Source: Streptomyces canus (GTDB taxonomy: Bacteria; Actinomycetota; Actinomycetes; Streptomycetales; Streptomycetaceae). From it: a stretch of DNA of 64,000 nt. The translations under genes and the position numbers were made by a program. The notes under the pieces are model-generated. The model searched no databases, was not told where the DNA came from, and saw only the letters and a program-made list of their open reading frames with translations. The stretch lies in the NCBI RefSeq assembly GCF_041435015.1, contig NZ_CP107989.1, positions 9,920,001 to 9,984,000 of the forward strand, written 5' to 3'. Of this stretch, positions 1 to 64,000 are shown piece by piece. The number at the start of each line of letters is the position of its first letter. Position 1 is the stretch's first letter.

Positions 1-179
1 GCGCTCGATCTGGCGGTGCCTGGCTGGGCGGCCACCCGGCCGGGGGGCCGGCTGCGCAAGGTGCGACCCGTTGATGCGGGGTGTTGTGGCCTGAGGGAGC
101 CTGGAAGGGCGGGAGACGGGGCGGCCGTCGGAGGGCCGGTTCGCGGCAGGTGATTGCCGGGCTGCGCGGCGTGGGACCG
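1..179. other. No gene recognised
   Basis: Short GC-rich stretch at the window edge. I could not assign any frame on either strand to a family. It may hold the decayed 5' part of the stress-protein remnant that follows. Confidence 0.4.
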
Positions 180-545
180 CGGCTGGTGCATGCCTTCGGG
201 TGGCCGCCGAAGCATCTGCCGCCCGGCCGACGGACCCCGTGGAGTCCGCCGATGGCACGGGTGGACGGCACGCTGAGCGAGGCTGAGGAGCGAGCCCGCA
301 GAGCAGTGCAGCAGGTGGATGTGACGCGCGAGGTCACCGTCGGCGAGCCGCTGACGGTACGGGAGATCGAGTCGCGGACCGCCTCGCTCGTCGTGGTCGG
401 CAGCCGGGGCCTCGGGGCGTTCGGCGGCCTGCTGCCGGTGGTGCGGGGCCGGCCCGACCCGGACAATCCCGAACTGCCGGCGGTCGACGGCTCGTCGGCG
501 GGCGAGGGCGCCGTTGAGTTCGCCTTCACCGACCGAGGCGACGAG
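180..545 (+). pseudogene. Universal stress protein (UspA fold) remnant
   Basis: The frame reads RLVHAFGWPP, then a helix rich in Arg/Ala, then VTVGEPLTVREIES and VVVGSRGLGAFGGLL. These are the second strand and the nucleotide-binding loop of a UspA domain. After that loop the sequence jumps to VVRGRPDPDN, so the usual LGSVS..A.CPVxVV segment is missing, and the following 'AVDGSSAGEGAVEFAF' is the start of a second Usp domain that decays at once. The N-terminal GxDGS strand is also absent. Intact two-domain homologues are near 290 residues, so this is a decayed copy with internal deletions. It belongs with the other Usp genes and fragments at 1763-2653, 10715-10950 and 11169-12041. Confidence 0.6.
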
Positions 546-692
546 CGAGCCCTCTGGATCGTGCGTTCGCCGAGTGGCCACTGCGGACCGAATGGAGGGA
601 GGCTGGAGGGAGCTGATCCATGTTCCCGGAAGCTGTTTCGATCGCCGGGGAGGCTGCCACCAGGCCGGGTGACCAGCTGATCGGAGGAAGCC

Positions 693-1718
693 ATGAGGGT
701 GGGAGTGCTGACCGGCGGCGGTGACTGTCCAGGCCTCAACGCCGTGATCCGCAGCGTCGTCCGCAAGGGCGTCCAGGAGTACGCCATTGACTTCGTCGGT
801 CTGCGAGACGGCTGGCTCGGCGCGCTCCAAGGCAAGGTGATGCCGCTCGACATCCCCGGCGTGCGCGGAATCCTCCCCCGCGGCGGAACCATACTCGGCT
901 CCTCCCGCACCAACCCGTTCAAGCACGAGGACGGCCTGCGGCGTGTGCAGGACACCCTTGCGGCGCACGACGTGGACGCGCTCATCGTGATCGGCGGCGA
1001 GGACACGCTCGGTGTCGCCACCGAGCTGAGCCGTCAGGGGATCAATCTGGTCGGTGTACCGAAGACCATCGACAACGACGTGTCCGGCACCGACTACACC
1101 TTCGGCTTCGACACCGCCGTCGGCATCGCGACCGAGGCCATCGACCGCCTCCACACGACTGCTGAGTCGCACATGCGCACCCTTGTGGTCGAGGTGATGG
1201 GACGGCACTCCGGGTGGATCGCGCTGCATGCCGGCATCGCGGGCGGCGCCAACGCGATCCTCATCCCGGAGCAGCCGTTCGACATCGCTCAGGTCTGTGC
1301 GTGGGTGCAGAGCCGATTTGAGATCAACTATGCGCCGATCGTCGTGGTGGCGGAGGGGGCTGTCCCCCACGAGGGTCAGATGGTGCTCAAGGACCAGGCG
1401 TTGGACGAGTTCGGCCATGTGCGGCTGTCCGGCATCGGCGAGTGGCTGGCCCGGGAGATCTCGGAACGCACGGGCACGGATGCTCGCACCACGGTCCTGG
1501 GGCACATCCAGCGCGGCGGGACTCCGAGCGCCTTCGACCGGTGGCTGGCCACGCGCTTCGGGCTGCACGCCGTCGACGCGGTCAAGGACGGTGACTTCGG
1601 CAAGATGGTGGCCCTGCACGGTACGCAGATCGTCCGGATTCCGCTCGCCGATGCCACAGACACGACCAAGAAGGTCGATCCGTCGCTCTACGACGAGTTC
1701 GAGGTGTTCTTCGGCTGA
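693..1718 (+). CDS. pfkA: 6-phosphofructokinase, likely PPi-dependent type
   Basis: A 341-residue cytoplasmic PfkA-family enzyme that phosphorylates fructose 6-phosphate to fructose 1,6-bisphosphate in glycolysis. Visible motifs are the N-terminal GGGDCPGLNA loop (8-17), GGEDTLG (101-107), PKTIDND (123-129, catalytic Asp127) and MGRHSGW (169-175). Residue 104 is Asp and residue 124 is Lys. In this family Gly104 goes with ATP, and Asp104 plus Lys124 with pyrophosphate as phosphoryl donor, so I infer a PPi enzyme or at least an atypical donor preference. The start is supported by GGAGG at 683-687. It stands alone between a Usp remnant and a convergent Usp gene, which fits an accessory rather than housekeeping copy. 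Confidence 0.93.
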   Translation: MRVGVLTGGGDCPGLNAVIRSVVRKGVQEYAIDFVGLRDGWLGALQGKVMPLDIPGVRGILPRGGTILGSSRTNPFKHEDGLRRVQDTLAAHDVDALIVIGGEDTLGVATELSRQGINLVGVPKTIDNDVSGTDYTFGFDTAVGIATEAIDRLHTTAESHMRTLVVEVMGRHSGWIALHAGIAGGANAILIPEQPFDIAQVCAWVQSRFEINYAPIVVVAEGAVPHEGQMVLKDQALDEFGHVRLSGIGEWLAREISERTGTDARTTVLGHIQRGGTPSAFDRWLATRFGLHAVDAVKDGDFGKMVALHGTQIVRIPLADATDTTKKVDPSLYDEFEVFFG

Positions 1719-1762
1719 CCCCAGGCACTCGCCGGATCGTCATCGGACCTGCTGGTCCTCCA

Positions 1763-2653
1763 TCAGCCCATGTGCGGAACGACTGCCACCGGACAGCGGG
1801 AGTGGTGCAGTACGGCGTGGGTGATGGGCCCCAGTCTGCCCTCGACCGCCTGCGGATCGCTACGGCGGCCCACGACGAGCAGCTCCGAGCCGCGGGACAT
1901 GTTCAAGAGCGCTTCGGCGGGGTGGAGCAGCACGACGTCGGAACGGACCGTCACCCGCGGGTACTTTTCCTGCCACGCGCGCAAGGCGTCGGAAAGCTGC
2001 AACACCTCCTGATCCTCCCAGGTGGCGCGGTCCTCCTCGGTCACCGCCAGCGTCCGGGGAGACACGGAGTCGGCTGGAAGGGCCCAAGCCTGGACCACCC
2101 GCAGACCGGCTCCCCGTGCCTCAGCGGCCGAGAACGCGAAGTCCGCCGTTTCGCTGACCGGGTGATGCGCGTCGAACCCCACCACCGTTTGGGCGGCGCC
2201 GCGTGCCGCGGGTCTCCCTCCTCCCAAGGCGCCGGCGCGCTGTTGGGGTACCAGCACGATGGGGCAAGGGGCTGCCATGGCCATCCGCAGGGCCACCGAG
2301 CCGACCACGAGCCCGTCGAAGCCGCCCGCACCCCGTGTGCCGACCACGAGGACCCCGGCAGTGCGTGCCGCAGCCAGGAGTGCCGAGGCCGGTGCGTCAT
2401 CGGCCTGTTCACTCCGTACTGCGAGGTCCGGGTAGCGGTCGCTGAGATCGGCAACCGTCTGCCGGAGCATCTGCTCACCCATGCGACGCAACCTGTCCAC
2501 GGCCGGGAGCGGCACGGCAGCGCCCGGCAGCGGTGGGGAGGCCTGTATCAGGCGCAGCTGAACGCCACGGAGCGCGGCCTCTCGCGCCGCCCAGTCGGCT
2601 GCCACCGAACTGTGCGCGGACCCGTCGATACCGGCCAGCACAGGGCGACTCAT
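1763..2653 (-). CDS. Two-domain universal stress protein
   Basis: 296 residues with two tandem UspA domains, the usual actinobacterial form. Domain 1 opens with VLAGIDGSAHS and carries the ATP-loop signature VVGTRGAGGFDGLVVGS followed by CPIVLVP. Domain 2 opens with TVVGFDAHH and ends with VVGRRSD...LGPITHAVLHHSRCPVAVVPH. Such proteins are cytoplasmic, bind ATP and are induced by hypoxia or stationary phase in actinobacteria, but the ligand cannot be read from sequence. It is convergent with pfkA (44-bp gap). A weak DosR-like sequence lies at 2782-2801, too degenerate to call as a site. Confidence 0.9.
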   Translation of the reverse strand: MSRPVLAGIDGSAHSSVAADWAAREAALRGVQLRLIQASPPLPGAAVPLPAVDRLRRMGEQMLRQTVADLSDRYPDLAVRSEQADDAPASALLAAARTAGVLVVGTRGAGGFDGLVVGSVALRMAMAAPCPIVLVPQQRAGALGGGRPAARGAAQTVVGFDAHHPVSETADFAFSAAEARGAGLRVVQAWALPADSVSPRTLAVTEEDRATWEDQEVLQLSDALRAWQEKYPRVTVRSDVVLLHPAEALLNMSRGSELLVVGRRSDPQAVEGRLGPITHAVLHHSRCPVAVVPHMG

Positions 2654-2715
2654 CGTGTCCTCCTTCGCCGGGCGTGGACCTCCGCAGGAGAACCGCTCAG
2701 CCCCTGCCTTTCCCC

Positions 2716-2745
2716 TTCCAGTTCCAGTTCCACTTCCACTTCCAC
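2716..2745. repeat. Hexanucleotide tandem repeat TTCCA(G/C) x5
   Basis: Five consecutive copies of TTCCAG or TTCCAC lie upstream of the stress-protein gene on the minus strand, where they read as (G/C)TGGAA. They are not inside a convincing coding frame. Copy number of such repeats can vary. Confidence 0.7.
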
Positions 2746-2902
2746 TGTTCCACGGCGGGAACGCGATGGCGTCCGCAGCGGTGCGGAGCCGAGGGCCCCA
2801 AGCGGAGCGGTCCGCATCACTGCCGAAGACCTACTGGCCCTGCGTCAAGCGCGTGGGTGGCGGAGACCAGATGAGGCCGAAGGCCAGTTCGAGCGGGACG
2901 GA

Positions 2903-3357
2903 CTACCGTGGATGCCCGGGGTCCTCACGCAGGGCGGCGGCGACCAGGCCTTCGAGGGCCTCGCGGGACACTTCTCCGCCGCTCACCAGCCGGTCGAAGA
3001 CCAGCCCGTCGATGCAGGTCAGCAGGGTGTGAGTGCGATTCTCGACGTCCGTCACGCCGTGCGTGGTGAGGAACAGCCGCACGGCTCGCGGCCGGCGTTC
3101 TCGCGGGGTACGAGGATCTCGCGCAGTTCAGGGTCACGCATGCTCTCGACGGCGCAGGCGTAGCGGGCGAGCGAGCGGCGGCGGCCCTCGCTGGTGAGCC
3201 GATGTCGGGTGAGCAATGCCATGCCGTCCACCAGTTCCTCGACGGTGCGCAGAGGTGGAAGCTCTTCGGCCATCATGTGCAGTTCTGCCTGGTCGAGTTG
3301 GACCAGGCGTGTGACCAGTCCGGTGAGCAGCGCGGCTCGGGTGCGGAAGTAGGCCCA
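2903..3357 (-). pseudogene. TetR-family regulator, 5'-truncated and frameshifted
   Basis: The minus strand reads YFRTRAALLTGLVTRL, the end of a TetR helix-turn-helix, and continues into a ligand-binding domain (LRTVEELVDGMALLTRHR, YACAVESMRDPELREI). A frameshift near 3088 moves the rest (VRLFLTTHGVTDVENRTH to LREDPGHPR, stop at 2903) into another frame. Everything before the recognition helix is missing. Directly at that break the opposite strand begins to encode the tail of an FAD monooxygenase, so a deletion removed both gene starts of a formerly divergent pair. No DNA-binding product can be made. Confidence 0.75.
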
Positions 3358-3359
3358 CC

Positions 3360-3572
3360 GTCGACTCCGCGCTCGCGCGCTACGACGCCGAGCGCCGACC
3401 GCGCAGCCAGGCCGTCGCGCGGGCCGCCCGGCAGGCCGGGCGGATGGGCCGGCAGCTCTCCCACCCGCTGGCCGTCGCCCCGCGCAACACGGCGATGCGG
3501 CTGACACCCTCCCGCGCCGCAACGCACATGATCCTTCGGCACCACGCCTGGGTCCCACCACAACTGAGCTGA
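3360..3572 (+). pseudogene. FAD-dependent monooxygenase, C-terminal remnant
   Basis: Seventy codons read DSALARYDAERRPRSQAVAR, then GRMGRQLSHPLAVAPRNTAM and a final VPPQLS before a TGA at 3570. This is the C-terminal helix of PHBH-type aromatic/polyketide monooxygenases, which have a conserved YxxxRRPR segment. The FAD- and substrate-binding parts (about 330 residues) are absent and no start codon is present. The fragment abuts the truncated TetR gene at about 3357. TetR regulators are often encoded divergently from such monooxygenases, so I read this as the scar of one deletion. Confidence 0.7.
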
Positions 3573-3652
3573 TGCGCACGACAGCCCTGTCAAGTGCGGC
3601 GGGTCGGCAGTCGGGGTCTGTGGTCTGATCGACGTGGGTCCTGTTCGCGTCG

Positions 3653-3672
3653 ACGGGGACGGTTGGCCCCTA
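3653..3672 (+). promoter_or_regulatory. DosR/DevR-type box (candidate)
   Basis: The core GGGAC-N4-GGCCC lies 77 bp upstream of the response-regulator start at 3750. It matches the geometry of the mycobacterial DosR box (GGGAC-N4-GKCCC in a 20-bp palindrome). A better palindromic copy is at 10646-10665, at nearly the same distance from its gene. Recognition by a DosR/OsdR-like protein is inferred; no such regulator is encoded in the window. Confidence 0.5.
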
Positions 3673-3749
3673 CCGTCCGTACGGGGCGCTGACGCACTCT
3701 GGGGGAGTCAGCGCAGTGGATCCCCTCACCCGGGAGGCGGGCGAACCGT

Positions 3750-4454
3750 ATGAACGCCCAGGCCAGGGGTGATGCCGAGGAGACGCGGGTGCTGGTCGTG
3801 GAGGACGATCGTGGCATCGCGGAGTCCCTGGTGCGCGGCCTTCGGCAGGCCGGATACGGAGTCGAAGGCGTCCGGACCGGGCGCGCAGCTCTGTCGGCGC
3901 CCACACCCGACGTCGTCCTGCTGGATCTGGGGCTGCCGGACATCGACGGCGTCGAGGTGTGCAGGCGGCTGCGTGCCCGGTCGGACGCCGCGATCATCGC
4001 GGTGACCGCTCGGGGCGAGGAGGCCGACCGGGTGGTGGCCCTGGACGAGGGCGCCGACGATTACCTGGTCAAGCCCTTCGGGCTGGCCGAGCTGCTGGCG
4101 CGGATGCGGGCCGTGCTGCGCCGCAGGCGTCCTGCCGAGCCGGAGATCCTGCGGCACGGGCCACTGGCGCTGGACCTGCGAACCCGGCAGGTCTCGGTCG
4201 AGGGACGTGCGGTGGCGCTGACGCCGAAGGAATTCGGCATCCTGGAGTGCCTGGCCGCGGACCCGGGCCGCGCGGTGACCCGGCAGCAGATCCTGGAACG
4301 GGCGTGGGACGCCCACTGGTACGGGCCGACGAAGGTGCTGGACGTGCACGTGGCCGCGCTGCGCCGCAAGCTCGGCGTGCCGGGGCTGATCGAGACGGTC
4401 TACGGGCAGGGCTTCCGGCTCGGGACGGTCCAGGAGCCGCAGGAGCAGCCGTGA
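3750..4454 (+). CDS. OmpR/PhoB-family response regulator
   Basis: 234 residues. The receiver domain (13-123) has acidic pocket Glu18-Asp19-Asp20, phospho-acceptor Asp59 in VVLLDLGLPDIDG, Thr86 and Lys108 in LVKPF. The C-terminal winged helix (about 133-228) ends with VLDVHVAALRRKLG and VYGQGFRL, typical of the OmpR type. It is the first gene of a tightly overlapping operon and shares a GTGA overlap with its kinase. The downstream genes are redox proteins, so the system probably controls its own electron-transfer operon. It is not a NarL-type regulator and therefore not itself the DosR orthologue, although a DosR-like box lies upstream. Confidence 0.95.
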   Translation: MNAQARGDAEETRVLVVEDDRGIAESLVRGLRQAGYGVEGVRTGRAALSAPTPDVVLLDLGLPDIDGVEVCRRLRARSDAAIIAVTARGEEADRVVALDEGADDYLVKPFGLAELLARMRAVLRRRRPAEPEILRHGPLALDLRTRQVSVEGRAVALTPKEFGILECLAADPGRAVTRQQILERAWDAHWYGPTKVLDVHVAALRRKLGVPGLIETVYGQGFRLGTVQEPQEQP

Positions 4455-5809
4455 CGCGCCGGATCACCTGGACGCTCCTGGTCCTCACCTCCGTGCTGTT
4501 GGTGCTGGCAGTGGTACCGCTGGCGGTGTCGTTGACGGCGCGCGAGCGCGTCGCCTACCGCGACAGCCAGCGGGCTGCCACACGTGTGATCGCCGCGGCG
4601 GCCGAGGAGCATCTCTCCGACCACAAGCCGCCGACCGCCATGCGCCGGGAACTGGAGGCCGCAGCGCGGGCGGGGGACTGCGCCGCCGTGTACGACACCT
4701 CGGGGCGCGTGCTGGCCAGTACGTCCTGTACGGCTGCCCAGGGTGAGGAGGCGGAGGAACTGGTGAAGGACGTGCTGGCCGGGCACGAGCCGGAGCCACC
4801 GGAGAACGAGGGACGGCTTGTGGCCGCGGAACCGGCCGGAGAGGTGCGCCGGCCCGCTGGAGCCGTCGTCCTGGCCCGCTCCGCCGACCCGCTGGACGCC
4901 CGTATCGCGGCTATCTGGGGCTGGTCCGCCGCGATCGGTGTCGCCGGGCTGGCCGCGTCCGCGCTGCTGTCCGTGCGCCTGGCCCGCTGGGTCAGCCGTC
5001 CATTGTCGACGCTGGACGTCAGCGCCCGGCGACTGGGTGAGGGGGCCCTCGACGAGCGGGCCGACGTCGGGGCGGGTCCACCGGAGGTGCGTCGGCTGGC
5101 TGCCACCTTCAACACCATGGCGGCTCGTATGGAGGCACTGGTCCACGGCCATCGGGCGGTGATCGCGGATGTGTCCCACCAGCTGCGCACCCCGTTGGCC
5201 GCACTGCGGCTGCGGCTCGACGTCCTGGCCGCCGACGCCGGAGGTGACACCGCTGCGGAGTTCGCCGCCGCGCAGGAGGAGATCGCACGGTTGTCCCGGC
5301 TGGTCGACGGGCTGCTGGCGGTCGCGCGTGCCGAGCAGGCGGCACCGCGTCCGACCGCGGTGCGGATCGACGAGGTGGTGGCCGAGCGGGCGGCCGCCTG
5401 GTCGCCCGTCGCCGAGGAACGCGACGTCCGGCTGACCGTAGTTTCCGAAGGGCCGGCCCTGACCGTCGCGCTGGGCGCGGGGCATCTGGAGCAGATCCTC
5501 GACAACCTGATCGCCAACGCCGTGGATGCTGTGCCCGAAGGCGGAAGCATCACCCTCGACCGTGGCACGGTGGGGGACGCGGTCCGGGTGTTCGTGCGGG
5601 ACGACGGTCCCGGGATGACGGAGGAGGCGAGGGCGGTCGCCTTCCGCCGGTTCGGTAACCCCCAGGCCCGGGGCGCGGGCCTGGGGCTGGCCATCGTGCA
5701 CCGGCTGGTCACCGTCAACGGCGGTACGGCACGGCTGGAGGACACGCCCGGTGGCGGGCTGACCGTCGTACTGGATCTGCCCCTGTGGCCCGAGCGGGGT
5801 GCGGCGTAG
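4451..5809 (+). CDS. Membrane sensor histidine kinase
   Basis: 452 residues from a GTG that overlaps the regulator's stop (GTGA). Transmembrane segments lie near residues 7-29 and 154-178, enclosing an extracytoplasmic sensor region of about 120 residues with two cysteines (from GDCAAVYD and STSCTAA), which might form a disulfide. A HAMP linker follows, then the H-box VSHQLRTPL with phospho-acceptor His243, N-box NLIANAVDA, G1 DDGPGM and G2 GAGLGLAI. All ATPase motifs are intact. Its partner is the upstream regulator. The signal is unknown. The Cys pair and downstream redox genes make a redox or flavin signal plausible, but that is inference. Confidence 0.94.
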   Translation: MTRRITWTLLVLTSVLLVLAVVPLAVSLTARERVAYRDSQRAATRVIAAAAEEHLSDHKPPTAMRRELEAAARAGDCAAVYDTSGRVLASTSCTAAQGEEAEELVKDVLAGHEPEPPENEGRLVAAEPAGEVRRPAGAVVLARSADPLDARIAAIWGWSAAIGVAGLAASALLSVRLARWVSRPLSTLDVSARRLGEGALDERADVGAGPPEVRRLAATFNTMAARMEALVHGHRAVIADVSHQLRTPLAALRLRLDVLAADAGGDTAAEFAAAQEEIARLSRLVDGLLAVARAEQAAPRPTAVRIDEVVAERAAAWSPVAEERDVRLTVVSEGPALTVALGAGHLEQILDNLIANAVDAVPEGGSITLDRGTVGDAVRVFVRDDGPGMTEEARAVAFRRFGNPQARGAGLGLAIVHRLVTVNGGTARLEDTPGGGLTVVLDLPLWPERGAA

Positions 5810-5917
5810 AGATCTTTACCGGTTCTGAAGGAGACGTGAGCGAGTTCCTGGGTGCCGTGAGCACAGCCTGGATGTGCACGCAGCCGATCCGGGCCGCCGA
5901 TCTCCAGGAGCGCTGCC

Positions 5918-6310
5918 ATGGCCCCCTCGCCCGACGACTCCCCGCCGACACCCGCCCCTGCTTTTTCCTCGCACGCACGTGACCGCGGCCTGCGCCGCAG
6001 CCGCCGCACCACGTTGTGGATCGCGGTCACCGCTGCGGCCGGCGCGGCGGCTCTGGGCGGTGTGTACACGCATGTGCTGCCGGGCGGTTCGGCCGCCCCC
6101 GCGCCGGTGAACGCACCGGTCCACCATCCCGCTGCGTCTACCGGCGCGACTGTGGGGAAGGGGGGCGAGGAGCCGAACGGTCACCAGGATGGCGAGGATG
6201 ACAACGACGAGGAGGGCGCGGCTCCCGTCACGCAACCGGCTCCGCAGCCCCCGGCCCAGCCGCCCGCCGCGACCCAGCAGCAGCCGCAGACCACGACGGG
6301 GGCGTCATGA
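5918..6310 (+). CDS. Small membrane-anchored protein with Pro/Gln-rich tail
   Basis: 130 residues: a short Pro-rich N-terminus, a basic stretch (RRSRRTT, 28-32), one transmembrane helix (about 33-52), then an acidic, Pro/Gln-rich extracytoplasmic tail without cysteines. AGGAG at 5907-5911 supports this ATG. It overlaps the ApbE gene by 4 bp. In many actinobacterial operons this position holds an FMN-binding-domain protein flavinylated by ApbE. Here the domain is absent, but the tail carries TGAT (75-78), which resembles the core of the ApbE target motif Dxx(S/T)GAT, with Ala in place of the usual Asp. A role as an anchor or minimal flavin carrier is speculative. Confidence 0.75.
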   Translation: MAPSPDDSPPTPAPAFSSHARDRGLRRSRRTTLWIAVTAAAGAAALGGVYTHVLPGGSAAPAPVNAPVHHPAASTGATVGKGGEEPNGHQDGEDDNDEEGAAPVTQPAPQPPAQPPAATQQQPQTTTGAS

Positions 6311-7296
6311 GCACGCACATCCCGGCCCTCTCTCCCTCTCAGGTCGTCTTCCCGGCCCTCGGCACGACGGCCGCCCTGCTGGTCACGGACCCGGCCGCCC
6401 TGCCCGCCGCGGAAGCGGTGCTGCGCGCCGAGCTGGCTGCCGTCGACCGCACCTGCAGCCGCTTCCGGCCCGACTCCGAGCTCACACGTGTGAATGTGAG
6501 CGCAGGTGTCACGACGAAGGTCAGCGCATACTTCGCCGAGGCCCTGCAGGCCGCCCTGCGTGCCGCCCGCCTCACCGGCGGCGCCGTGGATCCGACCGTG
6601 GGCAGCGCGGTGATCGCCCTCGGCTACGACCGCACTTTCGCCTCCCTCTCGCCCGAGGACGCCCGCCCCGTGCCCGTGGCCCGACCGGCGTCCGGCTGGC
6701 GGCGGATCGCTTTCGACCCGGACACCCGCCACGTGTGTCTGCCCCCGGGCGCCCGCCTCGACCTGGGCGCCACCGCCAAGGCCCTGGCCGCTGACCATGC
6801 AGCCCGGCAGATCGCCGCGGTGACCGGTTGCGGAGTTCTGGTCAGTCTCGGCGGCGACCTGGCGACCGCCGGACCGGCGCCCGAGGGCGGCTGGCGGATC
6901 GCCCTCGCCGACGACCACGCCCGGCCCGCCCCGGAAGGCGGTCCCGCCGTGGCGGTGACCAGTGGGGCGCTGGCGACCTCGGGCATCCGGGTGCGCACGT
7001 GGCGGCGCGGCGGGCGGGTCCTGCATCACATCGTCGACCCGCTCACCGGCGAACCCGCCGTACCCGTGTGGCGCACGGTCACCGTCGCGGCCGCCACCTG
7101 CGTCGACGCCAATGCCTTCAGCACGGCGGCGATCGTGCTCGGTGACCGGGCTCTGGACCGGCTGCACGCCACCGCCCTGCCCGCCCGGCTGACCGGCCTC
7201 GACGGCACCGTCGTTCGCGTGGGCGGCTGGCCGCCCGACGGCCACGCTCCCGCCGCTGCGGGCTCCCGGACCGCCGCCCCCGGAGGCCCGCGATGA
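6307..7296 (+). CDS. apbE: FAD:protein FMN transferase (ApbE family)
   Basis: 329 residues. ApbE enzymes use FAD and Mg2+ to attach FMN covalently to a Thr or Ser of a target protein, usually on an extracytoplasmic electron carrier. Visible family blocks are VDRTCSRFRPDSEL, GGAVDPTVG, LDLGATAKALAAD, GVLVSLGGDLA, ATSG, HHIVDPLTG and CVDANAFSTAA (metal site). No signal peptide is evident, so it acts in the cytoplasm or its export is not visible. It sits between the membrane anchor (4-bp overlap) and the haem-protein gene (4-bp overlap). Its substrate is not obvious because no FMN-binding domain is encoded nearby; candidates are its two membrane neighbours. Confidence 0.93.
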   Translation: MSTHIPALSPSQVVFPALGTTAALLVTDPAALPAAEAVLRAELAAVDRTCSRFRPDSELTRVNVSAGVTTKVSAYFAEALQAALRAARLTGGAVDPTVGSAVIALGYDRTFASLSPEDARPVPVARPASGWRRIAFDPDTRHVCLPPGARLDLGATAKALAADHAARQIAAVTGCGVLVSLGGDLATAGPAPEGGWRIALADDHARPAPEGGPAVAVTSGALATSGIRVRTWRRGGRVLHHIVDPLTGEPAVPVWRTVTVAAATCVDANAFSTAAIVLGDRALDRLHATALPARLTGLDGTVVRVGGWPPDGHAPAAAGSRTAAPGGPR

Positions 7297-7979
7297 CGAC
7301 ACTGGCCCTGACCGGCAGCCCCCTGTGGTACGCGAGCCGCGCCGGTGGCACCCTCGCCCTGATCCTGCTCACCATTACCGTGGTGCTCGGCATCGCCTCC
7401 GGCGGACGCACCGCGCCGCGGCGGATCGGCAGGTTCGAGGTGGGACTGCTGCACCGCAACCTGTCCCTGCTGACCCTGGTGTTCCTCGCTGTCCACGTGG
7501 TGACCGCGGTGCTCGATCCGTTCGTCCACCTGAGCTGGGCGGTGTCCGTGGTGCCGTTCTCGGCGTCCTACCGACCGCTCTGGCTCGGCCTCGGCACGGT
7601 CGCGCTTGACCTGCTGCTCGCGGTGCTGGTCACCAGCGGGCTACGGCGCCGGCTCGGGGTACGCCGTTGGAAGGCTGTGCATTGGTTGGCCTACGCCGCC
7701 TGGCCGGTCGCCATCTTCCACAGCGCCGGCACCGGTACCGACACCCGGCTTTCCCTCCAGCTGTGGCTGTATGCCGCCTGCCTGGTGTCGGTGGTCGGTG
7801 CCGTGTGGTGGCGACTGGCGAAGGCCGGTCCGGAGCGGGTCGTCGGACGCCTGGTCGCCGCCGTGGCCGCCATCGCCGTACCTGTGGCGCTGACCGCGTT
7901 CCTCGCTGCGGGGCCGCTCCAGCCGGGCTGGGCCCAGCATGCCGCCACGACGGCGATCCTGCACGGGGGCGGACGATGA
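7293..7979 (+). CDS. Ferric-reductase-like transmembrane protein
   Basis: 228 residues with about six predicted transmembrane helices. Helix-embedded histidines such as VHVVTAVLDPFVHL and VHWLAYAAWPVAIFH fit the bis-haem four-helix core of ferric reductase-like and MsrQ/YedZ-type proteins. Such proteins move electrons across the membrane through b haems. There is no C-terminal FAD/NAD(P) domain, so electrons must come from a separate protein; the next two genes encode plausible donors. Four-base ATGA overlaps on both sides make co-translation likely. Calling it cytochrome b-like is firm at fold level; the physiological acceptor is unknown. Confidence 0.85.
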   Translation: MTTLALTGSPLWYASRAGGTLALILLTITVVLGIASGGRTAPRRIGRFEVGLLHRNLSLLTLVFLAVHVVTAVLDPFVHLSWAVSVVPFSASYRPLWLGLGTVALDLLLAVLVTSGLRRRLGVRRWKAVHWLAYAAWPVAIFHSAGTGTDTRLSLQLWLYAACLVSVVGAVWWRLAKAGPERVVGRLVAAVAAIAVPVALTAFLAAGPLQPGWAQHAATTAILHGGGR

Positions 7980-9319
7980 ACTCCCCGACTGCCGTGTCCT
8001 CCGCGTCCCACGAACACACGGCTGAGCCGGACTCGTCCGCGGCCGCCCGACTGCTGGCCGGATGGCACGCCACCGGGCGACCGACCGACCTCACCGATCA
8101 CCTCCGGCGCCACGGGCAGCCTCCTGCCGCCACGGTTCTCGGCAGCCGGACGTCGATGCCGCTGGTGGAGGCTGTCGAGTCGGCCGGGCTCACCGGGCGC
8201 GGCGGCGCCGGGTTCCCCACCGCGCGCAAGCTGCGGGCCGTGGCGGAACGTGGCGGCCGGGCCGTGGTCGTCGTCAATGCCATGGAGAGCGAACCCGCCA
8301 GCCGCAAGGACCAGTTCCTGCTCGCCGTCGCACCCCACCTCGTCCTCGATGGTGCCGTCCTGGCCGCGACCGCGGTCGGCGCCGATACCGTCCACGTGTG
8401 CCTGCCACGCACCCGCAGCGCCCAGTACCGGCAGCTGAGCGAAGCCCTGGACGAACGACACCGCCACCGCCTCGACCGGGTGCGGCTGCGCCTGCACGCC
8501 CTTCCGCACGCCTACGTCTCCAGCGAGTCGACCGCGTTGGTGCGCTGGCTCAACGGCGGCCCGGCCCGGCCGCAGGGCAGCCCGCCACGCGCCCACGAAC
8601 GCGGCGTCGCCCGGCGCCCCACCCTCATCCACAACGCCGAGACCCTCGCCCACCTCGCTCTCATCGCCCGACACGGCCCCGACTGGTTCCGCCGCACGGG
8701 AACCCCGGACGAGCCCGGCACGACACTTGTGACCGTCTCCGGCGCCGTCACCACCCCGGGCGTCCAGGAGGTCGCGATCGGCACGCCGCTCGCCACGATC
8801 GTCGACCGTGCCGGAGGTCCCACGCAGCCTGTGAGGGCGGTCCTCCTCGGTGGCTTCGCCGGCACCTGGCTCCCGTCGGAACACCTGGACACCCCCCTCA
8901 CCCAGCGCGACCTGGCCCCGCTGGGCGCCGCCCCCGGGGCGGGCGTGCTCGTCTCCCTTGCCCACTCGGCCTGCGGGCTGAGCGAGACGGCGCGCATTCT
9001 CGCCTACCTCGCCGCCCACGGTGCCCGCCAGTGCGGACCGTGCCACTTCGGACTGCCCGCCGTCGCCGACGACTTCGCCATGCTGGCCGCCGGACGGAGC
9101 GACCCCGACCTGCTGCCCCGGCTGCACCGGAGGACCGGTCTGCTGCCGGGCCGGGGTGCCTGCCGCCATCCCGACGGTGCCGCCCGCCTCGCCGCCTCCG
9201 CCTTGAGCACCTTCGCCGACGACGTCGACCACCACCGCACCTACGGCCCCTGCCCCGCCGGCCACCGGTCGCCCCTCATCCCCGTACCGCCCGCCATACC
9301 CCCGGAGACCTGGCGATGA
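7976..9319 (+). CDS. NuoF/SLBB-type flavin and iron-sulfur oxidoreductase subunit
   Basis: 447 residues. The Rossmann-like N-terminal half has GRGGAGFPT (74-82) and NAMESEP..RKD (from 101), the NADH/FMN-binding motifs of the NuoF/HoxF family. An SLBB-like segment follows (VTVSGAVTTPGV...GTPLATIVDRAGG). The C-terminal part carries cysteines in SACGLSE, ARQCGPC and GACRHP; the classic ESCGxCxPC cluster motif is altered (ARQCGPC), so the 4Fe-4S site may be modified. At about 450 residues it matches NuoF length. Overlaps of 4 bp on both sides place it between the membrane haem protein and a ferredoxin. I infer that it oxidises NAD(P)H or the ferredoxin and feeds the membrane partner. Confidence 0.85.
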   Translation: MNSPTAVSSASHEHTAEPDSSAAARLLAGWHATGRPTDLTDHLRRHGQPPAATVLGSRTSMPLVEAVESAGLTGRGGAGFPTARKLRAVAERGGRAVVVVNAMESEPASRKDQFLLAVAPHLVLDGAVLAATAVGADTVHVCLPRTRSAQYRQLSEALDERHRHRLDRVRLRLHALPHAYVSSESTALVRWLNGGPARPQGSPPRAHERGVARRPTLIHNAETLAHLALIARHGPDWFRRTGTPDEPGTTLVTVSGAVTTPGVQEVAIGTPLATIVDRAGGPTQPVRAVLLGGFAGTWLPSEHLDTPLTQRDLAPLGAAPGAGVLVSLAHSACGLSETARILAYLAAHGARQCGPCHFGLPAVADDFAMLAAGRSDPDLLPRLHRRTGLLPGRGACRHPDGAARLAASALSTFADDVDHHRTYGPCPAGHRSPLIPVPPAIPPETWR

Positions 9320-9528
9320 CCCCCACCAAGACCCTGCGTGTCGACCGCATCGCCTGCACCGGGCAGGGCCTGTGCGGCGAACTGCTCCCCGAGCTGATCG
9401 GCCTCGACGAATGGGGCTACCCCGTTATCAAGGTCCGAGCCGTCCCCGACCATCTGCGCACCCACACGCGCCGGGCCGTCGCCGCCTGCCCCCGCCTTGC
9501 CCTCCACGCCGACGACGGTCCCGCGTGA
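9316..9528 (+). CDS. 3Fe-4S-type ferredoxin
   Basis: 70 residues with three ligand cysteines: Cys14 and Cys20 in CTGQGLC, and Cys58 in ACP. This C-x5-C...CP spacing is that of the small single-cluster ferredoxins often paired with actinobacterial P450s. No P450 is nearby; the gene overlaps the NuoF-like gene by 4 bp (ATGA) and ends the operon. It is the likely soluble electron carrier for the pathway. No aromatic residues beyond those expected for the fold, and no insertion, are seen. Confidence 0.9.
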   Translation: MTPTKTLRVDRIACTGQGLCGELLPELIGLDEWGYPVIKVRAVPDHLRTHTRRAVAACPRLALHADDGPA

Positions 9529-9654
9529 CGCGCACAGTGTCCCGTGACACACGCCGGGTCAGTCATCCTCTCCGTCGCCGGCCAAGGCCGTCTTGGAGAA
9601 GCTGTCGTGCCACGCGTCCTTCGCCCCCGAATCGCCGAGGGGCGAGGATGCGCC

Positions 9655-9755
9655 CATGTCTTCGATGCACGCTCGGCGGTCTTCGGCAGCTGCCGCGCCA
9701 GGTCGTTCATGGCCCGGCCCGCGGCCAGTTCGTCGCCGATTCCGGACGAGCCTTC
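9655..9755 (-). pseudogene. DUF1876 (dsRBD-like, Rv1738 type) remnant
   Basis: The minus strand reads GSSGIGDELAAGRAMNDLAR, then QLPKTAERASKTWAH. This matches, from memory, the C-terminal helix of DUF1876 proteins (IGEELAAARALNDLA pattern). Only about 35 codons survive, with no start, and the frame runs straight on from the nicotinate phosphoribosyltransferase remnant. Rv1738, a DUF1876 protein, belongs to the mycobacterial DosR regulon, in line with the surrounding genes. The assignment rests on a short stretch. Confidence 0.45.
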
Positions 9756-9761
9756 CGTGAA

Positions 9762-9972
9762 CGTCGGACCCAGCAGAGGCTCAAGATCGTGGTGAGGCCG
9801 GTGCAGGGCTGCGGCGGTAGTCGAGTGCCGACTCGAGCCCCGCCGCCACCAGGAATCCCCGCTCCGGAGGAAGGTCGCGGGCGAAGAGGCTGAAGGTGGC
9901 TGGGCCGATCATCCCCTCGTGAAGGGAGGACATGGCGATCGTGACTTCGTACAGATCCCCTGTGTCCGTCAC
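9762..9972 (-). pseudogene. Nicotinate phosphoribosyltransferase, N-terminal remnant
   Basis: The frame reads TGDLYEVTIAMSSLHEGM, GPATFSLFARDLPPERG and FLVAAGLESALDY, the N-terminus of NAPRTase (PncB), an enzyme of NAD salvage. After LESALDY a frame change and deletion leave only EPLLGPTFTE of the following region. The remaining 350 or so residues, including the active-site His, are missing. The original start was probably the GTG at 9972, which overlaps the Rv1733c gene's TGA by 4 bp, so the two genes were once translationally coupled. PncB2 is a DosR-regulon member in Mycobacterium tuberculosis. Confidence 0.7.
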
Positions 9973-10571
9973 GGACGGAAGCGTGCGGACCACCGGGGTT
10001 CCACCAGCCCCCATTCGGCGTCCCATTGCGCGTACCGTCTCCGGTTCAGGACCAGGCGCATGCCCGCCCCGAGCGCGTAGGATCCGGCGCCCACGCCGAA
10101 CGCCGCCATACCGCCCACCAGCCAGCCGCTGGTCGTCGCGTTGAGCGTGGTCGTCGGCGGCTCGGTGACTTGTCCCTTACGGGTCACCCACACACGTACG
10201 GTGGAGCCCTTGGGAGTTCCCGGCTTCACCAGAACCGCGCCCGTCCGCACGACACCGTTGGGGTCGGTCCAGCGAACCCGCGCCGGTCGCTTCACCCAAT
10301 CGCCACCCCCGGCGGTCGACGTCAGCCGGGCGGTGACCTGGTGCCGTTCCGCTGCCTGGGTCCGCACCGTGTGCATCGACGCTTCGTACGCTGTCAGTCC
10401 CGCGCTGACGGCGGCTGCCGGCAGCCCGAGGACGAGAACGACCATCAGAACGCGGCGCATCCAGCACTCGAACGTGTCGGACGCACGCCTCAGGGAGTTC
10501 CGGCCCTTGGCCGCGGCATCGCCGCGCCTCGGCGGTGGACCGGGTGTGTATGGCGAACCTTGTGTGCTCAT
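9969..10571 (-). CDS. Rv1733c-family membrane protein
   Basis: 200 residues from an ATG preceded by GGAAGGCGGGTC. A Pro-rich N-terminus is followed by a transmembrane helix (about 40-62), an extracytoplasmic domain of about 85 residues with RVRWTDPNGVVRTGAVLV and GSTVRVWVTRKGQV, a second helix (about 147-170) and a basic tail (RRRYAQWDAEWGLVEPRW). This two-helix layout with the W-x-D-x-x-G strand is that of Rv1733c-type proteins, which are dormancy-induced in mycobacteria; their biochemical function is unknown. A strong DosR-like palindrome lies 74 bp upstream. A longer reading frame extends to 10796, but lacks family similarity and crosses that palindrome. Confidence 0.88.
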   Translation of the reverse strand: MSTQGSPYTPGPPPRRGDAAAKGRNSLRRASDTFECWMRRVLMVVLVLGLPAAAVSAGLTAYEASMHTVRTQAAERHQVTARLTSTAGGGDWVKRPARVRWTDPNGVVRTGAVLVKPGTPKGSTVRVWVTRKGQVTEPPTTTLNATTSGWLVGGMAAFGVGAGSYALGAGMRLVLNRRRYAQWDAEWGLVEPRWSARFRP

Positions 10572-10645
10572 GACCCGCCTTCCAACAATTCGCCGGCCGT
10601 CCCCCACCGACTGCTCCCACCGTCGAACGGCAGCGGGGTCGGGGC

Positions 10646-10665
10646 ACAGGGACGAAGGTCCCTGT
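10646..10665 (-). promoter_or_regulatory. DosR/DevR-type box, perfect 20-bp palindrome
   Basis: ACAGGGACGAAGGTCCCTGT has two perfect 8-bp arms around a 4-bp spacer and contains GGGAC-N4-GTCCC, the core of the mycobacterial DosR box. It lies 74 bp upstream of the Rv1733c-family start, and that gene type is DosR-controlled in mycobacteria. A second copy is at 3653-3672. I infer control by an OsdR/DosR-like NarL-type regulator encoded elsewhere. Confidence 0.65.
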
Positions 10666-10714
10666 CGGGCCAGGCTTTTCGGTCCACCGGTAGCCGAAGG
10701 GGCCCAGCCCGTGG

Positions 10715-10950
10715 GCAGCGGTGGCGTCCTCGTGCAGAACCTCGCTCGACAGCCGGACCGTGGGATTTCTATCCGTGGCGGGCTCCGAGGCGGCACTGAT
10801 CACCTCGGAGGGCTCGCGATCACCGGCAGCCGCGTGCACGAGGCGGAGCGACATACTGTGCCGGGCCGGCTCGGCGGCGCCCCAGTTCACCGCCACCGCC
10901 TCCAGGCTCGATTCGGATCCGTCGATGCCGATCACCACGGGAATCGCCAC
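10715..10950 (-). pseudogene. Universal stress protein, N-terminal remnant
   Basis: A GTG at 10950, with GAGGAG a few bases upstream, opens a frame reading IPVVIGIDGSESSLEAV, NWGAAEPARHSMSLRLVHAA and PTVRLSSEVLHEDATAAH. This is the first 75 or so residues of a Usp domain. The sequence then changes to GLGPFGYRWTEKPG, which has no Usp character; the ATP-loop and the whole second domain are gone. The ribosome-binding site survives, so a short fusion peptide could still be made. It shares its upstream region with the intact Usp gene at 11169. Confidence 0.65.
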
Positions 10951-11168
10951 CGCACCCGTCTCCTCTCGTGGCGGGTGCCAGGTGCCAGGTGCCTGGACTT
11001 CCTCCCCTCTACGGCTCCGCATGCGCCGGGGAGGATATTGGGGTACTCCTCGTAGGAGAGAAGCACCGCGCTCGGCATGTCGGCGACGTCCGGAGCATGC
11101 ACGCCATCGGACTCGTTCACCGTCACCCACCGTCGTATCCAGTTTCGTACGAGACGGAGGCCGCCGCC

Positions 11169-12041
11169 ATGCAGCCAGTGATCACCGTGGGCCTCGACGG
11201 CTCACCCGAGAGCCTCGCCGCCGCCCGTTGGGCCGCCGACGAGGCGGACAGGCGCAAACTCACGCTGCGCCTGCTGCACGCGTGGCCGCTGCTGGTGCCG
11301 GAACCGGCCCGCGTCCCTTCGGACGTCGATCAGAACTACTGGGCGAAGCGCTTCGTCCACACCGCGCGCGCGGAACTGGAATCCAGCCACCCGGGTCTGA
11401 CCATCATCGGGAGCCTGGTGGCCGACGACGCCCGGAAGGCTTTGCTCCAGGCGGCGTCGGACTCCGAGCTGATCGTGCTCGGCTCACGGGGGCTGGATTC
11501 CGTCGGAAGCTACTTCCTGGGTGACGTCAGCATGCCGGTCGTTGCCCGGACACAGCGGCCGGTGGTCCTGGTCCGCACGGGATACAGGACAGCGCAGCCG
11601 ACGCAGCCGACGCCGGCGAACCGTGTGGTCGTGGCACTGAAACTCCACGGATCCAGCGACGAACTGCTCGACTTCGCCTTCCACACCGCCGCGGTCAGAG
11701 GGGTTGCGCTCCTGGCCGTACACGGCCGAAGCGTGCCGCTGCACGCGCGCGTGCCCTGGGGAGTGGACCACGCCGTGACCGAAGAGATGACAGGGGACGC
11801 GCAGCAGGAGCTGAGCAAGGCCCTGCACCGCTGGCGCGAGAAGTACCCGCAGGTGGACGCGGCCCACGCCATCCGGCTCGAGACGCCCGCGAAGGCCGTC
11901 GTTCATGCTGGCGAAGGCGCCGCGCTGCTCGTCGTCGGCCGGCGCACACACCGGCACGACATGGCACCCCACCTGGGCCACGTGACCCACGCCGCCATCC
12001 ATCACGGGCGCTGCCCCGTCGCCGTCGTCCCCCATGGCTGA
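11169..12041 (+). CDS. Two-domain universal stress protein
   Basis: 290 residues with tandem UspA domains. Domain 1 begins PVITVGLDGSPESLAAARWA and has LIVLGSRGLDSVGSYFLGDV followed by RPVVLV. Domain 2 has VVVALKLHGSSDELLDFAF and ends LLVVGRRTHRHD...HAAIHHGRCPVAVVPHG. The ATP-binding GxxG loops are looser in this copy (GLDSVGSY), so nucleotide binding is less certain. GGAGG at 11155-11159 supports this ATG over in-frame codons further upstream. It is divergent from a Usp remnant, and a very weak DosR-like sequence lies near 11080. Confidence 0.9.
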   Translation: MQPVITVGLDGSPESLAAARWAADEADRRKLTLRLLHAWPLLVPEPARVPSDVDQNYWAKRFVHTARAELESSHPGLTIIGSLVADDARKALLQAASDSELIVLGSRGLDSVGSYFLGDVSMPVVARTQRPVVLVRTGYRTAQPTQPTPANRVVVALKLHGSSDELLDFAFHTAAVRGVALLAVHGRSVPLHARVPWGVDHAVTEEMTGDAQQELSKALHRWREKYPQVDAAHAIRLETPAKAVVHAGEGAALLVVGRRTHRHDMAPHLGHVTHAAIHHGRCPVAVVPHG

Positions 12042-12146
12042 GCCCCGCGACGAACTGAACGACGCCCGGAAAGCCGACATGTAGCAGGCCCACCTTCACT
12101 GCGGCGGCCTGGCATACGACTTGTTGTCTCGCCTTGGCGACAGACG

Positions 12147-13442
12147 TCACAACGAGTCGGGTGCACTCTCCTGGGCGAGATCCTTGTATGCCGGGTGATC
12201 CGGGCCGTCGGCCGGGGGAGCGGCCCACAGCGCCGCTTCGACCCGGCGGTTGCTGGTCATGGATGCCGTGATGGCCGTCATCGTCAGGAGGAGGACGGCG
12301 GCGGCGTAGAGGGGGGTGCGGATGTCGTAGGTGGTGGCCAGCCAGCCACCGAGGAAGGCCCCGACCGGAGCGGCGCACATGGCCAGCATGCGGGAGGTGG
12401 AGGCGACCCGGCCCATGAGGTGGGCCGGGACGATCGCCTGCCGGAGGGAGGGCCCGAGCACCATCGTGGCGCCCATGCCGGCCCCACAGACGGCGAGCGC
12501 CAGCCCGGCCACGTACGGGTTCGGGGCAGCGGCCAGGCCCAGGATGGCAAGCCCCTCGACGGCGGCTGTACAGGTCAGTGCGGTGCCGGTGCCGAGTCGT
12601 CGGCCAAGGTAGGAGGCGATGCCCGCACCGAGCAGGCCGCCGGTGGCCTCCGCCGTGAGGAGCAGGCCGAAGCCGTAGGTGTCGATGCCGAGTCGGTCGT
12701 GTGCGAAGAGGGCGAGGACGGTCTCCACAGCGAGGAAGGCGACGTTCCCGACCGCCGGGCGGAGCGCGAGCCCGAGCAGCAGCCGGTCCCGGAAGACGTA
12801 CGACGCACCGGCCCGCGCCTGCAGAAGCAGCGACTCGCGGACCTCCGGCACGGGCCGGGGCATGGCGGGCAGCGTACGGACGAGCAGCGCGGAGAGCATG
12901 AACGACACCGCGTCGGCGAGCAGCGGAACCGCCCGCCCGAGCGCGAGCAGCGCACTGCCCGCGGGCGGTCCCGCGAAGCCGGACATGGCGGTCTGGGCTC
13001 CGCGCAAGCGGGAGTTGGCTCGCTCCAGGAGTGCGGGGTCGCGGCCGAGCAGATCCGGCAGATAGGCCGTGGCGGCCGTATCGAAGAAGAGTCCGCCGAG
13101 GCCGAGCAGGAAGGCGACGGCCGCGAGCAGCGGAATGCTCAGCAGGTCGAGTGCAGCCGCTGCCGCCGGTATCGCGAGCAGCACGGCACGCGACGCGTCC
13201 ATGACCCACATCGTGCGCCGGCGGTCCCAGCGGTCCACCAGCGCACCGCCGAGCACCCCGAAGAGCAGCCACGGCAGCGTACCGGCGGCCGTGACGACGG
13301 CGAGCGCCATCGGATCCCGCGTCAACGTCAACGCGATCAGCGGCAGCGCGGCGTGCGACACCCCGTCACCGAGCGAGGACACCGTCTGCGCGGTCCACAG
13401 CCGTCCGAACCCGGTCGGCAACTTCCTGACGCCTGAGGTCAC
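12147..13442 (-). CDS. MFS transporter (drug/siderophore efflux type)
   Basis: 431 residues with about twelve hydrophobic helices in two halves. The region GRLWTAQTVSSLGDGVS, the loop DRWDRRRTMWVMDASRA after the second helix, and AYLPDLLGRDPALLERANSR are characteristic of the MFS_3/EntS-like exporter branch. It is a plasma-membrane antiporter expected to expel a small molecule. The start overlaps the upstream regulator's stop by 4 bp, so the pair is one operon. The substrate cannot be read from sequence, but regulator-coupled exporters of this type commonly give self-protection or drug resistance. Confidence 0.9.
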   Translation of the reverse strand: MTSGVRKLPTGFGRLWTAQTVSSLGDGVSHAALPLIALTLTRDPMALAVVTAAGTLPWLLFGVLGGALVDRWDRRRTMWVMDASRAVLLAIPAAAAALDLLSIPLLAAVAFLLGLGGLFFDTAATAYLPDLLGRDPALLERANSRLRGAQTAMSGFAGPPAGSALLALGRAVPLLADAVSFMLSALLVRTLPAMPRPVPEVRESLLLQARAGASYVFRDRLLLGLALRPAVGNVAFLAVETVLALFAHDRLGIDTYGFGLLLTAEATGGLLGAGIASYLGRRLGTGTALTCTAAVEGLAILGLAAAPNPYVAGLALAVCGAGMGATMVLGPSLRQAIVPAHLMGRVASTSRMLAMCAAPVGAFLGGWLATTYDIRTPLYAAAVLLLTMTAITASMTSNRRVEAALWAAPPADGPDHPAYKDLAQESAPDSL

Positions 13443-13978
13443 TTGGCGCCCCCCTCGGCCTGCTGGCGCGGTGCCGGGTGGAAGAGTGCGAAGACGAGTG
13501 ACGCGTCCGGCAGTGACGGATCGGACAGCTCCCGGTACTCGTCCGCCAGAGCCTGCAACCGCGCCCCCAGCTGCGCGAACTGCTCCTCGGTGAGCCGCAG
13601 ATGCGCCATCCGCACGTGCCGCTCGCCGTCCACCGGCGACGCCTCCAAGTCCGCCACCGCATGTCGCATCAGCACATCCGGGCCTCCCTCACCCGGATCG
13701 GGCAGCTCGATCGACCGTGCGGCCATCGCGTAATACCGCTCGGTGACACCCCGCACCTTCCGCGTCCGCACCACCTTCACCAGGCCTGCCCGCTCCAACA
13801 GCCGCACGTGATAGCTGGAACTTCCCTTCGCAAGGCCCACCCGTTCGGCGATCTGCGTAATCGTCGCCGGCTCGAAGCGGAGCACGGCCATGATCCGGTG
13901 GCGCGTCAGATTGGAGACGGCGCGTAGTTGCTCATCCGTGGTGACGTGAAACGTCTCGGGGAGATCATCGGTAGGCAT
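13439..13978 (-). CDS. ArsR-like winged-helix repressor of the adjacent exporter
   Basis: 179 residues. The N-terminal half carries a winged helix (HRIMAVLRFEPATITQIAER, then GLAKGSSSYHVRLLERAGL and a wing KVRGVTERYYAMA), the ArsR/HTH_20 type seen in MFS-linked repressors. The C-terminal half is helical and lacks metal-binding cysteine pairs, so it is not a metal sensor. A perfect palindrome (13984-14009) sits immediately upstream of this ATG, which suggests autorepression. An in-frame ATG at 14014 would place the palindrome inside the coding sequence and has no better ribosome-binding site. The exporter gene is translationally coupled downstream. Confidence 0.88.
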   Translation of the reverse strand: MPTDDLPETFHVTTDEQLRAVSNLTRHRIMAVLRFEPATITQIAERVGLAKGSSSYHVRLLERAGLVKVVRTRKVRGVTERYYAMAARSIELPDPGEGGPDVLMRHAVADLEASPVDGERHVRMAHLRLTEEQFAQLGARLQALADEYRELSDPSLPDASLVFALFHPAPRQQAEGGAK

Positions 13979-13983
13979 GGGAG

Positions 13984-14009
13984 CAATGGTCAACGACTCT
14001 TGACCATTG
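13984..14009. promoter_or_regulatory. Operator palindrome of the regulator-exporter operon
   Basis: CAATGGTCAA and TTGACCATTG form perfect 10-bp arms around a 6-bp spacer, ending 5 bp before the regulator's ATG at 13978. Its symmetry and position fit the binding site of the dimeric winged-helix repressor encoded there. Confidence 0.7.
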
Positions 14010-14134
14010 AGCAAGGGGATTTCGCGCGGACCTTCGGAATCTGCCCCGCTCTTCGCGCATCAGCGAACGGAACATCGGCAGCAACCGGGTCAGGTCGTGC
14101 ATTTTCGCGTGGTTGTTGCTGTCGTCGGTGCGGG

Positions 14135-14410
14135 ATTTCGTCGAGCCTGCTCACGGCGGCCAGGCTCGCCTTGTCCTCCTCCGGGGTGCCGGGACCGTGT
14201 TCGTCACCGCGCATCAGGATGTCGGTCCCGCCGTCCACCAGCACGACCGCGTCGGCATCGCCGAGATGTGCGATCAGCGTCCGGTAGGCCGTCCGCAGTG
14301 GACCGACACCGGTGCTCGGGAACGCGTACACGGTCGACTCCAGATCCTGCGTCGCGAGCCGCTGGGCGAGCGTCCGTTCGGCAAAGAAGTCGCCGCGCAG
14401 GGGGGCGGAG
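14135..14410 (-). pseudogene. DUF1152-type protein, internal remnant
   Basis: The frame reads APLRGDFFAERTLAQRLATQ, STVYAFPSTGVGPLRTAY and VVLVDGGTDILMRGDE..GTPEED, a conserved block of DUF1152 proteins (unknown function, glycine/aspartate-rich core). The upstream part is replaced by the MerR promoter region, and after SLAAVSRLDEIP the similarity stops abruptly. About 90 of an expected 300 residues survive, without a start codon. Confidence 0.6.
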
Positions 14411-14451
14411 GCATTGTCAAAACTTGTGGAGCGATCGGCAGACGGATGGGC

Positions 14452-14479
14452 TTGAGTCTCCCGTAGGGGGAGACGTCAA
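14452..14479 (+). promoter_or_regulatory. MerR-type operator/promoter
   Basis: An interrupted dyad TTGA-GTCTCCC ... GGGAGAC-G-TCAA lies 9 bp before the MerR ATG. MerR-family autoregulators bind such dyads between -35 and -10 elements and often have CTCCCC/GGGGAG arms. The site is intact although the gene is frameshifted. Confidence 0.6.
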
Positions 14480-14488
14480 AGTGGGGGC

Positions 14489-15170
14489 ATGGACGGCGAC
14501 GCGCTCTACTCGATCGGCGAACTGGCCCGGCGGACCGGCCTGACGGTCAAGACCATTCGGTTCTACTCCGATCGCGGAATCGTGGCGCCAACGGACCGCA
14601 GCCCAGCCGGCTACCGCCTCTACAACGTCGACGCCGTCGCGCGCCTGCCCCTTGCGGACTCTGCGGGACCTGGGGGTGGACCTGCCCACGATCCGCAGGG
14701 TCGTGGACCGGGAACTCCCGCTTCCCGAGGTCGCCGCAACGCACGCCGAAGCCCTGGCCGTGCAGATCCGCGTCCTGACCCTGCGGCATGCGGTGCTGAC
14801 GGCGGTGGCCGAGCGTGGGCTCACTGCTCAAGAGACGGATCTCCTGCACAAGCTGACCCACCTCTCCGAGGACGAACGCCGACGTCTGATCGGGGACTTC
14901 CTCGATGCCGCCTTCGGCAGTCTCGACACCGACTCCGCGTTGGCGGGGATCTGGCGCTCGATGACCCCCGAGATACCCGACAGCCCCCAGGCGGAGCAGG
15001 TCCGGGCGTGGGTGGAGTGGGCCGAACTGGCCGCAGACCCGGATTTCCGCGCCAGCGTACGGCGGATGTCCGAGGACCACGCGGCCGAACAGGCGCAAGG
15101 CGACACCACGGGCCCGCACCGCGACCTCGGTGCAGTCGTCCGTGACCGGGTCGGCTCGCCTGGCTGGTCA
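14489..15170 (+). pseudogene. MerR-family regulator, frameshifted
   Basis: The ATG at 14489 opens YSIGELARRTGLTVKTIRFY and SPAGYRLYNVDAVARL, an intact MerR DNA-binding domain. Near 14650 the reading frame shifts by one base; the next frame continues RTLRDLGVDLPTIRRVVD and a long helical effector domain (LTHLSEDERRRLIGDFLDAA, IWRSMTPEIPDSPQAEQVR) to about 15170, after which similarity fades. The intact protein would be about 240 residues with no cysteine cluster. If the shift is real, only a truncated DNA-binding fragment is made. A single-base assembly error in a C/T run (CTGCCCCTTGC) is an alternative explanation. Confidence 0.7.
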
Positions 15171-15437
15171 GGGTTTCCCGGCACCCGGTGCTGGTGCCGG
15201 GAACGCCACAACCCGCCCGCTGGGTTGCCGCGACTCGGGCCCGCCCCAGGACTGGCCGACGACGAACAGACGGGGGTTGTCCCCACGGCTGAGCGCGCAG
15301 GCGAAGGCGCCGCGATCCAGGTGGACAGTAGCGAGCACCTCACCTGATTCGATCGAGGAACCGACCCGCGCACTGGTGGGACCGGCAGCCGGTCAACTCA
15401 CCGTGCCCACTGAGAACGCATCAGCCCCGGCCCCTGC

Positions 15438-15797
15438 TCATGAAGTGAAGTCGGCGAGGTACGCCAGCCCTGCCAGGAGTCCTGCGTAGGCCAGGACCAA
15501 TAGCAGACTGAAGAAGATCAGGACCCAACCGGTCACGATACCGAGCAACGCGACGCCGCGGTCGCGGCCGCCCAGGTGCTTGCCCCGACGGCGGCCGAGG
15601 TGTCCGGCGGGGACGGCGACAACGCCGAACGCGAACACCAGGAACGTGTACCACCCGCCGTACAGCAGCCACAACATCGGCGTCATGATGATGCCCACGA
15701 TCAGACCGGCGCCCAAAGAGGCGGACCAGATGCTGATCCGAGCAGGCGTATTGCGAGTAACTCCCGCCGCGTCAGTGTCCTGAGTAGCTTCGGTCAC
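15438..15797 (-). CDS. DUF4190-like small membrane protein
   Basis: 119 residues from a GTG preceded by AGGGGGA. A polar N-terminus of about 20 residues is followed by three hydrophobic segments (about 24-49, 51-61 and 79-113) and the loop AVPAGHLGRRRGKHLGGRDR. The pattern GHLGxRR...GxxLxxxGI..GWxL is characteristic of DUF4190, a family of small two- or three-helix membrane proteins of unknown role in actinobacteria. No operon partner is visible. A much longer upstream in-frame extension exists, but shows no family similarity. Confidence 0.8.
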   Translation of the reverse strand: MTEATQDTDAAGVTRNTPARISIWSASLGAGLIVGIIMTPMLWLLYGGWYTFLVFAFGVVAVPAGHLGRRRGKHLGGRDRGVALLGIVTGWVLIFFSLLLVLAYAGLLAGLAYLADFTS

Positions 15798-16321
15798 GTT
15801 TGATTCCCCCTGGCTGGTACCGGCGAGCCACTCTACGAGAACCGCCTGCCTGAGTGATATGCGCGACCGGAGGTGTGCGGACGCCCACGGTGATTGCCCC
15901 CAAGACTGTGGTCGTGTCAGCGGCCCGTACCGGCCCCGTGGTCGGCGAGTGAAGCGTAGGGCAGGGCTGTGACACTCCGTGCGGAGCCCCCGGCGCCCCG
16001 CGTCTCCCGGGGCTGAAGGAGACCTGGCCTCAGGTGGACACGCCGTCGCGGTGCTCGGGTCCTGGATCTGCTTCGAAGACGAGGCCGGGCTCTCGATGAC
16101 GCCGCCAACGACCCGAAGGTGGACCGATTCCGGCGACCTGCTGACCGCCAACAAATCGGCGCGCAGGGCGTGCTCGTATGGGACAACTGTGAGACTCGTG
16201 GGGCGCCGTCCGGGGCCAGGGTCTGACCCGTGGGACGACTGGCCCAGGCTGCCTTGTTCGAGACCGGACTCCGTGGCCGAGTGCGGTCGGCGGGCTCGGC
16301 GAGAGACTGGTCCACGGACCG
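15798..16321. other. No gene recognised (524 bp)
   Basis: Neither strand gives a frame with recognisable family features. A GC-rich imperfect inverted repeat (AGCCCC at 15985-15990 and GGGGCT at 16009-16014) may be a weak terminator. The stretch carries the promoter side of the DUF4190-like gene. Confidence 0.4.
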
Positions 16322-16594
16322 TCAACGGCGGCGCGCCGTCAGCAACCAGGCGAGGTCGATCACTGCGATCGCTCCCCAGATCGAGCAGACGACGGTGCCT
16401 GCAGTCGGCGCCAGCGCCGTGGCGAGGGCGCCCAAGCCGACGGTGCCCAGCACTACTCCGCCGCTGCGTCCCCATGCCAATGACGCGCGCAGTGGGCCCG
16501 GTTCAGCCAGCCGGTCGGCCAGGTAGGCATCGAAGGCTTCCGCGACCTGGTCGTCGATGTCGTCCCGCATCCGGGCATCCAGCGAGTCAGGCAT
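16322..16594 (-). CDS. Small two-helix membrane protein
   Basis: 90 residues. A hydrophilic N-terminal helix (SLDARMRDDIDDQVAEAFDA) precedes two transmembrane segments (about 45-64 and 66-86) and a basic end (ARRR). Its ATG lies inside the end of the upstream gene (8-bp overlap, ATGCCTGA), so translation is coupled. I do not recognise the family. The acidic N-terminus could be a cytoplasmic contact for the neighbouring membrane protein. Both genes are divergent from the ArsR-like regulator at 17117, which probably controls them. Confidence 0.7.
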   Translation of the reverse strand: MPDSLDARMRDDIDDQVAEAFDAYLADRLAEPGPLRASLAWGRSGGVVLGTVGLGALATALAPTAGTVVCSIWGAIAVIDLAWLLTARRR

Positions 16595-16994
16595 GGACGG
16601 CCACCCGTTGCACCACGGCTGCCCGAACGGAAGCCGCCCTTGGAGGCCGCAGCGCGGCGACAGCGCACAATATCGCCAGGGGCAGTTCCAGGGTGCAGGC
16701 CAGTGCCAACGAGAACACCACGTCGCGCCCGGGCGCCATGACGTCGAACCATGCGTCGACCAGTAACAGCACGGCTGTCGCGATCGACGCCAGCGGCGCC
16801 CGGTGGTCGCCGCGATGCATCAGCACCGCCGACGTCAGCAGACCGGCGATCTCCAACACATCGAAGCCGACCCAGGCGACCCGCCAGTGCTGCGCCGGAT
16901 AGGGACCCGGCAGCGTCGTCCACAGCACCGCGAGCCACGGCACCAGCGCCACCCCCGCAGCGAGTAACACCCTTCCGATCAGGTCTTTCCGCAC
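16587..16994 (-). CDS. Four-helix membrane protein of unknown function
   Basis: 135 residues starting at a GTG preceded by TGGGGGT. Four hydrophobic segments are visible (about 5-25, 38-58, 65-85 and 92-115), with loop PGPYPAQHWRVAWVGFDVLE and motif LLLVDAWFDVMAPG. The arrangement W-x-G-FDV-L-E...DAWFDV recurs, from memory, in small actinobacterial membrane proteins that neighbour ArsR-type regulators. It is the first gene of a two-gene unit and faces a multi-site operator region. Function is unknown; a membrane stress or small-molecule role is only a guess. Confidence 0.75.
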   Translation of the reverse strand: MRKDLIGRVLLAAGVALVPWLAVLWTTLPGPYPAQHWRVAWVGFDVLEIAGLLTSAVLMHRGDHRAPLASIATAVLLLVDAWFDVMAPGRDVVFSLALACTLELPLAILCAVAALRPPRAASVRAAVVQRVAVHA

Positions 16995-17052
16995 CTCAAC
17001 CCCCAGAGTCCCGGCACCCGCCAGGTGCCTTCCCGAATCAACGTAGCGATTA

Positions 17053-17103
17053 CAGAGACATTCTGCAAACAATCTCTGCAATGACTGCAGAGGGTCTCTG
17101 CAG
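17053..17103. promoter_or_regulatory. Divergent operator with repeated CTCTGCA half-sites
   Basis: Between the divergent starts at 16994 and 17117 lies CTCTGCA-N5-TGCAGAG (17074-17092, perfect 7-bp arms). Further half-sites are CTCTGCAG (17096-17103), TCTGCA (17062-17067) and CAGAGA (17053-17058). Several copies across one short region suggest cooperative binding of the winged-helix regulator encoded at 17117, controlling both directions. Confidence 0.65.
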
Positions 17104-17116
17104 TACGCTGATCGGC

Positions 17117-17731
17117 ATGGTCGAGCGCCCCGAGAAGAGAGTGCTCACCGGCCCGGACCTCAAAGCCTTCTACAAGGCCCTGTCCAACCCGGTGCGCCGC
17201 GACATCCTGAGCTACCTCGGCCAGCACGGCGAAGCGAACTCCACCAGCGTCGCCAAGGCGCTCGGCGAAAGTACCGGCACCACCAGCTACCACCTGCGCA
17301 AACTCGCTGACCTCAAGCTGATCGCCGAGATCGAGGAACGGTCCGCCGGTCGGGAACGCTGGTGGAAGTCGCTCATGACGGACATCTTCACGCCGCCGGG
17401 CCTGGAACTGACGGCCGACGAACGCGAGGCCGCGGTCAAGATCGGCGCGCTCAAGATGACCCATGACCTGAACCTGGTCGTGAGCGCATACGCCGGATAC
17501 GACGCCTCCGCGGGCTGGAACCAGATCTACCGCTCCGGGCTGCGGATGACGAAGGAACAGGTCGCCACGTTCGTCGAGGAGTATCAGACGCTGCTGCGCA
17601 AGTACCTGACCGAGCCCGGCGACCACCCACCCGACTCACGGAGCATGGCCGTACGCCTGGTGGTTGTGCCCGACGAAGGACCCCGGCCCACCCTGCCGGC
17701 CGAGTCGGACGACGATCAGCGCCGCATCTGA
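17117..17731 (+). CDS. ArsR/HTH_20-type winged-helix regulator
   Basis: 204 residues. The DNA-binding domain covers about 12-90: FYKALSNPVRRDILSYLGQH, SVAKALGESTGTTSYHLRKL, then a wing with GRERWWKSL. The remaining half is helical (MTKEQVATFVEEYQTLLRKY) and ends with VRLVVVPDEG, as in HTH_20/YdfH-like regulators. No metal-binding cysteines are present. It is divergent from two membrane-protein genes, with repeated CTCTGCA sites between, so it likely represses both itself and them. Upstream in-frame codons exist but would overlap the operator, so the ATG at 17117 is preferred. Confidence 0.88.
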   Translation: MVERPEKRVLTGPDLKAFYKALSNPVRRDILSYLGQHGEANSTSVAKALGESTGTTSYHLRKLADLKLIAEIEERSAGRERWWKSLMTDIFTPPGLELTADEREAAVKIGALKMTHDLNLVVSAYAGYDASAGWNQIYRSGLRMTKEQVATFVEEYQTLLRKYLTEPGDHPPDSRSMAVRLVVVPDEGPRPTLPAESDDDQRRI

Positions 17732-18102
17732 CGACAGAAGGTGAAGTTCCAGGACCGTCCCCGTTCACGCGCCGTGTGCGAGAGCGGGCTCTGTTTGCGC
17801 AGTGGGGTGTGATGCAGAACACCGTGCGTGTGCGCAAGCGTGTTCGGTACGTACTTCGGGTGGATTACGCCTGGTCAGAGCGCTACGGAGAGTGACTAGC
17901 GGCGCTTGTTGAAGGTTGCACAGTGTCTGTACGCGGACACGTCGGGTGTCTTTTTCAAACGGGCGTGAGTGTTCCGCCCGGCAAATCACTTAGCTAGGAC
18001 ACAGGCCCAACGGCCTTTCGGCGCGTGTGAGTTGGCGCCGGGTCCCTGATTGCCTCCATGGAGAGGATCTTTGCTCATGTCCCCTGCCGACAGGAGCCGG
18101 TC
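17732..18102. other. Intergenic region upstream of the sigma-factor gene
   Basis: About 370 bp with no convincing frame. It is less GC-rich than its flanks in parts (for example near 17981-18001) and is expected to contain the promoter of the sigma-factor operon, but I could not identify a clear -35/-10 pair. Confidence 0.4.
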
Positions 18103-18726
18103 GTGACGTACGACGACGTCCCCGAGGGCGCCTCGCCGACGGAGCCCGGCGCCGGGCTCTCGCAGTCCATGTTCGTCCCCCTCGACCTGGAAGTGGACTT
18201 CGAGGCCTTCTACCTCGGGCACCACGAGGTCTTCCACGCGTACGCCGAAGTCCACTTCGGTAACCGGGAGACCGCGGAAGAGGTCATCCACGAGGTCTTC
18301 CTCGAGATCCACGCCGGCTGGTCGCAGCTGCTGAGCGCGGGCAACCTCGAACAGGGCGCATGGGCGATCGTGCGGCGAATCGTCCACAACCGCCTCGACG
18401 CGGAAGGGCGGGGACCGGCGTTCGTCATCAACGGCCCCATCGCCCAGGCCCTCGACACGGCGCTCGTCACGGCCCGCGACAAGCTCCGGAAGATGGAGTC
18501 CACCAGCGGCCTGTACGAGGCGATCGCCGAACTCCCCGACCGCCAGTTCGAGGTGATCGTGCTGCGCTACATACTCGGCTACCCGACCGCCAAGGTCGCC
18601 TGGTACATCGGCATCGACGACCGCACCGTCGGCCACCATCTGCGCCGCGCCAAGGAACGCCTGCGCCTCAAGCTCGGTCTGCCCGAGACCCCGAAGAAGT
18701 CCAAGCACAAAGGAGTGGGAGCGTGA
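18103..18726 (+). CDS. ECF-like RNA polymerase sigma factor
   Basis: 207 residues from a GTG with AGGAG at 18092-18096; an upstream in-frame ATG (18058) has no ribosome-binding site. Region 2 spans FEAFYLGHHEVFHAYAEVHF, NRETAEEVIHEVFLEIHAGW and AIVRRIVHNRL. Region 4 has ELPDRQFEVIVLRYILG, TAKVAWYIGIDDRTVGHHLR and RAKERLRLKL, a standard HTH. There is no long C-terminal extension. The next gene overlaps by 4 bp and does not encode a membrane anti-sigma factor, so regulation must differ from the usual ECF/ZAS arrangement. Target promoters are unknown. Confidence 0.88.
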   Translation: MTYDDVPEGASPTEPGAGLSQSMFVPLDLEVDFEAFYLGHHEVFHAYAEVHFGNRETAEEVIHEVFLEIHAGWSQLLSAGNLEQGAWAIVRRIVHNRLDAEGRGPAFVINGPIAQALDTALVTARDKLRKMESTSGLYEAIAELPDRQFEVIVLRYILGYPTAKVAWYIGIDDRTVGHHLRRAKERLRLKLGLPETPKKSKHKGVGA

Positions 18727-19394
18727 GCACCACCATCAACGACCTCCTGGAAGGCGCCCGCTTGCCGGTCGCCCCGCGAAGCGGCGCCGACGTCGCCGCA
18801 GGGCTGCGCCGACTGGCCGCCGACGCCTCCCGCCGTACCCCCACCACCGAGGTCACCCGCGCAGCCCAGGCCGGACAGCGCCTCGCGGTGGTGTGCCGGT
18901 GGGTCCTCAATGAACCCGACGCCGCCGCCCACGTCGCGAAGATCGCCGAAGGCCCCGAACGCGGCCCGCTGACCGAAGACGAACTCGACGTCGACGGCGC
19001 CCTCGTGTACGCCTGCCTGCTGTCTCTGACCGGGCACCCCGAGTCCGCCCAGTTCTGGTGGCAGCTCGCCGCCGGCGCCGGCAGCCGCGCCGCCGCGTAC
19101 TGCCTGCACCTGCACCACCTGTGCCTGGGCGAATCCCGGCGGGCCCGGCACTGGTTTCACCAGCTCACCCACTCCATGGCCGACACCGCACCGCCCGACG
19201 CCGCCTTCCTCGACGGCCTGGAGATCTTCGCCCGCTACGTGCGCGCCAACGGATCCGGCGCCCATGCGCCCACCGGCCGCCTGGAGAGCGAGGTCGACCG
19301 GCTCGCCGCCCGCACCCCGCACTCCTCCGTGATCGTGGCCCGGCCCGACCGTCAGCTCGTGGCCCGGCTCCAGGAGTTCACCGAAGGCCGCTGA
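18723..19394 (+). CDS. Alpha-helical repeat protein coupled to the sigma factor
   Basis: 223 residues from a GTG overlapping the sigma gene's stop (GTGA). The sequence is almost all helical, with a central part (VYACLLSLTGHPESAQFWW, AAAYCLHLHHLCLGESRRAR and HWFHQLTH) that resembles degenerate TPR/Sel1-like repeats carrying His and Trp residues. The N-terminus STTINDLLEGARLPVAPRSG is Ala/Arg-rich. No transmembrane helix and no HxxxCxxC zinc anti-sigma motif is present. I do not recognise the family. Translational coupling makes it a candidate soluble modulator or partner of the sigma factor. Confidence 0.8.
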   Translation: MSTTINDLLEGARLPVAPRSGADVAAGLRRLAADASRRTPTTEVTRAAQAGQRLAVVCRWVLNEPDAAAHVAKIAEGPERGPLTEDELDVDGALVYACLLSLTGHPESAQFWWQLAAGAGSRAAAYCLHLHHLCLGESRRARHWFHQLTHSMADTAPPDAAFLDGLEIFARYVRANGSGAHAPTGRLESEVDRLAARTPHSSVIVARPDRQLVARLQEFTEGR

Positions 19395-19422
19395 TCCGCG
19401 GCCCCAGACACGACACAGCGAA

Positions 19423-19477
19423 GGGGAGTCCTTGACCCGGCCACCGGTTCCGAGGCCATCGGCCGGCCGGACTCCCC
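19423..19477 (+). terminator. Inverted repeat, possible terminator or attenuator
   Basis: GGGGAGTCC (19423-19431) pairs perfectly with GGACTCCCC (19469-19477), and the loop holds further GGCC-rich pairing. It lies 28 bp after the helical-repeat gene and just before the ribosome-binding site of a 57-codon gene, so it may limit read-through. Confidence 0.5.
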
Positions 19478-19508
19478 GTCAGAACGCCATCCAGAAGGGA
19501 CGTCTGAC

Positions 19509-19682
19509 ATGAACCCCAGCCCCCGCACGCCCCGCACGGGCCGGGAACGGCTGATCGCCGCCGGGAAGTGGATCGCGCGACGGCGGCGCACCGCTCTCGC
19601 ACATCTGCTCCGTGGCGCCTGTTATGGCGCCGGGACCGGAGCCGTCGGCCTGATCTTCATGTGGATGGAACGCCAACTCTGA
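19509..19682 (+). CDS. 57-residue basic membrane protein
   Basis: The ATG follows AGAAGGGA at a good distance. The product begins MNPSPRTPRTGRERL, has a strongly basic helix (WIARRRRTAL), then a hydrophobic segment of about 20 residues (CYGAGTGAVGLIFMWM) ending ERQL. It is too short for most gene callers. Its position behind the sigma operon, separated by a hairpin, suggests co-transcription at a reduced level. A single-pass basic peptide of this kind could be a membrane partner of the sigma system. I do not recognise the family. Confidence 0.55.
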   Translation: MNPSPRTPRTGRERLIAAGKWIARRRRTALAHLLRGACYGAGTGAVGLIFMWMERQL

Positions 19683-19788
19683 GTGGTCTGCCTTTGGTGA
19701 GCTGGTTGGCTGGGAGGTGGCGTCCGGGAGCTCCCCGACCGCATCTCGTCATCGACGCCGACACCCGTCCGGGTTAAGCGACCGCCTA

Positions 19789-20406
19789 TCAATCAGCGGC
19801 CTCACCGGTGCGGAAGATCCGGTTCAGGTGGTGGTCCAGGACGGCGATGGCGGACTCCGGGCTGCGCTGGCCGACAAGGATGCTGGTTCCGAGTCCTGCG
19901 GACATGGCAAGCAGGCCGGCTGCCTCCAACTGCGCGTCCACGCCCGGGTTGAGCAGAGCTGCCTCCTGCGCCTGCCGGAGGAGCCGGGTTACCGCGCCTT
20001 CTGCGGCATCCGGGCTCTTGATGAAGGGTTGGGCGGCGAGTGCCTGATCGGTCACGGCCAGAACGGCGTACGAGGTGTAGACGAAGTGGAAGGTGCGGCT
20101 GTCCTCGTCGGTCGGCAGCGCCGCCATCAGTAGCGCCTCGATCATTTCCCGCGGCCCCGGACTGTCCCCGGCGGCCTGCACACGGGCGGAGGCCCGTTCC
20201 CCGAACCGCTCCGTCAGGTGCTCCAGTCCGAAGAGCAGCAGCTTCTCCTTGGTCTCGAAGTAGTACTGCACCAGCCGCAGCGACACACCTGCCTCTGCTG
20301 CCACATCGCGCATGCCCACGGCATGCAGCCCGCGTCGCCCGGCGACCCGGACCAGTGCCTCGGCGATCGCGGTGCGCCGTTCCGTGTGGTCCACGCGCTT
20401 GGGCAT
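19789..20406 (-). CDS. TetR-family repressor
   Basis: 205 residues. The N-terminal HTH (about 8-52) reads RTAIAEALVRVAGRRGLHAV, then DVAAEAGVSLRLVQYYFETK and EKLLLFGLEHLTE. The ligand domain follows, with TFHFVYTSYAVLAVTD and AAGLLAMSAGLGTSILVGQR, as in TetR_C_6 (BetI-like) regulators. GGAGA precedes this ATG; a longer in-frame start at 20475 would overlap the operator. It is divergent from an alpha/beta hydrolase, with a near-perfect palindrome between, so it should repress both. The inducer may be the hydrolase substrate. Confidence 0.92.
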   Translation of the reverse strand: MPKRVDHTERRTAIAEALVRVAGRRGLHAVGMRDVAAEAGVSLRLVQYYFETKEKLLLFGLEHLTERFGERASARVQAAGDSPGPREMIEALLMAALPTDEDSRTFHFVYTSYAVLAVTDQALAAQPFIKSPDAAEGAVTRLLRQAQEAALLNPGVDAQLEAAGLLAMSAGLGTSILVGQRSPESAIAVLDHHLNRIFRTGEAAD

Positions 20407-20477
20407 CGGCCGTTTCTCCGCTCGTCGTTCCACTGGTGCGGCCCCAGTCGGCTCTTGATGATACAGCCGTACCAATA

Positions 20478-20499
20478 TCGTGGTACGTTCGTATCACGA
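20478..20499. promoter_or_regulatory. TetR operator palindrome
   Basis: TCGTGGTAC-N4-GTATCACGA has 9-bp arms with a single mismatch. It lies between the divergent TetR and hydrolase genes, 21 bp before the hydrolase start, so bound repressor would block the hydrolase promoter. Confidence 0.75.
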
Positions 20500-20520
20500 A
20501 AATGAGATCCGGAGGGGACC

Positions 20521-21432
20521 GTGTCCGACACTGCTGTCCGTGCCCGAGCCGACATAGGCCGCTATGTGAGCGATGCCTGGCGCGACCGCTACTTCGCGGC
20601 TTGCGACGCTGTCTATGCACTGGGCGCACCCGCGCTCGCGGAACAGGACGTGGAGACGTCCTTCGGCACCACGCATGTCTATCGCTACGGCCCCGAGGAC
20701 GAGGCCGCTCGATCCCGCACTCCCGTCGTCCTGGTGCACGGGGCGGGCTCGTGCTCCGCCATGTGGTACCCGAACACTCCCGCCCTCAGCGCCGACCGCC
20801 CGGTCTACGCGATCGACACCCCGGGTGATCCCGGCCGCAGCGAGCAGCGCGAATCGATCCACCAACCCGAGCGCGCCGCACAGTGGCTGGACGAGACCCT
20901 CGCCGGACTCGGTCTCGACCGCGTGCACCTCGTCGGTACCTCCTACGGCGGATGGCTCACCCTGAACCAGGCGCACCGCAGGCCCGGTCGCCTCGCCTCG
21001 GTCACGCTGCTCGACCCTGGCGGCCTGGAAAAAGTGGGACTGCGTTTCTTCGTCTGGATCTTCGCCGGCCTTTTCGCGACCTTCGCGCCCACAGCACTGC
21101 GCCCGCGGCTGGCGGCCTGGCTGGAACAGCCGGTCCTCGTCATGCCGGAACTGCGCACGATGATCAGAACGGCCCTTCGCGCCTATCGCATACGCCGCCC
21201 GGCCCCGCTTCCGCTGTCCGAGGAAGAGTTGTCCACCATCAGGACTCCGCTCTACCTCGTGCTCGGCAAGCGAAGCCTGCTCGTGCACCCGCAGCGGCAG
21301 GCGGAGCGTGTGCCGCGCCTGGTCCCCGGTGCCCGAGCCGAGATCATCTCCGACACGGGCCACGGGCCGCAGATCGACCACGCGGAGGAGATCAACCGCA
21401 GGATGCTGAACTTCATGGCCTCCGTCGACTGA
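20521..21432 (+). CDS. Alpha/beta-hydrolase fold protein
   Basis: 303 residues from a GTG with GGAGG at 20511-20515. The oxyanion motif HGAG (73-76) precedes GTSYGG with nucleophile Ser141, and the catalytic His is His281 in TGHGPQ. The cap region is hydrophobic (FFVWIFAGLFATFAPTALR), suggesting a lipophilic ester or lactone substrate or membrane association. The family includes esterases, lipases and C-C hydrolases; the exact reaction cannot be told. It is divergent from a TetR repressor, with an operator in the gap, so it is probably induced by a small molecule. Confidence 0.9.
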   Translation: MSDTAVRARADIGRYVSDAWRDRYFAACDAVYALGAPALAEQDVETSFGTTHVYRYGPEDEAARSRTPVVLVHGAGSCSAMWYPNTPALSADRPVYAIDTPGDPGRSEQRESIHQPERAAQWLDETLAGLGLDRVHLVGTSYGGWLTLNQAHRRPGRLASVTLLDPGGLEKVGLRFFVWIFAGLFATFAPTALRPRLAAWLEQPVLVMPELRTMIRTALRAYRIRRPAPLPLSEEELSTIRTPLYLVLGKRSLLVHPQRQAERVPRLVPGARAEIISDTGHGPQIDHAEEINRRMLNFMASVD

Positions 21433-22025
21433 CAGTTCCTTCAGGGGAGGCCTCTGCCCAGCGAGTGGGGATGTTTGAGGAGGTCCACTTGCCGGGCCTG
21501 AACCTCAAGGTGCGCCGGCTCACGACCGCCGATGGCAACGTGGTGTCGATGCGGCGGGATGTGGGCGGCCGGCAGGTGTCCGCAGTGCGGGCATCCCGCC
21601 ACGCGGGCCCGCAGCCTGAATCGGCGTCAGATACCCAGCCGAGCGCGGTTTCGGCACGGTTGGAGTGGGGCGTCTCCAGGCCGAAGAGTTCCGACAGAGG
21701 CGCCTCGTCGGGGCTGGCACGGACGATCCGGCGGTAGAGGTCCTTGTCCACCAGGGCAGGAGGCCCGTCCTCCTCCGGTCCCGGCAGGCGGACCGGAGTA
21801 CCCTTCTTGGCGCTACCGGCCGTGTCGGACAGGTCGGTCCTGTAGGCCTTGCGCTTGCTCATGGTGATCAGCCCAGCACGCCCACGGCCGCCGGTTGGCC
21901 GGGGGATAGCAGCCTGCCACACGTCCAGGTGATGGCCACGCTCCTACGTACGCACGTCAAGCTCTCTGCGCCTCGGCCTCCGCTGCCGCCCGCGCCACCT
22001 CACATCACGGCACTACAGCGCGACG
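21433..22025. other. Gene-poor stretch with an IS5-type transposase start fragment
   Basis: About 590 bp without an intact gene. On the minus strand, 21862-21824 encodes MSKRKAYRTDLSD, which matches the first residues of IS5/IS4-type transposases; the frame then loses similarity. The remainder gives no family match on either strand. I read it as degraded mobile DNA between the hydrolase and methyltransferase genes. Confidence 0.45.
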
Positions 22026-22847
22026 TCACGGCTTGCGGGCGAGTCCGCCGTGTTCGGCGATGACTTCCGGGGCCGGGCCGGTGGGGTCGGGCCGCCAGTG
22101 GGGGACCGAGACGACGCCGGGTTCCAGCAGCTCCAGGCCGTCGAAGAGCGAGGTGATCTCGTCGACGGTGCGCAGGTTGTACGGCACGGCGCCGCTCTCG
22201 TTGTAGGCGTCCTGGGCCTCCTCGAAGACCGGGTCGAAGCCTCGCGAACCATCGTTGATGGAGAGGTAGCTGCCGGACGGCAGCGCTCCCATCAGGCGGG
22301 TGATGATGGAGCGCGCCTGGTCGTAGTCGGCGACGTGGCCCAGGATGTTGCTGAGGATCAGGGCGGTGGGCCGGCTGAAGTCCAGCGTGTCGGCAGCGGC
22401 CGCGAGGATGCGGTCCGGGTCCAGCACGTTGGCGTCGACGTAGGCGGTCGCCCCCTCCGGAGTGGAGTAGAGCAGGGCTCGGGCGTGTGCCAGGACCATG
22501 GGGTCGTTGTCTACGTAGACGATCCGGGTCTCGGGGGCGAGCCGCTGGGCGACCTCATGAGTGTTCTCGGCGGTCGGCAGGCCCGTTCCGACATCCAGGA
22601 ACTGTCGTATGCCCGCCTCGGCGACCAAGTACGTGATGTTGCGGCGCAGGAACGCACGGCTGCTGCGGGCGATGGTCACGATGCCGGGGAACACGGCGGT
22701 GTACGCGTCGCCGGCCTGCTCGTCGACGGGGTAGTTGTCCTTCCCGCCCAGCCAGTAGTTCCAGATACGGGCCGAGTGCGGCACCGAGGTGTCGATCTTC
22801 TGATGCGCCGCCGGTCCGGGCGTGCTCGCGTGGTCGGGCATGTCCAC
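22026..22847 (-). CDS. SAM-dependent methyltransferase, PF04672 (DUF574) type
   Basis: 273 residues. The N-terminus PHSARIWNYWLGGKDNYPVD is diagnostic of this actinobacterial family. The SAM-binding fold follows: FLDVGTGLPTAENTHEVAQ (motif I), VYVDNDPMVLAHARALL (motif II) and LILSNILGHVADYDQA. Length is typical. Many Streptomyces genomes carry dozens of paralogues near regulators and secondary-metabolism genes, and their substrates are unknown. It stands alone here, between a degraded stretch and a convergent unit, with no paired XRE gene although such pairs are common. Confidence 0.93.
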   Translation of the reverse strand: MDMPDHASTPGPAAHQKIDTSVPHSARIWNYWLGGKDNYPVDEQAGDAYTAVFPGIVTIARSSRAFLRRNITYLVAEAGIRQFLDVGTGLPTAENTHEVAQRLAPETRIVYVDNDPMVLAHARALLYSTPEGATAYVDANVLDPDRILAAAADTLDFSRPTALILSNILGHVADYDQARSIITRLMGALPSGSYLSINDGSRGFDPVFEEAQDAYNESGAVPYNLRTVDEITSLFDGLELLEPGVVSVPHWRPDPTGPAPEVIAEHGGLARKP

Positions 22848-23027
22848 CGTCCGTCTTTCAGCTGAAGCGAGGAGTTCCGGTCACAACTTATGTCCCGACG
22901 CCCGTGCCCCGTACGTCAGTTCACATAACCGGTGCGTCTTGGCCGGAGTCTCAGGGTGATCGTCGGTGGTGGTGTTCTGGTACGGGGCTTGGCAAGGCTG
23001 GTCAGTGGGTGCTTGTGGTGGGGTGCC

Positions 23028-23969
23028 CTACCCCCGGCTCCGGGACTCGGCCCGGATCAGCTCCCTCGCCTTGGGGAGCGCGGCCAGCCGCCGGGACCGG
23101 AACTCACTTATCCAGCTGGTGAGTTCGGGACCCTGGTCCGCGAACCGGTCCTGTTCCAGGGCCACAGCGGTGGTGAGCAGCCGATGCTCTTGTCCGCACG
23201 CGGCGTCGGCCGTGGCCACGCGGATCTCCGCCGCCCGGCCGCCCTTGTGCGCGGCGGTCTGGCCGCCCTGTCGGGCCTCCTGCGGGGTGGCGAAGGAGAA
23301 GCCACGGTTCGCCATGCAGGTACGCCAGCCGCCGAGCGCCGACCGGTATGCCTTGGCGTCACGCACGTCCTGAGCGATGTGTCCCTCCAGGTTGGCGGTG
23401 ACGTGCTGGCTGATCAGATAGCCGCGCAGGTCGTCGCCGTACAGACGCTTGCGTGCCTGTGCGACGCATCCCTCGGTGGCGATCACCAGGCCCTGCCCAT
23501 CGGGGAGTTCGACCTGCGGGCGGCTGGCCGCAGTGCCGTACAGGGCGGTCTCGTATGCCCGTTGGTCGTCGGGCGAGAGCGTGCGCTGGTAGGCCTCGTT
23601 CGGGTCAGGTGAAGTGAAGTCGGCCCGCCGCTGTCCGGCGGAGGTCTCGCTGTAGCCGTATCCGTGGGCGCGGGCGGCGGCGACGTCGGCGGTGCCGTAG
23701 CGCTGCTCCGCCGCGGGCCGGGAGGAGGCGGCGAGCGGTTCGGCGACGAACCGCAGACCGGAGCGGGCCATGCACGTGTGCACGATCAGGTCCTCCGCGT
23801 ACAGCAGCCGGGCGTCCTCCGCGGGGGTCAGCGACCTGGGCAACGGCCCTGTGAGAGTGGGCCCATTGGTCGCGGACGCGGGGCCGACGGCGGCCGGCGT
23901 GGAGCAGCCGGCCGCCGTCGCGATCACCACGGCGAGGCACGCCCCCACGAGTGATCGGTGGGAACGCAT
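23028..23969 (-). CDS. Secreted lipoprotein of unknown function
   Basis: 313 residues. The signal sequence is MRSHRSLVGACLAVVIATAA and the lipobox TAAGC places the acylated cysteine at position 22. The mature part has four further cysteines (in VHTCMARSG, TEGCVAQ, WRTCMANRG and ADAACGQEH), which could form two disulfides, and repeated helical segments with charged residues. The WxxCM.xxG motif is common in a Streptomyces lipoprotein family of unknown role. It begins one base after the stop of the I36-type gene (TGA-C-ATG), so the two are co-translated. Confidence 0.8.
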   Translation of the reverse strand: MRSHRSLVGACLAVVIATAAGCSTPAAVGPASATNGPTLTGPLPRSLTPAEDARLLYAEDLIVHTCMARSGLRFVAEPLAASSRPAAEQRYGTADVAAARAHGYGYSETSAGQRRADFTSPDPNEAYQRTLSPDDQRAYETALYGTAASRPQVELPDGQGLVIATEGCVAQARKRLYGDDLRGYLISQHVTANLEGHIAQDVRDAKAYRSALGGWRTCMANRGFSFATPQEARQGGQTAAHKGGRAAEIRVATADAACGQEHRLLTTAVALEQDRFADQGPELTSWISEFRSRRLAALPKARELIRAESRSRG

Positions 23970-23970
23970 G

Positions 23971-24381
23971 TCAGCAGGCCGCGGCGTCGCTGGTGCTCCA
24001 CGGCCAGTCGTTGCTGCTGCCGGCGTTGTACGCGACGCGGTCCCGCCCGTCGGGGTCACCGGTTCCGCGGGCGTTCGCGCTCCAGTTGGCGCTTCCGAAG
24101 TTGGGGTCCACCCAGATGCGTGCCCAGCGTCCGCTCGTGCCGTTGTTGAACCACGAGGCGCTGATGTTGTCGCGGCCGAAGGACGACCAGTAGCGGTTGC
24201 AGTCCTGCAGATACGAGTGACTGCCGCTGTAGTTCAGTCCGCTGTAGACGCACAGCGCCCCGGACGGACAGCCGGAGGGGGCCGCGGCGAGCGCGGAGGC
24301 GGGCGGGGAGGCGGTCAGCATGGTTCCGCCCGCCAGTACGAGTGCTCCGGCGATGGTGCCGATGGTCTTGGTGTAGCGCAT
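23971..24381 (-). CDS. Secreted peptidase inhibitor I36-type protein
   Basis: 136 residues with a Sec signal peptide (MRYTKTIGTIAGALVLAGG up to ASA). The mature domain reads CPSGALCVYSGLNYSGSHS, then DCNRYWSSF and ISASWFNNGTSGRWARIWVD, ending in Cys. This is the beta/gamma-crystallin-like fold of the I36 family (SMI-type metalloproteinase inhibitors of Streptomyces). Four cysteines suggest two disulfides. AGAGGGAGA supports the start. Target proteases are unknown. It precedes a lipoprotein gene by one base, so the pair may act together at the cell surface. Confidence 0.85.
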   Translation of the reverse strand: MRYTKTIGTIAGALVLAGGTMLTASPPASALAAAPSGCPSGALCVYSGLNYSGSHSYLQDCNRYWSSFGRDNISASWFNNGTSGRWARIWVDPNFGSANWSANARGTGDPDGRDRVAYNAGSSNDWPWSTSDAAAC

Positions 24382-24672
24382 CGATTCTCCCTCTCGACGT
24401 ACTGGTGGGGCTGTCGGTGACAGATGGACTCCGGCGGCCGGTGCAGACGGTTTCAATGCCGTGCGACGGCTGGCAACGAACCGGCGTCCGGTGGGATGGT
24501 GGGACGCGGTTAGGCGGCTCAGCGGGGGACTTGGCCCCCCGGCTGGGACGGGGGTGGGATGCGGCAGCGGACACCGTTCGGACGTGGGACCGGTGTTCCC
24601 AAGTCGCGTCACCAGAAGGTCAGTTCACGTTCATGGGCCAGTTCCATCGACCTGCTGACGGGGGGAGCGATC

Positions 24673-25128
24673 ATGGAACGATCGGATACGGCTGAGCGAT
24701 TAGCGGCGCATCTGCGGATGCTGAAGAGCCGTGCGGGGGTGAGCTACGCGACTCTGGCGCAGCGGACCGGGACCAGCCGCTCCGCCCTGCACCGCTACTG
24801 CTCGGGGGACAAGGTCCCCCTCGGCTTCGGCCCTGTGCACGCGTTCGGCACGGCCTGCGGCGCGACCCACGGGGAACTGCGGGAGGCGCACCGGCTGTGG
24901 GCGCTCGCGGATGCCGGACGCTGCGCGACCGCGCCCGGCACGGAGCCCGCCGAGGCCGCGCCGGTGGCCGGCTCACCCATGCCCTGGCGATGGGTCCTGC
25001 GGGGAACAGCGGCAGTGGTCGCCCTCTCGGCCGCCTTCGCGGTTCTCCGCGGCCGACAGCCCAGAGTGCCGCTGCACCCTCAGGTGGATTGGGGACCTGT
25101 TGCGAAAGTGGAACTCGGCCCTAGATGA
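24673..25128 (+). CDS. XRE-type HTH membrane protein, C-terminus replaced
   Basis: 151 residues. The N-terminal XRE helix-turn-helix (LAAHLRMLKSRAGVSYATLA and TGTSRSALHRYCSGDKVPL) is followed by a linker and a single transmembrane helix (about 105-125, VLRGTAAVVALSAAFAVL). In related proteins the extracytoplasmic domain continues for a hundred or more residues; here the frame stops about 25 residues after the helix, at a point where the DNA begins to resemble a short-chain dehydrogenase in another frame. I infer truncation by recombination. The HTH and anchor look intact. Confidence 0.7.
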   Translation: MERSDTAERLAAHLRMLKSRAGVSYATLAQRTGTSRSALHRYCSGDKVPLGFGPVHAFGTACGATHGELREAHRLWALADAGRCATAPGTEPAEAAPVAGSPMPWRWVLRGTAAVVALSAAFAVLRGRQPRVPLHPQVDWGPVAKVELGPR

Positions 25129-25156
25129 TCACGCGCTCGGCGTCTCCCCACGCCAA

Positions 25157-25303
25157 CCCATCCCTGAACTCGACGCACCCGACCCCGCCGGCCATGTCGC
25201 CACCCCGGACGAGATCGCCGAACTCGTCGCCTTCCCGGTCAGTGACGAAGCCTCCTTCATCACCGGTGCGGCGTTGCCCATCGATGGAGGGGCAACGGTT
25301 CAG
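25157..25303 (+). pseudogene. Short-chain dehydrogenase, C-terminal remnant
   Basis: The frame reads PELDAPDPAGHVATPDEIAE, LVAFPVSDEASFITGAALPI and DGGATVQ, the C-terminal end of SDR oxidoreductases (the ITGxxxxIDGG motif). The cofactor-binding and catalytic parts are missing. It directly follows the truncated XRE gene, so it marks the other side of a recombination junction near 25085-25150. Confidence 0.65.
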
Positions 25304-25487
25304 CGAACCGTGCCCCTCGACTGCGAGGAGACCTCCTACCTGGACAGCATGACCGTCACCAGCGTCATGGGACTGCACGTGACCGACGATGCTGAGCCGG
25401 CCAGGCGTGAGAATCACTGGGGCGTCGGTGCGGAAATCCGGCGCCTGTGTGTTCTCGACGTCTCACCGCTTACCGTGCACGAGCTCG

Positions 25488-26594
25488 TCAGGGGAGTACG
25501 TGGAACTGGGGGCCGTATGTGCTGTGAGTGCCGGGGATTTCGGTCTCCATCAGCCGAACGGCGGGTTCTTCCAGGGCGCGCATGGCGTGAATGGCCGTAC
25601 CCAGGGAGCGGGGACCGCCGTCGCCCCAGGCGGCGTCGAGGGAGTCGAGCAAGGTGGTGTAGGTGGTGTCGAACCGGTCCAGGAACTGTTGCACGGGCGC
25701 CGGCGGGCGGTCCCAGCCGCCGGCCGGGACCGGGGCCATGGGGCGTGCGTCGGGGAAGGGGACGGGCGCCCCGGTGAACGTCCAGCCGGTGTCGGTCTGC
25801 CGCAGTTGCCGGCCGTGGTAGATCTCGCCGAAGGCGTAGTAGTGGGCCGGGTGGTCGTCGGCGAAGGAGTCGGCCGGGGAGCTGCTCGTGCCCTCGCCCT
25901 GTTCCCTGATGATGTCGATGGAGCGCTCTGCGTCCAGGAGGGTCTCGACCGGCCGCAGTTCATCGGATCCGATGTGGGCGCTCAACTGTCCGGAAGCCGA
26001 CAACTGCGGGGCCACGGTCCTGAAGCCCTGCAGCACGGCGCCGTAGAAGGCGCCGATGGTGGGCGGGGCGCTGTCGCTGAGGGCGAGTGGTTCCTCGGGG
26101 GCTTCGATGGCCATCATCACGTCGTGCACGAAGGACCTGGTCAGACCCGACAGGTACACGGTCACGCCGGCGTGTACGCCGCCGGGCAGCGGGCCCGGGT
26201 AGGTGGGTGCCGCCGCCCTGATCTGTGGCTTGCCACCCACGGCCACGAGCAGGTTGCACACCACGCCCAGGTGGTACATCTCATCGTCGATGACGCGCCG
26301 GATCAGACGCGCGGCATCCGTGCCGCGGTCCCTGATGGACCACCAGCCGCACAGGTACGGCGGGATGGTGGACAGTTCCAGCGCCACGGCGACCTGTAGC
26401 GCCGACCTGAGCCAGTCGATATCGCGGCCGGCCTCGGGCATGGCCAGCAGGCGCTCCACGGAGTCGAGAGGCCACGGGTCGGCTGGTCCGTTGTGCGGAC
26501 CCGCGGCCGACGCCGGTGCGGCTGTCGCGGTGACCGACGCACCGGCCGTCACGGCGGCAGTGGCCAGGAAAGTCCTGCGCTTGAATGGAGCCAT
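25488..26594 (-). CDS. Tat-exported ferritin-like domain protein
   Basis: 368 residues. The N-terminus KRRTFLATAAVTAGASVTA is a Tat signal (RRxFL) with an ASAA cleavage region. The domain has two helices with candidate metal ligands, ALELSTIPPYLCGWW and VIDDEMYHLGVVCNLLVAVG (ExxH), then PTYPGPLPGG. This is the ferritin-like type related to VioB and iminophenyl-pyruvate dimer synthases (PF12902). Cytoplasmic VioB-like enzymes act in bisindole biosynthesis; an exported stand-alone domain is of unknown function, perhaps an oxidase. It stands alone, convergent with the SDR remnant. The Tat motif favours the internal ATG at 26594 over an upstream one. Confidence 0.85.
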   Translation of the reverse strand: MAPFKRRTFLATAAVTAGASVTATAAPASAAGPHNGPADPWPLDSVERLLAMPEAGRDIDWLRSALQVAVALELSTIPPYLCGWWSIRDRGTDAARLIRRVIDDEMYHLGVVCNLLVAVGGKPQIRAAAPTYPGPLPGGVHAGVTVYLSGLTRSFVHDVMMAIEAPEEPLALSDSAPPTIGAFYGAVLQGFRTVAPQLSASGQLSAHIGSDELRPVETLLDAERSIDIIREQGEGTSSSPADSFADDHPAHYYAFGEIYHGRQLRQTDTGWTFTGAPVPFPDARPMAPVPAGGWDRPPAPVQQFLDRFDTTYTTLLDSLDAAWGDGGPRSLGTAIHAMRALEEPAVRLMETEIPGTHSTYGPQFHVLP

Positions 26595-26879
26595 CGCTGG
26601 CCTCTTGGCGTCTTCCCTCACATCAGTCTCCCTCGCCTCGCAGTCGTGGCCCTGCTTCCGCTGCAGGCGTACGGGACCACAGATCAGCTGGCGAAGCTAG
26701 CAGGCATCACCGCAGATGAGAGGTTTACGGGCAGACGTGGCGCCACGGCCACTCTGTCAGGCCAATCCGGTGGAAGCCCGGGAGGCAGCCCACTGCCGAG
26801 CCAGCCTGGACGTGGGGCTGGGCGCAACGGCTCCGCGCCCGCATCTGGCTGTTGCTGTCGTGGGGCTCTGTCGTTCCCA

Positions 26880-27575
26880 GTGGATCCGTAGGCGGCGGAA
26901 GCAGTGCAGCCAGGAGATCGTCCGCTCGACGACCCAGCCGAAAGTGCCCAGGCCGGTGCCGTGCGGTTGTCCCCGTTCGGCGATCGCGGGCCGGATGCCG
27001 CGTTGTCGCAGGAGCCGGCGGTACTTGTCATGGTCGTAACCGCGGTCGGCCCATGACTCCGGCCACTGCCGGGATCTTGTCCAACAGGGGCAGCAGTTGG
27101 GTGACGTCGTTGCGGTTGCCGCCGGTCAGCGACACCGCGAGAGGGATCCCTTGGCCGTCGGTGATGATGTGGTGTTTGCTGCCCGGCCGTGCGCGGTCGA
27201 CCGGGCTGGGTCCGCTTTTGGGCCCGTGCGTGCGGCCCGGACGTGGGAGGAGTCGAGCTCCGCCCGCGACCAGTCCAGCTGGTTCTTCGAGCGCAGCTTG
27301 TGCAGCAGCTGGTGCAGCTTCTCCCAGACGCCGGCCTCGTTCCAGGTAGCCAGGCGCCGCCAGCACGTCATGCCCGAGCCGAAGCCCAGCTCCTGGGGCA
27401 GGTACTCCCACTGGATCCCGGTGTGCAGCACGACCAGGATCCCGCACAGGGCCTGCCGGTCGGGCACTCGCGGCCGTCCCTCCGCCGGCTTCGGCGCCGG
27501 TTCTGGCTACAACGGCTCGATCAGCGACCACTGTTCGTCCGACACGATCCACGGCCGCGACTGACGCTTCCCCAT
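26880..27575 (-). mobile_element. IS5/IS427-type insertion sequence, decayed
   Basis: The transposase begins at 27575 with WIVSDEQWSLIEPL and is interrupted by an in-frame TAG (27507-27509). It continues HTGIQWEYLPQELGFGSG and AELDSSHVRAARTG. At CCAAAAG (near 27220) a -1 shift is needed to reach the next frame, SPVDRARPGSKHHIITDGQ and LTGGNRNDVTQLLPLLD, as in two-frame IS427-group elements. A second break near 27050 precedes WADRGYDHDKYRRLLRQRG and GWVVERTISWLHCFRRLR, and the 3' end is missing. The stop, the deletion and the lost terminus mean it cannot move itself. Confidence 0.8.
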
Positions 27576-27582
27576 GCCCTCA

Positions 27583-28575
27583 TCAACGGCGACCAGGCCC
27601 GACGGTGAGCAGGATGCGGCCGTGGCCACCGCCGGTGTCGACGTGGTCGTGGGCCTTGGCGATGTCGTCCAGCGGGTAGCGGTCGCGGACGTCGACGGTG
27701 AGGGCGCCGACGGCGGCGGCGGAGGTGAGGTCGCGGGCGGCCTGGCGCTTGGCCTCGGCGGGGAAGTCGTCGCTGCCGAGCAGCCGCAGGGTGACGTTGT
27801 TGAACAGCAGAGGCCAGAAAGGGATTTCGGTGCGGTCTGCGCGGGTGGCATAGGCGGCAATGACGGCATTGTTGGCGGCGACGGCGTTGTCGAGGTCGGC
27901 GTTGTCGGACAGCGCGACCTCGATGATCCGGTCGACGCCCCGCGGGGCGTACGAGCGGATGGCAGCGGCGGGGTCGCCGGTGTCCAGGGCGACGGCGTGG
28001 GAGACGACGGCCGGGTCGACGTGGTCGAGGTCCGCGGTTCGGCGGACGGTGGCGATCACGGTGGCGCCGGCCCAGTGGGCGAGCTGGGCGGCCAGGGAGC
28101 CGACGCCGCCAAGGACTCCGTGGACCAGGACCAGTTGGCCGTCGACCGGGCCGTCGGTGAAGACGGTGCGGTGGGCGGTGATGCCGGGGATGCCGAGGCT
28201 CGCGCCCAGCTCGTCACTGAGGTGGTCGGGCAGGGGTGGGGCTTGGTGGTCGGGTACGACGGTGTACTGGGCGGCGGTGCCGAAGGGTCGGTAGGACTGG
28301 GCGCCGTATACCCAGACCCGTTGTCCGACGCGGTGGGCGTCGACTCCGGCGCCCACGGCGTCGATGACTCCGGCGGCGTCGCTGTGCGGGATCACGCGCG
28401 GGTAGGGCATGGACGAGCCGAGCCAGCCGCGCCGTTTCTTGGTGTCGCCGGGGTTGACGCCCGAGACGGTGACGCGGACGCGGACCTCGCCGGGGCCGGG
28501 GGCGGGATCAGGGAGTTCGCCGACGTGCAGGACATCGGCGGCGGGGCCCTGGTCGTCGTACCAGGAAGCAAGCAT
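27583..28575 (-). CDS. Zinc-independent MDR/quinone oxidoreductase
   Basis: 330 residues of the medium-chain dehydrogenase fold. The N-terminal GroES-like part has EVRVRVTVSGVNPGDTKKR and IPHSDAAGVIDAVGAGVD. The Rossmann part has LVLVHGVLGGVGSLAAQLAH (GxGGVG) and ATVRRTADLDHV. It lacks the catalytic-zinc cysteine, so it is of the QOR/NADPH:quinone reductase type. The C-terminal GGHGRILLTVGPGRR runs to within 8 bp of the IS5 element's transposase start, so its last residues may come from the IS end. It lies 20 bp after a PadR gene in the same direction and is probably controlled by it. Confidence 0.88.
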   Translation of the reverse strand: MLASWYDDQGPAADVLHVGELPDPAPGPGEVRVRVTVSGVNPGDTKKRRGWLGSSMPYPRVIPHSDAAGVIDAVGAGVDAHRVGQRVWVYGAQSYRPFGTAAQYTVVPDHQAPPLPDHLSDELGASLGIPGITAHRTVFTDGPVDGQLVLVHGVLGGVGSLAAQLAHWAGATVIATVRRTADLDHVDPAVVSHAVALDTGDPAAAIRSYAPRGVDRIIEVALSDNADLDNAVAANNAVIAAYATRADRTEIPFWPLLFNNVTLRLLGSDDFPAEAKRQAARDLTSAAAVGALTVDVRDRYPLDDIAKAHDHVDTGGGHGRILLTVGPGRR

Positions 28576-28595
28576 CGAGGTTCCTCCGGGGGCGG

Positions 28596-29174
28596 TCAGT
28601 TCGCGGGAGCGGCGGGCGCATGTGGATCACTGTCGGTGCATGCGGTGTCGAATGCGGGCGGCTCCTCGCCGAGGGTCTCGCGCAGCCAGGTCCGTTCGGC
28701 GCGGCTGGTGGCGCGGGCGGTGAGCAGCATGCCCCGCCGGTAGGGGTCGGCGATCTCCTCGGCACGCAGGGGCCGCTCGTTGTCGTAGAAGAAGCTCGCC
28801 GGTTCTTCCAGGAACTCCAGCCGTCTGCGCAGCACCGTGTGCTGTTCGGCCACGTCGGGCAGGTGGGAGAGGAAGGCCAGGACGACGTAGAACCGGGTGA
28901 AGTCGGTGATCTCGTGGTCGGCGGGCTTGCGCAGGCGCTGAAGCATTTCGGCCCGCCCGGCCGCGGTCAGGCTGAGCACGTACCGGGCTGCTCCTGCGGC
29001 CGGGTCGGCGCGCCGCTCGATCAAGCCCGCCTTGGTCAGGCGATTGATCGCCGGATACAGGCTGCCGTCACTGACCGGCCGCGTGTAGCCGGTCAGCTGT
29101 GAGACGCGGCGACGCAGCTCGTGTCCGGGCAGGGGGCCCTCGGCGAGGAAGCCGAGTATCGCGAGTTCCAGCAT
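28596..29174 (-). CDS. PadR-family transcriptional regulator
   Basis: 192 residues. The winged helix spans ELAILGFLAEGPLPGHELRR, GYTRPVSDGSLYPAINRLTK and AGLIERR, which is characteristic of PadR. A C-terminal dimerisation helix bundle follows (RLEFLEEPASFFYDNERPL). PadR proteins repress by binding ATGT/ACAT dyads. Two such 15-bp palindromes lie in the divergent gap to the SnoaL-like gene. The ATG at 29174 fits the domain start; a second in-frame ATG (29198) would lie in the operator. The quinone reductase follows after 20 bp, so operator control probably covers three genes. Confidence 0.9.
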   Translation of the reverse strand: MLELAILGFLAEGPLPGHELRRRVSQLTGYTRPVSDGSLYPAINRLTKAGLIERRADPAAGAARYVLSLTAAGRAEMLQRLRKPADHEITDFTRFYVVLAFLSHLPDVAEQHTVLRRRLEFLEEPASFFYDNERPLRAEEIADPYRRGMLLTARATSRAERTWLRETLGEEPPAFDTACTDSDPHAPAAPAN

Positions 29175-29194
29175 GAGTCCATCTTCGCATGCGA

Positions 29195-29226
29195 ACATCG
29201 AATCGATGTGAACATCGATTCGATGT
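29195..29226. promoter_or_regulatory. Tandem PadR-type operators
   Basis: Two 15-bp palindromes of form ACATCGA-W-TCGATGT lie at 29195-29209 and 29212-29226, separated by 2 bp. ACAT/ATGT dyads are the known PadR recognition pattern. They sit between the divergent PadR and SnoaL-like genes. Confidence 0.8.
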
Positions 29227-29273
29227 TACGCTCGCAGGCACCCGCCCAAACGTCTCTGGAGAGGCACAGCAAG

Positions 29274-29693
29274 ATGCCATCGCAGTCCACCGAGTCAGTG
29301 ATGAACCGTTTCGTCGAGTTCATCAACACGGGCAACGAGGATCTCGCCCTCGAGGTCATTTCTCCGGACGCGGTGTTCCACGCGCCGAGCCACCCGGAAC
29401 CACTGCGGGGGCCCGATGGGTACCTGGAAGTCCTCGGCATGATGCGCGGCGGCTTCTCGGATGTGGAGTGGACGCTGGAGGAGACGGTCACCGAAGGCGA
29501 CACAGTGGCCGCGCGGTTCACCATGCGAGGAACCCACGACGGTGACTTCTTCGGGATCCCGGCGAGCGGCAACAAGATCTCGGTGCAGGCCATGAACTTC
29601 TACTACCTGGCCGACGGCCGGATCGTCGGCGAACGCGGCCAGCCCGACCTCCTCGGCGTGATGCAGCAGATCGGTGCCCCACCGGCATCGTGA
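29274..29693 (+). CDS. SnoaL-like/ester-cyclase-type protein
   Basis: 139 residues with the NTF2-like fold: MNRFVEFINTGNEDLALEV, then FHAPSHPEPLRGPDGYLEVL, FSDVEWTLEETVTEGDTVAA and ARFTMRGTHDGDFFGIPASG. This W-x-x-EE...G..VA.R....GTH pattern is characteristic of SnoaL-like polyketide cyclase/ester cyclase proteins, many of which act on small aromatic or fatty substrates; the reaction here is unknown. GGAGAGG precedes the ATG. It is divergent from PadR across two operators, so it is likely induced together with the quinone reductase, perhaps as a small detoxification unit. Confidence 0.85.
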   Translation: MPSQSTESVMNRFVEFINTGNEDLALEVISPDAVFHAPSHPEPLRGPDGYLEVLGMMRGGFSDVEWTLEETVTEGDTVAARFTMRGTHDGDFFGIPASGNKISVQAMNFYYLADGRIVGERGQPDLLGVMQQIGAPPAS

Positions 29694-30090
29694 ACCTCGT
29701 AGCGCCGCAAGAGGTCGGTCTTCTTCTTGATCCGGCGTCTTCGCGCAGACAGCGCCCATCGCGGTGAGAGCTGAACGCCATGTCATCACTGACGTGACCA
29801 GGCCGGGTGGGGGAGTGCTCGCCGCCGTGAGGCCTCCGGCTCCCATGAAATTCGACGTCCATCGCCACCTCTGAACCGAGGTGTTGCAACGACCGTCAGA
29901 ACCCAGACCACCGGCAGGCTCGCCGCCCCGACCACGGCCCTCCTCGGATGCTTCGACGCACCGGGCCGGCTTCGGTGCACCGGCCGCATCACCGTGCTGA
30001 ACGCGGCCGCCCGCCGGGCCCACGCCCGCGAGCTACAGTCCGGCCTCCCTCGCCATCCGTGGGCCGGGTAGACCTTCTCGACGGGGTGGG
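29694..30090. other. No gene recognised (397 bp)
   Basis: No frame on either strand has recognisable family features. Short palindromic GC-rich stretches (for example near 29998-30020) occur without a clear terminator or promoter. It marks the transition from the PadR unit to mobile-element-like DNA. Confidence 0.4.
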
Positions 30091-30845
30091 GTGTACGGCA
30101 GGAGCTCCCTGGTTCACCGCGACCAGACCCACCACCTCGACCTCGCCAGGGGGTCGGCCGCAGACATCGTCACGGCCGTCTTCCACACCATCCCCGAAGG
30201 CGTGGAACGGATCTACATCACCGCCTGCGACCCCTGTCACCGTGACACCAGCCGCTATCCCTATCTGCGCGACGCGGTCGCCGCCTGGCTGAGCGCCCCC
30301 ATTCCCGGCTGGCGCACCGGCACCGGCCGCGACCGCGACCGGATGGCCGGGCACTTCGTCCACGCCCGCCATCCCGTAGGCCGCTACCAGCGCGACAACG
30401 GCGAGCAGCATGTGGATATCCGCTCGGTGGGGGAGTGGTTCGACCTCGACGGCGACGCCCCGCACATCGTCCGCGACGCCTTCGTGCTGCTGTGGCAGGC
30501 ACTGCGACGCCACTGGAGTGACGCGGTCCTGATGGGTTCCCCTCCCAGACCGGCCGCGACCTGTGGACCCGCACCATCCCCATCCGCGGCCAGCATGCCG
30601 AGGGCTTTCCCGTGCTGTCGGAGAACCTGCGTGCTCTGCTGCACGTTACCGCCAGCCAGGGCCGCAACGAACTGATCACCCCGCCCCGCGTGCCCGAGCA
30701 ACTGTCCCAGCTCGTCGGATACGACCGCACCTTCGCCTACGCCAAGCACACCTGGAAGTCCCCGGTCGGCACCCCCCGCCGCATCACCGCCCGCACCTTC
30801 GCCCACCTGGAGATCCCCACCTGGCGGCCCGCGGCATCTCACTGA
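30091..30845 (+). pseudogene. Frameshifted gene, possibly from a mobile element
   Basis: A GTG opens IVTAVFHTIPEGVERIYITA, YPYLRDAVAAWLSAPIPGW and VRDAFVLLWQALRRHWSDAV. Near 30545 one base is lost or gained, and the next frame continues SQTGRDLWTRTIPIRGQHAE, GFPVLSENLRALLHVTASQG and YDRTFAYAKHTWKSPVGTPR to a stop at 30845. Together these would give about 250 residues. From memory, the pattern (GxERxYxxxxD...DAVLMG.PxQTGRDL..R) resembles proteins carried by Streptomyces plasmids and integrative elements; I cannot name the function. The frameshift, and the lack of a continued C-terminus, indicate decay. Confidence 0.5.
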
Positions 30846-31041
30846 AGCCGAGACACCCCTGGGGTCTGTGTGATGTCGTGATCAAAGGCCGCTTGCAAGA
30901 GATCTCCGACCCAGAACATCGTGGTGCGGAGTTCGAGGCCAGCCTACGAGTGTGCCAAAGGTTGCGTAAAATCAGCATCTTCCCTGCAGCGCAGGGCGGG
31001 AGAGACCCCCACACTGAATCCCCTGTACAACGGGGGGCGAA

Positions 31042-32808
31042 ATGGCCACGAAGCCAAAGAGACACCAGTTACTGCTGAGCATCATCTTGATCGGCGTCGC
31101 GTCGTTCCACCTCGGTTCATGGGAAGCCCACTGGTACCTCGCCGTCATGCGAGTGGGTCTACTGTTTATAGCTTTCTTGATCCTTTATGTCGAGGGGCGT
31201 CGTCGTCACCTTCAGTCCCTGGAGCGCCCAGGTTCGGATGAAGGCCGACGTGTCGGTGTTCCGCCGGCTCACGCAAGCGAGCTTCAGCGCCTCGCCGGAA
31301 ACAAACGCTACACCCCCACGATGACGCAGGTTTTCGCGCTTGCCGTGATCGAGCCAAGCGACCTGCGGCAAAGAGTGGTCGAAACGTACACCCCGACTCA
31401 TCGAACGCTTGACCAGAGGGTGACCGTGGATGTCCAGGTTCCCGCACGATTCGCCGGTCGGCGCACAGATGCAGATGCCGGGACCAGTGGACCTGACGCC
31501 GAACGGATCGCGTTCCCTGTGATCATTCCCCCGAAGGGGACACTGCTCGACAACTTCGATATCTACGACGAGGCGGGCAGGCATGTTGCGGCGCTGTCGT
31601 ATCGCGAGTCACTGCTGCTTACCGCCTGCACGCTGCGTACTCTCCTCTTGAGCGCGTATAAAGCCAAAAGGCTCCCCGCTGAAGCTGTCACCGCGGAGTA
31701 TCAGGCGCTAGCAGCGATAATCCAGCGGAACAACCCCGGAGCGGACCGGGATGAGAGCCGGCCATGGCTGTCCCAGGAGGCCGGATCGGCCATTCGCATG
31801 CTCAGCGAGCTGGAGTCTGCCGTCACCGACAAAGCGTCCTTGAGGATGGCCATTCGTCTGGCGAAGGAGCTCTCAGGTCACTATGCCGTCGTGGCGCCCA
31901 TCTCTCTTCCGCCAGGCGGACGCTTCTCCCTCCGCTACGAGCGCTCACTGATCCCTGAGTTGGAGCTGACTCCCGAAAGGCACATGCGGTTCCGTCAGTC
32001 CGGCAAGTGGACAAGGGGCATCCAAAGCGCGTGGATAGACGTCAAGGGGAAGCTGCGTGTACTCCTTGGCACACGTCCCGTTAGCGTCACCGTCTCTCTG
32101 GACAACGCATGGACGTGCCAGAGCTACCACGTCCGCGTCCAGGCGCCACCAGGGCTGTACCTTCGACGGCAGGAGCTTGACGCCTCCAAGGAGTACCTCA
32201 AGAAGCGAACAAAAGGCGCTCCCACGCCGCCTTATTATCGCTTCCGCGGTCGCTTCGGACAGTCATTCGCGCACTTCTACGGCAGATTCTTCTCGGTACC
32301 CGACGTCCCTGCCACTCGTGCCAAGCTCAAGCTCTACTTCTATGAGACACCGCCTGGATCGAACTTCCGGGCGGTGGTAGCCTCGGCGACCTGTTTGACG
32401 CTGGTATGGGCAGTCGCTTTTTCAATGTCCCGTGTGCCGGATCCAGGAACTGATGCTCCGGCTTTCCTGCTCGCTTTTCCCGGCGTCGCAGCGAGCTGGC
32501 TGGGCTTTGAGTCGCCCACGAATCGGCTCTTCGAGGGGACATTGGCGGCACGTTTGTCCCTGACGCTCACCACGATTACGTCCATAGCAGCGAGTGGACT
32601 GTTTATGATGAACAGGGCAGGAGTGCGGCTTCCCTTCCACGTAACGGCCCTGCAGGACAGTTCTTTCCTCGGTGTCTACAGGGTCCCCTGGATGATACTG
32701 GTTGCCGCCTCGCTCGTTAACACGGCATACATCGGCTACAGGTATCTCGTTGACAGTGCCACGTTTAAATATCTTGCCGAAAGGGTAAATCAAGCACAAA
32801 ATCTGTAG
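31042..32808 (+). CDS. Unrecognised 588-residue membrane protein with a TTA codon
   Basis: Two transmembrane helices lie at the N-terminus (about 10-27 and 33-49). A soluble region of about 390 residues follows, with blocks such as FPVIIPPKGTLLDNFDIYDE, ESLLLTACTLRTLLLSAY and RRQELDASKEYLKKRTKG. Four further helices lie near the C-terminus (about 444-460, 468-484, 506-526 and 548-572). I do not recognise the family. Base composition is visibly less GC-rich than the neighbours, with many A/T-ending codons, which suggests transfer. Codon 10 is TTA (31069-31071), the rare leucine codon read by the bldA tRNA in Streptomyces, so expression may be developmentally gated. GGGGGG precedes the ATG. Confidence 0.8.
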   Translation: MATKPKRHQLLLSIILIGVASFHLGSWEAHWYLAVMRVGLLFIAFLILYVEGRRRHLQSLERPGSDEGRRVGVPPAHASELQRLAGNKRYTPTMTQVFALAVIEPSDLRQRVVETYTPTHRTLDQRVTVDVQVPARFAGRRTDADAGTSGPDAERIAFPVIIPPKGTLLDNFDIYDEAGRHVAALSYRESLLLTACTLRTLLLSAYKAKRLPAEAVTAEYQALAAIIQRNNPGADRDESRPWLSQEAGSAIRMLSELESAVTDKASLRMAIRLAKELSGHYAVVAPISLPPGGRFSLRYERSLIPELELTPERHMRFRQSGKWTRGIQSAWIDVKGKLRVLLGTRPVSVTVSLDNAWTCQSYHVRVQAPPGLYLRRQELDASKEYLKKRTKGAPTPPYYRFRGRFGQSFAHFYGRFFSVPDVPATRAKLKLYFYETPPGSNFRAVVASATCLTLVWAVAFSMSRVPDPGTDAPAFLLAFPGVAASWLGFESPTNRLFEGTLAARLSLTLTTITSIAASGLFMMNRAGVRLPFHVTALQDSSFLGVYRVPWMILVAASLVNTAYIGYRYLVDSATFKYLAERVNQAQNL

Positions 32809-32838
32809 TCCGTACTTTAGTGCAGGGGGGATGCGGTA

Positions 32839-33153
32839 ATGTCACGCGGAGTCAAGGAAATGGAAAACGCGCACGCGGATAGTGAGGGCCCTCATGAAGA
32901 TGATCCGAGTTCCCTTCAACGTATGAAGCGACGCCTGCTCGGTAAAATACAGGGAGAAGAGGAAGAGCGGGCGGAAGGGGACTGGACTGGATATTATGTC
33001 GCCAGTCATGACTGGCCCGCCTTCGAGAATGACATTCCTATGGAGGATGTCTACCGTATCCTTGACGGATTTAATGAATACCTGCCGTTCGCTCAAGAAA
33101 GCCTTGCGGCCGGTGCATTCGAGGACGATGACGGCATCGGAAGCCAGGAGTAG
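32839..33153 (+). CDS. Unrecognised 104-residue acidic protein
   Basis: 104 residues, strongly acidic overall, with an N-terminal basic patch (MKRRLLGKIQ, 29-38). The sequence WTGYYVASHDWPAFENDIPM, EDVYRILDGFNEYLPF and a DDD run near the C-terminus give no family I know. No transmembrane helix is present. GGGGGG precedes the ATG at a good distance, and the gene starts 30 bp after the 588-residue membrane protein with the same low-GC character, so the two form a transferred two-gene unit. A partner or inhibitor role for the larger protein is possible but only inferred from size and charge. Confidence 0.75.
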   Translation: MSRGVKEMENAHADSEGPHEDDPSSLQRMKRRLLGKIQGEEEERAEGDWTGYYVASHDWPAFENDIPMEDVYRILDGFNEYLPFAQESLAAGAFEDDDGIGSQE

Positions 33154-33414
33154 AAACAGGCGGTTTCCACCATCGGTCGGCTGTTTGCCACTCGCGGGTG
33201 GCGAGGGTCGGGTGCCACGAACTTGACGAATTTCGTGGCAGCTCCCATTACGTCGTGGGCGATGACCATCGAGTCCAATACTTCGGTTTTGTCGTGTGAG
33301 TTCTCGACGCCCGTGATCCGAGTGGAAGACCATGAGCCTTTTCCAACCTCGCACTGAAGCTGCGAGGTGGAGCGTCTGGATGAAAATCCCTTGCGGCCAA
33401 GGGTGGTGATCGCT

Positions 33415-33977
33415 CTACGGTTGTTCCGCTACATCCGCGAGGCCGTGGACCTCCTGGCCGCGCTGGTTTCCCATGCTTCAACAGGCCCTCAACCGCGCGG
33501 AAGACAAGGCGTTCGTGATCCTGGACGGCACCCTGTTGCCCATTTACCGGATCGCTGCCGACCGGCCCTTCCACTCGGGCAAGCATCGCAAGCACGGCAC
33601 GGATGTCCAAGTCCTCGCAGACCCGTTCGGCCGCCTGCTGTGGGCCTCTGCCGCGCGCCCGGCGCCGTGCACGACATGAAGACGGCTCGCACCCAGGCGT
33701 CATCGACGCCTAGGCCGAGATCGGCCTGGTTTGCTACGGCGACGAGGGCTATCAGGGCGCTGGCGGCACCGTACGGGTGCCCTTTCGTGGCAAACACCGC
33801 GACCTCTCCGTCGGTCAGCAGGCCGCCAATGTCGCCCACACGCGCATCCGCGCCGTCGGCAAACAGGCAATGGCCACCCCGAAGGGCTGGCGTCTCCTGC
33901 GCAAACTGCGGTGCAGCACCACCCGCGTCACCGGCCTCGTGCAGGCAGTCCTCGCGCTTCACATCGGATGCGCCTGA
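33415..33977 (+). mobile_element. IS5-family transposase remnant (DDE type)
   Basis: Successive frames read FRYIREAVDLLAAL, LQQALNRAEDKAFVILDGTL, LADPFGRLLWASA, PGAVHDM, then GLVCYGDEGYQGAGGTVRVP and ATPKGWRLLRKLRCSTTRVT. This is the middle and C-terminal part of an IS5-type DDE transposase. At least three frameshifts and an in-frame TAG (GVIDA-stop-AEIG, near 33710) break it, and the N-terminal HTH is missing. Inverted repeats were not found. It is not functional, and belongs to a different IS subgroup from the element at 26880. Confidence 0.8.
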
Positions 33978-33990
33978 GATTGGAAAGGGC

Positions 33991-34248
33991 TCAGTAAGAG
34001 AGACATGTCCGCTGCGTGCGCCCGCGCGTCTGACCGACAAGGCTCCGGGCCCGTGCGGCCATCGCATCCGGCAGACCGATCCAGGCGGTGCGGTCGTCCT
34101 GGGTAGGGGCGCCGAGGAGGAAGGCGCGCCGCTCGGCCTGCCGGAGGTGGTGGCGGTCGGGCAGGCCGGCGGGTCCGCCCTTGAGGCGGAACCGGTGGCC
34201 ATCGGGAATGACGCGCTGGACGGCTTTGTTGCAACGACTGCATGACAT
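33991..34248 (-). CDS. Small zinc-ribbon-like protein
   Basis: 85 residues beginning MSCSRCNKAVQRVI, with a single Cys-x2-Cys knuckle, then DGHRFRLKGGPAGLPDRHHL and FLLGAPTQDDRTAWIGLPDA and an Arg-rich end. Third codon positions are strongly GC, as in real genes. The ATG lies 41 bp from the L33 gene and is transcribed divergently. The DNA around its first codons (TTGCAACGACTGCA) is a possible but unproven regulatory site. Function unknown; CxxC plus proximity to zinc-responsive ribosomal genes suggests a zinc-related role, by inference only. Confidence 0.5.
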   Translation of the reverse strand: MSCSRCNKAVQRVIPDGHRFRLKGGPAGLPDRHHLRQAERRAFLLGAPTQDDRTAWIGLPDAMAARARSLVGQTRGRTQRTCLSY

Positions 34249-34289
34249 GACCGAGTCAAAGCGCTCGGTGGTGGTGGAAGGAGGACCTC

Positions 34290-34454
34290 ATGGCACGCAG
34301 CACTACGCGGCCCGTCGTCACGCTCAGGTCGACGGCCGGCACCGGAGTCACCTACGTGACGCGCAAGAACCGTCTGACCAACCCCGACCGGCTGGTCGTG
34401 CGCAAGTACGACCCGGTGGCCGACAAGCACGTTCTGTTCCGCGAAGAACGATGA
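34290..34454 (+). CDS. rpmG: 50S ribosomal protein L33, zinc-independent form
   Basis: 54 residues. It reads [20 protein letters not shown] and [20 protein letters not shown], the complete L33 core. The two CxxC pairs that bind zinc in the C+ form are absent. In Streptomyces such C- paralogues are made when zinc is scarce, under Zur, and replace the zinc-containing copies. AGGAGG lies just upstream. L31 and L36 of the same zinc-free type follow, each after 46 bp. I did not find a confident Zur box in the gap to the divergent zinc-ribbon gene. Confidence 0.93.
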
Positions 34455-34500
34455 CACCCGCCTCGGCCGTCGACCGAGGTTGCACAAGGAGGCACCACCC

Positions 34501-34761
34501 ATGAGGTCCGGCATTCACCCCGTCTCCCGCCCCGTTGTCTTCCGCGACCGTGCGGCAGGCTTCCACCTGCTCACCCGCTCCACCCTCGACACACATCACA
34601 CGGTGGAGTGGGAGGACGGCACTACGTACCCGGTGGTCGACGTGGACATCTCGTCCGCGAGTCACCCGTTCTACACCGGCACCTCGCGGGTCGTGGACAC
34701 CGCGGGCCGAGTGGAGCGCTTCGAGCGACGCTACGGCCGTTCCGCTCCCGTCCGTCCCTGA
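34501..34761 (+). CDS. rpmE2: 50S ribosomal protein L31, type B
   Basis: 86 residues. The sequence [31 protein letters not shown] and [19 protein letters not shown] with VERFERRYG is the type B L31 signature. The CxxC of type A is absent, so it needs no zinc. In bacteria type B replaces type A in zinc limitation. An AAGGAGG lies 8-14 bases upstream of this ATG, which favours it over an upstream in-frame codon. Member of the three-gene zinc-free set (L33-L31-L36). Confidence 0.94.
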
Positions 34762-34807
34762 CCGTCCGAGCCGTCTCACCCCTGCAAGGCTCTGCAAGGA
34801 GGCCGCC

Positions 34808-34930
34808 ATGAAGGTGCGCAAGTCGCTCCGCTCGCTGAAGGCCAAACCCGGCGCTCAGGTGGTGCGCAGGCGTGGCGTGACTTTTGTGATCAACAAGAAG
34901 GACCCTCGCTTCAAGGCCCGCCAGGGCTGA
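34808..34930 (+). CDS. rpmJ: 50S ribosomal protein L36, zinc-independent form
   Basis: 40 residues: [20 protein letters not shown] with the basic tail [17 protein letters not shown]. The three cysteines and one histidine of zinc-binding L36 are all replaced, as in the C- paralogue. AAGGAGG precedes the ATG. It closes the zinc-scarcity ribosomal cluster. Confidence 0.95.
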
Positions 34931-35181
34931 CGCCACTGCGCAGCATCTCGGCGGCCCGACACCGTACTCGCGGTGCCGGGCCGCTGCCGGATATGCAGCC
35001 GGCGCGGACTGGAGGCGTACCGTGCGAGAGCACGACACTGCGTGGAGCTGGGCGAGTTCACCCGGCTGCCTGTACACCGTGGCCGGCCCGCGGTGGCCTG
35101 CTCGGTGGTATCACTCCGGGGCGCACTGCGCCTGATCGGAACCCGACCGAGTCGTTGCGAGAGGCTGGGAGGATCACCCCT

Positions 35182-35682
35182 ATGGCCATCGTCGTCTGGA
35201 TCGTCGAGGGCACCTGGCCCGCGTGTGTGGATGCCGCCCGCGCGCACGCGCCCGAGGACGCCGACATCGTGCTGCTGCACGTGACCGGGCAGGAGATTGC
35301 AGGGGTCGCGCACGGCGCGTTCGCCGGCCTCCTCGGCCGCGGCCGCCCCGAACGCGATCCCGGCATCCAGATGGAGCAGCTCGTCGCCGACTCCGCTGCG
35401 CAGTTGCTGCAGAAAGCGGTCGACCGTCTGGGCCGGCCCTGTACTCGTGACGAGCGCACCGGCCGCATCGAGCGCGAGGTGGTCGCCGCGGCCCAAGGAG
35501 CCGGACTGCTCATCGTGGCCCGCGACGGCGATCGCAGCCATTTGGGCCCCAAGAGCCTGGGCCCAGCCAGCCGGTTCGTCGTCGATCATGCCCCCTGCCC
35601 TGTGCTGCTGGTGTGGCCCGAGCAAGCACCCGGTCTGGGCAGCATCCCGCCACCGCCCCCTCGGCCACCCCACCACCGGTAA
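35182..35682 (+). CDS. Single-domain universal-stress-like protein
   Basis: 166 residues from an ATG with GGGAGG a few bases upstream. The fold is Usp-like: AIVVWIVEGTWPACVDAARA in the first strand, ADIVLLHVTGQEI in the second, REVVAAAQGAGLLIVARDGD, and SRFVVDHAPCPVLLVWPEQA at the end. The usual GxDGS opening and GxxGxxxxGS ATP loop are replaced (GDRSHLGPKSLGPAS), so ATP binding is uncertain. A Pro/His-rich tail (PPPPPRPPHHR) follows. It lies between the ribosomal cluster and an Rhs remnant and has no clear operon partner. Confidence 0.8.
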   Translation: MAIVVWIVEGTWPACVDAARAHAPEDADIVLLHVTGQEIAGVAHGAFAGLLGRGRPERDPGIQMEQLVADSAAQLLQKAVDRLGRPCTRDERTGRIEREVVAAAQGAGLLIVARDGDRSHLGPKSLGPASRFVVDHAPCPVLLVWPEQAPGLGSIPPPPPRPPHHR

Positions 35683-35769
35683 GGCCCGCAGCGAAGGTGG
35701 GGCAGACCAGGCAGTGACATAGGCGGGGACATCTCACGCATGCTCGGCCTTGCGTCGCGTCCACGACGA

Positions 35770-35985
35770 CCAACGGCGGTCGACACCGGATTCATCCGTG
35801 AACCGGCGGGCACATTGAACTCCGTGACGACTGGGGGGAAGCCCTACTACTACCTCGCCGACGCCACCGGCAACGTCCTGGGCCTGGTCGTCGACGCGGG
35901 CAAGCGCACCCACACCTACGCCGACGGCCCCACCACCGAAGCGGTACGGGCGCCCGCTACTACGCCCCCCCAGGTCGGCCGTTGA
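35770..35985 (+). pseudogene. Rhs-repeat protein remnant
   Basis: The frame reads DTGFIREPAGTLNSVTTGG, KPYYYLADATGNVLGLVVDA and GKRTHTYADGPTTE, an Rhs/YD-repeat block, and GARYYAP follows in a shifted frame after a deletion. Rhs proteins are large (1000-2000 residues) secreted shells for C-terminal toxins. Only about 70 residues remain and the toxin tail is absent. The adjacent small membrane protein could once have been its immunity partner. Confidence 0.65.
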
Positions 35986-36049
35986 GTAGGTCGGAGCATC
36001 TGAACAGCCCGGTGTAGGTGCTGGCGCATACGGAAAGAGCGGAAATGGA

Positions 36050-36256
36050 ATGCGCCGGAACGATGCGTCAATGGACGACGCAATAAGAAAAGTGCGAACC
36101 TTTTCTGCCGTTTTGATCGCAGGGGGGATATGTGCAGGTATTGCAGGAACGGTTACTGGCGATACCGTGCCGATCGTCCTCGGAGTGATTGCCGCAGTCA
36201 GTGGAGTGATCCTGGCAGTCTTCGCCTTTCTGGGCCACCGCAAAACCCGCTCGTGA
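36050..36256 (+). CDS. 68-residue two-helix membrane protein
   Basis: 68 residues with a polar N-terminus (DASMDDAIRKVR) and two hydrophobic helices (about 17-34 and 41-62: VLIAGGICAGIAGTV and VPIVLGVIAAVSGVILAVF), ending in a basic tail HRKTRS. Codon use is more A/T-rich than that of flanking genes. An alternative start (MDDAIRK) lies seven codons in. I do not recognise it. The position just after an Rhs remnant is where immunity genes lie, which is suggestive but not evidence of function. Confidence 0.55.
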   Translation: MRRNDASMDDAIRKVRTFSAVLIAGGICAGIAGTVTGDTVPIVLGVIAAVSGVILAVFAFLGHRKTRS

Positions 36257-36749
36257 CACGATGATGTGGATTCGCTGGAAGCCGTCCGGTGTGGACTGGA
36301 AGGCCCACTGCCGGTTCGATCCGCCGGAGTAGGGCCACTGGATCACGGCGGCACCGTCCGCGTTCGAGGCGCCGGCGACCTTGCCGCTGCGCACGCTGAC
36401 GCACTTGTACGCCCTGGTGGGTGCGAGCGTGTACTGCACCGAGTCGGCGTCGACGCAGCCGGTGCCGTTCGGGTTGTGGGTGTAGAGGCCGATCTGATCG
36501 CGTCGACAGCCGCCCCAGGTCAGCACGTCGATCATCTGCCGGTGGCAGTAGCTCTCCGGTCTGCCTCCCCGGCCTGTCGGCCGGCCCGGAAGCGGTAGCA
36601 GGTCCCGCACGAGTGGCCCACTCGGCATCGAAGCGGACCGACCACGCGAGGGGGTGACGGGCATCGAGCCTCATGACCGCCCTCTGAGGTGGCACGGCGG
36701 TGGCCGCCCGTGCGGACAGAAGCCCGGGAAGCGTGACGGCCACGGCCAT
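36257..36749 (-). pseudogene. Secreted ricin-B-lectin protein, decayed
   Basis: The N-terminus has a signal peptide (MAVAVTLPGLLSARAATAV; upstream SRFLTAAA suggests the true start is lost). After a frameshift near 36560 the next frame reads CVDADSVQYTLAPTRAYKCV and ADGAAVIQWPYSGGSNRQWA, a ricin-type QxW repeat. The end merges with the opposite-strand gene at 36256. The lectin block resembles those of the neighbouring GH29 and GH43 enzymes, so it may be a decayed relative or the target of recombination with them. Confidence 0.6.
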
Positions 36750-36849
36750 GAGTGCCGCCGCGGTCAGGAACCGGCTGCGGTCGAGAGGCTGGTCGGACAG
36801 GCTTGGGGTGCTGACTCCAGTTCCGTGGCGCGCCCCCTGCCATGCGCCG

Positions 36850-39192
36850 TCACAGCGCGAGGACCTGCCAGTCCTGGTTGGACCCGCCGGTGGAGGGCCA
36901 CTGGATGACGTTGGCGCCGTCGGCGGTGGAGGCGTTGGCGACGTCGGCGCACCAGCCGGTGCGGACGTTGACGAGCCGGTAGTAGCCGCTGGTGGCCGAG
37001 GGGATCAGCTTCCACCACTGGTTGTCGCCGCCGTTGTCGGACGACTGGGTCAGGGTGGCGCCCTGGGTGCTGTCGGGGCTTTGCAGGAGCTTGCTGCTCT
37101 TGGCGTTGACCAGCCGGAACGATCCGTCGCTGTTCGGCAGGAGGCTCCACTGCTGGTTGGTCCCGCCGCCGTAGGGCCACTGGATGAGCGTGGCGCCGTC
37201 CGCTGTCGAGGCGTTGGCGACGTCCAGTGCCTTGCCGCTCTTGCGGTTGATCACCTTGTAGGTGCCCAGGTCCGCGGTGAAGGGACGGTCGTAGACCTCC
37301 AGGTTGCGGATCGACGCGTACACCCCGGCGGGCATCCCGGTGACGGTGACGCGGACGTACCGGGCCTGGGCCTGGAACGCGACCGTCTGGACCTGGCGCG
37401 TGCCGGGGGTGGCGGTGTTGTCGACGAGCGTGGTCCACGTGCTGTTGTCGGTGGAGCCCTCGATCTTGTACCGGTAGTTGGTCTTGTCCAGTTCCCAGGC
37501 GATCCGGGTGCCGGTCAGGGAGCGGGTCGAGCCGAGGTCGACCTTGAGCCAGTGGCCGGTGTTGCCGTCGTTCGCGCACCAGCGGGTGGCGGTGGCTCCG
37601 TCGACCGCCTTGGCCGCGGTGTTGCCCTTGGACGTCTCCTCGCTGTCGGCGGTCGCGGTCTTGCCGGCGGCGATGTCGGCCGGTTGCACGGAGCGGTCCA
37701 GTGAGACCCCGACGACGCTGTCCTCGGGGATGCGGGTGCGGTTGATGCCGGTGATCGTCACCCTGCCGTCCGCGCCCACGGTGTACGGGAGGTCGGTGCC
37801 CGCGGCGACGTCGAAGACGCGGGTGACCTGGGCGTCCCCGATCGACGGGGTGGTGAAGGAGGTTCCGCTGTATCCGGGCAGCAGGTGGAGGTAGAAGGTG
37901 CTGTCCTTGGACGTGAAGCCGTACTTGCCGTCCACCGGCTGCCAGGGTCCGCCGCGGGTGCCGTAGACGGCCTGGCCGCAGGAGGTCAGGAAGGAACCGA
38001 CCCGGCGCACCACTGCGGCCTGGTCGGCGGGGATCGCCCCGGTCCGGTCGGGACCGACGTTGAGCAGGCAGACCATGTTGCGCACCCAGGAGTTGACCAG
38101 GATGTTCATGATGGTGCCGAAGCTCATCACGGGTGCGCCGGCCTTGTAGCCCCAGGTGCCGCAGATGGTGAAGTTCTTCTCCGACAGAAGCCCGGTGCGC
38201 ATGGCGCCGGTGGGGATCGCGCCGCCTTCCTCGCTGATGTAGTCGCCCATCCAGCCGGAGCGAGGGTTGACCACGACGTCAGGTTGGTGCTTCCGCACCA
38301 GGCCCATCACACCGAGGGGGCTGCCGGTGGTGGAGTCGGTATCGCTGTAGGCGGGGTCCACCGGCCACTGATTGGCGCTGTCGCGGATCTTTCCGGGCTC
38401 CCAGAAGAAGGCAGCGTCCGCGTCCCGGCCTTGCTGGCCCAGCCAGCCGCCGTCGAAGTAGATGTCGTCGATCTTGCCGTACTTGGTCATCAGCTCTTTG
38501 ACCTGCTGGTACACCTCGTTCTTCATGACCCGCGCGTTCTCCTTGTGCGCGGGATCGGTGGTGTAACCCCACTTGTTCGGCAGGCAGTTGGTGCCGGTGA
38601 CGTCGTAGTAGCCGGGGTAACGCCAGCTCATCGGGGAGAAGTACAGGCCCACCTTGAGCCCGGCGTCGCGTACGGCGGTGACGTACTCGCCGACCAGGTC
38701 CCGCTGCATCGGGGCCTGTCCGGCATGGAAGGCGTTGGGGTGGGTGGACGGCCACAGGGCGAAGCCCTCGTGGTGACGGGTCGTCAGGACTGTGTACTTC
38801 GCGCCCATGTCCTTGGCCAGCAGGGCCCAGTCGGCCGGCTTGTAGGCGCTCGCCGTGAACTGCTCGCTGGTCGCGTCGGTGAAGTACTTCTTGTAGTTCT
38901 CCGGCGTGACCGCCGAGTTCTCCATGTACCACTCGCCCTTGGCCGGGCCCGAGTACACACCCCAGTGGATGAACATGCCCAGCTTGGCGTCCTGCAGCCA
39001 CTTGAGCTTCTCGTTGGACTGCTGCTCGATGCCCAGCTCCGACGTGGGGATCCGCAGGGGGAGAAGGGGCAGCGGCTGGGGGGAGGAGGTGGCGGCGTGT
39101 GCGGGTGTCGCCAGCGTCGGTGAGACGGTGGCGGCAACCGTCATGGCAGCCATGCCGGACAGCACTCTGCGGCGACTGATCGGTTCGGACAA
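36850..39192 (-). CDS. Tat-exported GH29 alpha-L-fucosidase with two carbohydrate-binding modules
   Basis: 780 residues from a TTG with AGGAGAGA at the right spacing. The N-terminus ISRRRVLSGMAAMTVAAT is a Tat signal. The GH29 domain (about 45-510) has DAKLGMFIHWGVYSGPAKGE, LTTRHHEGFALWPS and DDIYFDGGW, where Asp247 is the predicted nucleophile. A discoidin-type F5/8C module follows (ADIAAGKTATADSEE to VRVTVTGMP), then a ricin-B lectin with QxW repeats (NQQWSL, NQWWKL, NQDWQV). The enzyme should remove alpha-L-fucose from plant or mucin-type glycans outside the cell. It is followed in the same direction by a decayed lectin gene and preceded by GH97. Confidence 0.92.
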   Translation of the reverse strand: MSEPISRRRVLSGMAAMTVAATVSPTLATPAHAATSSPQPLPLLPLRIPTSELGIEQQSNEKLKWLQDAKLGMFIHWGVYSGPAKGEWYMENSAVTPENYKKYFTDATSEQFTASAYKPADWALLAKDMGAKYTVLTTRHHEGFALWPSTHPNAFHAGQAPMQRDLVGEYVTAVRDAGLKVGLYFSPMSWRYPGYYDVTGTNCLPNKWGYTTDPAHKENARVMKNEVYQQVKELMTKYGKIDDIYFDGGWLGQQGRDADAAFFWEPGKIRDSANQWPVDPAYSDTDSTTGSPLGVMGLVRKHQPDVVVNPRSGWMGDYISEEGGAIPTGAMRTGLLSEKNFTICGTWGYKAGAPVMSFGTIMNILVNSWVRNMVCLLNVGPDRTGAIPADQAAVVRRVGSFLTSCGQAVYGTRGGPWQPVDGKYGFTSKDSTFYLHLLPGYSGTSFTTPSIGDAQVTRVFDVAAGTDLPYTVGADGRVTITGINRTRIPEDSVVGVSLDRSVQPADIAAGKTATADSEETSKGNTAAKAVDGATATRWCANDGNTGHWLKVDLGSTRSLTGTRIAWELDKTNYRYKIEGSTDNSTWTTLVDNTATPGTRQVQTVAFQAQARYVRVTVTGMPAGVYASIRNLEVYDRPFTADLGTYKVINRKSGKALDVANASTADGATLIQWPYGGGTNQQWSLLPNSDGSFRLVNAKSSKLLQSPDSTQGATLTQSSDNGGDNQWWKLIPSATSGYYRLVNVRTGWCADVANASTADGANVIQWPSTGGSNQDWQVLAL

Positions 39193-39466
39193 GGCTCTCT
39201 CCTGATCGTTCGCGGAACAGCACGGACGGTCTCGCGGCTCAGGTGTGGCGCGAGCATGTCTGGGGGCACCGCGGGGGCGGGACCTGGACCGGCCGGCCCG
39301 GCCCCGCCCCTGCGGCGGTACTGCCGTCATGGCCACGGTGCGAGACGGGGCCCCGGCGCGGGCGGGCTCGTCGTACGTCAACGGCTCCCCGGGTCACTCC
39401 GTCGACTCCGCGACCCACGGCGGCTGAAGTACGTCATGTTCACCGATGGAATCCCCGTCCGTCGCG

Positions 39467-41437
39467 TCAGCTCGGCTTGAGGATGATCGCCTGGCCGCCC
39501 GCGGGAGCCATCGCCACGTCCAGTGCGGTGGCCGAGGTGACCGTCCGGGAGTTGACCACGACCGGCGTCTGGTAGGGGCTGGCGCCCGGAGTGCCGTCGG
39601 CGTAGACGGTCGCCGTGAATGTTCCGCCACCCAGGAACGTCAGTGGGAGCGACAGGGTCCGGGATGTCTCGTTGGTCATCGCCCCGACGTACCAGGTGTC
39701 GCCGTGGCGGCGGGCGACCACGACGTACTGGCCGATCGATCCGGCGAGGGCGCGGCTCTCGTCCCAGGTGGTGGGGATGGCGTCGAACCACGGCAGCCCC
39801 GGCCAGTTGGAGGGGTTGGCGAACTTGGACGGCGAGTCGTACCAGTACAGGAAGTTCAGCGGCTGATAGAAGACCGCCGCCATGGCCATCTGGTGGACGT
39901 TGGTGGTCCGGTCCCGCGACTGGCCGTAGCAGATGGTGTAGTCCATCGGCCCGCCGATGTTGCGGGCGAACGGCAGGGTGACGTTGTGGCTCGCGGTCGG
40001 GAAGCGCTCGTTGCCGCGCACGCCCTCCATGGTGACCCAGTTCGGGTACGTCCGTTCGTAGCCGAACGGCCGCACGTCGTCGTGCAGGTCGATCAGCAGT
40101 TTGTACTTGGCCGCCGTCCTGACCCAGTTCGTGATCTGGTTCGTCATCGCCTGGGTGCCGTCGTCGACGAATCCGAGCTTGACCCCTGCGACGCCCCAGC
40201 TCTTGTAGAGGCCGAACAGGCTGTCGGGGTTGCCCGCCGCTCTGCGGTCGACGTAGAGGATGACGCCGATGCCCTTGCTCGTGGCGTAGGAGATGACCGA
40301 GGGCAGGTCGATGTCCGCTATCGGCTTCGTCGCGTCGGTGCTGCTGACGTCGCCGTACCAGCCACCGTCGTACTCGATGTACTGCAGGCCGCGAGCCACG
40401 GCGAAGTCGACGCCCGCCATCCCGGCGGCGGTGGTCAGCTGTACACGGAAGGCCTTGCCGGGCTTGATCCACGAGGTGTCGGCCAACGCGCTCGCTGGGG
40501 CCAGGTTGAGCACCAGCTCGGCGTTGTCGACGAGTTCGGCGTGGGTGGAGCCGGTCACCACCGCCCGCCAGGGCGTGGCGAACGGCGTGGTGACCGTCGA
40601 GGTCGTCTGGACCGTGTCCGCACCGCGGGCGGTGTGCTCCATCAGGTAGGCGGCGAGCGTGCCCGGCTGCCCGGACACGGAACTGAGCATCAGCCGCGGG
40701 AAGTTGAGACGGGAGGATTCACAGATGCAGGCGATCAGACTGCCGCCGGCGTAGGTGGCGGTCAGCGGCAGGTCGGTCAGTGGGCCGGTGTCCGTGGTCG
40801 AGGTGCCCGTGGAGGGGATCGAGCCGGGCGCGACCGGGTTGTAGGGGTCCTCGTCACGCGCGCTGTAGACCAGGGTGCCGTCGGGGAAGGCGAACGTGGT
40901 CAGCTCGTCGGCGATCGTGGCGGCGCCCTTGTCGAGCAGCACGTACCGGAAGGCGACGCCGGTCGGGTAGGCGCGGATCTGGACGCTGAAGTTGATCAGC
41001 GAGGCGGTGTCCTGGAGGTTCCAGCGCATCTCCTGGTACCGGTCGCGGACGGTCGCGTTGCGGCCGTACACCGGAGTCCAGGTGTTGTCGATGGTCCAGT
41101 GCTGATAGTTGGTGATCACCGTGCCGGCGGCGCCGAGCACCGTCCCGTCGCTCAGCTTGAGGCCGAGAGCCGAGGTGTCGACCACCCTCGCGCCTTTTCG
41201 CTTCGCCGACCAGCTGAGCGCGCCCGAAGTCAGCGACATCGTGATGGTGTTGCTGCCGTCGGGGGCCGTCGCGGTGACCGAGGCGTCAGCCGCCGCGGCC
41301 GTCCCGGCGCCGCCGGCGCCCAGCGCCGCGGCTCCCAGGGTGACGGCGGCGCCCTTGAGGAGTCGACGCCGCGAGACTTGTCCCGGGGCGTCGGCCGACG
41401 GCTGTTCAGGTAGGGCGTGACGCGCTGAATCTGCCAT
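39467..41437 (-). CDS. Tat-exported GH97 alpha-galactosidase/glucosidase-type enzyme
   Basis: 656 residues. The Tat signal is VSRRRLLKGAAVTLGAAALG. GH97 features run throughout: YRWNLQ-like strands in the N-terminal beta-sandwich (YQEMRWNLQDTASLINFSVQ), the catalytic barrel (GLQYIEYDGGWYGD, VILYVDRRAAGN, VAGVKLGFVDDGTQ, LLIDLHDD) and the conserved TMEGVRGNE with NVTLPFARNIGGPMDYT. GH97 includes retaining and inverting enzymes; I did not resolve which this is. The promoter side has a TTGACA (minus strand, 41489-41494). A ROK regulator lies divergently behind it, consistent with sugar-responsive control. Confidence 0.9.
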   Translation of the reverse strand: MADSARHALPEQPSADAPGQVSRRRLLKGAAVTLGAAALGAGGAGTAAAADASVTATAPDGSNTITMSLTSGALSWSAKRKGARVVDTSALGLKLSDGTVLGAAGTVITNYQHWTIDNTWTPVYGRNATVRDRYQEMRWNLQDTASLINFSVQIRAYPTGVAFRYVLLDKGAATIADELTTFAFPDGTLVYSARDEDPYNPVAPGSIPSTGTSTTDTGPLTDLPLTATYAGGSLIACICESSRLNFPRLMLSSVSGQPGTLAAYLMEHTARGADTVQTTSTVTTPFATPWRAVVTGSTHAELVDNAELVLNLAPASALADTSWIKPGKAFRVQLTTAAGMAGVDFAVARGLQYIEYDGGWYGDVSSTDATKPIADIDLPSVISYATSKGIGVILYVDRRAAGNPDSLFGLYKSWGVAGVKLGFVDDGTQAMTNQITNWVRTAAKYKLLIDLHDDVRPFGYERTYPNWVTMEGVRGNERFPTASHNVTLPFARNIGGPMDYTICYGQSRDRTTNVHQMAMAAVFYQPLNFLYWYDSPSKFANPSNWPGLPWFDAIPTTWDESRALAGSIGQYVVVARRHGDTWYVGAMTNETSRTLSLPLTFLGGGTFTATVYADGTPGASPYQTPVVVNSRTVTSATALDVAMAPAGGQAIILKPS

Positions 41438-41571
41438 GGCTCGTGCACCTCTCCGTTGCGGGCATTTCGATGTGATACAGACAAAAAATGTCAAACGAAC
41501 CTGATCGCGGGCGCAGTTGGGCACGCGGTGGGGGTTCCGCCCTCGAGCTGGAGCCGCTCACAGCAGGAGTG

Positions 41572-42804
41572 TCAGGACAGGAACCCTTCCAGGACGAGGG
41601 TTGCCGCGCCGAGGCTGACCGGGTTGCGGTCGATGGGGCAGAGGCTGATCTCGGTGCCTTCCCAGGGTTCGGCGAGTGCGTAGTGGGCGGCGGTGGCGCG
41701 TAGGTGCGGCAGGACGGCGCTGCCCAGACTGTCGGCGACCCATCCGGTGAGCACGATGATCTGCGGGTTGCACAGGTTGATCAGGTTGGCGATGGCGATG
41801 CCGAGGTAACGGCCGGTCGTGGCGATCACCTGCTGTGCGGCGGGGTCGCCGGCCGCGTGGGCGGTGGCCAGGGCGTTGATGGTCGCCGTCTGGTCGTCGG
41901 GGTACAGGAGCGGGCTCTCCGGATCGGTCTCCGCGAGGTGCTGCATGATGCCGGGTGCGCCCACGTAGGTCTCCACGCATCCGACGCATCCGCGGCGGCA
42001 CGTGCGGCCGTCGATGACCAGGCTGGTGTGGCCCCATTCGCCGGCCGTGTTCGTGGCCCCGCGGTAGAGCGCCCCCTGGACGGCCAGGCCGGCGCCGACG
42101 CCGGTTCCCAGGGTGAGGACGGCGACGTCGTCGTGGCCGCGGGCGGCACCGAACCACAGTTCGGCAACGGTGCTGGCACGCAGCGGGTTGTCGAGGAGGA
42201 TCGGCACATCAGGGACCCGGTCCGTGAGCAGGTCCAGCAGCGGCACGTCGTTCCACCGCCAGTTCGGGGCGAAGACGGAGGCCGTGCCGTCCGGCCGTAC
42301 CTGGCCGGGAATGCTGACGCCGATCCCGAGGATCCTGCCGCGCTCCACCTTGGCCTGCGCGATCGCGTCGTCGACTCCGCGGACGATACGGTCGACGACG
42401 TAGTCCGGCGAGTTGGCGTGCGGGTGCAGTTCGTACTCGGCTCTGGCCAGAACCCGCAGAGCGGGATCGAAGACCTCGACGTGGACGTAGGTCTCGGCGA
42501 TGTCGATGCCGATGAGCCGGGGTCCCTCGAGGTCGGGCGCGAGAAGGTTCCGCGGGCGTCCGCCCCCCGAAGCCTGCTGTCCGATCTCGGCAAGAAGCCC
42601 CAACTCGTGCAACTCGTTGACGATGTCGGAGGCGGTGGCCACCGACAGGCCCGTGGCTGCGGCGATGTCACGCCTGACGACGGGCGCCGAGGCGATGAGA
42701 TGCCGCATCACCGCGAAACGGTTGGTCCGGCGTATGTCCTGGTACGTCCGCTTCAACGACGTCGTCCTGTGCTCGATGCGGCTGGGGCGTCCGATCGTAA
42801 CCAC
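41572..42804 (-). CDS. ROK-family transcriptional repressor
   Basis: About 410 residues from a GTG; nearby in-frame codons (42813) are equally possible and no strong ribosome-binding site is seen. The N-terminal HTH (VRRDIAAATGLSVATASDIV) is followed by the ROK sugar-binding/kinase-like domain: LIGIDIAETYVHVEVFDPA, GIGVSIPGQV, GAGLAVQGALYRGATNTAGE and the zinc motif CRRGCVGCVE. Such regulators (NagC/XylR type) bind a sugar and release DNA. It lies between the GH29/GH97 genes and the divergent, now broken ABC-transporter genes, so it is the likely local sugar switch. Confidence 0.9.
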   Translation of the reverse strand: MVTIGRPSRIEHRTTSLKRTYQDIRRTNRFAVMRHLIASAPVVRRDIAAATGLSVATASDIVNELHELGLLAEIGQQASGGGRPRNLLAPDLEGPRLIGIDIAETYVHVEVFDPALRVLARAEYELHPHANSPDYVVDRIVRGVDDAIAQAKVERGRILGIGVSIPGQVRPDGTASVFAPNWRWNDVPLLDLLTDRVPDVPILLDNPLRASTVAELWFGAARGHDDVAVLTLGTGVGAGLAVQGALYRGATNTAGEWGHTSLVIDGRTCRRGCVGCVETYVGAPGIMQHLAETDPESPLLYPDDQTATINALATAHAAGDPAAQQVIATTGRYLGIAIANLINLCNPQIIVLTGWVADSLGSAVLPHLRATAAHYALAEPWEGTEISLCPIDRNPVSLGAATLVLEGFLS

Positions 42805-42851
42805 GGCGTGCACGCCGTTGGAACTGCCGTGCGCAGACTTTTTCTGGCTTG

Positions 42852-42880
42852 TTGACGAAGGGGTGTAGCGCGCATAACCT
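42852..42880 (+). promoter_or_regulatory. Vegetative-type promoter upstream of the sugar ABC remnant
   Basis: TTGACG (42852-42857) and TAACCT (42875-42880) are separated by 17 bp, matching the main Streptomyces sigma factor (HrdB) consensus TTGACN-N17/18-TANNNT. It reads towards the SBP remnant at 43077, with a leader of about 190 bp, and lies beside the divergent ROK gene start. Confidence 0.65.
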
Positions 42881-43076
42881 GCGTCTCGATCCGCTCGCTG
42901 CACCCCCGTCAGCGGCAGGAATTGCCCCCTCCGAATGCGTGCCCCCTCACCCCGCGGGCTTCGCGTCGCGCCCAAACCGGCCGCACTCCGCGGCCGCCCA
43001 CGGCGTGATCACCCGCCGTCGCGGGCCCCGTCCCCAAGTCCCCTTCCCACGCCTGTTCTTCACAGCAGAGGTGGCC

Positions 43077-43518
43077 ATGTCCCCTGAGCGGAACCCCAGC
43101 AGATCGTTCGGCCGCAGGCCCTTCCTGCACGCCTCCGGCGCTGTGGCGGCGGCGGGATTCCTGGCCGCGTGCGGCGGGAACACCGGTCGCGGCGGCTCCA
43201 CCGGCGGTAAGGCGGCGATCAGCCAGTGCTATCACCGGTACGGCGAGGCCGGCATCCAGCAGGCGGCGGTGCGGTACGCGAAGGCGTACACCAAGGCCGA
43301 CGTGTCGGTGCAGTGGATCCCCGGTGACTACGCCTCCAAGCTCTCCAGCGGCCTGGCCTCCAGCGGCCTGGTCTCCAGCAGCGGCCCCGACGTCTTCGAG
43401 TTCCACCACGACGTCCAGATGGGCAAGTCCGGGCAGATCGTGCCGCTGGACGACATCATCGCGGACGTGAAGTCCGACTTCACGGAGAAGGACCTGGCTG
43501 CCAACTCGGTTGACAGCA
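43077..43518 (+). pseudogene. Sugar ABC substrate-binding protein, 3'-truncated
   Basis: An ATG opens a lipoprotein signal (RRPFLHASGAVAAAGFLAAC; lipobox LAAC) and the first 110 or so residues of a family 1 sugar-binding protein (YAKAYTKADVSVQWIPGDYA, SSGPDVFEFHHDVQMGKSGQ, IVPLDDIIADVKSDF). After NSVDS the frame becomes non-homologous and a permease tail starts in another frame. The remaining 300 residues are gone. The product might still be exported as a short lipopeptide but cannot bind sugar. Confidence 0.85.
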
Positions 43519-43921
43519 GGGTCTGCCCGGCCTGTTCAGCTGCTTCACCGCCTTCGTCTTCCGGCAGTACTTCCTCGGCTTCCCCAAGGCACCGGAGGAG
43601 GCCGCCCGGATCCACGGCCTCGGCAGCTGGGGCACGTGCGGGCGGATCGTCGTCCCCAACTCCACCGGCTTCTTCTCGGCGATCGCGGCGATCACCTTCA
43701 CCACCAACTGGAACGCCTTCGTGCGGCCGCTGCTCATCGGCCAGGACAAGTCCAGCTGGACGGTGCAGGTGGCCCGGTCGACCTTCACCACCGTCCAGAC
43801 CGTCGACATCCACGAGCTGTTCCTCGCCGCCACCGTGTTCATCCTGCCGCTGGTACTCGTCTTCCTCTTCCGGCAGCGGTACCTGGTCGAAGGCGTCGCG
43901 CACACCGGCATCAAGGGCTGA
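43519..43921 (+). pseudogene. Sugar ABC permease (MalG type), 5'-truncated
   Basis: The frame reads LFSCFTAFVFRQYFLGFPK, APEEAARIHGLGSWGTCGRI, VVPNSTGFFSAIAAITFTTN and FVRPLLIGQDKSSW, then the last transmembrane helix (LFLAATVFILPLVLVFLFRQ) and VEGVAHTGIKG. The EAA loop (EEAARIHG) is present. The first 130 or so residues are missing. A deletion between the SBP and this gene removed the SBP 3' part, the whole first permease (MalF type) and this gene's 5' part, about 2 kb. No functional importer remains. Confidence 0.85.
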
Positions 43922-43984
43922 CCGCAGGCGCCCGGCAATCGCACAGAACGCCGTACTTCACACCAATCCATCCCGGAGCGACCC

Positions 43985-45520
43985 ATGCCCCACCCCGTCA
44001 GCCACCCGCCGCTCGCAGGGGCCATACATATGGACCCCAACTTCACCGTCGGCGAGGTGAATCCGCGGTTGTTCGGATCCTTCGTCGAGCACCTCGGCCG
44101 CTGCGTCTACACCGGCGTCTTCGAACCGGACCACCCGAGCGCCGACGAGGACGGACTGCGCACCGACGTCCTGGCCCTGATCCGGGAACTGGGCGTCACC
44201 ATGGTCCGCTACCCCGGGGGCAACTTCGTCTCCGGCTACCGCTGGGAAGACGGAGTCGGCCCGGGGGAGCAGCGGCCCCGCCGGCTCGACGGTGCCTGGC
44301 GGACCGTCGAGACGAACCAGTTCGGGCTGAACGAGTTCATGCGCTTCGCGGCCAAGGCCGACGTCGAGCCGATGCAAGCCGTCAACCTCGGCACCCGCGG
44401 CCTGCAAGAGGCACTCGACCTCCTCGAGTACACCAACCACCCCGGCGGCACGGCTTTGTCCGAGCTGCGCCGCTCGCACGGCGTGGACAAGCCGCACGGC
44501 ATCCAACTGTGGTGCCTGGGCAACGAGATGGACGGCCCTTGGCAGCTCGGTCACAAGAGCGCCGACGAATACGGCCGCCTCGCCGCCGTCACCGCCAAGG
44601 CCATGCGTGACGTCGACCCCGGCCTGGAACTGGTCGCCTGCGGAAGCTCCAACCGCTCCATGCCGACCTTCGGTGCCTGGGAGGCGACGGTCCTGGAGCA
44701 CACGTACGACCTCGTCGACTTCATCTCCTGCCACGCCTACTACGAGGAGAGCGACAGCGACGTCGACAGCTTCCTCGCCTCGGCCGCCGATATGGAAGCC
44801 TTCATCGACGGTGTGGTCGCCACCGCCGACCACATCGGGGCCAAGCGCCACTCAAGCAAACGGATCAACCTCTCCTTCGACGAGTGGAACGTCTGGTACC
44901 AGAGCCAGCCGGTCAACAACACCGACACCCCGGACTGGAGCGTGGCCCCGCGCCAGCTCGAGGACGTCTACAACGTCACCGACGCCGTCGTGGTCGGTAC
45001 CCTGCTGATCACCCTGCTGCGCCACTGCGACCGCGTCACCGCGGCCTGCCTCGCCCAGCTGGTGAACGTCATCGCCCCCATCATGACCGAGCCGGGCGGC
45101 CCGGCCTGGCGGCAGACCATCTTCCATCCCTTCGCCGACGCGGCCCGTCAAGGTGGCGGCCAGGTGCTCCGGCTCGCCCTGGACAGCCCCGTCCACGACA
45201 CCGCCCGCTACGGCGAGGTGCCCCTGCTGCACGCGACCGCCGTCCAGCGCGAGGACGGGACGCTCACCGTCCTCGCCGTCAACCGGGACACGACGAGGCC
45301 GCTCGAACTCACCGCCGACCTGCGGGCGTTCAACCCGGTGGCCGGGCAGCCGACGCACACCGCCCTGACCGACCCCAACCGGCACGCGGCCAACACGTTC
45401 CAACACCAGGACCGCGTGACGCCGAAGCCGGTGACCGGCACCGTCACGGACGGCGGACGGCTGAGCGCCCTGCTGCCACCGATGTCCTGGAACACCATCA
45501 CCATCCCACTCGCCCCCTGA
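43985..45520 (+). CDS. GH51 alpha-L-arabinofuranosidase
   Basis: 511 residues without a signal peptide, so probably cytoplasmic. GH51 landmarks are RLFGSFVEHLGRCVYTGVFE, RYPGGNFVSGYRWEDGVG, LWCLGNEMDGPW with acid/base Glu181, and LSFDEWNVWYQSQ with nucleophile Glu300, then a C-terminal beta-sandwich. Length is typical. It removes alpha-L-arabinofuranosyl side chains from arabinoxylan, arabinan or arabinogalactan fragments after uptake. It lies directly behind the fused transporter remnants, so its imported substrate route here is lost. It may depend on another importer. Confidence 0.95.
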   Translation: MPHPVSHPPLAGAIHMDPNFTVGEVNPRLFGSFVEHLGRCVYTGVFEPDHPSADEDGLRTDVLALIRELGVTMVRYPGGNFVSGYRWEDGVGPGEQRPRRLDGAWRTVETNQFGLNEFMRFAAKADVEPMQAVNLGTRGLQEALDLLEYTNHPGGTALSELRRSHGVDKPHGIQLWCLGNEMDGPWQLGHKSADEYGRLAAVTAKAMRDVDPGLELVACGSSNRSMPTFGAWEATVLEHTYDLVDFISCHAYYEESDSDVDSFLASAADMEAFIDGVVATADHIGAKRHSSKRINLSFDEWNVWYQSQPVNNTDTPDWSVAPRQLEDVYNVTDAVVVGTLLITLLRHCDRVTAACLAQLVNVIAPIMTEPGGPAWRQTIFHPFADAARQGGGQVLRLALDSPVHDTARYGEVPLLHATAVQREDGTLTVLAVNRDTTRPLELTADLRAFNPVAGQPTHTALTDPNRHAANTFQHQDRVTPKPVTGTVTDGGRLSALLPPMSWNTITIPLAP

Positions 45521-45599
45521 GCGGCCCCAGGAACCCACCGCTCTTCCCGTACATCCGTACACCCGCACCAAACCCGGACCTCAACGGAGAGGCGAGACC

Positions 45600-47105
45600 A
45601 TGCCCGACACCACCTCGCACCCCACACCGTCACCGCGCACCCGATGGCGGACCACCCTCCTCACGCTTCTGACCCTGCTCGGCGGCCTCGCCGCCCTGCT
45701 GATCCCCACCACGCAGGCACAAGCGGCCTCGGTGACGTTCACGACGGGTGCCGACCGGACCGATCAGAACGGCAACGCGCTCCAGCTGCACGGCCTGGGC
45801 ATCATCAAGGTGGGCAGCACCTGGTTCGGCTTCGGCGAGGACAAGACCGGCAGGGCATCGGGGGACACGTCCTTCCAGGACATCCCGTGCTACACCTCGA
45901 CCGACCTCGCCAACTGGACCTACCAGGGTCAGGCCCTGAGCCGGCAGGCCGCGGGTGACCTGGGCCCCAGCCGCATCGTGGAGCGGCCGAAGGTCATCTA
46001 CAACGCGTCGACCAGCACGTACGTGATGTACATGCACATCGACAGCACCAGCTACGCCGAGGCCAGGGTCGGCGTGGCCACCAGCAGCACCCCCTGCGGC
46101 CCGTACACCTACCGGGGAAGCTTCCGGCCGATGGGCAACCTCAGCCGCGACATCGGCCTGTTCCAGGACACCGACGGCACCGGCTACCTGCTGAGCGAGG
46201 ACCGCAACAACGGCCTGCGCATCTACAAGCTGTCCGCCGACTACCTCTCCGTGGACAGCGCGGTGGCGGTGCTGGGCAGTGGCGGCAGCAGCGGCAGCGT
46301 CGAGTCGCCCGCCATGGTGAAGATCAACGGCATGTACTACGTCTTCGGCTCCCACCTGACCGGCTGGAGCCTGAACGACAACATCTACGCTACCGCCACC
46401 TCGCTGAGCGGCCCGTGGTCGGCGTTCCGCGACTTCGCCGCCCCCGGCACCAAAACCTATGGCAGCCAGACGGCGAACGTCATCACCGTCCAGGGCACCG
46501 CGGGCACCACGTACATCTACGCCGGTGACCGCTGGGACACCTCCAACCTGGGCGCGTCGAAGCTGATTTGGCTGCCGCTGACCATCCGGGGCACGACGGT
46601 GAACCTCGGTCAGTACCCGACCTGGTCCCTCGACGTGGACGCGGGCACGTGGACGCCTGGCAGCGGGATCCCGTCGCAGGGGGTCCACACCCTGAAGAAC
46701 GTCGGCAGCTCCATGCTGATGGATGTCTCGGGCGGCTCCACGGCAAGCGGAGCCAAGATCATCCAGTGGCCGTCCGCCGGCAGTACCAACCAGCAGTGGA
46801 CCCTCACCCGGGTGACGGACAACATCTACACGCTCAAGAGCGTCAAGAGCGGCCTGTGCCTGGACGTCCCGAGCAAGTCGACCACCGCCGGAGTCCAGTT
46901 GCACCAGTGGACCTGCAACGGCGGGACCAACCAGCAGTGGGCCCTCGACCTGACCGGCAGCTACACCGGCAGCAACTACATGCTGGTCGGCGTCGGCAGC
47001 GGCCTGCACATCGGGGTCGCGGGCTCCACCGCCCAGGGAGCGGCGGTGGACCAGGAACTCGGCGGCAGCGCGAGCGTCAACAGCGAGACCTGGACGTTCT
47101 CCTGA
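45600..47105 (+). CDS. Exported GH43-like galactosidase with ricin-B lectin
   Basis: 501 residues. A Sec-type signal (TTLLTLLTLLGGLAALLIPT up to AQAA) leads to a five-bladed propeller-type catalytic domain (about 43-345): NGNALQLHGLGIIKVGSTWF, VERPKVIYNASTSTYVMYMH, GLFQDTDGTGYLLSED and SVESPAMVKINGMYYVFGSH. The style is that of exo-beta-1,3-galactanases of GH43. A ricin-B lectin (about 355-500) with NQQWTL and NQQWAL repeats follows. GAGAGGCGAG precedes the ATG. With GH51, GH29 and GH97 the activity fits arabinogalactan side-chain breakdown. A strong terminator follows. Confidence 0.9.
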   Translation: MPDTTSHPTPSPRTRWRTTLLTLLTLLGGLAALLIPTTQAQAASVTFTTGADRTDQNGNALQLHGLGIIKVGSTWFGFGEDKTGRASGDTSFQDIPCYTSTDLANWTYQGQALSRQAAGDLGPSRIVERPKVIYNASTSTYVMYMHIDSTSYAEARVGVATSSTPCGPYTYRGSFRPMGNLSRDIGLFQDTDGTGYLLSEDRNNGLRIYKLSADYLSVDSAVAVLGSGGSSGSVESPAMVKINGMYYVFGSHLTGWSLNDNIYATATSLSGPWSAFRDFAAPGTKTYGSQTANVITVQGTAGTTYIYAGDRWDTSNLGASKLIWLPLTIRGTTVNLGQYPTWSLDVDAGTWTPGSGIPSQGVHTLKNVGSSMLMDVSGGSTASGAKIIQWPSAGSTNQQWTLTRVTDNIYTLKSVKSGLCLDVPSKSTTAGVQLHQWTCNGGTNQQWALDLTGSYTGSNYMLVGVGSGLHIGVAGSTAQGAAVDQELGGSASVNSETWTFS

Positions 47106-47109
47106 CCGC

Positions 47110-47150
47110 GTGCCCCGGCGGCCCCGCCATCGAGGGGGCCGCCGGGGCAC
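47110..47150 (+). terminator. Rho-independent-like terminator hairpin
   Basis: Perfect 16-bp arms (47110-47125 and 47135-47150) around a 9-base loop, starting 5 bases after the GH43-like gene's stop. Very GC-rich, without a marked T run, as is usual in Streptomyces. Confidence 0.8.
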
Positions 47151-47220
47151 GTCCCTCACGGGGAATCGTCCCAACTCCCGCATTCCTCACAGCCCTCAGC
47201 AGACAAAGGAGGTTGCGCAA

Positions 47221-48085
47221 TGGACCACTCCATGGGTCGCAGGCGCCTCCTGACCGCTCCGCACTGACCGCCGGAGCGGCCGCCCTCCCTGGCGGTTTCC
47301 TCTCGGGGAACGCCGCGGCCGCCGTCCCGCCGACAGATCACCGTCCCCCACCGCGGCATCTACGACACGTCCCCCGCCGCCTCCTGGACCGACGGCTTCC
47401 TCACCGGCAACGGCACGTGCGGAGCCATCCTCCACGGGGCGGCCACACGGGAGAAGGTGGTCTTCGACCACCACCGTCTGGTGCTGCCGAACGGCACCCG
47501 CACCGTGCAGCCCCCCGTGATCTCAGGCCGCTTGGAGGGCGTACGCGACAAGGCACTCGCCGCGGACCCTCCGGCGTCAACAGCGACTTCACCTCCGGGT
47601 GGTCACTGCGCTGGAGGCAGAGCTACCACCCCGCGTACGAACTGCACATCGACACCCCAGGCATGACCACGGTCAACGACTACGGCCGGGTCGACGACTT
47701 CCGTACCGGCGAGGTCAGTTCCAGCTGGACCGACCAGTGCGGCACCTGGACCCGCAGGGCCGTCGTCTCCCGCGCCGACGACGTGATCGTCCACGAGCTG
47801 ATCCTCGCGCCCGGCCGCACCATCGACACCACCCTGGGCGTCAACACCGCGCTCGACGGAGTGCCGAGCAGTGTCGGTTTCCCCACGCGCGCCACGACGA
47901 GCAACGGATCGGGCTACCTGAACCTGCGTGGCACCTACCCGTCGGGGCAGGGCGCCTTCGGCTATGAGGGAGTCACCCGGGTCCTCGCCACGGGATCGGG
48001 GGCCTCCGTCAGCGTCAGTGGCTCCACCATCGTGGTGGCGAGGGCGACCAGGGTGATCCTGCTGACCAAGCTGGGCCGTCGACCG
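47221..48085 (+). pseudogene. GH95-type alpha-L-fucosidase, decayed and truncated
   Basis: The ATG at 47221 opens MDHSMGRRRLLTA, a Tat-like start, but stops after 15 codons. Other frames continue AGAAALPGGFLSGNAAAA, then RGIYDTSPAASWTDGFLTGN, ILHGAATREKVVFDHHRLVL, and after another shift SYHPAYELHIDTPGMTTVND and GVPSSVGFPTRATTSNGSGY. This is the N-terminal beta-sandwich of GH95 enzymes. At least three frameshifts are present, and the catalytic barrel (about 450 residues) is gone. The remnant adds a second lost fucosidase function to the locus. Confidence 0.8.
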
Positions 48086-48442
48086 ACAGCACCGTCCACG
48101 GCACAGTCCCAGGCCAGCCCCTCACGCCACACCGGAACCGGCGTTTTCGGCTTCGCCGTATCCCGCAGATCCCGAGCGGCCTTCGTATCGACGTTGCCGT
48201 TCGATGCAAGGACATCCGTTGTCCGACCCAGCCATGGACTCCTCCTGTTCCTGCGGTCGTCGTCACGGCGCCGCCGGCAGACCTCGGTGAGGGCCGCACC
48301 TGATCCCAGGCGCCGCCAGGCTCCCCGGCTCTGCGGCCCCGCAACCATGGCGGCGCCGCGGCAACAGCGCGTACGGGGTGTCGGCAGTGCGGATTCGGCG
48401 GCCGTTCCCGCAGTCATGGCGACGGGAACGGGTATGCCGCGT
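48086..48442. other. No gene recognised (357 bp)
   Basis: Between the GH95 remnant and the PfkB kinase I see no intact frame. The minus strand near 48100-48240 gives TDVLASNGNVDTKAARDLRD in an open stretch with realistic codon use, possibly a remnant of an unrecognised gene. Confidence 0.4.
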
Positions 48443-49435
48443 TCAGGCAGGGGGCAGGAGCCCATCCACCTCGGCCTCCAGCCCCACTGCATCCGCCGCG
48501 GGCGGGTTCGCGCCGGGGACGGAGCAGGTCAGGGCGGCGACACGGGCGGCGAAGGTGCAGGCGTCGGTGAGGTCTTCGAGGCTGAGCCGGTCCAGTCGGC
48601 CGCCGAGGTGTCCGAGGGCGGCGAGGCGGTGGAGCAGGCCCGCGGTGTAGGAGTCTCCGGCCCCGACGGTGTCGACGACGTCCACCCTCGGGGCCGAGAC
48701 GGTGACGCGGAGACCGTCGAGGGAGGCAAGGGCGCCGCGCCCGCCGAAGGTGATGACGACGAGGCGCGCGCCGGCGGCATGCCAGGTGTCGCACGCCTCC
48801 TCAGGGCCGACGCCGGGCAGGAGCAGCGCGAGGTCGTCCTCGCTGAGGCGCAGGATGTCGGCGACGGCGCACCAGTGGGGGAGCCGTTCGCGGTATGCGG
48901 CGGGCGGTACGAGCAGGGGGCGGACGTTGGGGTCGATGGACACGGTGACGTGCTCGCGTGCCTTGGCGAGGTGGTCCTCGATGCGGCTGCCGCCGGGCTG
49001 TTGTATCAGTGCCAGGGAGCCGGTGTGCAGGCAGGCCGCCTCGTCCTGCTGGGTGGCGGCGAGTTCGTCGGCGGTCCACTGCCAGTCGGCGGATCTGTCG
49101 GCGTAGAAGGTGTAGGTGGCCTGGCCGGACTCGTCGAGGTCGGCGACGGCGAGCGTGCTGGGCTCGGGGGCGGCGGTCACGCTGCCGGTCAGGTCGACGC
49201 CGGAGGCAGTGAGGCGGGCATGGAAGAGGGCGCCGAAGACGTCGTGGGAGAACCGCCCGAGGAAACGCGTCCGGGTACCGAGCCGGGCGAGGGCGACGGC
49301 GGTGTTGGCCGGGCCGCCACCGGGCAGGGCCCGCAGCGCGAGTACATCGGCGTCGGATCGGGCGGGGTCGGGGAAGGCGTCGGCGACGCACTCACCGAGG
49401 ACGGTGACGCTGACGGGGGCCTGGGCTCGGGCCAT
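48443..49435 (-). CDS. PfkB-family carbohydrate kinase, probably fructokinase
   Basis: 330 residues. VTVLGECVADAFPD opens the ribokinase fold, LPGGGPANTAVALARLGTRT is the N-terminal PfkB signature, and VVDTVGAGDSYTAGLL near residue 260 carries the anion hole and the catalytic base Asp (GAGD). The size fits sugar kinases of the fructokinase/ribokinase type. It is divergent from a LacI regulator that precedes fructan-uptake and GH32 genes, so phosphorylation of released fructose is the natural role. Substrate specificity (fructose against another ketose) is inferred from context. Confidence 0.9.
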   Translation of the reverse strand: MARAQAPVSVTVLGECVADAFPDPARSDADVLALRALPGGGPANTAVALARLGTRTRFLGRFSHDVFGALFHARLTASGVDLTGSVTAAPEPSTLAVADLDESGQATYTFYADRSADWQWTADELAATQQDEAACLHTGSLALIQQPGGSRIEDHLAKAREHVTVSIDPNVRPLLVPPAAYRERLPHWCAVADILRLSEDDLALLLPGVGPEEACDTWHAAGARLVVITFGGRGALASLDGLRVTVSAPRVDVVDTVGAGDSYTAGLLHRLAALGHLGGRLDRLSLEDLTDACTFAARVAALTCSVPGANPPAADAVGLEAEVDGLLPPA

Positions 49436-49540
49436 GGTGACTGTCTGCCTCTCTCAGGAAGAGCGCGGGTGGAGATGGGCACCGGGCCGGTGGCCTGATG
49501 CGGCCCACGCGCAGGTATTGACATGCCGCTCAAGGCGGAC

Positions 49541-49575
49541 GTAACTTCCCTGCCACAAGGAAGTAACGCGCGTTA
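49541..49575. promoter_or_regulatory. Candidate LacI operators in the kinase-regulator gap
   Basis: TAACGCGCGTTA (49564-49575) is a perfect 12-bp palindrome with the central CG pair usual for LacI sites. Overlapping it, GTAACTTCC (49541-49549) pairs with GGAAGTAAC (49559-49567) with one mismatch. They lie about 60-90 bp before the LacI start and 105-140 bp before the divergent kinase start. Confidence 0.55.
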
Positions 49576-49632
49576 TTAAAGCGCGAAACCGGAGGCGTTG
49601 TCTCGCCTCCGGCTGGTCGAAAGGGAGTGGAA

Positions 49633-50655
49633 GTGGCCACGAACAGGACGCATCGCGTGACCATGAGCGATGTGGCTCGCCACGCGGGTGTCTCGCGGAC
49701 CACGGTCTCCTTCGTCCTCAACGACAAGCCCGGTGCCGCCATCCCCGAGGAGACCCGTCGGCGGATCCTGGAGGCGATCGACGAGCTCGGCTACCGGCCC
49801 AACGCCGGAGCGCGGGCGCTGGCCGCGAACCGCAGCGGGTGGTTCGGGTTGATCACCGAGATCGTGACCGGCCCGTTCGCGGGGGAGGTGATCACGGGCG
49901 CGCAGGGCCGCGCCTGGGCTGACCGGAGGTTCCTGCTGATCGCCGCGAGCGAGGGCGATCCCGCCCAGGAGGCTGCCGCGCTCGACCAGATGCTGGAGCA
50001 CCGGGTGGAAGGGCTGCTGTACGCCACGACCTGGCACCGGGCCGTCACGCTCCCCAAGGCCGCCCGGGAGGTCCCGACGGTGCTCGTCAACTGCTACGAC
50101 GCGGAAGGTGAGCTGCCGTGCATCCTGCCCGACGAGGTGTCGGGCGGATACAAGGCGACCCGCCGGCTTCTGGAAGCCGGTCACACCCGCATCGGGTTCA
50201 TCAACCTCGACCCGGCGATCCCGGCCGCCATCGGCAGGCGCGACGGATACGAACGTGCCCTGCGCGAGGCCGGGATCACCCCCGACCCCTCCCTCGTCGT
50301 CCCCGGTTGGGCGACCGCCGACAGCGCCTATACCGCCGCCGGTGAACTCCTTGACCGCCCGGCCGGCGACCGGCCGACCGCGCTGTTCTGCGGAAACGAC
50401 CGGATGGCGATGGGCGCGTACGACGCGATCAAGGAACGTGGGCTGCGCATCCGGCACGACGTGGCCGTGGTGGGCTTCGACAACCAGGAACTCATCGCCG
50501 CCTATCTGCGGCCGAAGCTGACGACGCTCGCCCTGCCCTTCGAGGCCATGGGCACCAAGGGCATCGACATGCTCGCCGCTCTCGCAGCGGGGCAGCCGCT
50601 CGACACCCATCAGGTGACGATCGACTGCCCGCTGCTCGAACGCTCGTCGGTCTGA
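49633..50655 (+). CDS. LacI-family regulator of the fructan locus
   Basis: 340 residues from the second of two close GTG codons, the one 7 bases after AAGGGAG. The HTH is VTMSDVARHAGVSRTTVSFV with the hinge-helix RRRILEAIDELGYRPNAGAR. The periplasmic-binding-type core follows (GLITEIVTGPFAGEVITGAQ, GEGD-like loop, FCGNDRMAMGAYDAIKERGL, VAVVGFDNQELIAAYL). These are typical of sugar-responsive LacI repressors. It heads the transporter and GH32 gene string and is divergent from the kinase, so it likely represses both until a fructo-oligosaccharide is present. Confidence 0.93.
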   Translation: MATNRTHRVTMSDVARHAGVSRTTVSFVLNDKPGAAIPEETRRRILEAIDELGYRPNAGARALAANRSGWFGLITEIVTGPFAGEVITGAQGRAWADRRFLLIAASEGDPAQEAAALDQMLEHRVEGLLYATTWHRAVTLPKAAREVPTVLVNCYDAEGELPCILPDEVSGGYKATRRLLEAGHTRIGFINLDPAIPAAIGRRDGYERALREAGITPDPSLVVPGWATADSAYTAAGELLDRPAGDRPTALFCGNDRMAMGAYDAIKERGLRIRHDVAVVGFDNQELIAAYLRPKLTTLALPFEAMGTKGIDMLAALAAGQPLDTHQVTIDCPLLERSSV

Positions 50656-50727
50656 CCGCTAATCAGTCCGACGAGGATCCCATCCCGTCTTCGCCCTGTG
50701 TGTTGAAGAGAGGAAAGAATCTCCATT

Positions 50728-52410
50728 ATGGCACCCTCCCGCATACCTCCACGGCGGCCACAAGTCGTCCTGAGAGCGGTCACCGCTACCGCCGCCGCGG
50801 CCCTGGTCCTGTCCGCCTGTACGGGTGGCTCGGGCGCCGCCGGCGCCGGTGACACCTCCGGCAACCAGCTGCTCACCATCCCGCGCGAGGATCTTGCGAC
50901 GTTCACGCGCAACTTCAACCCGCTCTCCCCGCAGGCCGCCCCCATGACCCTCCAGGCGGTCTACGAGCCGCTGGCGGTGCACAGCATGGCGGATGCCAAG
51001 GACACGCCGTGGCTGGCCACCACGTGGGAGCAGGCCAAGGACGGCAGGTCCCTCACCTTCACGCTGCGCGAGGGCGTCAAGTGGTCGGACGGCCAAGCGC
51101 TCACGGCCGACGACGTCGTCTACACCTTCGAGCTCCAGAAAAAGGTGCTGGGCGGCTTCGACTACCTGGACAAGGTCACGGCGGTCGACGCCCACACGGT
51201 GAAGTTCTCCTTCAACAAGGCGTTCTCGACCGCCTTCTACGAGATCAGCGGCCATTACATCCTGCCGAAGCACATCTGGTCCAAGGTGAAGGACCCGGCG
51301 AAGTTCACCAACCCGAACCCGGTCGGCACCGGCCCGTACACCCAGATCGAGAAGTTCCAGAGCCAGTCGTACGAGCTGCGCAAGAACCCCGACTACTGGC
51401 AGCCCGCGAAGCAGCAGATCGCCGGCATCCAGATGCTCGCTTTCTCCGGCAACGACAGCGCCAACATCGCCTTCACCAACGGCGAGGTGGACTGGACGCA
51501 GTCGTTCATCCCGGACATCGAGAAGTCCTTCGTCGCCAAGGACAAGAAGCACAACCACTACTGGTTCCCGGCCACCGGCGCCATGATCAACTGGCAGCTG
51601 AACACCACCAAGGCCCCCTTCGACGACCCGGCCGTGCGCAAGGCGCTCAGCATGGCCGTCGACCGCGACCAGATCACCAAGGTCGCGATGAACGGCTACG
51701 CCGAACCCGCCGACTGCACGGGCCTGGCCCGTACGTACGACAAGTGGCGCGACACGTCGCTGGCCGCCTCCTGCACCTGGACGAAGGACGACACCGACGC
51801 GGCGGCCAAGGCCCTCGACGCGGCCGGCTACAAGGAGAGCGGCGGCAAGCGGAAGCTGAAGAACGGCAAGAACTTCACCCTCGACATCTCCGTCGGCTCC
51901 GCCTCCTCCGACTGGATCTCGGTCGCCAACATCATCAAGCAGGACCTCGCGAAGGTCGGCATCACCGCCACCGTGAAGACGCCCGACTGGTCGGCGGTCT
52001 CGTCCTCGTACAACACCGGCACCTTCGACACCGGCATCGTGTGGAGCAACAACGGCGCCACCCCGTACGAGTACTTCCGCGGCGTGATGTCGACCAAGAT
52101 GGTGCAGCCGGTCGGCAAGCAGGCCACGGAGAACTACCACCGCTTCGGTGACAAGAAGGCCGACAAGCTCATCGACGCTTTCGCCGCCGCCACGAGCGAG
52201 AGCGCCCAGCGGCGGCAGATCGACGGTCTGCAGGAGCTGTACAACAAGGACGCGCCCGTCGTCCCGCTGTTCACCGGCCCCGAGTGGGGCGCGTACACGA
52301 ACGCCCGCTTCACCGGCTGGCCCACCGAAGAGAACCCGTACGCCACCCTCGGCAACCGCAACGGCAGCACCATTCTCGTGCTCACGTCGCTCAAGCCCGT
52401 CAAGGGCTGA
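50728..52410 (+). CDS. ABC transporter substrate-binding lipoprotein (Opp/Dpp, SBP family 5)
   Basis: 560 residues. The signal ends in lipobox LSAC with lipid-modified Cys31. SBP family 5 blocks are PMTLQAVYEPLAVHS, SLTFTLREGVKWSDGQALTA, NPVGTGPYTQIEKFQSQSY and AVRKALSMAVDRDQITKVAM, ending RRQIDGLQELYNKDAPVVPL. These proteins usually bind peptides or nickel, but some actinobacterial members bind oligosaccharides. Here the next genes are Dpp-type permeases and ATPases and two GH32 enzymes, so I infer a fructo-oligosaccharide ligand. GAGAGGAAAG precedes the start. Confidence 0.92.
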   Translation: MAPSRIPPRRPQVVLRAVTATAAAALVLSACTGGSGAAGAGDTSGNQLLTIPREDLATFTRNFNPLSPQAAPMTLQAVYEPLAVHSMADAKDTPWLATTWEQAKDGRSLTFTLREGVKWSDGQALTADDVVYTFELQKKVLGGFDYLDKVTAVDAHTVKFSFNKAFSTAFYEISGHYILPKHIWSKVKDPAKFTNPNPVGTGPYTQIEKFQSQSYELRKNPDYWQPAKQQIAGIQMLAFSGNDSANIAFTNGEVDWTQSFIPDIEKSFVAKDKKHNHYWFPATGAMINWQLNTTKAPFDDPAVRKALSMAVDRDQITKVAMNGYAEPADCTGLARTYDKWRDTSLAASCTWTKDDTDAAAKALDAAGYKESGGKRKLKNGKNFTLDISVGSASSDWISVANIIKQDLAKVGITATVKTPDWSAVSSSYNTGTFDTGIVWSNNGATPYEYFRGVMSTKMVQPVGKQATENYHRFGDKKADKLIDAFAAATSESAQRRQIDGLQELYNKDAPVVPLFTGPEWGAYTNARFTGWPTEENPYATLGNRNGSTILVLTSLKPVKG

Positions 52411-52506
52411 CGCCGCCCGCACGGACCGGCGGCCGCCCTCCTCCCCGGACGGCCGCCCCCGCGCACCGCCACACACATTCACCCCCACCGACAGGGAGCA
52501 CGACCC

Positions 52507-53484
52507 GTGCGTCTGATCCTGCGCAATCTGGGGTTCTATCTGCTCGCCTTCTGGGCCTCCATCACCCTGAACTTCGTTCTCCCGCGCTTCATGCCGGGCG
52601 ACCCGGTCTCCCGGATGTTCGCGCAGGCCCAGGGCACCATGCAGCCCGACCAGATAGCCCAGTTGCGAAAACTCTTCGGCCTCGACAACCGCCCCCTCTG
52701 GGAGCAGTACGTCTCCTATGTCAAGAGCGTCTTCACCGGCGACCTCGGCATCTCCATCACCCGCTTCCCCACCCCTGTCACCGACGTGATCGGCTCGCAG
52801 ATAGGTTGGACCCTGCTGCTCGGCGGCGTCGCGCTCGTCGTCGCGGCCGTCCTCGGCAACCTGCTCGGTATCGTCGCCGCCTGGCGGCGCGGCGGCGTCC
52901 TCGACTCCGCCTTCCCGCCGCTGCTGATCTTCGTCGGCTCGTTCCCCTACTTCTGGCTGGCCATGGGCGCGTTGTACCTGTTCGGGGTGAGCCTGAACTG
53001 GTTCCCGCTGCGGCACGCCTACGACGTCGGACTGACCCCCGGCTTCAACGGCGAGTTCCTCTCCAACGTCGGTACCCACCTGGTGCTGCCCGCGCTGACC
53101 ATCGTGCTGGTCTCCATCGGCGGATGGATGCTCGGCATGCGCAACACCATGATCGCCACCGCGGCCGAGGACTACATCACCATGGCCGAGGCGAAGGGGC
53201 TCAGCCCCTCGCGGATCATGTTCCGCTACGCCGCGCGCAACGCCCTGCTGCCCTCCGTCACCAACTTCGGCATGGCACTCGGCTTCGTCGTCGGCGGCGC
53301 GCTGCTCACCGAGGTCGTGTTCGCCTACCCCGGCATCGGCTACCAGCTGCTGATGGCCGTCCAGGGCCTGGACTACCCGCTGATGCAGGGCATCTTCCTG
53401 ACGATCACGGCGGCGGTGCTGATCGCGAACTTCCTCGTCGACCTCGTGTACGTCCGCCTCGACCCGCGCGTCCGCGTCCGCTGA
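52507..53484 (+). CDS. ABC transporter permease, DppB type
   Basis: 325 residues from a GTG with AGGGAG upstream. About six transmembrane helices are seen, opening with LRNLGFYLLAFWASITLNFV and FMPGDPVSRMFAQ, and the permease EAA loop is AEAKGLSPSRIMFRYAARNA. The N-terminal PGDP segment is the BPD/DppB signature. It pairs with the DppC-type permease (14-bp gap) to form the membrane channel of the importer. Confidence 0.94.
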   Translation: MRLILRNLGFYLLAFWASITLNFVLPRFMPGDPVSRMFAQAQGTMQPDQIAQLRKLFGLDNRPLWEQYVSYVKSVFTGDLGISITRFPTPVTDVIGSQIGWTLLLGGVALVVAAVLGNLLGIVAAWRRGGVLDSAFPPLLIFVGSFPYFWLAMGALYLFGVSLNWFPLRHAYDVGLTPGFNGEFLSNVGTHLVLPALTIVLVSIGGWMLGMRNTMIATAAEDYITMAEAKGLSPSRIMFRYAARNALLPSVTNFGMALGFVVGGALLTEVVFAYPGIGYQLLMAVQGLDYPLMQGIFLTITAAVLIANFLVDLVYVRLDPRVRVR

Positions 53485-53498
53485 AGGGGGTTGCCGAC

Positions 53499-54419
53499 AT
53501 GACCGCCATCGACATCGCGACGGCCACCACACCGACAGTCCCCGCGCGCACGATCCGTCGGCGCGGACTGGTGCGCCAGCTCATCGACAGCAAGAAGGCG
53601 CTGACCGGGCTGATCCTGCTCGCTCTTTTCGCGCTGCTGGCCCTGCTCGCACCCGTCCTCGCACCGGGTGACCCGTCGCTCATCAACTCCACGGGCAGCC
53701 AGGCACCCTCGGCCGCACACTGGCTCGGTACGACCGCCAAGGGCCAGGATGTGCTCGCCCTCACCCTGTGGGGTGCGCGCAGTTCGCTCTTCGTCGGGTT
53801 CACCGTGGGGCTCGTGGCGACGGGCGTCGCCATCGTCGTCGGCCTCGCCGCCGCGTACTTCGGCCGCATCATGGACGACGCGCTGACCCTGGTGACCAAC
53901 ATCTTCCTGCTGCTGCCCGGCCTGCCGCTGCTCATCATCCTGGCCGCGTTCCTGCCACCCGGGACCTCCACCGTGATCCTTGTCCTCGTCGTCACCGGCT
54001 GGGCGGGCTCGGCCCGGGTGCTGCGCGCGCAGGCCAAGTCGATCCGCGGCAAGGACTTCGTGGCCGCGGCCGTCGTCACGGGGGAGCGCCCGCTGCGGAT
54101 CATGTTCCGCGAGATCCTGCCCAACATGGCGTCCGTGGTGATGACCACGCTGCTCGGCTGCGTGATCTTCGGCATCGGCGCCCAGGCCGGCCTGGAGTTC
54201 CTCGGCCTCGGCGACAGCAGCGTCGTCAGCTGGGGCACCAACCTGTACTGGGCCAGCAACGACGGCGCGCTGATGACCGGCACGTGGTGGGCCTTCGTCC
54301 CCTCCGGACTGTGCATCGCGCTCGTCGCCTTCGCGCTCGCGCTGGTCAACTACGCGGTCGACGAGATCACCAACCCCAGGCTGCGCAATCGCCGTGCCCG
54401 CCGCGAGAGGAGGGGCTGA
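53499..54419 (+). CDS. ABC transporter permease, DppC type
   Basis: 306 residues. The N-terminal anchor is followed by GDPSLINSTGSQAPSAAHWL and GTTAKGQDVLALTLWGARSS, the DppC-type GTDxxGRD region. It has about six helices, and the EAA-like loop ARVLRAQAKSIRGKDFVAAA. AAGGGGG precedes the ATG. It lies between the DppB-type permease and the first ATPase (3-bp gap) and completes the channel. The whole set is in transport order SBP-B-C-D-F. Confidence 0.94.
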   Translation: MTAIDIATATTPTVPARTIRRRGLVRQLIDSKKALTGLILLALFALLALLAPVLAPGDPSLINSTGSQAPSAAHWLGTTAKGQDVLALTLWGARSSLFVGFTVGLVATGVAIVVGLAAAYFGRIMDDALTLVTNIFLLLPGLPLLIILAAFLPPGTSTVILVLVVTGWAGSARVLRAQAKSIRGKDFVAAAVVTGERPLRIMFREILPNMASVVMTTLLGCVIFGIGAQAGLEFLGLGDSSVVSWGTNLYWASNDGALMTGTWWAFVPSGLCIALVAFALALVNYAVDEITNPRLRNRRARRERRG

Positions 54420-54422
54420 GCC

Positions 54423-55372
<950 letters not shown>

Positions 55373-55376
<4 letters not shown>

Positions 55377-56416
55377 CCGAACCCCTGCTGTCCGTGCGCG
55401 GTCTGACCAAGGACTTCCAGGTCGGCACCGTCTTCTCCCGGCGCCGTGTCCGAGCCGTCGACGACGTCTCCTTCGATCTCCCGGCCGGCCGGATCACCGC
55501 CCTGGTCGGCGAATCGGGCAGCGGCAAGTCCACCATCGCCCGCTGTCTCGCCCGCCTCGAACAGCCCTCCGCCGGACAGGTGCTGCTCGACGGCGAGGAC
55601 GTCCTGCGCACCGAGCGGCGCCGGGCGTCACGGGCGTACCGTCGCAAGGTCCAGATGGTGTTCCAGGACCCCTTCGGCTCACTCAACCCCGTCCACCGCA
55701 TCGAGCACTTCCTCACCCGGGCCCTCGTCCTGCACGGCCGCTCCGCCACACCAGAGGCGCTGCGCGAGCTGATGAAAACGGTCGGCCTGACCGAAGACAT
55801 GCTCCAGTCCTACCCGCACGAACTCTCCGGCGGCCAGCGTCAGCGCGTCTCCATCGCTCGCGCGTTGGCGGTGGAACCGCGCCTCATCCTGGCCGACGAA
55901 CCGACGTCGATGCTGGATGTCTCCGTGCGCGTCGGCGTGCTCAACCTGATGCGGCGCCTGCGCGACGAGCGGAACATCGCCATGCTCTACATCACGCACG
56001 ACCTGGGCTCCGCCCGCTACCTCGCCGACACCACGATGGTCATGTTCGCCGGCGAACTCGTCGAGGGCGGCGACGCGTTGGCGGTGATGGACGCCCCCGC
56101 TCACCCGTACACCCGCTTGCTGTTGTCCGCCGTACCCGACCCCGAACGGGCCGGCAGCTACGACCCCGTCGAGCGCGCCCGCCTGCGCGAGGCGATCCTC
56201 AACCCCGCGTCCTGCCCCTACGGCGACGACGGCGCGTGCAGCCGCACCGACCCCGTCCGCCACATCGTCGGCGAGAACGAAGGACAGCCCCACTGGGTGC
56301 GCTGCCATCTGCGCGCACCCGCCTCCGACATCGCCCGCCGCGTCCTCAAGGCCACCGACCGGCCGGACGGCGAGGCCACCGACGCCACCGAGAAAGCGGA
56401 GACCACCGCCGCATGA
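55373..56416 (+). CDS. ABC transporter ATPase, DppF type
   Basis: 347 residues. Walker A GESGSGKST (46-54), Q-loop VQMVFQDPFGSLNP, signature LSGGQRQRVSIARALAVEP, Walker B LILADEPTSMLDV and switch ITHDLGS are complete. A C-terminal segment with NPASCPYGDDGACSRTD is present, and the tail after residue 325 (DGEATDATEKAETTAA) is disordered. The gene overlaps the DppD gene and the GH32 gene by 4 bp each, so transporter and hydrolase are made together. Confidence 0.94.
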
Positions 56417-57957
56417 CCCACGACCTCACCCTCCCCTCCGGCAGTCCCACCGCCGAGGGGCTGGCCGAACGCGCCCTGCGCGACCCCCACCGCCCCCGCT
56501 TCCACTTCACCTCGCCCGGCGGCTGGCTCAACGACCCCAACGGCCTGAGTCACTGGAACGGCGTCTACCACCTCTTCTACCAGTACAACCCGCTCGCCGC
56601 CGCCCACCACCGCATCCACTGGGGCCACGCCTCCAGTACCGACCTCGTGCACTGGGCCGACGAGCCGGTCGCCCTGGTGCCGGGCTCGGACGGCCCGGAC
56701 CGCGACGGCTGCTGGTCCGGTGTCCTGGTGGACGACGGGGGAGTGCCCACGCTCGTCTACTCGGGCAGACACGGCGAGCATGAACTCCCGTGTGTTGCCA
56801 GGGGATCGGCGGATCTGCGGTACTGGACCAAGGACCCGGCCAACCCCGTCATCACCGCCCCGCCCGAGGGCGTCGACATCACGGCCTTCCGTGACCACTG
56901 CGTCTGGCGGGAGGGCTCCGGCGAGAACAGGGTGTGGCGCCAGCTGGTGGGCTCGGGAATCCGCGGCATCGGCGGAACGGCCTTCCTGTACGAGTCCGAC
57001 GACCTGCGCAGCTGGCGCTACGTCGGCCCCCTGCTGACCGGCGACGCATCGCAGAACCAGGGCGAGCTCGACTGGACCGGCACGATGTGGGAGTGCGTCG
57101 ACCTCTTCCGGCTCGGCGAGGACGAGGAGGCCGGCAGTACCGACGTGCTGGTCTTCTCCGCCTGGGACGAGGGCACCACCCACCACCCCCTGTACTGGAC
57201 CGGCCGATACCAGGGCGACACCTTCACCCCGACCGGCCTCCACCGCCTCGACTACGGCGGCCGCTACTTCTACGCCCCCCAGTCCACCCGTGACGAGTAC
57301 GGCCGACGCATCATGCTCGGCTGGCTCCAGGAGGGCCGGACGGACGAGGCGAACGCGCAGGCCGGCTGGTGCGGTGTGATGTCCCTGCCGAGGGTCGTCA
57401 CGCTCGCCACGGACGGCGGCCTGCACCAGGCCCCGGTGCCGGAGCTGACCGAGCTGCGGCGGGAGCGCGCAGAGGTGGCTCCGGGCCGGCTGGCCGACTC
57501 GTACACCCGGCTGCCCGCCGTGCGCGGGGACCAGCTGGACATCGAGACGACCCTGCGTCTCGCTCCCGGAGCGACCGCCCGGCTCGTGCTCCGCGAGACA
57601 CCGGACGGCGCGGAACGCACGGTCGTGGAGGTGAGCCGGTCGGACGACGGAGCGAGCGGCACCCTCCGACTGCACCGCGAGACCAGCAGCCTCGACCCGA
57701 CGGTCGACACCGAACCCCGGTACGGCGAACTGCCGTTGGGTCCCGACGGGCGGGTCGACCTGCGGGTCCTCGTCGACCACTCCGCACTGGAGATCTTCGC
57801 CAACGGGCGTGCCCTGACCGCCCGCATCTACCCCACCCGTCCGGACGAGGCCGTCGGCGTCGGTATCGGTGCCGACGGCGACGCGGCCCTGGAGCGGTTC
57901 GACGCCTGGCAGATGGCGTCGGCTTTTACCGACGGACCCCGGCCGCTGTGGCCGTGA
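56413..57957 (+). CDS. Cytoplasmic GH32 fructan/sucrose hydrolase
   Basis: 514 residues without a signal peptide. GGWLNDPNG carries nucleophile Asp41, TMWECVDLF the acid/base Glu227, and the third motif is FRDHCVW (Asp161), in place of the usual FRDP. A C-terminal beta-sandwich (LVDHSALEIFANGRALTARI) is present. The family hydrolyses sucrose, inulin or levan oligosaccharides. Its cytoplasmic site and 4-bp overlap with the importer ATPase indicate action on imported oligosaccharides. It could be called a levan- or inulin-oligosaccharide fructosidase; sequence alone does not decide which. Confidence 0.93.
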   Translation: MTHDLTLPSGSPTAEGLAERALRDPHRPRFHFTSPGGWLNDPNGLSHWNGVYHLFYQYNPLAAAHHRIHWGHASSTDLVHWADEPVALVPGSDGPDRDGCWSGVLVDDGGVPTLVYSGRHGEHELPCVARGSADLRYWTKDPANPVITAPPEGVDITAFRDHCVWREGSGENRVWRQLVGSGIRGIGGTAFLYESDDLRSWRYVGPLLTGDASQNQGELDWTGTMWECVDLFRLGEDEEAGSTDVLVFSAWDEGTTHHPLYWTGRYQGDTFTPTGLHRLDYGGRYFYAPQSTRDEYGRRIMLGWLQEGRTDEANAQAGWCGVMSLPRVVTLATDGGLHQAPVPELTELRRERAEVAPGRLADSYTRLPAVRGDQLDIETTLRLAPGATARLVLRETPDGAERTVVEVSRSDDGASGTLRLHRETSSLDPTVDTEPRYGELPLGPDGRVDLRVLVDHSALEIFANGRALTARIYPTRPDEAVGVGIGADGDAALERFDAWQMASAFTDGPRPLWP

Positions 57958-57970
57958 CGGTCTTACACAC

Positions 57971-58011
57971 GGCCACGGCCCGCGGGGTGGACGTCCCCCC
58001 GGGCCGTGGCC
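57971..58011 (+). terminator. Intercistronic hairpin between the two GH32 genes
   Basis: GGCCACGGCCCG (57971-57982) pairs perfectly with CGGGCCGTGGCC (58000-58011), with extra GGGG/CCCC pairing in the loop side. It lies between the GH32 stop at 57957 and the next start at 58043 and may lower transcription of the secreted enzyme or end the operon. Confidence 0.65.
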
Positions 58012-58042
58012 CACCCTCTCTTGTACTCCCTCAGGAGCCGCC

Positions 58043-61000
58043 ATGAGCGTGTCCCGCCGTACCCTCCTGCTCGCCGGAGGAACCGCCGCCACCCTGCTGC
58101 CACTCGGAGGCATCCTCCCCGCAGCACAGGCCGCCGCCACCAGCGCCGCCGGAGCACCCCCGGTGCCCGCCCCGATTCCCGACCCCATCCCCGTTACCGG
58201 CGCCTGGACCCGCACCTCCGACGGCGGCCAGAAGGCGACCGCCGGCCGTCGCGGGCCCGCCCTCGCCCTGTCCGAGCAGCAACTCGCGGCCAAGGGCACG
58301 TACGCGGCCCGCGTCACGCCCCAATCCTCCTCCGCCGTAGGCGCGTTGGTGTTCCGGGCAGCCCTCGACGGCTCGACCGGATACGCGGTCGCCCTCGACC
58401 CCGCCCGCGCCCGCATACGGCTCTACGACCTGGCCGGCGGCGACACACTCGCCACCGCTCCGCTCCCGGGCGCGCAGGCCGGAAAGCCCTACGGCCTCGA
58501 AGTGGCGGTCGACGGACCCGAGCTGACGGTGCATGTCGACGGCAAGCGGGTCCTCCACACCGAGGACCACCGCCACGACACCGGCTCGGTGGGCCTGCTC
58601 GCCCAGGGCGGCAAGGTCACCTTCGGCCCGCCCGCCCTCTCCTCGGTCACCACCAACCTCACCGGCTGGACCACGAGCGGCGGCACCTGGACGGCGAGTC
58701 CGCTGGGCTGGCGCGCGGCCCCGACCCAGGGAGCCACCGCCCGCGCCATCACCACGACCAAGGCGTACGACACCGCGCTCCAGGCCGACCTGCTCCTGCA
58801 CGACGCCTCCGCCATCGCCTCACTGCTGGTGCGCACCGACGCCACGGCCACGCACGGCTACGGCGTCCAAGTCGACGCGGACCAGGGCAGGCTGAGGCTC
58901 TACCGCATCGACGGCAACGTCACCCTCGGCACCTACGCGACCACCATCAAGGCCGACACGGTCTACCGTCTGCGCGTCGAAGCCGAGGGCACCGAACTGC
59001 GCGTGCACTGGCAGACCAACTTCCTCTCTCCCGACGGCTACAGCCCCGTCATCACCGCCCAGGACTCCACCCACACGAAGGGCCGACTCGCCGTCACGGC
59101 TTCGGCCGGCGAGGTGTCCTTCGAGAACATCGCCGCGGCCGACCTCGCCACCGGCCTCCAGGGCTGGACGGCCCGCTCCGGCACCTGGACCCCGGACCTG
59201 CGCGGCATCCGCGCCGAGAACGGCCTGCGGACGGCCCCCTTCACCGACGGCGACCTGGTGGCGAGGGCCGACATCACACCCGGCGACCGCTCCTCCTCGG
59301 CCGGCCTCGTCCTGCGCGCGTCCGCGAACGGCTCCGGCGGCTACGAGGCCCGCCTGGAAGCCGGCCGCAACGCCGTCGTCCTGCTGGACCGCTCCTCCGG
59401 CGCCCGCCTGGCCTCCGCTGCCGGCCCGGTCCGGCGCATCGCGTCCGGCGGCACCTATCGCGTCGAGGCCCGCGCGACGGGCAGGACGATCGAGGTGTAC
59501 GTGGACGGCATACGGGCGCTCAAGACCCGTGTGTCCCGCACCAAGGGAGCCGCCTTCGGCACCGCGGCCGCGCACGGGGCGTCGTACTTCCAGAATGTCG
59601 AAGTCCACAGCACCGCCGACTACTTCACCGAGCCGTACCGCCCCACCTACCACTACTCCCAGCTCCGCGGCTCCACCAGCGACCCCAACGGTCTGGTCCA
59701 CTACGACGGCGAGTACCACCTTTTCCACCAGGACGAGGGCCGCTGGGCGCACGCGGTGAGCACCGACCTCGTCCACTGGCGGGCCCTGCCGATCGCCCTG
59801 CCCTGGAACGCCTACGGCAACTGCTGGTCCGGCTCGGCGATCGTCGACGCCGACGACACCTCCGGCCTCTTCGACGGCGGCTCGGGCCTGATCGCGTACT
59901 ACACGAGCTACCACCCGGACAAGCCGGGCGGAAATGCCGGCGTGCGCATCGCCTACAGCAGGGACAAGGGCCGCTCGTGGCAGTGGCACGGTGGCTCGAC
60001 CCCGGCGGTGCAGAACCCGGGCGGCCCCGACGCCGGCTGGACCTTCCGCGACCCGAAGGTCATCCGCGACGAGGCCCACGACCAGTGGCTCATGGTCGTC
60101 TCCGGTGGCGATCACATCCGCTTCTTCACCTCCACCGACCTCCTCACCTGGACCCAGGTCAGCTCCTTCGGCTACGGCGACTGGGCCACACCCGGCGTCT
60201 GGGAGTGCCCCGACTTCTTCCCGCTCCCCGTAGACGGCGACAGGGACAAGGTGAAGTGGGTCCTCACCCTGAGCACCGGTGCCGTACGCGCCACGAACGG
60301 CTCGGCCGCCCAGTACTTCACGGGTGAGTGGAACGGCACCGGTTTCACTCCCGATCAGAAGGCCGGCACGGTCCTGCGCGCCGACTCCGGCCGTGACTTC
60401 TACGCCGCCATGTCCTTCTCCGGCCTGCCCGACGGCCGCCGCGTCTGGCTCGGCTGGATGAGCAACTGGGACTACCCGTTCAGCGCCCCGACCGGAGCCT
60501 GGAACGGCCAGCTGAGCACCCCCCGCGAACTGACCCTCACGGACACCGCCGACGGCGTACGCCTGGCGCAGCGCCCGGTCCCGGAGCTGGTCGCACTGCG
60601 CACGTCCACCACCACCCGCAAGGACCTCGCCGTCGGCCCCACCTCCGCGAACCCGCTCGCGGGAGTCCGGGGCATCGCCTACGAGATCGAGGCCGAGATC
60701 ATCCTCGGCACCGCCACGGAGATCGGCTTCCGGCTCCGGGCCGGCGGCGACCAGCACACGACCGTCGGATACGACGCCGAGGCCCGGGAACTGTTCGTGG
60801 ACCGCTCGGCATCGGGCCCGAGCGACTTCACGCAGTACTTCACGGGCCGTACGACCGCGCCGATGACGACGACCGACGGCCGCGCGACCCTGCGCGTGTA
60901 CGTCGACTCGTCCTCGGTCGAGGCATTCGGCGCGGCCGGACAGGCCACCGTGACCAGCCTGATCTTCCCCCGCCCGGACGCCGACGGCATGGCTTTCTAC

Positions 61001-61615
61001 GCCAAGGGTGGCACCGCGCACATCGAGTCGCTCAAGGTGCACAGGCTCGACAGCACCTTGCGCCTGGTGGATCGGGTGAAGCCGCTGGTGTCCGGCCCGA
61101 GCGGCGGTGAATTCCGCTCGGATCTCGGCACGTTGACGATCACCCCTGCCGGCCGTTGGTCGACGGACAGCGCGGGCCGCACCGGAAGCTTCGACAAGGA
61201 CTCCAACGCGATCTCGGCCCGCACGGCGACGGACTTGGACCTCACCACTCTGGTCCGGCTCGGCGGCCCCGCTCCGGACACGGGCGGCGCCCTCTCCCTC
61301 CTCTGGCGTGCCTCCTCCGACGGCGCCGACGCCTACTGCCTCAACATCGACCCCGACCTACGCGTGATCCGCCTGGTCGCCAAGGCCAACGGCTACTTCG
61401 ACGACGGCGCCGCCCTCGCCCGCGTCCCGGCCCTGGTCCGCCGCGGCACGACCTACGCCGTCCGCATCCTCACCGAGGGCGACCGCATCCAGGTGTTCCT
61501 CAACGGCAAGCGGATCATCGACGTGACGGACACGACGTACGCCGATGGCCACATCGCCCTGAACGTGTTCGGCGGGAGGGCGGCGTACCAGGACACCTAC
61601 GCGCGGGAGTTGTGA
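58043..61615 (+). CDS. Exported multi-domain GH32 levanase/inulinase
   Basis: 1190 residues with a signal peptide (VSRRTLLLAGGTAATLLPLG, Tat-like RR motif, ending AQAA). Three repeated concanavalin-like modules (about 50-210, 210-375 and 375-525, each with a G-W-T..G.W pattern) precede the GH32 propeller. Its nucleophile is Asp547 in STSDPNGLVHYDGEYHLFH, the RDP motif holds Asp670 and the acid/base is Glu721 in WECPDFF. A GH32 C-terminal sandwich (about 840-1000) and a fourth concanavalin-like module (about 1010-1190) complete it. The usual WxNDPNG reads STSDPNG, which keeps the Asp. AGGAG precedes the ATG. It should cut polymer outside the cell. Confidence 0.92.
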   Translation: MSVSRRTLLLAGGTAATLLPLGGILPAAQAAATSAAGAPPVPAPIPDPIPVTGAWTRTSDGGQKATAGRRGPALALSEQQLAAKGTYAARVTPQSSSAVGALVFRAALDGSTGYAVALDPARARIRLYDLAGGDTLATAPLPGAQAGKPYGLEVAVDGPELTVHVDGKRVLHTEDHRHDTGSVGLLAQGGKVTFGPPALSSVTTNLTGWTTSGGTWTASPLGWRAAPTQGATARAITTTKAYDTALQADLLLHDASAIASLLVRTDATATHGYGVQVDADQGRLRLYRIDGNVTLGTYATTIKADTVYRLRVEAEGTELRVHWQTNFLSPDGYSPVITAQDSTHTKGRLAVTASAGEVSFENIAAADLATGLQGWTARSGTWTPDLRGIRAENGLRTAPFTDGDLVARADITPGDRSSSAGLVLRASANGSGGYEARLEAGRNAVVLLDRSSGARLASAAGPVRRIASGGTYRVEARATGRTIEVYVDGIRALKTRVSRTKGAAFGTAAAHGASYFQNVEVHSTADYFTEPYRPTYHYSQLRGSTSDPNGLVHYDGEYHLFHQDEGRWAHAVSTDLVHWRALPIALPWNAYGNCWSGSAIVDADDTSGLFDGGSGLIAYYTSYHPDKPGGNAGVRIAYSRDKGRSWQWHGGSTPAVQNPGGPDAGWTFRDPKVIRDEAHDQWLMVVSGGDHIRFFTSTDLLTWTQVSSFGYGDWATPGVWECPDFFPLPVDGDRDKVKWVLTLSTGAVRATNGSAAQYFTGEWNGTGFTPDQKAGTVLRADSGRDFYAAMSFSGLPDGRRVWLGWMSNWDYPFSAPTGAWNGQLSTPRELTLTDTADGVRLAQRPVPELVALRTSTTTRKDLAVGPTSANPLAGVRGIAYEIEAEIILGTATEIGFRLRAGGDQHTTVGYDAEARELFVDRSASGPSDFTQYFTGRTTAPMTTTDGRATLRVYVDSSSVEAFGAAGQATVTSLIFPRPDADGMAFYAKGGTAHIESLKVHRLDSTLRLVDRVKPLVSGPSGGEFRSDLGTLTITPAGRWSTDSAGRTGSFDKDSNAISARTATDLDLTTLVRLGGPAPDTGGALSLLWRASSDGADAYCLNIDPDLRVIRLVAKANGYFDDGAALARVPALVRRGTTYAVRILTEGDRIQVFLNGKRIIDVTDTTYADGHIALNVFGGRAAYQDTYAREL

Positions 61616-61998
61616 CCGCCGGTCAAGCCGTCGAGCAACCACGACACATGAGCAGGTAAAGGGGGCGGAGAGCCAGTACATCGGGCGGGCCGATCGGGCC
61701 CCGTTCGACCTCGATGGGCAGATCGAGCAGCTGTGGCTTCAGACCGAAGTGGACGGCACCCACGCGGTGGCCCGTGTCCCCGGCATGGCCGCAGCATCAA
61801 CCTCATCGAAAACTCGATCAAGGAATCCGCGCTGCTCAGCGAATGGCAGGAGAGTACTTCGTCGCCATCGACGACACCGTGGACGGCGACCGGCGACTGA
61901 CGCCTGATCTGCCTCGCCCTTTCCGAAGTCTGGCTCCTCCTACCGGACATGTGACCTGGGCGTCCTGGCCGACCGTCACCAGACGGAGCGTCGGAGAC
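61616..61998. other. No gene recognised (383 bp)
   Basis: Several short open frames exist, but none shows family features. Expected to contain the end of the fructan operon and the convergent end of the membrane-protein gene; no clear terminator hairpin was found. Confidence 0.4.
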
Positions 61999-63276
61999 TC
62001 AGACGAAGGCCACGGCGGCGAGGGCGACCGAGAGCACGGCGGCGGCAGCGGGCCACCTCAGCCAGCGGCGGCGCCGGGCGGCGATCGCCGCCGCCATGAG
62101 GTACTCGGCCACGATCCCGATCGCGGTGGCGGCGGCGAGCAGCAGGGCGCGGTTGCCCGCCTGTTCGCCCAGGGTCACCTGACGGTTCTGTTCGGCCGTC
62201 AGGGCGGGCCATTGCTCGGGCTCCGCGCTCAGCGCCGTCACCGTGGCCGGGTCGACTCCGTCTGCGCGGACGGGCGCTCGGCCCATGTACTCGGCCATGC
62301 GCCGCAGTTGGGCCGCGACAGCAGTCTCGGCACCGGCCACCTCCAACTCGGGCCTGGTGTCCCGCGCTTGCTGGGTCTCCAGCGCCAGTGTCGTCCGTAC
62401 GGCGGCTCGGATGTCGGCGACGTGGGCTGCCTGGACGCTGCGGGTGAGGAACGCGGACCGCTCTCCGCCGGCCGCGATGTCGGTGGTCAACTGGACTGCC
62501 CGGCGGGCCGCTTGGGCCTGGGCACGCTGTTCACCGCCTGCTGCCGCGAGCTGCCCCAGCGGAAGGAAGAAGAGCAGGCAGAAGACGACGAGGTGGCACC
62601 ACACCGTCCGGCGGTCATCGGGTGGAGCGGTTGCCGGCTGAGGGATGATCTCCGGCTCTCGGAGGACCCGAACGCCGGGCGGCGCGGGGCGTCGCCAAGC
62701 CGGTGGCCTCAGCACACCGGCCGCGACAGCGGCGGCGATCACCGCGGCACCCGCGATCCCTGCCGAGACCAACCCCCACGAGGCCCACCGGTCCCCCTCG
62801 CGCAAGGTCGCGTCGGGATTGAGCGCGTACATCTCGGGCGAGTGTTCCTGCACGTCCGCCAGCCGACGGGGCACGTCGTAACCGAGGTTCCGGGTCAGAT
62901 AGGTGTCGTTGCCGACGAGGAGTTCCGGCGGGGCGGCCTGGCGCAGGCTGAACGCGGTGCGGGAGGCCAGCGCGTGTTCGGACACGGCCACCCGGTTGTC
63001 CTTGCCCAGCGCCGACAGGGCTTCGGCGCGGACTTCCTCCGCGGCCACCAGGAAGGCCGGCGGGGCCTCGTCCGCGTAGAGGTGGCGTACGTCCTCCTGC
63101 ACGGCCGCCTGCCGCTTGACGTCCTCTCGGACAGCGTCCTGATATGCGCCGCCCGCCTGGCTGAACTGCCAGGTGCAGACCAGCGTGGCCAGTGACACGA
63201 CCAGGATCAGCCCGATCTGGACTCGGATGCGCACACTGAAGCGGGTACGGGGCGTCGGGGGAGTCGGGGTGGTCAA
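61999..63276 (-). CDS. Multi-helix membrane protein, possible sensor-like
   Basis: 425 residues if the TTG at 63276, which overlaps the upstream stop (TTGA), is the start; a GTG about 11 codons later is an alternative. It has a first transmembrane helix (VQIGLILVVSLATLVCTW), an extracytoplasmic helical region of about 110 residues (VREDVKRQAAVQEDVRHLYA), a second helix (WGLVSAGIAGAAVIAAAVAA), a cytoplasmic loop, a third helix (LVVFCLLFFLPLG) and a second long helical segment, then two C-terminal helices. The two long helical outer segments resemble four-helix-bundle ligand sensors, duplicated in tandem, but no signalling domain follows. I do not recognise the family. It is co-translated with the lipoprotein gene before it. 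Confidence 0.75.
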   Translation of the reverse strand: MTTPTPPTPRTRFSVRIRVQIGLILVVSLATLVCTWQFSQAGGAYQDAVREDVKRQAAVQEDVRHLYADEAPPAFLVAAEEVRAEALSALGKDNRVAVSEHALASRTAFSLRQAAPPELLVGNDTYLTRNLGYDVPRRLADVQEHSPEMYALNPDATLREGDRWASWGLVSAGIAGAAVIAAAVAAGVLRPPAWRRPAPPGVRVLREPEIIPQPATAPPDDRRTVWCHLVVFCLLFFLPLGQLAAAGGEQRAQAQAARRAVQLTTDIAAGGERSAFLTRSVQAAHVADIRAAVRTTLALETQQARDTRPELEVAGAETAVAAQLRRMAEYMGRAPVRADGVDPATVTALSAEPEQWPALTAEQNRQVTLGEQAGNRALLLAAATAIGIVAEYLMAAAIAARRRRWLRWPAAAAVLSVALAAVAFV

Positions 63277-63815
63277 GAGTCGACCCGCCGTAAGACGAAG
63301 CGGAGGCCGTCTTCGTCGGTGAGGGTGAACACGTCGTCGGCCAGCGACCAGACGAATCGCTGGGGCGTCAGTGAACCCGGCCGGTCGGTGTAGTCGTCGC
63401 CGGGGTGTGCGGGATCCTTTCTCGTCGTCGTGGCGGACGAGGGACGCAGGGTCAGTGTCCGACCGTCGACCTCGACGGCTCCGGCGGTGCTGCGCTTCAG
63501 GAGGTAGAACTCGTTCGACTCCGCGGACAGAGGGGAGGTCAGCACCCCCGCGTACGCGTACCTGCCGTCTGCCGTGAAGCGGTACGCCAGCGTGGTGTTG
63601 GAACCTGGCTGCGCGCTCTCCCATGCGCCGACAAGAGCGGCGGGAACGGCTCCGGCCCATGTGGGAGTCGCCGGGGCGGCCGAGACGGTCGGGCTCGGCG
63701 GAGGGCTGGGCTCATCGTGTTCCGTGGCACAGGCCGCGGACATTGCCGCCGCTCCCAGCGTCAGCGAGACCATCAACGCTCTGCGGACGCCGTATAACAG
63801 CAGGCGGAGATTCAT
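63273..63815 (-). CDS. Secreted lipoprotein, lipocalin-like
   Basis: 180 residues. The signal GVRRALMVSLTLGAAAMS runs to lipobox SAAC (acylated Cys near residue 29), and a Pro/Ser linker follows. The mature domain begins VPAALVGAWESAQPG and continues in beta strands (LAYRFTADGRYAYAGVLTSP, VWSLADDVFTLTDEDGLRFV), as in lipocalin-like DUF-type lipoproteins that start with a G-x-W motif. GAGCTGGGGGG precedes the ATG. The stop overlaps the next gene's TTG start by 4 bp. Ligand unknown. Confidence 0.82.
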   Translation of the reverse strand: MNLRLLLYGVRRALMVSLTLGAAAMSAACATEHDEPSPPPSPTVSAAPATPTWAGAVPAALVGAWESAQPGSNTTLAYRFTADGRYAYAGVLTSPLSAESNEFYLLKRSTAGAVEVDGRTLTLRPSSATTTRKDPAHPGDDYTDRPGSLTPQRFVWSLADDVFTLTDEDGLRFVLRRVDS

Positions 63816-63853
63816 CAACTGCCCCCCAGCTCCTCGATTCTCAGGAAATCCGG

Positions 63854-64000
63854 TCATCCTCCGCTGATTTGGCGTACGTAGCTCACGCCGTCGAGCGACA
63901 GGTTCTCGAACGTGTAGCCGTAGCCCCCGTCGAAGGGGGTGACCGACCAATTCCTGACATACAGGGGGCCACCGGGAATGTGCAGAGTCATGGCCGAGCC
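63854..64000 (-). CDS. Gene cut by the window edge, C-terminal part only
   Basis: The last 48 codons read GGPLYVRNWSVTPFDGGYGY and LSLDGVSYVRQISGG before a TGA. Beta-rich with aromatic residues; I do not recognise the family. It runs in the same direction as the lipoprotein and membrane protein that follow, 38 bp upstream of the lipoprotein ATG, so it is probably the first known gene of one unit. Confidence 0.6.
   Translation of the reverse strand, partial: GSAMTLHIPGGPLYVRNWSVTPFDGGYGYTFENLSLDGVSYVRQISGG

Follow-up and report, generated by a model that had tools for sequence, protein, structure and literature searches.

Rv1733c is a DosR target in mycobacteria; with genes of universal stress proteins (Usp) it belongs to the DosR/DevR regulon of Mycobacterium tuberculosis, and we know of no ApbE operon among DosR targets. 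OsdR is a dormancy regulator related to DosR. The OsdR regulon of Streptomyces coelicolor, as described by Urem et al. (2016, PMC5069765), rests on a site consensus, AGGGCCGATCGGCCCT, found 5' of genes, and includes a Usp-rich region with osdR, nitroreductase, and pyruvate phosphate dikinase genes; neither Rv1733c nor ApbE genes appear in Table 1 of that report, and "rv1733" is absent from its main text. MsrQ-like flavinylation systems, in which a PF01794 cytochrome b occurs with ApbE, are described as broadly conserved in Actinobacteria, with a NuoF-like protein in 31 such clusters and typically (not by definition) an FMN-binding-domain gene (Meheust et al. 2021, PMC8238504). The Streptomyces canus genome shares the site consensus, its placement, and the Usp-rich region with the former system (the pyruvate phosphate dikinase gene of its own island being named by eye only) and the pairing of cytochrome b with ApbE with the latter. 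In a 64,000-nucleotide stretch of this genome (the window; Table 1), sequence comparison predicts that a membrane electron-transfer operon is also under dormancy control.

Table 1. Features of the S. canus window, in window coordinates
Feature	Coordinates	Strand	Remarks
Box 1, OsdR-type site GGGGACGGTTGGCCCC	3655..3670	+	12.0 bits (11.99); 5' of response-regulator gene
-10-like hexamer CACTCT (putative promoter element)	3695..3700	+	24 nt after box 1
OmpR-family response regulator	3750..4454	+	PF00072 and PF00486; 86-94% identity across the 21 relatives used
Membrane sensor histidine kinase (HAMP, HisKA, HATPase_c)	4451..5809	+	
Candidate ApbE substrate: small protein, single membrane anchor, acidic Pro-rich linker, TTTGAS at the C terminus	5918..6310	+	no Pfam family
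ApbE (FAD:protein FMN transferase)	6307..7296	+	PF02424, 180.8 bits
MsrQ/ferric-reductase-like membrane cytochrome b	7293..7979	+	PF01794; H54, H68, H130, and H143 conserved in 16 aligned
NuoF-like protein (Complex1_51K, SLBB, NADH_4Fe-4S)	7976..9319	+	
Small single-cluster ferredoxin	9316..9528	+	PF13459; C14, C20, and C58 conserved in 14 aligned
Diverged duplicate of Rv1733c-Usp segment	9647..12045	.	other copy at G000:C1 9792653-9796540; 84-98% identity, four aligned pieces
Rv1733c family protein	9969..10571	-	NF050032, 167.8 bits (NCBIfam cut-off 80)
-10-like hexamer GACGGT (putative promoter element)	10619..10624	-	23 nt after box 2
Box 2, OsdR-type site AGGGACCTTCGTCCCT	10648..10663	-	15.9 bits (15.85); 5' of Rv1733c gene
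Tandem-domain universal stress protein	11169..12041	+	

Both boxes lie where an earlier note on this DNA had placed them, and at the distances from their start codons that it gave: box 1 is GGGACGGTTGGCCC at 3656-3669 (within 3653-3672), 77 bp 5' of the ATG at 3750, and box 2 is ACAGGGACGAAGGTCCCTGT at 10646-10665, 74 bp 5' of the minus-strand ATG at 10571. Box 2 had been called a perfect 20-bp palindrome; it consists of two perfect 8-bp arms around GAAG, a centre that is not self-complementary, and 16 of the 20 positions pair. We scored sites with a matrix built on the complete published OsdR table of 26 site sequences, which are predictions for the most part, some with EMSA (PMC5069765; training range 11.8-18.5 bits), and both boxes fit the published 16-bp palindromic consensus. 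Box 2 has the highest score in the window, while box 1, weak taken alone, is near the bottom of the training range and is also outscored by sites at 59160 (12.9 bits) and 61686 (13.7 bits). The first of these sites is inside a gene call (58163-61615) and the second just past its end. Scores at the level of box 1 occur about 1.8 times per 100 kb outside Usp islands (13 sites of at least 12 bits in 719 kb); box 1 is convincing only through its conservation.

The bare pattern GGGAC-N4-GKCCC gives seven strand-matches at five places in the window against a shuffle mean of 1.6, a count of seven being reached in 1 of 100 shuffles; one of these places, 5598-5611, was rejected as a third box, being histidine-kinase coding sequence (codons for VRDDGPGM) that scores 8.6 bits. 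Genome-wide, neither GGGAC-N4-GTCCC (26 sites vs. 21 for the reversed control) nor RGGGMC-N4-GKCCCY (56 vs. 75) is in excess, so that the enrichment check proposed earlier fails for the bare pattern and works only with scores and islands. In 864 kb sampled, the Usp islands (145 kb) contain 20 sites of at least 13 bits, box 2 included, and the other 719 kb contain 5, a roughly 20-fold difference in density, and 19 remain in 130 kb when the window's own island is removed; the strong sites cluster with Usp, osdR-type, and kinase genes. The score level of box 2 is met once outside the islands. Of 351 core genes, 2 have a site of at least 12 bits within 300 bp upstream; the counts are 15 of 164 for the remaining genes of arms and islands and 6 of 27 for tagged Usp/Rv1733c genes, leaving 21 of the latter without one (the 27 omit two Rv1733c genes missed by our custom gene caller, the one in the window and the copy at 258791). 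Could the boxes be chance GC-rich palindromes? The missing genome-wide excess is in line with this, as are Markov controls yielding 0-4 sites of at least 12 bits per 64 kb (20 runs) and the presence of such a site in 41 of 333 upstream windows of other genes in relatives' loci; against it stand the density in Usp islands and the single site of at least 15.8 bits in all 20 Markov runs.

The matter is decided by conservation. An OsdR-type site of at least 12.0 bits (rounded) lies 70-112 bp 5' of the orthologous response-regulator gene in 17 of 22 loci, or 15 of 22 if strictly above 12 bits, the window and the S. neyagawaensis locus being at 11.99; these 22 loci are related, and the 17 sites are thus not 17 independent events. 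They comprise the window and 21 of 39 relatives' loci, the other 18 being left out for a missing or nonorthologous response regulator or as partial or distant. The site is kept although the surrounding upstream DNA has diverged, and the background in the relatives' loci is 53 sites of at least 12 bits in 410 kb (0.039 per 300 bp); the P-type ATPase gene of the relatives has a box of its own in 12 of 13 loci. No box precedes the response regulator in five loci (L037, L047, L049, L053 from Nocardia, and L056). The window's box 1 is among the weakest versions, ten relatives scoring 16.6-20.2 bits, and in L037, with a response regulator 94% identical, the best upstream site reaches just 4.5 bits. 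Box 1 might then be a decayed site, real in relatives and no longer functional here, with box 2 still functional; we consider this unlikely, as the half-sites GGGAC and GGCCC and the -10-like element are all intact and the same 16-mer occurs in S. neyagawaensis.

The Rv1733c assignment of the earlier note is confirmed by the NF050032 match, and its box is kept: all 13 Rv1733c orthologues of at least 50% identity have the site at -83 to -94 with at least 11.5 bits, and 12 of them with at least 12 bits (the exception, L101, is at 11.5). Conserved position in 17 of 22 and 13 of 13 orthologues makes the chance reading highly improbable for the two boxes. A general enrichment before Rv1733c genes does not hold in the S. 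canus genome, where just 3 of 9 matches carry a box and 6 do not; the copy at 258791, within an island and scored separately, has none (best 4.5 bits). The conserved site suggests, from sequence, that one Rv1733c lineage is an OsdR-type target in Streptomyces.

The similar ATG distances of 74 and 77 bp, although correct, matter less than the spacing between box and -10 that the two promoters have in common, which replaces them here as the meaningful geometry. The pattern xANNNT is found 23 or 24 nt after the box in 16 of 17 box-1 promoters and 11 of 13 Rv1733c promoters (22 nt in the remaining two); 18 further boxes of the genome do not show this spacing as a fixed offset. From the -10-like hexamers we infer that both boxes are placed near -44, as for a class II activator.

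The genome encodes two response regulators of the DevR/OsdR type (9744473-9745174 and 262240-262932), which have 75% identity across 212 aligned positions and share the segment EKTVKN with DevR of Mycobacterium tuberculosis. Among their solved relatives, DevR is closest to both (252.8 and 269.3 bits), followed by VraR (140 and 150.8 bits). The published OsdR table includes nitrate reductase (PMC5069765), whereas the S. canus genome has no narG match over the cut-off (one weak match, 46.6 bits), and the suggested link to nitrate reductase falls away for this genome. An OsdR-like regulon had also been proposed; the absence of narG and of enrichment of the bare motif weighs against it, and it is nevertheless supported because the published matrix fits, the positions are conserved, the regulators are present in the genome, and strong sites are dense in Usp islands. 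We think it probable that the OsdR (DosR/DevR-type) response regulator of this genome binds both boxes and serves there as an activator.

A different regulator could be considered for box 1. Directly downstream is a two-component system, with the flavin, haem, and ferredoxin genes that the earlier note put there following behind it, and box 1 could be where the operon's OmpR-type response regulator binds to control its own gene, which box 1 immediately precedes; that regulator ranks with the operon's most conserved proteins. Direct repeats are, however, the usual binding sites of OmpR-type regulators, similar sites are also present 5' of Rv1733c, osdR-type, Usp, and P-type ATPase genes, and box 1 fits an independently published OsdR matrix; autoregulation instead of OsdR control is accordingly quite improbable.

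By gene content, box 1 heads a two-component system and a NuoF-type, MsrQ-like flavinylation system with ApbE, the PF01794 cytochrome b gene being adjacent to apbE. Unlike the typical MsrQ-like clusters described (PMC8238504), the operon lacks an FMN-binding-domain gene; in its place stands a short anchored protein with TGAS at its end, and the operon also includes a ferredoxin and a two-component system. The genome's matches to FMN_bind (PF04205) are confined to 2.54 and 8.24 Mb, next to its two further ApbE loci. Comparison of N termini among relatives revealed, by eye, no signal peptide on ApbE.

The TGAS of the small membrane-anchored protein is the only ApbE-type motif ([S/T]GA[S/T]) that we found conserved in the operon, being C-terminal in 118 of 120 homologues among the matches listed. 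The ApbE motif is given in aspartate-headed form, DxxSGAT, in a review (PMC12052999); that aspartate is absent here, with Q or H in its place in all 34 sequences aligned. The case for pure protein-level conservation of TTTGAS is weakened by its last codons, which double as the apbE translation start in 20 of 20 near loci (TCATGA in all 20, GCG in 20/20, and GGG in 17/20 at this junction). Selection at the protein level is favoured by distant loci, 7 of 9 of which retain [ST]G[AG]S (the exceptions are L060 and L069) with the S/T before GA/GG coded by ACG, TCC, AGC, TCG, or TCT; L051 yielded no usable tail protein. A bolder reading, which we regard as speculative, is that the dormancy regulator drives a nested two-component system together with ApbE-dependent electron export, in which flavin would sit on the last residue of a membrane-anchored, flexible TTTGAS-COOH tail lacking a folded FMN-binding domain, a tethered flavin shuttle of hypoxic or resting mycelium.

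Under the OsdR reading, dimers of phosphorylated OsdR would sit some 44 bp 5' of the transcription start, where they would overlap a poor -35 region, and would recruit RNA polymerase in hypoxia or in the resting state. Box 2 would then switch on Rv1733c, and box 1 the second, OmpR-type two-component system along with the tail protein, ApbE, cytochrome b, the NuoF-like protein, and ferredoxin. The MsrQ-like system would take electrons from NAD(P)H or ferredoxin and pass them through the membrane to a covalently bound flavin, and the dormancy regulator would thereby control a dedicated electron-transfer line as well as that line's own sensor. If right, this provides a promoter and a regulator that can be tested, along with a candidate for a minimal ApbE substrate; in actinomycetes the DosR/OsdR-type programme would extend to transmembrane flavin-based electron transfer, suggesting a route by which resting hyphae may dispose of electrons without oxygen or nitrate.

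Both motifs were found at the claimed coordinates and distances from their genes, and the 20-mer at 10646-10665, described as a perfect palindrome, has perfect complementary 8-base arms around a central GAAG, pairing at 16 of 20 positions. We scored them with a matrix built from the 26 site sequences in a table of predicted OsdR sites, some of them EMSA-tested, in the paper that gives the S. coelicolor OsdR consensus as AGGGCCGATCGGCCCT (Urem et al. 2016, PMC5069765). Box 2 has the top score within the window (15.9 bits), and box 1 reaches 11.99 bits, close to the lowest score among the training sites (11.8-18.5). The OsdR-type reading of the earlier note is supported in its core by this matrix, by the conserved positions of the sites, and by the regulators of the genome: judged from sequence, box 1 and box 2 are quite probably OsdR binding sites in a dormancy-type neighborhood, our confidence being very slightly reduced by two points: the score of box 1 falls just short of 12 bits, and one more Rv1733c copy has no box.

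Across 864 kb sampled from the window's own genome (10.68 Mb), we find 20 sites of at least 13 bits in 145 kb of universal stress protein (Usp) islands versus 5 in 719 kb elsewhere, or 19 in 130 kb of islands with the window's own excluded, the islands having been placed by Pfam Usp matches and their borders hand-drawn after the sites were seen. Among core genes, 2 of 351 have a site of at least 12 bits within 300 bp upstream; the counts are 15 of 164 for the other genes of arms and islands and 6 of 27 for Usp or Rv1733c genes. The predicted genome-wide excess of the bare motif does not appear with IUPAC patterns (26 matches vs. 21 in the control; 56 vs. 75), and the suggested nitrate-reductase link falls away, the genome having no nitrate reductase gene (narG) that scores above the cut-off. 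Two further sites in the window, at 59160 (12.9 bits, within a large gene call) and 61686 (13.7 bits, just after it), are probably due to chance.

The genome encodes two OsdR-type response regulators, 75% identical over 212 aligned positions, which share the segment EKTVKN with M. tuberculosis DevR and have strong sites upstream; regulator 2 sits in the second Usp island, near the contig's other end. The near edge of the site before regulator 1 lies at -81 by our own start call, and PMC5069765 places the SCO0204 site at -81, a value that may follow another edge convention. From its domains and neighborhood, we infer that a GAF-domain histidine kinase is of the osdK type.

Candidate sites, regulators, and associated genes
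Feature	Coordinates	Upstream site (bits)	Remarks
Box 1	3655..3670 (+)		before response-regulator gene 3750..4454
Box 2	10648..10663 (-)		before Rv1733c family gene 9969..10571 (-)
OsdR-type response regulator 1	9744473-9745174	18.5	best solved-protein match M. tuberculosis DevR, 252.8 bits vs. VraR 140
OsdR-type response regulator 2	262240-262932	20.2	best solved-protein match M. tuberculosis DevR, 269.3 bits vs. VraR 150.8
GAF-domain histidine kinase	9761298-9763058	18.0	
P-type ATPase gene (example)	L043:11678-13735		locus in another genome
Usp gene, apparently truncated	81-680		by Pfam
Usp gene, apparently truncated	about 10680-10975 (-)		by eye

Conservation of box 1 was followed in 39 loci collected by the NuoF-like protein, whose closest relatives in the named collection come from loci nearly all in Streptomyces; 21 of these, plus the window, have a placeable orthologous response-regulator start. 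A site of at least 12.0 bits (rounded), with its far edge at -70 to -112, is present in 17 of these 22 loci (15 strictly above 12 bits, the window and L041 being at 11.99), and the other five (L037, L047, L049, L053 from Nocardia, and L056) have no box at that position. The counterparts in ten relatives score 16.6-20.2 bits, and the window and S. neyagawaensis (L041) have in common a weaker version, GGGGACGGTTGGCCCC. Three elements stand out from the otherwise diverged upstream DNA: the box itself, a sequence like GCAGNCTGG downstream of it, and the ribosome-binding site. Background elsewhere in the same loci is 0.039 such sites per 300 bp, and, of 333 windows taken upstream of other genes, 41 hold one; part of these are likely real, because a P-type ATPase gene (PF00122, E 1e-30) has its own box in 12 loci. 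It follows the ferredoxin gene in those 12 of the 13 loci holding it; the L053 copy has no box, and the gene was not seen behind the redox operon in the window.

A relative of Rv1733c is present in 136 of 150 genomes of the genus at the cut-off used. Thirty Rv1733c loci were returned, and in all 13 whose proteins are at least 50% identical to the window's (own included) a site lies between -83 and -94, scoring at least 12 bits in 12 of them and 11.5 bits in L101; among the remaining 17, with extrapolated start codons, one (L117) has a site of at least 12 bits. Within the own genome, the view of Rv1733c genes as box carriers holds for three of nine matches (eight above the cut-off), all of them in islands (the window's copy and those at 9753890 and 9794343); the other six have none, five lying elsewhere and one in the left island (258791; best 4.5 bits in 600 bp). 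The window's Rv1733c-Usp segment (9647-12045) duplicates 9792653-9796540, whose box is AGGGCCGAAAGTCCCT on the plus strand, with pieces 84-98% identical. The Usp part is 98% and the Rv1733c part 84% identical, an inequality that suggests either gene conversion or duplication in two separate events.

In 16/17 box-1 promoters and 11/13 Rv1733c promoters, the box is followed by a hexamer xANNNT at a distance of 23 or 24 nt; in the remaining two Rv1733c promoters the distance is 22 nt. Were this hexamer the -10 element, the box center would lie near -44, as expected of an activator overlapping the -35. Among 18 other own-genome boxes, no fixed box-to-hexamer offset stands out.

The operon encodes, in order, a response regulator, a histidine kinase, a small anchored protein, ApbE, a PF01794 cytochrome b, a NuoF-like protein, and a ferredoxin. 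By the usage of Meheust et al. 2021 (PMC8238504), who count 31 MsrQ-like clusters with a NuoF-like protein, this is an MsrQ-like flavinylation system, but, unlike the typical cluster described there, it has no FMN_bind gene: FMN_bind matches adjoin the other two of the genome's three ApbE loci, and none lies beside this one. Adjoining ApbE, the uncharacterized small membrane-anchored protein (5918-6310) ends in TTTGAS, and [S/T]GA[S/T] is the C terminus of 118 of the 120 homologs listed (125 found). In a scan that left out regulator and kinase, the motif was absent from aligned ApbE (0/13), cytochrome (0/16), NuoF-like (0/18), and ferredoxin (0/14) proteins. The small protein is a possible flavin-tipped tail. 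As covered in a review (PMC12052999), ApbE modifies the final residue of its motif, ApbE tags perform best at a terminus, and cytosolic ApbEs exist; the aspartate heading the motif, strictly conserved according to that review, is missing from this tail. The parts of PMC11334425 covered, on flavinylated proteins, hold nothing resembling a TGAS tail. Mean charge is +5.5 before the anchor and -7.4 after it (n = 119), a pattern that suggests an outside tail and contrasts with the ApbEs, in which no signal peptide is seen by eye. The last codons also double as apbE translation signals, so part of the tail's conservation may be at the DNA level.

No OsdR-ApbE link was found in the literature covered (supplements and subscription papers lay outside its scope), and papers naming DevR and "flavinylat" concern, by titles and abstract openings, complex II or mitochondria and aging. 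The box claimed before a flavin/heme/ferredoxin operon stands as a predicted site, and the claim can be extended: box 1 would head both a two-component system and a flavinylation system.
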